21,415 nt of DNA from Bacteroidota bacterium (lineage in GTDB: Bacteria > Bacteroidota > Bacteroidia > Bacteroidales > Prolixibacteraceae), in contig JAUYTA010000177.1 in assembly GCA_030695265.1 (NCBI GenBank), positions 1 through 21,415 on the forward strand. Reading direction: 5' to 3'. Positions 1 through 21,415 of this stretch are shown piece by piece; position 1 is the stretch's first letter, and every line of letters begins with the position of its first letter. Position numbers and translations under genes: made by a program. Below the pieces are notes generated by a model. The model ran no database searches, was not told the origin of the DNA, and saw nothing but the letters and a program-made list of their open reading frames with translations.

Positions 1-684
1 ATTTCGAAAGACAAGTTTTTCTCCATTATTGCGCATGATTTAAAAAACCCGTTTAGCGTTCTGGTAAGTTATACCGGTTTGTTTAAAAGCGATCTCAAAT
101 TGTTTTCGGAAGAAGAGCTGAAACAAATCATTTCTGATTTAAACAGCGCTTCTGAAAACGGATTTAATCTGCTGCAAAACCTGTTACTTTGGACCCGATC
201 ACAAACAAACCGGATTCATGTGTACAAAACCAATTTTCAACTGATAGAGATTATTGAAAATGTAAAAGCATTGGTCGAACTGAATTTAATCGATAAAGAT
301 CAACAGTTGGAAACTGAAACAGAGGATAATTTAATGGTTTATGCTGATAAAGATATGTTTGCAACTGTATTGCGTAACTTGATTTTTAATGCAGTGAAAT
401 TCTCGCCAAAAGGTTCTTTAATCAGGGTAAAAGCCTTTTCAACAGATTCGCACGTTCAAATTGATGTCATTGATAATGGAGTTGGAATACCTTCCGGCTC
501 TATCGGAAAACTCTTCAGCATTGAAAATAATTCAGCCACCCATGGAACTGAAGGTGAAACCGGATCTGGTCTTGGATTGGTATTGTGTCAGGAATTTGTT
601 GCGAAAAATGATGGGAAAATATGGGTTGAAAGTACTCCCGGAAAAGGATCTGTATTTTCCTTTACTCTGCCTCTTTCCAAATAA
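1..684 (+). CDS. Sensor histidine kinase, C-terminal part (5' end outside window)
   Basis: The frame is open from base 1 and ends at TAA 682-684, giving 227 residues of the kinase core. Visible in order are the phosphoacceptor H box (FFSIIAHDLKNPF, with His at residue 12 of the fragment, bases 34-36), the N box (DMFATVLRNLIFNAVKFS), the G1 box (DNGVGIP) and the G2 box (GSGLGLVLCQEFV), ending in the usual GKGSVFSFTLPL strand. The protein autophosphorylates on His and would pass phosphate to a response regulator. The sensor part lies upstream and cannot be seen. Its core closely resembles the kinase at 12477-14405 (same FFSIIAHDLK box and LCxEFV motif). It converges on the BatA-like gene with no intergenic base, so the two stop codons are adjacent. 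Confidence 0.93.
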   Translation: MSKDKFFSIIAHDLKNPFSVLVSYTGLFKSDLKLFSEEELKQIISDLNSASENGFNLLQNLLLWTRSQTNRIHVYKTNFQLIEIIENVKALVELNLIDKDQQLETETEDNLMVYADKDMFATVLRNLIFNAVKFSPKGSLIRVKAFSTDSHVQIDVIDNGVGIPSGSIGKLFSIENNSATHGTEGETGSGLGLVLCQEFVAKNDGKIWVESTPGKGSVFSFTLPLSK

Positions 685-2733
685 TTATTTCCAGAACCTG
701 ATAACCGCCATTTCGCACAGCAGGAAAAAAATCGCCAGCATTACAAATAATTTCCAGAGTTGCTTCCCGTTGTTTAAATCCTGAAGTATTTCGCTGAATT
801 GTCCTTCACTTGCAGCAATCAACTGAATTTGTTTCAGGTTATTGTCATCAATCTGATCCTGAATATTTTCGGTAGTGTAATATTCAGGAATCGACTCTTT
901 TCTTGGAAAATTATACGACACCGACTGAATGGTTTCATCTCCGTCGGTGATTAAATAATGTCCTGCCCCATCAATTAAATCATTTAAATTCAGCTGTTTG
1001 TGTCCTATTCCTGAATTTCGGGCCGAAACCTTAAATTCCTCTTTTGTTTCGAGTTCGATCAATTTCAACTCATCCGGAAGTTGGTTTTGGTTCAGAACGA
1101 CCGGTTCGTCAACTTCCATTGAATAGGCATATTTTTGAGGCTCTTCGCTGTTCAAAACCATGTTATAAACAGTTGGAACAAAAACTACGTGTCGAATGAA
1201 ACTGAAATTACTTTTATCAATCGGAATTGCCGATGAATACACATTTCCATTTCCAAACCGGTATGTGCTCAGTGCATTTTTCCCATTCCTGAATTTTAGC
1301 AGTGGAGTTTCAATTTTTTGAATTTGCTCCGAAAATCGCAGAAATCCATGTATGACGGGCAAATCAGCATTTGCTTCCTGCTTTTTGAAAACTTCTTTGT
1401 ACAAGGCATGAGCGTAATTTATTTCCGAAATACTCATCGAAGCAGTGTCGAATGAAGTGACCGTATTGCCATTCAAACTGGCAAGCAGTGAATTGTAATC
1501 ATCAAAGTTGCTGGTTCTGTTGGGGAAAAGTACCAGCGAGCCACCTTGTTCAACAAACGAAATAAGCTCACTTTTTAATCCTGAACTTATTTTCTGGTTA
1601 CTGATCATGAAAATGCATTGGTAATTCTTTAACTGGGCAATTTGTACATTATTTTCAGGAAATTCATCGTAAGCAATCAGTTCGTCGCCTGCAAACAAGG
1701 CTTTCAGGTAGCCCGAACTATTGTTTAACGGATTGAAAATACCCAATGCTTTAATTTGCCCCCTCACTTTATAGCTCATGAAATACGAATTATCATAAAT
1801 TATCGGATAATCATCGAGTTCCACTTTGCACAACTGAATTCCCTGAGAGTTATTGGTATAATTGAGTTCAACGATTGATTCCTGCTGACCGGTGATGCTG
1901 ATATTTGAAATGGCGCGCAATGAATCGTTGATTGTCAGGCGAATGGGTATATTTTGATAGGCTTGCTCTGATAGGTTTTTCAAACGTACAAACAATTTTT
2001 CCTGTTGACCGATTTTCCGGCCAGGTACTTCAAACCAACACGAATCTATAAGGAGGTTGTTGGTTTTATCAGACTCGAAAGGCAACAAATAAGTCCATAC
2101 AGCTGAATCCGTTTTGAGGGTCTCAAAATCAATACTATTCTTTTGGAAATCGGATAAATAATAGAATATTTTGTCAGCTTTCTTTGTGGTTCCTGAAATT
2201 GAACGGATTACCTGTGCGTAAATTTCAGTAAATTTTGGCGACCGTGTACTTTCTTTTATTTCAGTAACCTGCTGATAGAATTGCTCTTTGCTCAAGAGAA
2301 ACTGATGTTGGGGAAGCAAATCGCTGGTCAGGATTAAATATTGAGTTCCGGCGCGGTATGAATTTGCAATTTCAATGGCTTTCAGCTTTGCCTGTTCGAG
2401 AATCTGACCTTTCTCGTTCACGTTTTTCATACTGAAAGTATTGTCGATATAAATGGCCACAATTTGCCGGGCAGCTTGCTGAGTCCTGTTGTTCAAAGGA
2501 ATATATGGCCGGCTAAATGCAAACACAAGCGAAGCAATTGCCAGTAAACGTGCAGTTAAGATTATCAACTGCTTTATTTGTGATTTTTTCCTCGTTTCCT
2601 TTTTGATCAATTTAAGTAAGGTAACATTGCTGAAATACAGTGTTTTATACCTTCTGAAATTGAACAAATGGATAATAACTGGAATAGCCAGGGCCAGCAA
2701 TGCAAAAAGAAAAACCGGATATAAAAAACTCAT
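685..2733 (-). CDS. BatA-domain / VWA-like membrane protein
   Basis: The product has 682 residues. It opens with the aerotolerance-regulator N-terminal (BatA) domain: a membrane helix at about 5-23, a basic loop with the FNFRRYKTLYFSNVTLLK signature, and a second helix at about 56-76. A von Willebrand A-like region follows, with a MIDAS-like IDNTFSM motif (Asp97; a variant of DxSxS). A long extracytoplasmic region follows, and the protein ends in one membrane helix (about 659-679) with a short basic tail. Family members are inner-membrane proteins of Bacteroidota; their exact role is not settled. It is the last gene of the parA operon, 28 bp after the transglycosylase gene. The domain call is firm, the cellular function is not. 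Confidence 0.88.
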   Translation of the reverse strand: MSFLYPVFLFALLALAIPVIIHLFNFRRYKTLYFSNVTLLKLIKKETRKKSQIKQLIILTARLLAIASLVFAFSRPYIPLNNRTQQAARQIVAIYIDNTFSMKNVNEKGQILEQAKLKAIEIANSYRAGTQYLILTSDLLPQHQFLLSKEQFYQQVTEIKESTRSPKFTEIYAQVIRSISGTTKKADKIFYYLSDFQKNSIDFETLKTDSAVWTYLLPFESDKTNNLLIDSCWFEVPGRKIGQQEKLFVRLKNLSEQAYQNIPIRLTINDSLRAISNISITGQQESIVELNYTNNSQGIQLCKVELDDYPIIYDNSYFMSYKVRGQIKALGIFNPLNNSSGYLKALFAGDELIAYDEFPENNVQIAQLKNYQCIFMISNQKISSGLKSELISFVEQGGSLVLFPNRTSNFDDYNSLLASLNGNTVTSFDTASMSISEINYAHALYKEVFKKQEANADLPVIHGFLRFSEQIQKIETPLLKFRNGKNALSTYRFGNGNVYSSAIPIDKSNFSFIRHVVFVPTVYNMVLNSEEPQKYAYSMEVDEPVVLNQNQLPDELKLIELETKEEFKVSARNSGIGHKQLNLNDLIDGAGHYLITDGDETIQSVSYNFPRKESIPEYYTTENIQDQIDDNNLKQIQLIAASEGQFSEILQDLNNGKQLWKLFVMLAIFFLLCEMAVIRFWK

Positions 2734-2761
2734 TTTTGTTCAGTTTTTTCAAAATTAGTTA

Positions 2762-4420
2762 TCAGGTTTTTGGCATGATCTTCAGTTTTTGACCAACCAT
2801 CAGGCTTTCTGCAGCCTTTATATTATTGATTTTCATGATATCCTGATTTGATATTCCCGGAAATTTACGTGCAATTGTCCATAAGTTGTCACCCTGGCGA
2901 ACTGTGTAATACACAAAATCTAAATTTGAGCCATTATTTTGGGAGGTAACAGTTGTATTCTTTTCGGTTGGGCTGGTTGCAACTTTGTTTGCCGTTGAAG
3001 AAAAAGTTGGCTTTTTGTTGAGCGATTTCTGTTTCTCTGCGTGACTCATTTTATTCAGATGACTATAATATTCTCCCTGGCCATCAGTAACATAAATGGT
3101 AAGATTTTGTCCGGCTTTTATGAAATTTTTGCGTAATTTATTCCAATATTGAATGTCAGAAACCCGTACCCGGAACCAGGCAGAAATAGCGCCAAGATTA
3201 TCGCCTGATTTAACGGTATAAATTACCTTGTCGCGTCCTTTAAAATCGCCCGATTCTACACTGACATACTTGGTTTGAGGATTAACAATTTCGTTGTTGG
3301 GAAAGAATTCGTTTCTCCGATGGTTGCGAATTGAGACTTCATTTTCCAGATAGGCTGAAATCTCATCCTGAGGTAATACAAGACTGTACGCTTTTACTTT
3401 GCTGGCCGGAATAATGTCGCGGCGGTATTGTGGGTTCAGGGTCCGTATTTGCGCCATAGACATTCCGATGACTTCCGAAATTTGGTCGAAATGAAGGTAT
3501 TCATTCACCATTATGGTGTCGGTAATAATCGGGAATGTAGGTAGTAGCGGATAAATATTGTGATTCTGATAAAAGTTCATTACATAATTGGCTGCAATAA
3601 ATGCCGGCACATAACCACGTGTTTCTTTTGGCAAATTGTAATAAATTTTCCAGTAGTCGCGCGCATTTCCCGACCGTTTTATTGCTTTGTTAACGTTTCC
3701 GGGGCCGCAATTGTAGGCAGCAATTACAAGGTGCCAGTCGTTGTAAATATTGTATAGATCACGCAGATACCTTACTGCTGCATCTGTTGCTTTTAAAGGG
3801 TCGCGGCGTTCATCTACAAATGTGCCTATTTCAAGCTTGTACATTTTTCCGGTTGGGTACATAAACTGCCATAGTCCGACAGCGCTGGCACTTGAATTTG
3901 CTCCGGGATTCAAGGCTGACTCAATAATCGGAAGATATTTTAGTTCCATTGGCAAACCATATTTGGCCAACGATTCTTCAAACATAGGGAAATAATAATT
4001 AGCAAGGCCAAGCATTACCGCTACCTGTTTAGGTTTACGATTGGTGTACATGGCAATGTAACTTTTAACCGTTGAATTATAGGAAAGACTAACTGCAGAT
4101 TGCATTGATTGAAGCCTTTGGATGTAAACCGAGTCAGGAAGGATTTGTCTTAGGGTGTCGGCTTCAGCAAGTTGCGTACTATCTAGGAGAAATACGTTTT
4201 GAACATACCAGCTGTTCAGCATACTATCGAGCTTGTCTGAAAAATATTTATTTAAGTTTTCATCAGGAATTTCATAATATTTTTCATATCCGTTCAGTGT
4301 GTCAAGCGATGCAACACCAATGGTACAAACCCTTAAAATATTTTCTTTTTTTGTTCCGGAGGCCGAAGCGCTAAAACCGGTAATTGCTAGTAGTAAAACT
4401 GCTATTTGCAATATTCTCAT
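2762..4420 (-). CDS. MltD-like lytic transglycosylase with LysM domains
   Basis: The product has 552 residues and an N-terminal signal peptide (about 1-21). The SLT transglycosylase domain spans about 145-265. Its catalytic Glu is E167 in YLPIIESALNP, followed by the GLWQFM motif and AAYNCGPGNV. This fold cleaves peptidoglycan glycan strands and leaves 1,6-anhydro-MurNAc ends. A degenerate LysM-like stretch lies at about 303-350. Two clear LysM repeats follow (about 399-444, YTVKSGDNLGAI; about 503-548, YTVRQGDNLWTI), joined by a Ser/Thr/Asn-rich linker. LysM repeats bind GlcNAc chains, so the enzyme should act on the cell wall in the periplasm. It lies 23 bp after the DUF5683 gene. The order parA-parB-DUF5683-LysM transglycosylase is common in Bacteroidota. 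Confidence 0.94.
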   Translation of the reverse strand: MRILQIAVLLLAITGFSASASGTKKENILRVCTIGVASLDTLNGYEKYYEIPDENLNKYFSDKLDSMLNSWYVQNVFLLDSTQLAEADTLRQILPDSVYIQRLQSMQSAVSLSYNSTVKSYIAMYTNRKPKQVAVMLGLANYYFPMFEESLAKYGLPMELKYLPIIESALNPGANSSASAVGLWQFMYPTGKMYKLEIGTFVDERRDPLKATDAAVRYLRDLYNIYNDWHLVIAAYNCGPGNVNKAIKRSGNARDYWKIYYNLPKETRGYVPAFIAANYVMNFYQNHNIYPLLPTFPIITDTIMVNEYLHFDQISEVIGMSMAQIRTLNPQYRRDIIPASKVKAYSLVLPQDEISAYLENEVSIRNHRRNEFFPNNEIVNPQTKYVSVESGDFKGRDKVIYTVKSGDNLGAISAWFRVRVSDIQYWNKLRKNFIKAGQNLTIYVTDGQGEYYSHLNKMSHAEKQKSLNKKPTFSSTANKVATSPTEKNTTVTSQNNGSNLDFVYYTVRQGDNLWTIARKFPGISNQDIMKINNIKAAESLMVGQKLKIMPKT

Positions 4421-4443
4421 ATCTTATTCTTTTAGTTAGAATT

Positions 4444-5064
4444 TTAAAATGTAATTCTGCAATGTATCCCAATCATTTTATTATCCATACACATTATTTG
4501 TCCAGGCGTCCAGTTAAACGTTAAATCGTCGCTGATATCGAAGTTGAAAAAATGGGCATCAACACTCGCATCGATAATATTTACTGCATAAAAAACGACG
4601 GTTCCGATCACTACCAAATCCCTGTTTCGCCTCCAATAGTCTTTTGCACTTTTCAAACGTTCAGTAAACTGACTAATCTTATCGGGCTGCAGGAATCCGG
4701 GATTAACAGTCAGGCGCGTGTATGAAATCGTATTTGGATCATCATCAATAATATCAGAGTATGCCTGCCTGTATTTGACGTATTCTTCGTTGTTAAAGTT
4801 AATAAAGTATCCTAATGCGGCAAACCCGCCATATACAATCGGAACTTTCCAGTATTTCCGGTTGTAAATCTGACCAAGTCCGGGCAAAACGGCCGAATAA
4901 ATCGTTGCTTTTCTTGGCGAATGAAAGGTTTTAGTTTTTTTTTCCGGTATGGAATCCTGGTAAGTTTTCTGTCCAAAGGCAGAAAATCCTGTTGCGAAAA
5001 ACAGGATTACAAGAAAACAGATGGTAAAATGCCTTACCGGTGCCGGTTGATTTTTTTTATACAT
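4444..5064 (-). CDS. DUF5683 family membrane protein
   Basis: The product has 206 residues with a signal peptide or first membrane helix at about 13-31. The conserved DUF5683 block follows at about 51-90 (RKATIYSAVLPGLGQIYNRK, then KVPIVYGGFAALGYFI), and another hydrophobic segment lies at about 150-165 (VVIGTVVFYAVNIIDASVDA). The family is restricted mainly to Bacteroidota and has no established function. Its start codon lies inside parB: the two genes share 8 bp (5057-5064), which suggests translational coupling. A run of eight A follows the second codon. Position between chromosome segregation genes and a wall hydrolase suggests an envelope role, but this is inference only. Confidence 0.9.
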   Translation of the reverse strand: MYKKNQPAPVRHFTICFLVILFFATGFSAFGQKTYQDSIPEKKTKTFHSPRKATIYSAVLPGLGQIYNRKYWKVPIVYGGFAALGYFINFNNEEYVKYRQAYSDIIDDDPNTISYTRLTVNPGFLQPDKISQFTERLKSAKDYWRRNRDLVVIGTVVFYAVNIIDASVDAHFFNFDISDDLTFNWTPGQIMCMDNKMIGIHCRITF

Positions 5065-5941
5065 TTATTTTGTCGAGGATTCCTAAAATTCTTTCCAGGT
5101 CTTTTGTTGAACCAAAAGGAATTACAATTTTTCCCTTTCCACCCTGATCCATCCTGAAGTCAATTTTCGAATCGAAGAATTTACTCAGATGGTTATTTAA
5201 ATCTACGTATTCACTGGGGAATTTTGGTTTTACAGCTTTTTCTTCAGGCTTAAAACTTGAGTTATCTTCGTTGTAGTTTCTAACTAGTTCCTCCACCCTG
5301 CGAACTGAAAAATCATTTTTCAGGGTTTCATCATAAATCATCAACTGCATTTCCGAATCTTTGATATTTACCAACGCGCGCGCATGTCCCATCGAAATGT
5401 TCTTTTCAACAATTCCTTTCTGTATTTTTGCAGGAAGTTTCAAAAGCCTTAAATAATTGGTAACCGTAGAGCGTTTTTTTCCAACCCGGTCACTTAAATC
5501 TTCCTGCGTTAGTTTGCATTCTTCAATCAAACGCTGGTAACTAAGGGCGATTTCAATGGCATCGAGGTCTTCGCGCTGAATATTTTCAACAAGCGCCATT
5601 TCAAGCATTCCTTCGTCGTTGGCGGTGCGCACAAAAGCGGGAATGGTGGTTAGTCCGGCAATTTTAGCCGCCCTGAACCTTCTTTCCCCGGCAATTATCT
5701 GAAATTGGTTGTTGTCAGTTTTCCGCAGCGTAATGGGTTGAATAATACCTAATTCCCTTATCGAAGCAGCCAATTCGTTCAATGTCTCTTCATCAAATGT
5801 AGTGCGGGGCTGATAAGGATTGGCAACAATTTTTGAAATCTCAACTTCACTAATCGACGATCTGACCTCATTAAAATTATAAGTGTCGGCTCCATCGATC
5901 AAAGCGCCCAAACCTCTTCCCAATACGTTCTTTTTTGCCAT
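5057..5941 (-). CDS. parB: Chromosome partitioning protein ParB
   Basis: The product has 294 residues if it starts at ATG 5941, giving MAKKNVLGRGLGALI, the canonical ParB N-terminus. A TTG two codons upstream is possible but less likely. The N-terminal CTPase/clamp domain shows NPYQPR, GERRFRA (about 85-91) and ENIQREDL (about 119-126). A helix-turn-helix follows (about 144-168, LTQEDLSDRVGKKRSTVTNY) that would read parS, and a C-terminal dimerisation part ends the protein. ParB loads on parS, spreads as a CTP-dependent clamp and is moved by ParA. It lies 13 bp after parA and overlaps the DUF5683 start. I found no parS palindrome in this window. Confidence 0.96.
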   Translation of the reverse strand: MAKKNVLGRGLGALIDGADTYNFNEVRSSISEVEISKIVANPYQPRTTFDEETLNELAASIRELGIIQPITLRKTDNNQFQIIAGERRFRAAKIAGLTTIPAFVRTANDEGMLEMALVENIQREDLDAIEIALSYQRLIEECKLTQEDLSDRVGKKRSTVTNYLRLLKLPAKIQKGIVEKNISMGHARALVNIKDSEMQLMIYDETLKNDFSVRRVEELVRNYNEDNSSFKPEEKAVKPKFPSEYVDLNNHLSKFFDSKIDFRMDQGGKGKIVIPFGSTKDLERILGILDKINV

Positions 5942-5954
5942 AATCAAAAGGTTC

Positions 5955-6755
5955 TTATTCTATAATTTTGTTTGAATTTTTTATTTTCGTTAATCCGTTG
6001 TTTTGGAGTAGTTCGCGTGCAAGGTTCATGTATGAAGCTGATCCTTTGGATGTTGCATCGTAAAGTATTGCCGGTTGTCCATAACTTGGGGCTTCGCTAA
6101 GTTTAATATTGCGATGAATAACCGATTCGAATACCATTTCCTGAAAGTGCTTTTTAACTTCTTCAAGCACCTGGTTCGATAAGTTTAACCGCGAATCGTA
6201 CATGGTGAGCAGAAATCCTTCAATTTCAAGTTCCGGATGTAATTTGGTCTGAATTATCTTGATGGTATTCAGTAGTTTACCCAGTCCTTCGAGCGCAAAA
6301 TATTCGCATTGAACAGGAATTATTACTGAATCAGCAGCAGTCAAAGAATTGACGGTGATAAGTCCAAGTGATGGAGAACAGTCAATAAAAATGAAATCGT
6401 AATCATCCCTGATCTTTTCGATAACATGGCGCAATACTTTTTCGCGGTTGGGCAAATTGAGCATTTCAATTTCAGCACCAACCAAATCGATGTGCGACGG
6501 AATCAGATCTAATCCGGGTATCTCAGTATTCAATATTATTTTTCGTGGATCGAGCTCATCTACAATACATTCATAAATGCTTGTTTTAACATTCCTGACA
6601 TCGAAGCCAACGCCGGATGTTGCATTGGCCTGAGGATCAGCATCAATTATCAATACTTTATACTCTAAAACGGCCAGACTTGCTGCCAGATTGATCGCTG
6701 TCGTTGTCTTCCCAACGCCTCCCTTTTGGTTAGCAAGCGCTATTACTTTTCCCAT
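5955..6755 (-). CDS. parA: Chromosome partitioning ATPase ParA (Soj)
   Basis: The product has 266 residues, typical of chromosomal ParA/Soj without an N-terminal DNA-binding extension. It has the deviant Walker A motif near the N-terminus (QKGGVGKTTTAI, about 10-21), DADPQANAT (about 38-46), the Walker B region FIDCSPSLG (about 123-131) and the family's NRGL-like QCEYFALEGL segment. It binds ATP as a dimer on nucleoid DNA and drives ParB-bound origins apart. It is the first gene of the minus-strand operon continuing through parB, the DUF5683 gene, the transglycosylase gene and the BatA-like gene. A perfect -7 box lies about 27 bp upstream of the start codon. Confidence 0.97.
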   Translation of the reverse strand: MGKVIALANQKGGVGKTTTAINLAASLAVLEYKVLIIDADPQANATSGVGFDVRNVKTSIYECIVDELDPRKIILNTEIPGLDLIPSHIDLVGAEIEMLNLPNREKVLRHVIEKIRDDYDFIFIDCSPSLGLITVNSLTAADSVIIPVQCEYFALEGLGKLLNTIKIIQTKLHPELEIEGFLLTMYDSRLNLSNQVLEEVKKHFQEMVFESVIHRNIKLSEAPSYGQPAILYDATSKGSASYMNLARELLQNNGLTKIKNSNKIIE

Positions 6756-6781
6756 ATAAAAACTGCTTGTTTGATAAGTTT

Positions 6782-6789
6782 CAAAGTTA
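6782..6789 (-). promoter_or_regulatory. Candidate -7 promoter box for the parA operon
   Basis: On the minus strand the bases read TAACTTTG, a full match to the Bacteroidota sigma-ABfr -7 consensus TAnnTTTG. Transcription would start near 6775, about 20 nt before the parA ATG. The -33 element (TTTG) is not well conserved at the expected distance, so the call rests on the -7 box and position. Confidence 0.5.
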
Positions 6790-6893
6790 ATATTTTAAAC
6801 AGAAACAGGTTGTGAATATTTATTAATTAAACTTAATCGTGATCTAAGTTCTTGATTTATTGTTTGATGCAATGTGTTAAGGAAATTACAGAT

Positions 6894-7895
6894 CTACTTT
6901 AGAAGCTGATATTTTTTTGCTTCTTTTTTCAGCAGTTCAGAATCGATGGGTACAACTCCAAGTTTTTCGCAAACAAGTCCGCCCGCCAGATTTGAAAGTT
7001 GAGCCATAAACGGGATGGGCAATCCGGCTGCCAAACAGAGACTTGCTGCGGCAATTACAGTATCGCCCGCACCTGAAACATCAGCAATATCGCGCACTTC
7101 TGCCGGATAGTAATGTTGTTTCTCTCCATTGGTCAGAAATACGCCCAATTCGGATAAAGTAATAAAGAGCAACCCGATTTTATTCTCCTTCTTAAAAATA
7201 TCCGAAATCTTTTTCAGTTCTTCCATATCAGTTTTTTCAACCAATAATTTTAGTCCTTCCTTAAATTCCTTGAAATTTGGTTTAAATAAATCAACCTGTT
7301 GGTAATTATTGAAATTTCTGATTTTCGGGTCGGCCGCAATCAGAATATGTTTTGATTTTGCCAGTTCAACTACATTTTTAATGAGCCAGGGCGTGATAAG
7401 TCCTTTGTCGTAATCGACAAATACTACTATGTGTATCTTCTGGGCTTCAATGATCGTTTTTATACGGTCAAATATTAGTTGCTCGAATTCATGGTCAATC
7501 AAAGTTGAAACTTCCTGATCAACCCTTGAAATTTGCTGACCTCCGCTGATGATTCGTGTTTTAACCGTAGTAATCCGGGTTGGATCAATGAAAATTCCCT
7601 GTGTTGGTAATTTTTTTTCCTGCATCAATTCTTCGAAAATGCGGCCTTTTTCATCATTTCCGATAATTGATATCAGTATTGGCGTTGCGCCAAGTGCCTG
7701 AATATTCAGAGAAACATTTCCGGCACCACCCAGTCGGCTTTCTTGTTTGGTAACAGTTACAATCGGAATCGGAGCTTCCGGAGATATGCGGTCAACTTTT
7801 CCCCACAAATAGTTATCTACCATAGCATCGCCGATAACCAATACATTTAATTCCGAAAATTTACTGAATACCTGTTCTATATTGATTTTTTTCAC
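6894..7895 (-). CDS. rfaE1: D-glycero-beta-D-manno-heptose-7-phosphate kinase (PfkB family)
   Basis: The product has 333 residues of the ribokinase/PfkB fold. The N-terminus carries the RfaE domain I pattern: VIGDAMVDNYLWGKVDRISPEAP (about 20-42) and GGAGNVSLN (56-64). ADPKIRNF lies at about 188-195, and the anion-hole/catalytic motif DVSGAGDT has the catalytic base Asp278. Such kinases phosphorylate heptose 7-phosphate at C1 in ADP-heptose synthesis for lipopolysaccharide core. The length matches the stand-alone kinase (HldA type): there is no C-terminal nucleotidyltransferase domain, so the adenylyl transfer must be done by another protein. No heptose genes adjoin it here. The PfkB assignment is certain; the substrate follows from the RfaE-like motifs. 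Confidence 0.88.
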   Translation of the reverse strand: MKKINIEQVFSKFSELNVLVIGDAMVDNYLWGKVDRISPEAPIPIVTVTKQESRLGGAGNVSLNIQALGATPILISIIGNDEKGRIFEELMQEKKLPTQGIFIDPTRITTVKTRIISGGQQISRVDQEVSTLIDHEFEQLIFDRIKTIIEAQKIHIVVFVDYDKGLITPWLIKNVVELAKSKHILIAADPKIRNFNNYQQVDLFKPNFKEFKEGLKLLVEKTDMEELKKISDIFKKENKIGLLFITLSELGVFLTNGEKQHYYPAEVRDIADVSGAGDTVIAAASLCLAAGLPIPFMAQLSNLAGGLVCEKLGVVPIDSELLKKEAKKYQLLK

Positions 7896-7917
7896 TTTCT
7901 GTTTTTTTCTCGAAGCA

Positions 7918-7925
7918 CAAAAGTA
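7918..7925 (-). promoter_or_regulatory. Candidate -7 promoter box for the heptose kinase gene
   Basis: On the minus strand the bases read TACTTTTG, a full match to TAnnTTTG, 23 bp upstream of the ATG at 7895. Transcription would begin near 7911. No convincing TTTG is seen at the -33 position. If this box is used, the kinase gene is transcribed separately from the structured RNA candidate upstream of it. Confidence 0.5.
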
Positions 7926-7984
7926 GTAAAATTAAGTGCTAAAAAAATGATAAAACGGGCTCAAATAGGAGTAGGACTTTAAAA

Positions 7985-8558
7985 CACCAATGGGAACAAT
8001 CCTTTACGGAAAGTTCCCATTCATCTTTGGTTAACCCGAAGGTTTTCCTAAGTGCCAAACTACGGTTATTATAACTGGCTGATCCATCCGGTTTCTCCAA
8101 CCATTTTTCCCAGCCTCTAGCTTTCCTGTATTGCTTGTTACAGCTTTACGTTCCAGCTGTTCGTTCGGCATTTCCGAAGAAATAGCCTTCCCGAACGAAG
8201 TTCCATTAAAGCCACCTTTGTTTCATCCGTTTTTTCAAACTTCTGATCGGTGAAAAACTACTTTCGATCCGGAGATCGTTTCGCTTTCAGTTCGACTTGG
8301 AAGAAACCGAAGTTTCTTTTTGTCTCACGCTTTTTTGAATCAACATTTAAATGAACTTTTGACGGTCCTTTCGTTTGATGCTGAACATTGCAATTTAATG
8401 CTGCGGTTCGAACTTCAGCTCTTTCTGAATGCGGATCCGGAGACCCGGGTGATCAGGTTTGGGGTTCAATTAAGTACCTTCTTCCTTTTCCATTCATTCG
8501 AAGCAGTTTTTTATCGCTCGTCTGATGGAATAAATTTAATACATATTTGGCACTAAAA
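7985..8558 (-). ncRNA. Large structured RNA candidate, class not recognised
   Basis: There is no credible protein gene here, but the minus strand folds densely. Five hairpins carry C(UNCG)G tetraloops: 8432-8447 (CGGGTC-TCCG-GATCCG), 8301-8318 (AAGAAAC-TTCG-GTTTCTT), 8265-8278 (CGATC-TCCG-GATCG), 8160-8199 (outer 9-bp arm, inner ATTTC-TTCG-GAAAT) and 8033-8044 (AACC-TTCG-GGTT). Other stems are 8414-8429, 8140-8160, 8077-8115 (enclosing 8090-8102) and 7989-8021. A long-range stem joins 8546-8554 to 8051-8059 (AGTGCCAAA) and closes a domain of about 500 nt. Pairs such as G-U in the first hairpin exist only on the minus strand, and UNCG loops also arise only there. Motifs of RNase P RNA, tmRNA, SRP RNA and group II domain V were not found. 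Ends are approximate. Confidence 0.6.
7989..8021 (-). terminator. 3' hairpin of the RNA candidate, possible terminator
   Basis: The arms AATGGGAAC and GTTCCCATT pair perfectly over 9 bp. An inner 3-bp stem (TCC/GGA) is separated by a symmetric 2x2 internal loop, with a 5-nt apical loop. On the minus strand the hairpin is followed by GGTGTTTTAAAG, a weak T-tract. It could end the structured RNA before the heptose kinase promoter, or simply be its last domain. Confidence 0.4.
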
Positions 8559-8758
8559 GCAAGCTTTTTCGTAGTTTTGATTCAACTCAGTATAATCCGA
8601 AGTTATAAACAATTGTTGATAACTTTTTGGTGCATTTAAGCTCTAATAATTCAATTGTTTAGACCAACAGCCTGCCTTTAAAATGATACTTGTTAACAAT
8701 TTTTAAAACTGTATTTAAGCGATAATTTATCCAATTTTCACTCTTTTTAATTGATTTT
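8559..8758. other. AT-rich spacer upstream of the RNA candidate
   Basis: There is no reading frame of note in these 200 bp, which lie between the end of the YkgJ-like gene and the RNA candidate. On the minus strand TAACTTCG (8598-8605) matches seven of eight positions of a TAnnTTTG -7 box and would start transcription near 8591, just outside the closing stem of the RNA. A small AAAAGC/GCTTTT inverted repeat lies at about 8556-8569. Neither is strong. Confidence 0.25.
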
Positions 8759-9430
8759 CTATCCAAAAGTTGGCTGGTCATTTGTTAGTGAAATTCTTAA
8801 ACCTGCCTCTAATCTGAATTCGGCTGTATCAATTCCATATTCCTTCAATGCTGCCATGAATCCTTCGTTCATCATCCTACCAGCATGTAATGGAAATTCG
8901 ATCAGCGCAGGATAATTCAATTCATTATCAGGATGCCGGTAAAATTCGAGGCATGTTTCAAGTTTGGTGGAAAGATAAATCCTGCAAGCCATTGGCCTCG
9001 CTTCATAAATAGAGCATGTGCCATTTTCAAGCAGAGGACATGGACTTTTGTATTTTGCTATTTCTACCTCACTCATTTGGGAGGTTACTGCAAATTTTGT
9101 TTCTGCGCGTTCCTGTAATTTTAAAATATTTTCAGGAGAAAAACGGTTTTTGATTTTTTCGGAAAGAAAGTGCAATTCATACGAATTGGCATAAACTGCC
9201 TGATGACAGCACCATTGACAACCTTTGTGGCATGCTACCGGAATTTTTTGCCTTTCGGCCAAAGCAATGATAGATTCATTCAGCGCATCAATATTTGCGT
9301 ACAACGATTCGATGGCCGAAAACAAACTGGCATTTGTTAGGCCGTCATCAATAGCCGATTGAGCCAATTGGTAGCCATCTGAATAGAAGACCCGGTCATT
9401 TTCGGTGAAGTGTTTATTCTCAGTTGCCAT
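8759..9430 (-). CDS. YkgJ-like cysteine-cluster protein
   Basis: The product has 223 residues. It matches the YkgJ/CxxCxxCC family (zinc- or iron-chelating domain): Cys67, 71, 74 and 75 lie in ACHKGCQWCCHQ, then Cys131 and 139 in PCPLLENGTC, Cys149 in EARPMACR and Cys160. These eight cysteines are placed to bind a metal or an Fe-S cluster. The molecular function of the family is not established. The protein has no signal peptide and is likely cytosolic. The start ATG at 9430 lies about 12 nt after the predicted transcription start from a perfect -7 box at 9450-9457. It is divergent from the endonuclease gene. Confidence 0.88.
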   Translation of the reverse strand: MATENKHFTENDRVFYSDGYQLAQSAIDDGLTNASLFSAIESLYANIDALNESIIALAERQKIPVACHKGCQWCCHQAVYANSYELHFLSEKIKNRFSPENILKLQERAETKFAVTSQMSEVEIAKYKSPCPLLENGTCSIYEARPMACRIYLSTKLETCLEFYRHPDNELNYPALIEFPLHAGRMMNEGFMAALKEYGIDTAEFRLEAGLRISLTNDQPTFG

Positions 9431-9449
9431 ATTTTCGTAATTTTTCGGA

Positions 9450-9457
9450 CAAAAATA
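9450..9457 (-). promoter_or_regulatory. Candidate -7 promoter box for the YkgJ-like gene
   Basis: On the minus strand the bases read TATTTTTG, a full match to TAnnTTTG. This implies a short leader of about 12 nt before ATG 9430. The -33 region is only TTTC-like at about the expected spacing. Confidence 0.45.
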
Positions 9458-9523
9458 AATTTAGTTTTCAGGAAAGGCTCTATTTTAGTCGTTTATTTTA
9501 AACCGATTAAAATCCGTATTTCC

Positions 9524-10396
9524 GTGAAATTATTATCCCTTCTCATTTTGCTTTTTACAGCGAATTTAATCAATGCACAATCTGTTGAATTCCTGCCAAT
9601 TCCGGCAAACGATATTGTCAGGCATACTTATTTTACCCTTTCGTACAACGAAAATTACGAACAGGCAAACTGGGTTTATTACTCATTGACTGATAGCATG
9701 ATTTTAAATTCAGGTCAGGAAAGGAGTAATAATTTCAAAATGGATAAGAAGGTTGTTTCCATTTCAGCCAAATCATCGGATTATACCAATAGCGGATACG
9801 ACAGAGGGCATTTATGCCCGGCTGGTGATATGGGATTTAGTGAGCTTGCAATGCAGGAAAGTTTCCTGATGTCGAACATTTCGCCTCAGGTTCCTGATTT
9901 TAACCGGGGAATCTGGAAGGAACTGGAATCAACGGTTCGGAATTGGGCTAAAAAAGAACGCCAGCTGTATGTGGTTACCGGACCGGTTTTTAAGGACAAT
10001 ATTGATACAATTGGTAAGGAAGGAGTGCTGGTTCCGGGTCATTATTTCAAAATTATTTATGACCCGACGGACAAGCCGAAAATGATAGCATTTGTGTTGC
10101 CGAATGAAAAAAGTGATCGTCCGTTAACCGATTTTGCCGTAACTATTGATAAAGCTGAACAATTAACCGGATTTGATTTCTTTTCACAATTGCCGGATGA
10201 TCTGGAAAACAAGCTTGAAGGGGAGGTTCAACTTGCAGGTTGGTTTGCCGGATATGAAACTGTAGAACCAATAGCCGCAAATTCCATAACAGAAACTGCC
10301 CAATCAGATTTAAACTTTTACCTGATACTGGTGGCTGTTCTGCTGGTCGTTATTATTTTAGTGACTTTCAGGAGCAAAAAGAGAAGAAGACGCTAA
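9524..10396 (+). CDS. Membrane-anchored DNA/RNA non-specific endonuclease (NUC1 family)
   Basis: The GTG start at 9524 is chosen because it opens directly with a signal peptide (VKLLSLLILLFTANLINAQS); a longer frame upstream to 9410 lacks this logic. The mature protein of about 270 residues has the beta-beta-alpha-metal nuclease core: DRGHLCPAGD with catalytic His96, SNISPQ with Asn118, and NRGIWKELE with Asn127 and Glu133, which hold Mg2+ in this family. Such enzymes cut single- and double-stranded DNA and RNA. The C-terminus adds a membrane helix (about 266-285) and a basic SKKRRRR tail. This predicts a nuclease exported and tethered to the inner membrane facing the periplasm. The last 4 bp overlap the convergent kinase gene. 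Confidence 0.9.
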   Translation: MKLLSLLILLFTANLINAQSVEFLPIPANDIVRHTYFTLSYNENYEQANWVYYSLTDSMILNSGQERSNNFKMDKKVVSISAKSSDYTNSGYDRGHLCPAGDMGFSELAMQESFLMSNISPQVPDFNRGIWKELESTVRNWAKKERQLYVVTGPVFKDNIDTIGKEGVLVPGHYFKIIYDPTDKPKMIAFVLPNEKSDRPLTDFAVTIDKAEQLTGFDFFSQLPDDLENKLEGEVQLAGWFAGYETVEPIAANSITETAQSDLNFYLILVAVLLVVIILVTFRSKKRRRR

Positions 10397-12480
10397 ATTG
10401 GAATTGTAAAAAAGAAATCGGAATACTTGTCAGGTTCCGATTTTAACCAGATTTTTCCACCCAGCAATTGTACCAGATTTTTTGAAATGGCCAAGCCCAA
10501 ACCATTTCCTCCGTATTTCCGCGATTTTGTTGTATCAACTTGCCTGAAACGTTCGAAAATGGCCTGATGAAATTTGGGGGAAATACCGATTCCTGAATCT
10601 TTTACATGAAACTCAATTTTTTCGCCTTTTGCTTTGTACCCGATTTCAATGAATCCTTCACTGGTGAATTTTAATGAATTGCCAATTAAATTATTAAAAA
10701 CCTGTTTTATCCTGTATGAATCGCTTGTTATCAGGATGTCCGGATCATTCGGAGAATCGTCGAAACGGAGTTGAATACCTCTGGTTTCGGCTTTGTGACT
10801 ATATTCAGAAAACAGCTCATTCATAATTTTCTTTACTGAAATTGGTTGTTGCCTCAGTTTTAGCTGACCAGCTTCGAGCATCGAAAAATCCATTATGTCG
10901 CTGATAATCATCAGTAAACTATTGCCATTGTCAACAATATGTTTGATGAATTCAGTTTTTTGTTCGGAGTCAAAATCCGGGTCGTCTAATAGTTCAGAAA
11001 ATCCGATGATACTATTAAGCGGAGTGCGGATTTCGTGCGACATATTTGCCAGAAAGGCTGATTTTAACCGATCACTTTCTTCTGCTTTTTCCTTTGCTTC
11101 AACAAGTTCGGCTTGCATTTTTCTTTGTTCGGTGATATGATGTCCGATGCCTACCAATCCCGTAATCTTTCCATTTTCATCAGTCAGCGGAATTTTGGAT
11201 GTCAGTAACCAATGCTGAATCCCGTTGGCGTCATAAAAACATTCTTCCTGGTTCAGTACCGGAATTCCTGTTTCTATAAGCCTTTTATCATCTGCATATC
11301 CTCTGGCTCCAATATCATTGCTGAATATTTCCATATCAGTTTTTCCCAGCACTTCTTCTTCCGTTTTCGCGCCAATAACCTCCATATCTGCACGATTTGC
11401 GATTATTTTCCGGCATTCGGTGTCTTTCACATAAATTGTTGCCGGTAAATTGTCAATCAGGGTTCGCAGCAATTTTCGCTCGCGTAATAACTTTTCTTCT
11501 GCTTCTTTCCGTTCCGAAATATCGGTGTTCGTTCCGATAAACCGGATAGGTTTTCCATCAGCATCAAGTGTCATTATTTTTCCCCGGGCAAGAATCCATT
11601 TATACGTTCCATCTTTGCACATTATACGGTGTTCTGAGATGTAAACAGGAGCAAGACCATCAATGTGTTGATTTAATAGCTGATAAACCGTTTCCTTGTC
11701 ATCCGGAAATAAGCGTTTGTCCCATTCTTCGAGTTTATTTTCAATTTCATGTACTTCATAGCCCAACATGAGTTTCCATTGTTTCGAAAAGAATACCACG
11801 TTGGTTTGAGGATTCCAGTCCCAAACTCCGTCGCCAGCACCTTCAAGCGCAAAATGCCAACGCTTTTCACTGTTATCTAATGCTATTCGGTTCTCCCGGT
11901 TCTTTGCCTGGTTCAGCATAAGCATTCCCAGTAATATTGTGGCAATCGGATAAATGACAATAACTGGTAGTGCAATATTCTTAAGTGTTTGCCAACTGAG
12001 TTCACCGGGCAGGAATATTGTACAGCAAAGCATAACCACATGAACCAGAAATCCCATTGCCGCCAATTCAATTACAGGATTATTATTACGCCAATTGGGT
12101 CTAAAGCGCCACCAAAACAGACCTGCTGATCCGGAAGTAAGTACTACTGCAATACCCATCATGGCTCCGGCACCACCCACGTATAACCTGTAAAGTCCAG
12201 CAATTATCATGGCAGTGATGGTCGGAACCGGTCCGAAAAAAAGTCCGGCAATTGATAGCATTACTGAGCGGGTATCGAAAAATACACCCGGAATAAAATG
12301 CCAGGGAGTTAAAATCAAAACAATTCCAATTCCACCTAAAATGATTCCTGAGCCGATTTTGAAGTAATTGTTATTAAGTTTTTCATTTCGTGACCAGAAA
12401 AAATCATATAGCATACTGAATGTTAACAGTATCGCTATGTTTTGAACTAATCCGATAATAATTGATTCTCCCATAATCAT
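10393..12480 (-). CDS. Membrane sensor histidine kinase (5TM-LYT, PAS, PAS, HisKA, HATPase)
   Basis: The product has 695 residues. The N-terminus (about 5-190) has several membrane helices in the 5TM receptor LYT arrangement seen in LytS-like sensors (GIVLILTPWHFIPGVFFDTRSV, then LFFGPVPTITAMIIAGLYRL). Two PAS/PAC domains follow, at about 205-325 (ending NTDISERKEAEEK) and 335-455 (ending GHHITEQRK). The kinase core has the H box LANMSHEIRTPLNSIIGFSE with His482, an N box (QVFNNLIGNSLKFT), DSGIGI and GGNGLGLAISKNLV. There is no receiver domain, and no response regulator lies next to it. Its ATG lies in the stop of the upstream kinase gene (ATGA, 4-bp overlap), so the two are probably translated together. 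Confidence 0.94.
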   Translation of the reverse strand: MIMGESIIIGLVQNIAILLTFSMLYDFFWSRNEKLNNNYFKIGSGIILGGIGIVLILTPWHFIPGVFFDTRSVMLSIAGLFFGPVPTITAMIIAGLYRLYVGGAGAMMGIAVVLTSGSAGLFWWRFRPNWRNNNPVIELAAMGFLVHVVMLCCTIFLPGELSWQTLKNIALPVIVIYPIATILLGMLMLNQAKNRENRIALDNSEKRWHFALEGAGDGVWDWNPQTNVVFFSKQWKLMLGYEVHEIENKLEEWDKRLFPDDKETVYQLLNQHIDGLAPVYISEHRIMCKDGTYKWILARGKIMTLDADGKPIRFIGTNTDISERKEAEEKLLRERKLLRTLIDNLPATIYVKDTECRKIIANRADMEVIGAKTEEEVLGKTDMEIFSNDIGARGYADDKRLIETGIPVLNQEECFYDANGIQHWLLTSKIPLTDENGKITGLVGIGHHITEQRKMQAELVEAKEKAEESDRLKSAFLANMSHEIRTPLNSIIGFSELLDDPDFDSEQKTEFIKHIVDNGNSLLMIISDIMDFSMLEAGQLKLRQQPISVKKIMNELFSEYSHKAETRGIQLRFDDSPNDPDILITSDSYRIKQVFNNLIGNSLKFTSEGFIEIGYKAKGEKIEFHVKDSGIGISPKFHQAIFERFRQVDTTKSRKYGGNGLGLAISKNLVQLLGGKIWLKSEPDKYSDFFFTIPI

Positions 12481-14405
12481 TCATTTTGGTTAATTGAGAA
12501 AGTGAAGGTACTGCCTTTCCCTTCTTCACTTTTTACCCATATTTTTCCACCATGTTTTTCAACAAATTCTTTGCATAACATTAACCCCAAACCTGTCCCT
12601 TTTTCATTTCCGGTTCCCCGTTTCGAAAAACCAGCACCAATTTTGAATATTTTACCGATGTCTTCCTGCTTTATTCCTGTACCAGTATCTTTTACCGAAA
12701 TTTCGATGGAATGTATGGTCGAAACTGCTTCTATCTCAACTTTCCCGTTCGCTGATGTGAATTTCAAAGCGTTGGACACCAGGTTTCTGAAAATAGTTTT
12801 GAGCATGTCTTCGTCGGCCTGAATAATCAAATTTTCAGGAATACAATTGATGATGGTAATCAACTTGCTGTTTGCATTTTCAATCAACATTTCAACAACC
12901 TCGCCAACAAGCTTTTTCAGGATAACCGGTACCGGACGGAACAAAATCTGCGATTGCTGGATTCGTGCCCAGTCGAGCAGGTTTTCGAGTAACCTGAAAG
13001 TATTTTTCGAGGTTGAATTGATTATTCCTGCATATTGCTCAATCGTGTCAATATCAAGATTTCTGGCCTCGTCTTTCAGAATTTCACTAAATCCAAGGAT
13101 ACTATTAAACGGAGTCTTCAGGTCGTGGGCAATAATTGAGAAAAACTTGTCTTTGGATGCATTCAGATCCTGCAATTCTTCAGAATATTTCTGAAGTTGC
13201 ATCTCAGATTTTTTACGGTCGGTTATATCGCGCGAAATACCTTCATGATAAATGATGTTTCCAGCTTTATCTTTAACATACCAACCGTGATCTTCCACCC
13301 AAACTGCCGATCCATCTTTCTTTTTTAACGGATAAACATCCAATTCAAGTGGATTCTCCTGAAGTACCAGACTTTCTCGGTCTTCAGGTATGAAATAAAG
13401 CTGGGTTTTGATATCAATAGCCATTAATTCTTCCTTGCTACTATACCCGAGCATATTTACCATTGCCTCATTTACATCTACAAATTTTCCTTCGGGGGTA
13501 CTGCGGTAAACTCCATCTGGCATTGTTTCAATCAGGTTCCGGTATTTTAATTCACTTTCCTGTAGAGCTTTTTTTGCAAGTTTCCGCTCCGAAATGTCAA
13601 CGGCCACACCTACCATTCCAAGTGTTTCACCCTTTTCATTCTGAACAACCGAGGTTGAAAGCGAGATGGGGAAATCTGTTCCGTCTTTCTTTCTGTTCAG
13701 TATTTCACCTTGCCAACCAGTATCAGCGGTAATCTTTAGTATTTTATCCGTGATTTCAGGATCATTGTCAGACGACCTTACAATTGAGATATTCTTTCCG
13801 ATCAGTTCATTCTCATCAGCATATCCATAAGTTTTCAGAAATGCAGCATTTACAAATAAGATTTGGTTGCTGGTATCGGTTATGCTGATAGACTCGTTAA
13901 TGCTTTTCAACGTATGAGCCATGAGTTGAAGTTGCTTTTCATCTCTTTTCCTGATGGTAACGTCCCTAAAATTCCATACTCTTCCAATGGGATCGCCATC
14001 CAGATATTGCGGACAAGAATACCGCTCCAATATCCGTCCATCTTTTAATTCGATGGTATCATAACTTTCTGATTCAGGATGATCATACAAGAATTGTATT
14101 TTGGAAACAAACTGATCCGGATCTTTTAACTGACTGAGAATAGATTCAATTATGGCAGAATCTATACCTGACTCAAGAATTTCCTGCGAAGGATTGAAGA
14201 TCAGTCTGAACTGCTTATTGTAACTTGTAACTTTGCCCAACCGGTTAACAACCAGTATCCCGTCAGTGGTTGAATCGAGTGTTGCCTGCAATAGTGAAAG
14301 CGCAAGTTTTGATTTTTTTTTGGCTTGTTTACGTTCAGTCAGATCTCTGAGTGACCCTTCAATTCCCTCGATTTGTCCAAATTTATTCTCAGCTTCTTCT
14401 TCCAT
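12477..14405 (-). CDS. Soluble multi-PAS sensor histidine kinase
   Basis: The product has 642 residues with no membrane helix. Residues 1-31 (FGQIEGIEGSLRDLTERKQA) look like the end of a PAC motif, so the first PAS domain may have been lost. Three PAS domains follow at about 38-155, 160-280 and 285-402, each ending in a RDxTxRK or VDISERK motif. The kinase core has the H box FFSIIAHDLKTPFNSILGFSE (His427), N box (Asn541 and Asn545), G1 DTGTGI and G2 GTGLGLMLCKEFV. It should sense a cytosolic or small-molecule signal and phosphorylate an unlinked regulator. Upstream in frame there is a TAA about 15 codons before the ATG and no better start. It forms an operon with the downstream membrane kinase gene. 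Confidence 0.93.
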   Translation of the reverse strand: MEEEAENKFGQIEGIEGSLRDLTERKQAKKKSKLALSLLQATLDSTTDGILVVNRLGKVTSYNKQFRLIFNPSQEILESGIDSAIIESILSQLKDPDQFVSKIQFLYDHPESESYDTIELKDGRILERYSCPQYLDGDPIGRVWNFRDVTIRKRDEKQLQLMAHTLKSINESISITDTSNQILFVNAAFLKTYGYADENELIGKNISIVRSSDNDPEITDKILKITADTGWQGEILNRKKDGTDFPISLSTSVVQNEKGETLGMVGVAVDISERKLAKKALQESELKYRNLIETMPDGVYRSTPEGKFVDVNEAMVNMLGYSSKEELMAIDIKTQLYFIPEDRESLVLQENPLELDVYPLKKKDGSAVWVEDHGWYVKDKAGNIIYHEGISRDITDRKKSEMQLQKYSEELQDLNASKDKFFSIIAHDLKTPFNSILGFSEILKDEARNLDIDTIEQYAGIINSTSKNTFRLLENLLDWARIQQSQILFRPVPVILKKLVGEVVEMLIENANSKLITIINCIPENLIIQADEDMLKTIFRNLVSNALKFTSANGKVEIEAVSTIHSIEISVKDTGTGIKQEDIGKIFKIGAGFSKRGTGNEKGTGLGLMLCKEFVEKHGGKIWVKSEEGKGSTFTFSINQNE

Positions 14406-14490
14406 ATCGCAACCCTTAAAAACTTCTTTTACAAGGGTTTGAATTTAGGAATAAAACAGGACGATAAAAAATGTTTTTTTTAGCAAGTAT

Positions 14491-14928
14491 TTATGATTTT
14501 TCTTTCGAATTTACCATCCAAAAAGAAAATACATTCAGATAATTCCAGAACGATTGTAACAATTCTTCCGGTAAATTGAGTTTTGAAAGTACTTGAATGT
14601 AACATTTCAGCCAAACTTCGCGGGCTTCGGCAGTAATTGCAAATGGTGAATGCCGTTTTGCAAGCATGGGTTTGCCCCGGTTCTCGTTAAAATACGGATG
14701 TCCGCCGCATATCTGTATGAAAAAGTCTGACGATCTTTGTTTCGCTTTGTCCAATTGCTCTTCAATTCGCGGGAAAAGATGTTTAATTTCGCTTTTGCTT
14801 AAAAGGTCGTAATGGTCGCTCACCATTTTACGGATTCCTTCCTCAGTGAGAGTTTTCAGTAATTCAGGAGATGGAATGGTGACTGCAGGCCGTTGTCCAA
14901 ATTCATATTGATTAATTGTAAAATCCAT
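14491..14928 (-). CDS. Group 2 truncated hemoglobin-like protein
   Basis: The product has 145 residues. Residues 23-140 follow the short 2-over-2 globin pattern: LTEEGIRKMVSDHYDLL (helix B, Tyr40 as the B10 candidate), FFIQICGGHPYF (the GG motif), ENRGKPMLAKRHSPFAI with proximal heme ligand His93, and REVWLKCY with Trp106 at the G8 position, a hallmark of group 2. Such globins bind O2 and NO and are linked to NO or peroxide detoxification. Here an N-terminal extension of about 22 residues precedes the globin. It lies beside the two kinase genes on the same strand and is divergent from the helicase gene. A link to the PAS kinases is possible but not shown. Confidence 0.85.
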   Translation of the reverse strand: MDFTINQYEFGQRPAVTIPSPELLKTLTEEGIRKMVSDHYDLLSKSEIKHLFPRIEEQLDKAKQRSSDFFIQICGGHPYFNENRGKPMLAKRHSPFAITAEAREVWLKCYIQVLSKLNLPEELLQSFWNYLNVFSFWMVNSKEKS

Positions 14929-15086
14929 GGTGTTTATAATTGAGTATTAATAACAATTCTATGATCGATATAACAAAATAAATGCCCTGCGGTTGTGATT
15001 GATTTAATAAAGATCATTTGCAATTTTGATAAGCTATTAAAAATTAACGGATTTTTGCGACTGAGAACTGAGACTATAAACTTTAC

Positions 15087-15094
15087 TACCTTTG
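15087..15094 (+). promoter_or_regulatory. Candidate -7 promoter box for the DEAD-box helicase gene
   Basis: The bases read TACCTTTG, a full match to TAnnTTTG, with transcription expected near 15101 and a leader of about 17 nt before the GTG at 15118. The following bases (CGGCA) are shared with the cmk promoter region. A TTTG occurs upstream but about 29 bp away, too far for a standard -33 element. Confidence 0.5.
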
Positions 15095-15117
15095 CGGCAT
15101 ATCAAAATCGTTAAACT

Positions 15118-16461
15118 GTGACTTTCCAGGAATTAAATTTAAATACCCCGCTACTAAATGCCTTACATGATTTGGGCTTTGAGAATCCAACACCCATTCA
15201 GGAAAAAGTATATCCGGCGGTAATGTCGGGTCGCGATTCGGTTGGAATTGCACAAACCGGAACCGGTAAAACCTTTGCATATCTGCTGCCAATTCTTCGT
15301 CAGCTCAAATATTCAGATCAAAAACATGCCCGGATTTTGATCGTGGTTCCAACCCGGGAATTGGTTTTACAGGTGGTTGGCGAAATTGAAAAGCTCACAA
15401 AGTACATGACCGTAAGAGTAATCGGCGTCTATGGCGGAACGAATATCAATACGCAAAAACAATTGGTTTACAATGGGATGGACATTGTTGTCGCCACTCC
15501 CGGACGGCTGGTTGACCTGGTAATGACTGGCGTATTGCGTCTTAAATCCATCCAGAAACTGGTAATCGACGAGGTGGACGAAATGCTGAACCTTGGTTTT
15601 CGTCCTCAACTGATGAGTTTTATGGATAGTTTGCCGGTAAGAAGGCAAAACCTGATGTTTTCGGCGACACTGACCGAAGACGTGGCGGCTATGATCGACA
15701 GTTATTTTTACGATCCTGAAACCATTGAAATTCAAAATCAGGGAACTCCGCTTGAACAGATTTCACAATATTATTACGCTGTACCTAATTTTTATACCAA
15801 GATAAGCCTTTTGGAAAATTTGCTCATTGATGCTGAGGAGTTTCAACGGGTATTGATTTTTGTTTCCAGCAAGCAGTTTGCCGATCGTGTATTCGAACTT
15901 CTTGATCCGGTTTTTCCTGAACAAATCGGTGTTCTGCACTCCAATAAATCACAAAATTACCGTATCAACGCCCTTGAGCGATTCAGAAGTGGAACATCGC
16001 GCATGTTGATTGCAACCGATGTAGCTTCAAGAGGCCTTGATATTGCTGATATTTCGCATGTTATCAACTTCGATACGCCTGAGAATCCTGAAGATTACAT
16101 TCATCGTACCGGAAGAACAGGCCGTGCTGAAAAGGCTGGTATTGCCATCACTTTTGTGAACGAAACTGAGACAAAATTTCTTTCAGAAATAGAAAAGTTC
16201 ATGAGCCGGCCATTGGAAGAAAAACCACTTCCGGCGGGATTGAAAGTTTCGAATATTTATACAGATGAAGAGAGGCCTGTCATGTTTGACAAGGATTATC
16301 TCGGAAAACCAAATGCCATCAACGATTCGCAAGGCGCTTTTCACGAGAAAAAGGAAAAAAACAGAAAGGTAAACCTCGGAGGTCCCGGTGAGCGGAAACC
16401 AAGAAAAACCAAGCCCGTCAACCGTGGAGTAATGAAAAAGAGAGCCGCAAAAAATAAATAA
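15118..16461 (+). CDS. DEAD-box ATP-dependent RNA helicase (RhlE-like)
   Basis: The product has 447 residues and a GTG start. All helicase motifs are present: Q motif (FENPTPIQ, 21-28), Walker A AQTGTGKT (45-52), PTREL (78-82), TPGR (127-130), motif II DEVD (151-154), SAT (182-184), ATDVASRGLDI (about 299-309) and HRTGRTGRA (329-337). Motif II is DEVD rather than DEAD; it keeps the catalytic Asp-Glu and final Asp. The C-terminal tail (about 408-447) is Lys/Arg-rich and probably binds RNA. Enzymes of this type remodel ribosomal or mRNA duplexes using ATP. The predicted leader is short, and the neighbours are unrelated. Confidence 0.95.
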   Translation: MTFQELNLNTPLLNALHDLGFENPTPIQEKVYPAVMSGRDSVGIAQTGTGKTFAYLLPILRQLKYSDQKHARILIVVPTRELVLQVVGEIEKLTKYMTVRVIGVYGGTNINTQKQLVYNGMDIVVATPGRLVDLVMTGVLRLKSIQKLVIDEVDEMLNLGFRPQLMSFMDSLPVRRQNLMFSATLTEDVAAMIDSYFYDPETIEIQNQGTPLEQISQYYYAVPNFYTKISLLENLLIDAEEFQRVLIFVSSKQFADRVFELLDPVFPEQIGVLHSNKSQNYRINALERFRSGTSRMLIATDVASRGLDIADISHVINFDTPENPEDYIHRTGRTGRAEKAGIAITFVNETETKFLSEIEKFMSRPLEEKPLPAGLKVSNIYTDEERPVMFDKDYLGKPNAINDSQGAFHEKKEKNRKVNLGGPGERKPRKTKPVNRGVMKKRAAKNK

Positions 16462-16502
16462 AGTCTCAATTTCAAAGTTTTATAACATTGAAAATTTGTA
16501 GA

Positions 16503-16712
16503 ATGAAACTTACATTAATTGTAAAAAAAGGAAAGAATGGTTATTTGATTGGGCAAATAAAAGAAATTCCTGCAGTGTTCACACAAGGATTAACCATTGA
16601 CGAGTTAAAAGAGAACATTGCCGATGCATTGGAAATGTATTTTGAAGATGTTAGGGAAAACTATAAGCCTGATGGTGAGATGTTACAGGAAGAAGAATTG
16701 ACTTTTGTTTAA
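16503..16712 (+). CDS. hicB: HicB-family antitoxin, orphan
   Basis: The product has 69 residues if it starts at ATG 16503; an in-frame TTG at 16488 is an alternative. It shows the partial RNase H-like HicB fold (MKLTLIVKKGKNGYLIGQ, then PAVFTQGLTIDELKENIADALEMYFEDV). HicB neutralises the dsRBD-like mRNA-cleaving toxin HicA. In Bacteroidota of this type hicB often comes first, with hicA starting a few bases downstream. Here the downstream frame ends after eight codons (see 16716-16742), so the antitoxin has lost its partner. It may be a relic, act on a HicA encoded elsewhere, or have been retained as anti-addiction. Confidence 0.85.
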   Translation: MKLTLIVKKGKNGYLIGQIKEIPAVFTQGLTIDELKENIADALEMYFEDVRENYKPDGEMLQEEELTFV

Positions 16713-16715
16713 TTT

Positions 16716-16742
16716 ATGAAACGATCAAAATTCATTAAATAG
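16716..16742 (+). pseudogene. hicA toxin stump (first eight codons)
   Basis: An ATG lies 3 bp after the hicB stop. It encodes MKRSKFIK and then meets TAG at 16740-16742. MKR-(S/R)-x-(F/L)-I-K is the usual opening of HicA, and the spacing is that of an intact hicBA pair. The toxin body (including the catalytic His in the GSHxxY region) is absent. The opposite-strand glycosyltransferase gene ends 15 bp further on, so the deletion or insertion junction probably lies at about 16740-16757. Confidence 0.6.
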
Positions 16743-16756
16743 CCAGTTTTTCTCTT

Positions 16757-17875
16757 TTATTCTTCCAATAATCTTATGATTTTCATTGCATTCTGATGGT
16801 TTGAAAACGCATCTTCAAGAATTAACTTTCGCTTTTCAATTTCTTCTGAAGTAAAATCCTGCTCAAACAATTTGTTTGCCCAATCGATCATTTCTTTCGG
16901 AGTATCAGCCAGATGACAAAGATGTTCAAGACCGGTTTTATGGATCATCGGCGTGTTGGCAATACAAAACCGGCCAGAGAAAAGTGAAGCAAGCAATTTC
17001 AATTTTAAGCCGGTATCCTGAAATGTGGGCAGCAAACTTATGTGCGCATCCTGAATTATAGTTTCCATCTGATCATTTTCCGGATTTGCAACCAATTGAA
17101 TATTTGGGTATTGACTTATTTTTTGTGCCAGATATACACCCGGGTTTTTACCCGAAATGATAACCGGAAGTTTTATTTTGCTGAAAACATTTGCAAGCAG
17201 ATATTCCACGGCCTGTATGTTTTCGGATACCGACAGATTTCCATGAAACAGGATGTATTTTCCGCGACCCAGTTTTGATTTTATCTGGCTGAACGGATGA
17301 AAGGCCGGAATAAAATGCGAATGGCCGTAATTGTGATCGAAATAAAAGTTGTCGTTGGGCGAAATGCAAAGTAAATGCGTTGCGTTTTTTAGAATAGTTT
17401 CATACCTTTTTAGTTTACAGGCTTCCATCCTGAAAAATAATTTTCTGAAAATATTTCGTTCAGCTTTGTACAAATTCAGGTAATATTCGTGCTCAACATT
17501 GTGGGTTCGTACCAGGCGAAGTTGGCTGTCAAGTAATGTATCATCAAGATAATAGCAGGTATGTAATCCTTCAAAAATAATTGGTGAATCGTTCGAAGAT
17601 AAATTAATCAATAACTGATCGTTAACTCGTGTAACTACAATGTATGGTTTCGCTGAAAATTGGAACCGGATTCCCTTTTTTCTAGGATAGTAATACACAT
17701 TTGCACAGTATTTTTCGAGTCCGGTTGCCTGCAGACGATCGTATTCAAAACAATGAAGGTAAACAGAAACGCCACACTCAGAAAGCGCTTTTACTTTGTA
17801 AAAAATATCAATTACACCGCCGTAATCTGGTGGATATGGGATATTAAATGCTACAATTTGTATTGATCGTTTCAT
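16757..17875 (-). CDS. Glycosyltransferase, GT4-like (GT-B fold)
   Basis: The product has 372 residues from ATG 17875, which gives MKRSIQIVAFNIPYPPDYGG, a typical start for this family; a longer frame upstream runs through a terminator hairpin and is rejected. The N-terminal Rossmann part has PYPPDYGGVIDIFYKVKALSECGVSVYLHCF, and VRTHNVEHEYY lies at about 168-178. The C-terminal part has YILFHGNLSVSENIQAVEYLL, and LPTFQDTGLKLKLLASLFSGRFC includes the nucleotide-sugar site. It would transfer a sugar to a lipid or glycan precursor on the cytosolic face; donor and acceptor cannot be told. It stands alone, with no other polysaccharide genes nearby. Confidence 0.85.
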   Translation of the reverse strand: MKRSIQIVAFNIPYPPDYGGVIDIFYKVKALSECGVSVYLHCFEYDRLQATGLEKYCANVYYYPRKKGIRFQFSAKPYIVVTRVNDQLLINLSSNDSPIIFEGLHTCYYLDDTLLDSQLRLVRTHNVEHEYYLNLYKAERNIFRKLFFRMEACKLKRYETILKNATHLLCISPNDNFYFDHNYGHSHFIPAFHPFSQIKSKLGRGKYILFHGNLSVSENIQAVEYLLANVFSKIKLPVIISGKNPGVYLAQKISQYPNIQLVANPENDQMETIIQDAHISLLPTFQDTGLKLKLLASLFSGRFCIANTPMIHKTGLEHLCHLADTPKEMIDWANKLFEQDFTSEEIEKRKLILEDAFSNHQNAMKIIRLLEE

Positions 17876-17906
17876 TTTTTCTAATTTGATTCTAAATATA
17901 GAAAAT

Positions 17907-17945
17907 AAAAAACCATGAACCGATTTTCGATTCATGGTTTTTTTT
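17907..17945 (+). terminator. Strong hairpin terminator, possibly bidirectional
   Basis: The arms AAAAAACCATGAA (17907-17919) and TTCATGGTTTTTT (17931-17943) pair over 13 bp around an 11-nt loop with a small inner CGA/TCG pairing. The plus strand ends in eight T; the minus strand has TTTTTTATTTT. No gene now ends on either side: the glycosyltransferase gene starts at 17875 pointing away and the YwbE gene starts at 18074. The gene it once served seems to have been lost or moved. Confidence 0.8.
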
Positions 17946-18020
17946 GTACGCCCCGGATGTGCGATAACTCGGCGGTACAAGTCCGCAATGAGCTTGGGAG
18001 TAGAAATCACCTACTTCCTA
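17946..18020 (+). mobile_element. 5' fragment of a group IIC intron
   Basis: Directly after the T-tract, the sequence starts GTACGCCC and continues with CTC (about 17968-17970), then a GCGG-TACAAGT-CCGC hairpin (17972-17986), GAG, and a GGGAGTAG/CTACTTCC hairpin (17996-18018). This matches the layout at the 5' end of domain I in group IIC introns, whose first bases are GUGNGCCC and whose small hairpin has a 7-nt loop ending in GU. IIC introns insert just downstream of terminator hairpins, which fits exactly. One pair in the last stem is G-U on the plus strand. About 75 nt remain; there is no reverse transcriptase and no domain V. Confidence 0.55.
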
Positions 18021-18073
18021 CTCAATTTTATCCGGTATTTTTTGTTCTTTTACGTTTAAAATATTCAAAAAAA

Positions 18074-18274
18074 ATGGACGGACGAAAAAGATCGGATGTG
18101 AAACCGGGTTTATTGGTAAACATCGTGCAAAAACACCATCAGCGAACCGGTGAATTAACCGAAGGAATTGTGAAGAACCTTCTGACCAATTCTCCGAACC
18201 ATCCGCATGGAATAAAAGTACGACTTGAAACCGGCGAGGTTGGCCGTGTTCAGGAAATTCTTGATGAAGATTAA
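18074..18274 (+). CDS. ywbE: YwbE family protein (DUF2196)
   Basis: The product has 66 residues from ATG 18074. It matches the small YwbE family throughout: MDGRKRSDVKPGLLVNIVQK, then RTGELTEGIVKNLLTNS, PNHPHGIKVRLETGEVGRVQEI. The family is widespread, and the fold suggests a small beta-barrel; no function is established. A longer frame runs upstream to 17915 but crosses the terminator and the intron fragment, so the ATG at 18074 is preferred. The MOSC gene follows after 28 bp on the same strand, probably in one transcript. Confidence 0.85.
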   Translation: MDGRKRSDVKPGLLVNIVQKHHQRTGELTEGIVKNLLTNSPNHPHGIKVRLETGEVGRVQEILDED

Positions 18275-18302
18275 TTTATTGTTTCCCAAATAGACTACAC
18301 AA

Positions 18303-18938
18303 ATGCAAGTTTTATCTGCAAATATTGCTCAGCCTACCACTATTCAGTGGCGTGGACAGGAAGTATTGACTGGTATTTATAAGTATGCTGTTGATACACC
18401 AATTTTTCTTAATTCGGAAGATGTTGACAACGACCATGTGCTCGATCGTCGTTATCACGGAGGAGTTGATAAAGCCTGCTATCTGTATTCAGCCGATCAT
18501 TATCCGTTCTGGAAAGATAAATTTCCGGAATTGAAATGGGAGTGGGGTATGTTTGGCGAAAATCTGACAGTCAGTGGATTGGATGAATCAACTATTCGGA
18601 TTGGCGACCGTTTTCAAATAGGTGGAGCGATTGTGCAGGTTTCGCAACCAAGGCAACCATGTTTTAAACTGGGCGTCAGGTTTGGTGATCAGAAAGTGGT
18701 AGATGATTTCTGGAATTTACCTTTCCCCGGAGTTTATGTCAGGGTATTACAGCCTGGAAATGTTGCAAAAGGCGATCGGTTTACTTTGTTGGAAAGTAAT
18801 CTGGATAGTCTTTCTGTGAGCCAGGTGTTTTCAATTTTCAGGAGCAACAAAACCAATATTAATTTGATCAAGAAAGCAATTGACGAACCTTTCTTGGCAG
18901 AATCGTGCCGGAAGGATATCCAAAAGCTTCTGAAATAA
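18303..18938 (+). CDS. MOSC domain protein (YiiM-like)
   Basis: The product has 211 residues. The MOSC core shows DRRYHGGVDKACYLYSADHY (about 48-67), WGMFGENLTVSGLDES (about 81-96), IRIGDRFQIGGAIVQVSQPRQPC with the conserved Cys120, and PGVYVRVLQPGNVAKGD. A C-terminal three-helix segment follows (about 165-211). MOSC proteins bind a molybdenum cofactor through this Cys; YiiM-type members reduce N-hydroxylated compounds such as 6-hydroxylaminopurine. No molybdenum genes lie nearby. It is probably co-transcribed with the YwbE gene. Confidence 0.9.
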   Translation: MQVLSANIAQPTTIQWRGQEVLTGIYKYAVDTPIFLNSEDVDNDHVLDRRYHGGVDKACYLYSADHYPFWKDKFPELKWEWGMFGENLTVSGLDESTIRIGDRFQIGGAIVQVSQPRQPCFKLGVRFGDQKVVDDFWNLPFPGVYVRVLQPGNVAKGDRFTLLESNLDSLSVSQVFSIFRSNKTNINLIKKAIDEPFLAESCRKDIQKLLK

Positions 18939-18988
18939 CTATTTCTCCGATGTTCGTGTTCTCATCGAATTCATTCTCCTAAATACTT

Positions 18989-18996
18989 TATCTTTG
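18989..18996 (+). promoter_or_regulatory. Candidate -7 promoter box for cmk
   Basis: The bases read TATCTTTG, a full match to TAnnTTTG. Transcription is expected near 19003, only about 12 nt before the cmk ATG. The -33 region shows no TTTG. Before the cassette insertion this promoter probably also served ispH. Confidence 0.5.
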
Positions 18997-19014
18997 CGGC
19001 AAACCTTCAGAAAT

Positions 19015-19743
19015 ATGACCAATCACAAAATAGTGGTAGCAATCGACGGGCATTCATCGTGCGGAAAAAGCACAATAGCCAAGGCTTTAGCTGCTAAATT
19101 CGGATATGTATTTATTGATAGCGGAGCCATGTACCGTGCAGTTACACTTTATGCTTTGCGTCATAATCTGGTCGCCGGCGGCGAATTGAAAAAGGAAGAA
19201 CTTATTGGCGCGCTTTCTGAGATTAAAATCGAATTCAGGTACAATCCAGTTAGTACAAAAAGTGATACTTACCTGAACGGTGAAAATGTGGAAGAAGAAA
19301 TCAGACAGTTACCGGTTTCTCAAAATGTGAGTCCGGTAGCAACCATTGCCGAAGTGCGTGCAGCCATGGTACGTTTACAGCAGGAAATGGGCAAAAATAA
19401 AGGAATTGTGATGGATGGCCGCGATATTGGCACAGTGGTTTTTCCTGATGCAGAATTAAAGTTGTTTGTAACTGCAACTGCTGAAATACGTGCCAAACGG
19501 CGGTTTGATGAATTACAAGCCAAAGGTGACAATGTTTCGTATGCCGAAATTCTGGAAAATGTGAAGGAGCGCGATTTCATTGATTCAACCCGCGAAGCCA
19601 GTCCTCTGCGAAAAGCCGATGACGCATTGGTTTTGGATAATAGCTACCTGACCCGTGAGGAGCAAATGGAATGGGCGATAGAGAGAGTTGAAGAAAGTTT
19701 GAGAAATAATAGTTCCATATTTCAAATTCCACATTCCAGATAG
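19015..19743 (+). CDS. cmk: Cytidylate kinase
   Basis: The product has 242 residues from ATG 19015; a TTG at 18994 lies inside the promoter box and is rejected. It shows the P-loop GHSSCGKST (12-20), the DSGAMYRAVTLYA segment that binds CMP, GRDIGTVVFPDAELKLFVTA with the NMP-binding Asp and Arg, the RAKRR lid region and RDFIDSTREASPLRKADDA. The enzyme phosphorylates CMP and dCMP with ATP in pyrimidine salvage. In Bacteroidota cmk is often followed directly by ispH; here a stump of ispH begins 65 bp downstream and the working ispH about 860 bp downstream. Confidence 0.96.
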   Translation: MTNHKIVVAIDGHSSCGKSTIAKALAAKFGYVFIDSGAMYRAVTLYALRHNLVAGGELKKEELIGALSEIKIEFRYNPVSTKSDTYLNGENVEEEIRQLPVSQNVSPVATIAEVRAAMVRLQQEMGKNKGIVMDGRDIGTVVFPDAELKLFVTATAEIRAKRRFDELQAKGDNVSYAEILENVKERDFIDSTREASPLRKADDALVLDNSYLTREEQMEWAIERVEESLRNNSSIFQIPHSR

Positions 19744-19760
19744 TTGACAATTATCATTTG

Positions 19761-19781
19761 CCGTCTGGCTTTAGCCGACGG
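19761..19781. repeat. Short palindrome between cmk and the ispH stump
   Basis: CCGTC and GACGG, then GGC and GCC, pair around a TTTA loop, with one bulged T. There is no T-tract on either side, so it is not a standard terminator. It has the look of a small interspersed REP-like palindrome or an RNA-processing hairpin. Confidence 0.5.
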
Positions 19782-19807
19782 ACATTTGAGAATAAAATTC
19801 AATTTAA

Positions 19808-19850
19808 ATGATCGTTGAAATTGACCAGAAATCGGGATTTGTTTCGGTGT
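19808..19850 (+). pseudogene. ispH 5' stump, upstream copy of the duplication
   Basis: An ATG opens MIVEIDQKSGF, the start of ispH. One T is missing after codon 10 compared with the downstream copy, so the frame shifts before Cys12 and stops at TAG 19913-19915 after 35 codons. These 43 bases align with 20607-20650 at 40 of 44 columns (three substitutions, one gap). This copy keeps the ATG and lies 64 bp after cmk, the normal place for ispH, so it is probably the original start left behind by the insertion. Confidence 0.85.
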
Positions 19851-19855
19851 ATTAT

Positions 19856-20275
19856 TTATTCAATTTTGTCGAAGTCGGTATATTTAATAATAGTTGTTTC
19901 ACCTACTTTGATTAGTTCCAACAAATCTTTATCTCCGGTTATTAAGAAATCAGCTTCCGAATCAATCGCTAAAGAAATCAAATAATTATCTTTTGGATCC
20001 CTACAAATAGTTGTACTCGAACTTATTCTGAAGTTTTCAGACGACTCTTCCAACAGTTCGAAAAACTCATCAATTTCATCCTTTAAAAAATACTTTTTAA
20101 TCTTTGGCTTTTTGAAAACTTCAGACAATTCCTGAAGCTGTTCATTGCAGGTGATTATTTTGATAAAATTAGAATCTATCTGATTTTGAAGTCCTTTTAA
20201 ATTTTTTCCGATCAAAAAGGAAATCCAAATGTTGGTATCGACAATTATTTTATATGATTTGCTTCCCTTTTTCAT
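19856..20275 (-). CDS. PIN-domain toxin (putative endoribonuclease)
   Basis: The product has 139 residues from ATG 20275, which lies inside the antitoxin gene (26-bp overlap); a longer frame to 20299 is possible. The PIN fold is clear: IIVDTNIWISFLI with Asp13, LQELSEVF with a Glu at 49 or 52, CRDPKDNYLISLA with Asp93 and Asp96, and ADFLITGDKDLL with Asp109 and Asp115. These acids bind Mg2+ or Mn2+ for RNA cleavage. The pattern best fits the PIN toxin family of COG1569. The overlap with a small upstream gene is typical of toxin-antitoxin pairs. The stop codon lies only 5 bp beyond the ispH stump. Confidence 0.88.
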   Translation of the reverse strand: MKKGSKSYKIIVDTNIWISFLIGKNLKGLQNQIDSNFIKIITCNEQLQELSEVFKKPKIKKYFLKDEIDEFFELLEESSENFRISSSTTICRDPKDNYLISLAIDSEADFLITGDKDLLELIKVGETTIIKYTDFDKIE

Positions 20276-20483
20276 ATCGTTGTGTTCTAACAGATTCAAC
20301 CTCTTTTGTTATTTCTTCTAACGTCAACTCATTTGACTTTGTCGATTTTAAAAGCTTGTTGAATCTTTTTAGAAACAATGATTTTTTCAATTCATTGTAT
20401 ATTTCTAATTTGTCGTTGTCGTCCAGTTTGTTTAGTATTCTAATAAACTGGCTCTTATCTAATTCTATGCTTATAGTTTTCAT
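20250..20483 (-). CDS. Antitoxin of the PIN-toxin pair
   Basis: The product has 77 residues: MKTISIELDKSQFIRILNKL, then a charged helical stretch and ELTLEEITKEVESVRTQRYEK. An N-terminal beta strand followed by helices is consistent with a small DNA-binding antitoxin, and the C-terminal helix would wrap the toxin; I do not recognise a named family. Its last 26 bp overlap the toxin start. The gene is rich in Lys, Glu and Leu codons and AT-rich compared with cmk and ispH. A short palindrome 37 bp upstream may be its operator. Confidence 0.8.
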   Translation of the reverse strand: MKTISIELDKSQFIRILNKLDDNDKLEIYNELKKSLFLKRFNKLLKSTKSNELTLEEITKEVESVRTQRYEKGKQII

Positions 20484-20519
20484 TTTCTAATAGTGAAGTT
20501 TCATCAAAATTAGTGAATA

Positions 20520-20532
20520 TCTCCGAAGGAGA
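20520..20532. promoter_or_regulatory. Palindrome upstream of the antitoxin, possible operator
   Basis: TCTCC and GGAGA are separated by GAA, 37-49 bp upstream of the antitoxin ATG on the minus strand and 75 bp upstream of ispH on the plus strand. Antitoxins commonly repress their own promoter through such inverted repeats. If this is an operator it could also affect ispH transcription. Confidence 0.3.
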
Positions 20533-20580
20533 CAAATTTGATCGGATACAAGTTAATTCTAAAATTTCAAGCAGAATAGT

Positions 20581-20588
20581 TAAATTCG
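20581..20588 (+). promoter_or_regulatory. Possible new -7 box for ispH
   Basis: The bases read TAAATTCG, seven of eight positions of TAnnTTTG. The inferred start near 20595 would leave about 12 nt before the GTG, the same layout as at cmk. There is no clear -33 element. ispH needs some promoter here if read-through from cmk across the opposing cassette is poor. Confidence 0.25.
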
Positions 20589-20606
20589 CCATAAAAATTT
20601 TCACAA

Positions 20607-20650
20607 GTGATCGTTGAAATTGACCAAAAATCGGGATTTTGTTTTGGTGT
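20607..20650 (+). repeat. Downstream copy of the ispH-start duplication
   Basis: These 44 bases begin the intact ispH frame with GTG. Against the upstream copy there are three substitutions (ATG to GTG, and two synonymous changes: CAG to CAA at Gln7, TTC to TTT at Phe13) and one extra T that keeps the frame. The silent nature of the differences is what selection on this copy would leave. Confidence 0.85.
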
Positions 20651-21415
20651 GCTGAACGCCATCGGGAAAGCTGAAGAAACGCTGGCAACTGAAGATGTAC
20701 TTTATTCGCTTGGTCAGATAGTACACAACGAGCTGGAAGTAAAGCGGCTTCAGGAAACTGGATTAATTACGATAAGTCATAAGGAATTCTTTCAGTTAAA
20801 GGATTGTAAAGTTCTGATCCGTGCCCACGGCGAACCACCATCGACCTACGAATATGCTGCAAAAAACAATATTACCCTGATTGATGCTACCTGTCCGGTG
20901 GTTTTAAAACTTCAGCAAAGAGTGAAAAATGCAGCCGAAAAAATGCGCAGCGAAAATGGACAAGTGGTTATTTTCGGGCATTTGGGTCATGCAGAAATAA
21001 CCGGATTGGTTGGACAAACCAACAATGAAGCAATTGTAATTGAACATTCGGATGATCTCAAAAAGATAGATCCGACACGACCTGTCGTTGTATTTTCGCA
21101 AACAACAAAATCGGTGGATGAATTTGAAAAACTGACCGGAAACATCAAATCCCTGTCGCAAAATGGAATAGTGAAATCGCACGATACCATTTGCAGGCAG
21201 GTTTCGAACCGTGTTCCGCATTTGCAGAGATTTGCCGCCCGTTTCGATGTCGTCATTTTTGTGGGAGGTCAACGCAGTTCGAATGCAAAAGTGCTTTTCG
21301 ATGTTTGTAAGAAATTCAACGAGCGCAGCTATTTTGTTTCCTCTCCTGAAGATTTGCTTGCTGATTGGTTTTCAGGAATCGAAACTGTAGGCGTTTGCGG
21401 AGCCACCTCTACACC
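20607..21415 (+). CDS. ispH: 4-hydroxy-3-methylbut-2-enyl diphosphate reductase IspH, 3' end outside window
   Basis: The frame starts at GTG 20607 and is open to the window end (269 codons visible of an expected 280-300 or so). IspH makes IPP and DMAPP from HMBPP in the last step of the MEP pathway, using a [4Fe-4S] cluster. The cluster ligands are present as Cys12 (GFCFGV), Cys96 (DATCPVV) and Cys196 (DTICRQ). Substrate residues are His40 (QIVHNELE), His74 (AHGEPP), His128 and Glu130 (GHLGHAEITG) and Thr167 (QTTKSVDEF). GQRSSNAKVL also fits. The gene follows the inserted toxin-antitoxin cassette, and its 5' codons are the downstream repeat copy, so the protein remains full length. Confidence 0.95.
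   Translation, partial: MIVEIDQKSGFCFGVLNAIGKAEETLATEDVLYSLGQIVHNELEVKRLQETGLITISHKEFFQLKDCKVLIRAHGEPPSTYEYAAKNNITLIDATCPVVLKLQQRVKNAAEKMRSENGQVVIFGHLGHAEITGLVGQTNNEAIVIEHSDDLKKIDPTRPVVVFSQTTKSVDEFEKLTGNIKSLSQNGIVKSHDTICRQVSNRVPHLQRFAARFDVVIFVGGQRSSNAKVLFDVCKKFNERSYFVSSPEDLLADWFSGIETVGVCGATST

Follow-up and report, generated by a model that had tools for sequence, protein, structure and literature searches.

Several large bacterial RNAs have been described whose architectures proved unexpected, namely OLE, ROOL and GOLLD, and two of these, ROOL and GOLLD, have their genes in phages and prophages, according to the portion of the source used here (PMC12286853). In the phylum Bacteroidota, comparative genomics has yielded the structured RNAs Bacteroidales-1 (RF01693), 6S-Flavo (RF01685) and Flavo-1 (RF01705), as given in the part of the survey drawn on here (PMC2864571). 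Large structured RNAs are known as a broad category; large and widely conserved bacterial RNA classes that are still undescribed are rare, and it is the class itself that forms the new part of this work.

We analysed a 21,415-nt stretch of DNA (here called the window) from the draft genome of a Bacteroidota bacterium, in which a large minus-strand RNA had been proposed from the letters of the sequence (the original prediction). Positions 7981–8527 on the minus strand are almost certainly a new structured RNA gene, 547 nt in length. An independently transcribed structured RNA that occurs across Bacteroidia and falls outside the families of Rfam is probably the best explanation of the data presented below.

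The RNA gene and its predicted transcription signals

The RNA locus is flanked by two minus-strand genes, one of the pfkB kinase type at 6894–7895 and one with a CxxCxxCC domain at 8759–9430. The approximately 860 bases between them contain no open reading frame of at least 80 aa on either strand, which agrees with the earlier description of a region without a credible gene, and in the six copies checked for coding potential each frame in the RNA sense is interrupted by at least three stops. ParA and ParB genes (window positions 5057–6755) adjoin the far side of the kinase gene. The element had originally been placed at 7985–8558; the region was correctly identified and the extent was not, as the transcript best fits 7981–8527 with ends placed by conservation among 48 aligned copies.

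Promoters in Bacteroidota consist of a −7 element TAnnTTTG at −12 to −5 and a −33 element TTTG, as far as the consulted portions of two reports describe them (PMC7366714, PMC9723704). Sequences of this type precede the RNA gene, and a putative intrinsic terminator ends it:

7981-8527, minus strand: whole RNA gene, 5' CAUCAGACGAGCGAUAAAA ... GUGUUUU 3', with 90.7 bits for the 3'-end model R2 (see below) at 7981-8079
8560-8562, minus strand: −33 element TTG, from sequence and conservation, with the consensus taken from the portion of PMC7366714 used here
8531-8538, minus strand: −7 box TAAATTTA, of the TAnnTTTG type with a deviating last base, conserved in the alignment
7981-8022, minus strand: hairpin H22 at the 3' end with its U-rich tail, read as an intrinsic terminator; in 97 copies, 1365 of 1438 cells are paired

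With the −7 box set at −12 to −5, a count by hand from this box predicts a transcription start near 8526, one base ahead of the first helix (P1). The alignment shows a conserved promoter sequence of the sigma-A type. In the terminator hairpin H22, 13 of 15 pairs exhibit changes on both sides over 42 order-wide rows, and the tail reads GUGUUUU. Judged from these sequence signals, the minus-strand RNA gene is free-standing and has its own promoter and terminator sequences; we infer that the locus is transcribed.

Secondary structure and searches against known RNA families

The structure was derived from 97 non-redundant copies of 500–600 nt, which were aligned by sequence only with no structure used. 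Among all pairs of the 517 alignment columns, the ten highest APC-corrected covariation scores belong to helix pairs of the model, each at least 0.89 canonical; 7.6% of the background column pairs reach 0.85 canonical. The covariation signal thins lower down, with 22 canonical pairs and 26 pairs in helices among the top 50, and 32 pairs that are 85% canonical and 35 in helices among the top 100, where many of the high scores are not pairs. A helix search based on the covariation scores yielded 22 helices in the 97 copies, and the resulting features of the RNA are as follows:

8520-8525, minus strand: 5' strand of P1 (H1), UCAGAC, pairing with 8055-8060; 580 of 582 cells paired in 97 copies
8055-8060, minus strand: 3' strand of P1, GUUUGG, from the helix search in 97 copies
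8509-8519, minus strand: internal-loop strand J1/2, GAGCGAUAAAA; mostly invariant columns in 35 copies
8061-8072, minus strand: internal-loop strand J2/1, AUAAUAACCGUA; mostly invariant columns in alignments A1 and A3
8504-8508, minus strand: 5' strand of P2 (H2), pairing with 8073-8077; 446 of 484 cells paired, both-side change in 4 of 5 pairs
8419-8503, minus strand: domain A, H3-H6, including the c(UCCG)g hairpin 8432-8447; covariation and compensatory counts
8197-8416, minus strand: domain B, H8-H14, closed by H7 (8412-8416 with 8197-8201); covariation and compensatory counts
8159-8196, minus strand: domain C, H15 and H16, with an apical UUCG hairpin; covariation and compensatory counts
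8120-8157, minus strand: domain D, H17-H19; covariation and compensatory counts
8078-8114, minus strand: domain E, stem-loop H20; covariation and compensatory counts
8033-8044, minus strand: hairpin H21, AACC(UUCG)GGUU, 3' of P1; the weakest helix of A1, with 72.2% of cells paired

Compensatory changes were counted in alignment A1, a set of 35 sequences with 93 pairs in 21 helices, where 93.6% of 3221 cells are paired. Changes on both sides of a pair were found in 61 pairs and 329 cells, with at least one in every counted helix. Controls with slid partners gave 22–32 pairs and 39–91 cells, and shuffles gave on average 36 pairs and 109 cells, with none of 500 reaching the observed values. The count is not independent, because the model was derived from overlapping copies. 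RNAalifold, which had been run on A1 earlier, found most of the same helices, with 78 pairs of which 51 have a both-side change.

The helix cells of the 97 copies, read on the minus strand, comprise 7218 Watson–Crick, 910 G-U, 238 A-C and 491 other combinations. The excess of G-U over A-C identifies the minus strand as the RNA strand, a choice that the original prediction had already made from G-U pairs in a single sequence. Folding of the single sequence is mildly unusual on both strands (z = −2.7 for the minus and −3.25 for the plus strand, 20 shuffles each) and does not favour the minus strand, so that the energy alone leaves the strand unsettled. Taken together, the comparative evidence is decisive for a conserved RNA structure, which on these alignments we regard as near certain.

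The internal loop between P1 and P2 measures 11 x 12 nt and is conserved as GAGNGAUAAAA / AAUAACNGUA; its two sides are the longest conserved unpaired strands in the RNA. The J1/2 strand reads [G/A]AG[C/A/G]GAUAAA in 15 members from outside the order, for which this motif was among the selection criteria. P2 opens a multi-branch core whose junction bears the five domains A to E, and these are followed by H21 and the terminator H22. An isolated covarying pair between RNA positions 111 and 412 (0.98 canonical) may tie the junction. The pseudoknot H10 (RNA positions 173–175 with 430–432) is weak, with a both-side change in one of three pairs, and was excluded from the counted structure.

Two structural details of the original prediction were compared with relatives. 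The five UNCG hairpins it listed are all present in the window, and their loops are only partly kept in relatives. Those at 8432–8447, 8301–8318, 8160–8199 and 8033–8044 correspond to the conserved elements H6, H13, H15/H16 and H21, while the one at 8265–8278 is real here and variable in relatives. By a simple pattern applied to the 97 copies, the loop of H6 is UNCG in 52, GNRA in 10 and something else in 35, and the loop of the hairpin at RNA positions 290–297 is GNRA in 80, UNCG in 6 and something else in 11. The 9-bp stem proposed to close the domain (8051–8059 with 8546–8554) did not hold up: it is perfect here and retains only 182 of 423 pairs in 47 other copies. It keeps 8 of 9 pairs in three relatives of 97–99% identity, and its 5' arm falls between the −33 and −7 boxes, overlapping the promoter. 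The closing helix is instead P1, which keeps 280 of 282 pairs in the same 47-copy test.

No family of Rfam 15 matches anywhere in the window at gathering scores, and none matches the RNA at the gathering threshold in 14 family loci or 20 order loci. A permissive scan of 7850–8760 produced six weak matches taken as chance, of which the only one on the minus strand at the locus was RAGATH-8 (10.3 bits, E = 4.1). In six short members, a permissive scan returned only STnc320 (E = 0.067) and PyrR205 (E = 0.22), likewise taken as chance. Neither permissive scan produced a weak match to GOLLD, ROOL or OLE. The RNA is probably an undescribed class, because no RNA family in the library searched matches, and no description of it was found in the open-licence literature.

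Three housekeeping RNAs were considered and rejected as identities of the locus. The RNase P RNA model (RF00010) does not match the RNA locus; it matches other loci in 37 of 41 genomes, and the window's own draft is not one of these. The tmRNA model (RF00023) exceeds its cut-off at other loci in 37 of 41 genomes, including another contig of the window's own genome, and ARAGORN detects no tmRNA in the window. The original prediction had likewise seen no motif of either RNA. The 6S RNA model (RF01685, 6S-Flavo) has no match at the RNA locus; sub-threshold matches with E below 0.001 occur at other places in 12 of 40 genomes. One weak match in the window's own genome (G000:C428:1380-1512, 37.4 bits compared with a cut-off of 85) is perhaps a divergent 6S RNA.

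Distribution, size variants and genomic neighbourhoods

Homologues were sought in related genomes, as the original prediction had suggested, and were found across the family, the order and the class. A DNA search of 61 genomes (the window's own included) gave a match to the locus in 29; of the 22 genomes of the same genus, 19 have one. Two diverged types of the RNA are present in 19 of 23 genomes of the genus (own included). A tree of 48 copies groups the 19 type-1 sequences into a clade with support 0.99, and the clade of the 21 type-2 sequences has a support of only 0.40. With a relative's copy as query, matches extend to 96 of 140 genomes of the family (own included), which represent 15 of its 23 genera; we infer this family to be the Prolixibacteraceae (Draconibacterium, Maribellus, Tangfeifania, Prolixibacter). 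One of the copies (L193) comes from a described species with a complete genome, Draconibacterium orientale FH5T.

More distant copies were detected with covariance models of the 3' end, R1 and R2, in which the terminator pairs are the sole base pairs. In the order searched, which we take to be Bacteroidales as defined by GTDB, R1 matches 86 of 344 genomes (own included) at E = 0.001; in ten of these genomes all matches begin at model position 74 or beyond and cover the last part only, leaving 76. A simple expression finds the 5' motif in 18 of 27 order loci examined, one of them from Perlabentimonas gracilis. R2 matches 28 of 395 genomes of the class (own included) at E = 1e-5, of which 27 lie outside the order, and among 345 genomes of the phylum it matches only the window's own and three members of the class. 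The distribution is patchy at these thresholds, with no match in 258 of 344 order genomes, 367 of 395 class genomes and, with the relative's copy as query, 44 of 140 family genomes.

A scan with exact patterns found at least 118 genome loci. Among those listed, 53 are supported by the HMM, and R2 backs 21 of the remaining 65, each with at least 68 bits; the records of these 21 are labelled Bacteroidota, Bacteroidetes, Bacteroidales, Bacteroidia, Marinilabiliales or lower taxa thereof. Loci from outside the Bacteroidota among the 65 listed HMM-negative ones have no R2 support. One HMM-supported locus (L213) comes from a MAG labelled Chlorobiota, but this is apparently the same-family genome G026. 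R2 was also run on seven viral loci and two weak DNA matches. Two pattern scans of viral contigs gave no supported copy: seven matches lack model support, and two others are inside coding genes. Blastn searches of phages and plasmids with the window copy as query gave no match. The RNA is encoded at chromosomal intergenic sites.

The span between the conserved ends is 500–556 nt in 103 of 118 distinct sequences; three are shorter and 12 longer, the maximum being 1106 nt. Members of approximately 290–320 nt occur in other lineages. The long variants (885–908 nt in L147, L161, L174, L186 and L241) have expanded interiors, as do the longest (1088–1106 nt in L111, L212 and L237), in which the ends are conserved. 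The window's genome has a second copy of 373 nt (L046:2288-2660, G000:C743), whose interior is short by approximately 170 nt, a shortening it has in common with a close relative (L048 in genome G014). Tandem copies are found at L099 and L100 (spacing 898–1017 nt), L094–L096 (~2.26 kb) and L280 (~480 nt), and at L094 and L095 a protein-coding open reading frame separates them.

The flanking genes vary between genera while the RNA persists (35 loci listed), and no recurring partner gene was noticed among these 35. The type-1 neighbourhood, consisting of the kinase, ykgJ-like, parA and parB genes, is common to the window and to the single-contig genome G011, which disfavours contamination as the source of the locus, though the window's own draft is rated 9.7% contaminated. 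In G011, a 499-aa open reading frame that looks by eye like a transposase lies between ykgJ and the RNA (L059:2170-3990). It is flanked by a repeat of approximately 50 bp that includes the upstream palindrome described below, as from an unusually long target-site duplication. The type-2 locus adjoins a transporter gene, presumably Nramp-like as judged by eye, in 10 of 12 listed type-2 loci; gene names such as HldE were likewise assigned by eye. No tRNA is found in the window, and one of 14 family loci (L052) has a single tRNA about 2.2 kb away.

Upstream half-sites and possible roles of the RNA

Upstream of the promoter lies a group of short repeated sequences:

8603-8622, either strand: palindrome TTATCAACAATTGTTTATAA, composed of two inverted TTATNAACA half-sites
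8580-8597, minus strand: two extra half-sites, degenerate here (GATTATA at 8591-8597 and GTTGAAT at 8580-8586), placed by hand with frequencies over 129 upstream regions

With the 5' and 3' motifs as anchors, 132 distinct upstream regions were collected. In 126 of them the palindrome TTATNAACAATTGTTNATAA reaches at least 13 of 18, compared to 9 of 132 after shuffling (one shuffle each); its centre is located 87–89 nt upstream in 118 of the 126, and two GTTNATA half-sites then follow. The sequence TTATNAACA is strongly enriched, with 172 sites in 111 of the 132 regions compared to 5.2 in shuffles. The palindrome is found almost only beside the RNA: a search of eight genomes with one mismatch allowed gave 11 sites in seven genomes, ten directly upstream of an RNA copy and one separated from copy 1 of G011 by an inserted transposase gene. 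At this stringency the palindrome is missing from two of the 12 RNA copies known in the eight genomes (one in G140 and that in G152). A strict triple half-site pattern proved uninformative; it identified four other sites in 12 genomes and missed the RNA loci themselves.

The consensus of the DnaA box is TTATNCACA, which the half-sites of the palindrome resemble. Exact boxes show no enrichment in the regions of the order-level set (4 compared to 2.5 expected). Outside the order, the 5' end served as anchor at 15 of 28 loci, full P1 pairing being one of the selection criteria. These 15 divergent regions contain 23 TGTKNAWAA sites in 12 of the 15, where shuffling gives 0.43, and 4 exact DnaA boxes compared to 0.09 expected. 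No such half-site cluster was found in 12 dnaA neighbourhoods. The putative upstream factor would have a DnaA-like preference, and it is conceivable, if on balance doubtful, that it is DnaA. The notion that the RNA locus is the replication origin oriC is not supported: in eight single-contig genomes the RNA is not beside dnaA, and the distances between them range from 0.08 to 1.8 Mb. To our knowledge, a link of this kind between a large RNA and DnaA-like sites would be without precedent.

We favour a trans-acting RNA or RNP, possibly linked to replication. In such a scenario, RNA polymerase would start near 8526, controlled by a factor that occupies the phased half-sites 60–100 bp upstream, and a stable RNA would be released at the terminator and act in trans as an RNP or an RNA-only particle. 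This RNA could work or bind at the conserved P1–P2 internal loop, and the domains of variable size could serve as a scaffold. The RNA is quite likely trans-acting rather than cis-acting, and the odds between an RNP or RNA particle and an antisense regulator appear about even. In a more specific and rather unlikely version, the particle would be made from a DnaA-controlled promoter with a phased cluster of DnaA-box-like sites. Its output would then track the activity of DnaA and either link the initiation of replication with some other process or act back on replication itself.

The position of the RNA just upstream of the pfkB-type kinase gene (6894–7895) on the same strand would fit a riboswitch-like leader acting in cis on the downstream gene. 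This explanation is very improbable, as the RNA ends in its own conserved terminator, tandem copies occur, the neighbours change between genera at the 35 loci with no fixed kind of downstream gene, and in the 12 listed type-2 loci the downstream gene is on the opposite strand. A large trans-acting sRNA that regulates mRNAs by base pairing would also have its own promoter and terminator, and the conserved unpaired segments could seed such pairing. However, 21 helices with compensatory changes far exceed the needs of a seed-type regulator and the best conserved unpaired segments make up the P1–P2 internal loop, which leaves this possibility improbable. The same loop, whose two sides are the longest conserved unpaired strands, could be the active site of a ribozyme or of a ligand-binding RNA, but the genomic context suggests neither a reaction nor a ligand and no Rfam family of any kind matches, and we attach little probability to this reading.

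The locus could also act at the DNA level, with the RNA secondary, as a site of replication control or of DnaA titration, for which datA is the comparison locus. The conservation of the half-site cluster at a fixed spacing and the enrichment of TGTKNAWAA sites and exact DnaA boxes in the 15 divergent regions are consistent with this explanation. Against it stand the preservation of the structure as RNA, seen in the G-U bias and the tetraloops, the lack of enrichment of exact boxes in the order-level set and the distances from dnaA, and overall it seems a slim prospect. Self-assembly into RNA-only homo-oligomers, by which the RNA would work like OLE, ROOL or GOLLD while being unrelated to them, is unlikely but deserves more weight than the alternatives above. 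It is in line with the size of the RNA (103 of 118 spans at 500–556 nt), its multi-domain structure, its conserved unpaired segments, the lack of a noticeable recurring partner gene among the 35 loci, and the behaviour of the three other large bacterial RNAs, as stated in the portion of the source used here (PMC12286853). However, members of only about 290–320 nt exist, and ROOL and GOLLD are RNAs of phages and prophages while no supported viral, phage or plasmid copy was found for the present RNA.

The RNA extends past its own order within Bacteroidia, with approximately 290 to 1100 nt between well conserved ends. The presence of the RNA in a described species and the near specificity of the palindrome for the RNA make expression, structure and the effect of a knockout directly testable. 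The original prediction of a large, ornate and unnamed RNA in Bacteroidota has gained support from the homologues, the compensatory changes, the promoter and terminator sequences and the lack of an Rfam match. RNase P RNA and tmRNA are likewise large structured RNAs of the same genomes, but they are encoded at different loci and their models do not match the RNA. Bacteroidales-1, 6S-Flavo and Flavo-1 come from the same phylum, and none of them matches the RNA in the Rfam scans. The scale of the RNA is comparable to that of OLE or ROOL, as had been proposed, and no evidence shows kinship with them. Like OLE, ROOL and GOLLD, as characterized in the part of the report cited here (PMC12286853), it is several hundred nucleotides long, free-standing and multi-domain, with covariation support. 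Unlike them, it has no Rfam match and occurs in other taxa. ROOL and GOLLD are often located near tRNA islands and, according to the same part of that report, are borne by phages and prophages, whereas the RNA described here is chromosomal and intergenic, in a window that contains no tRNA.
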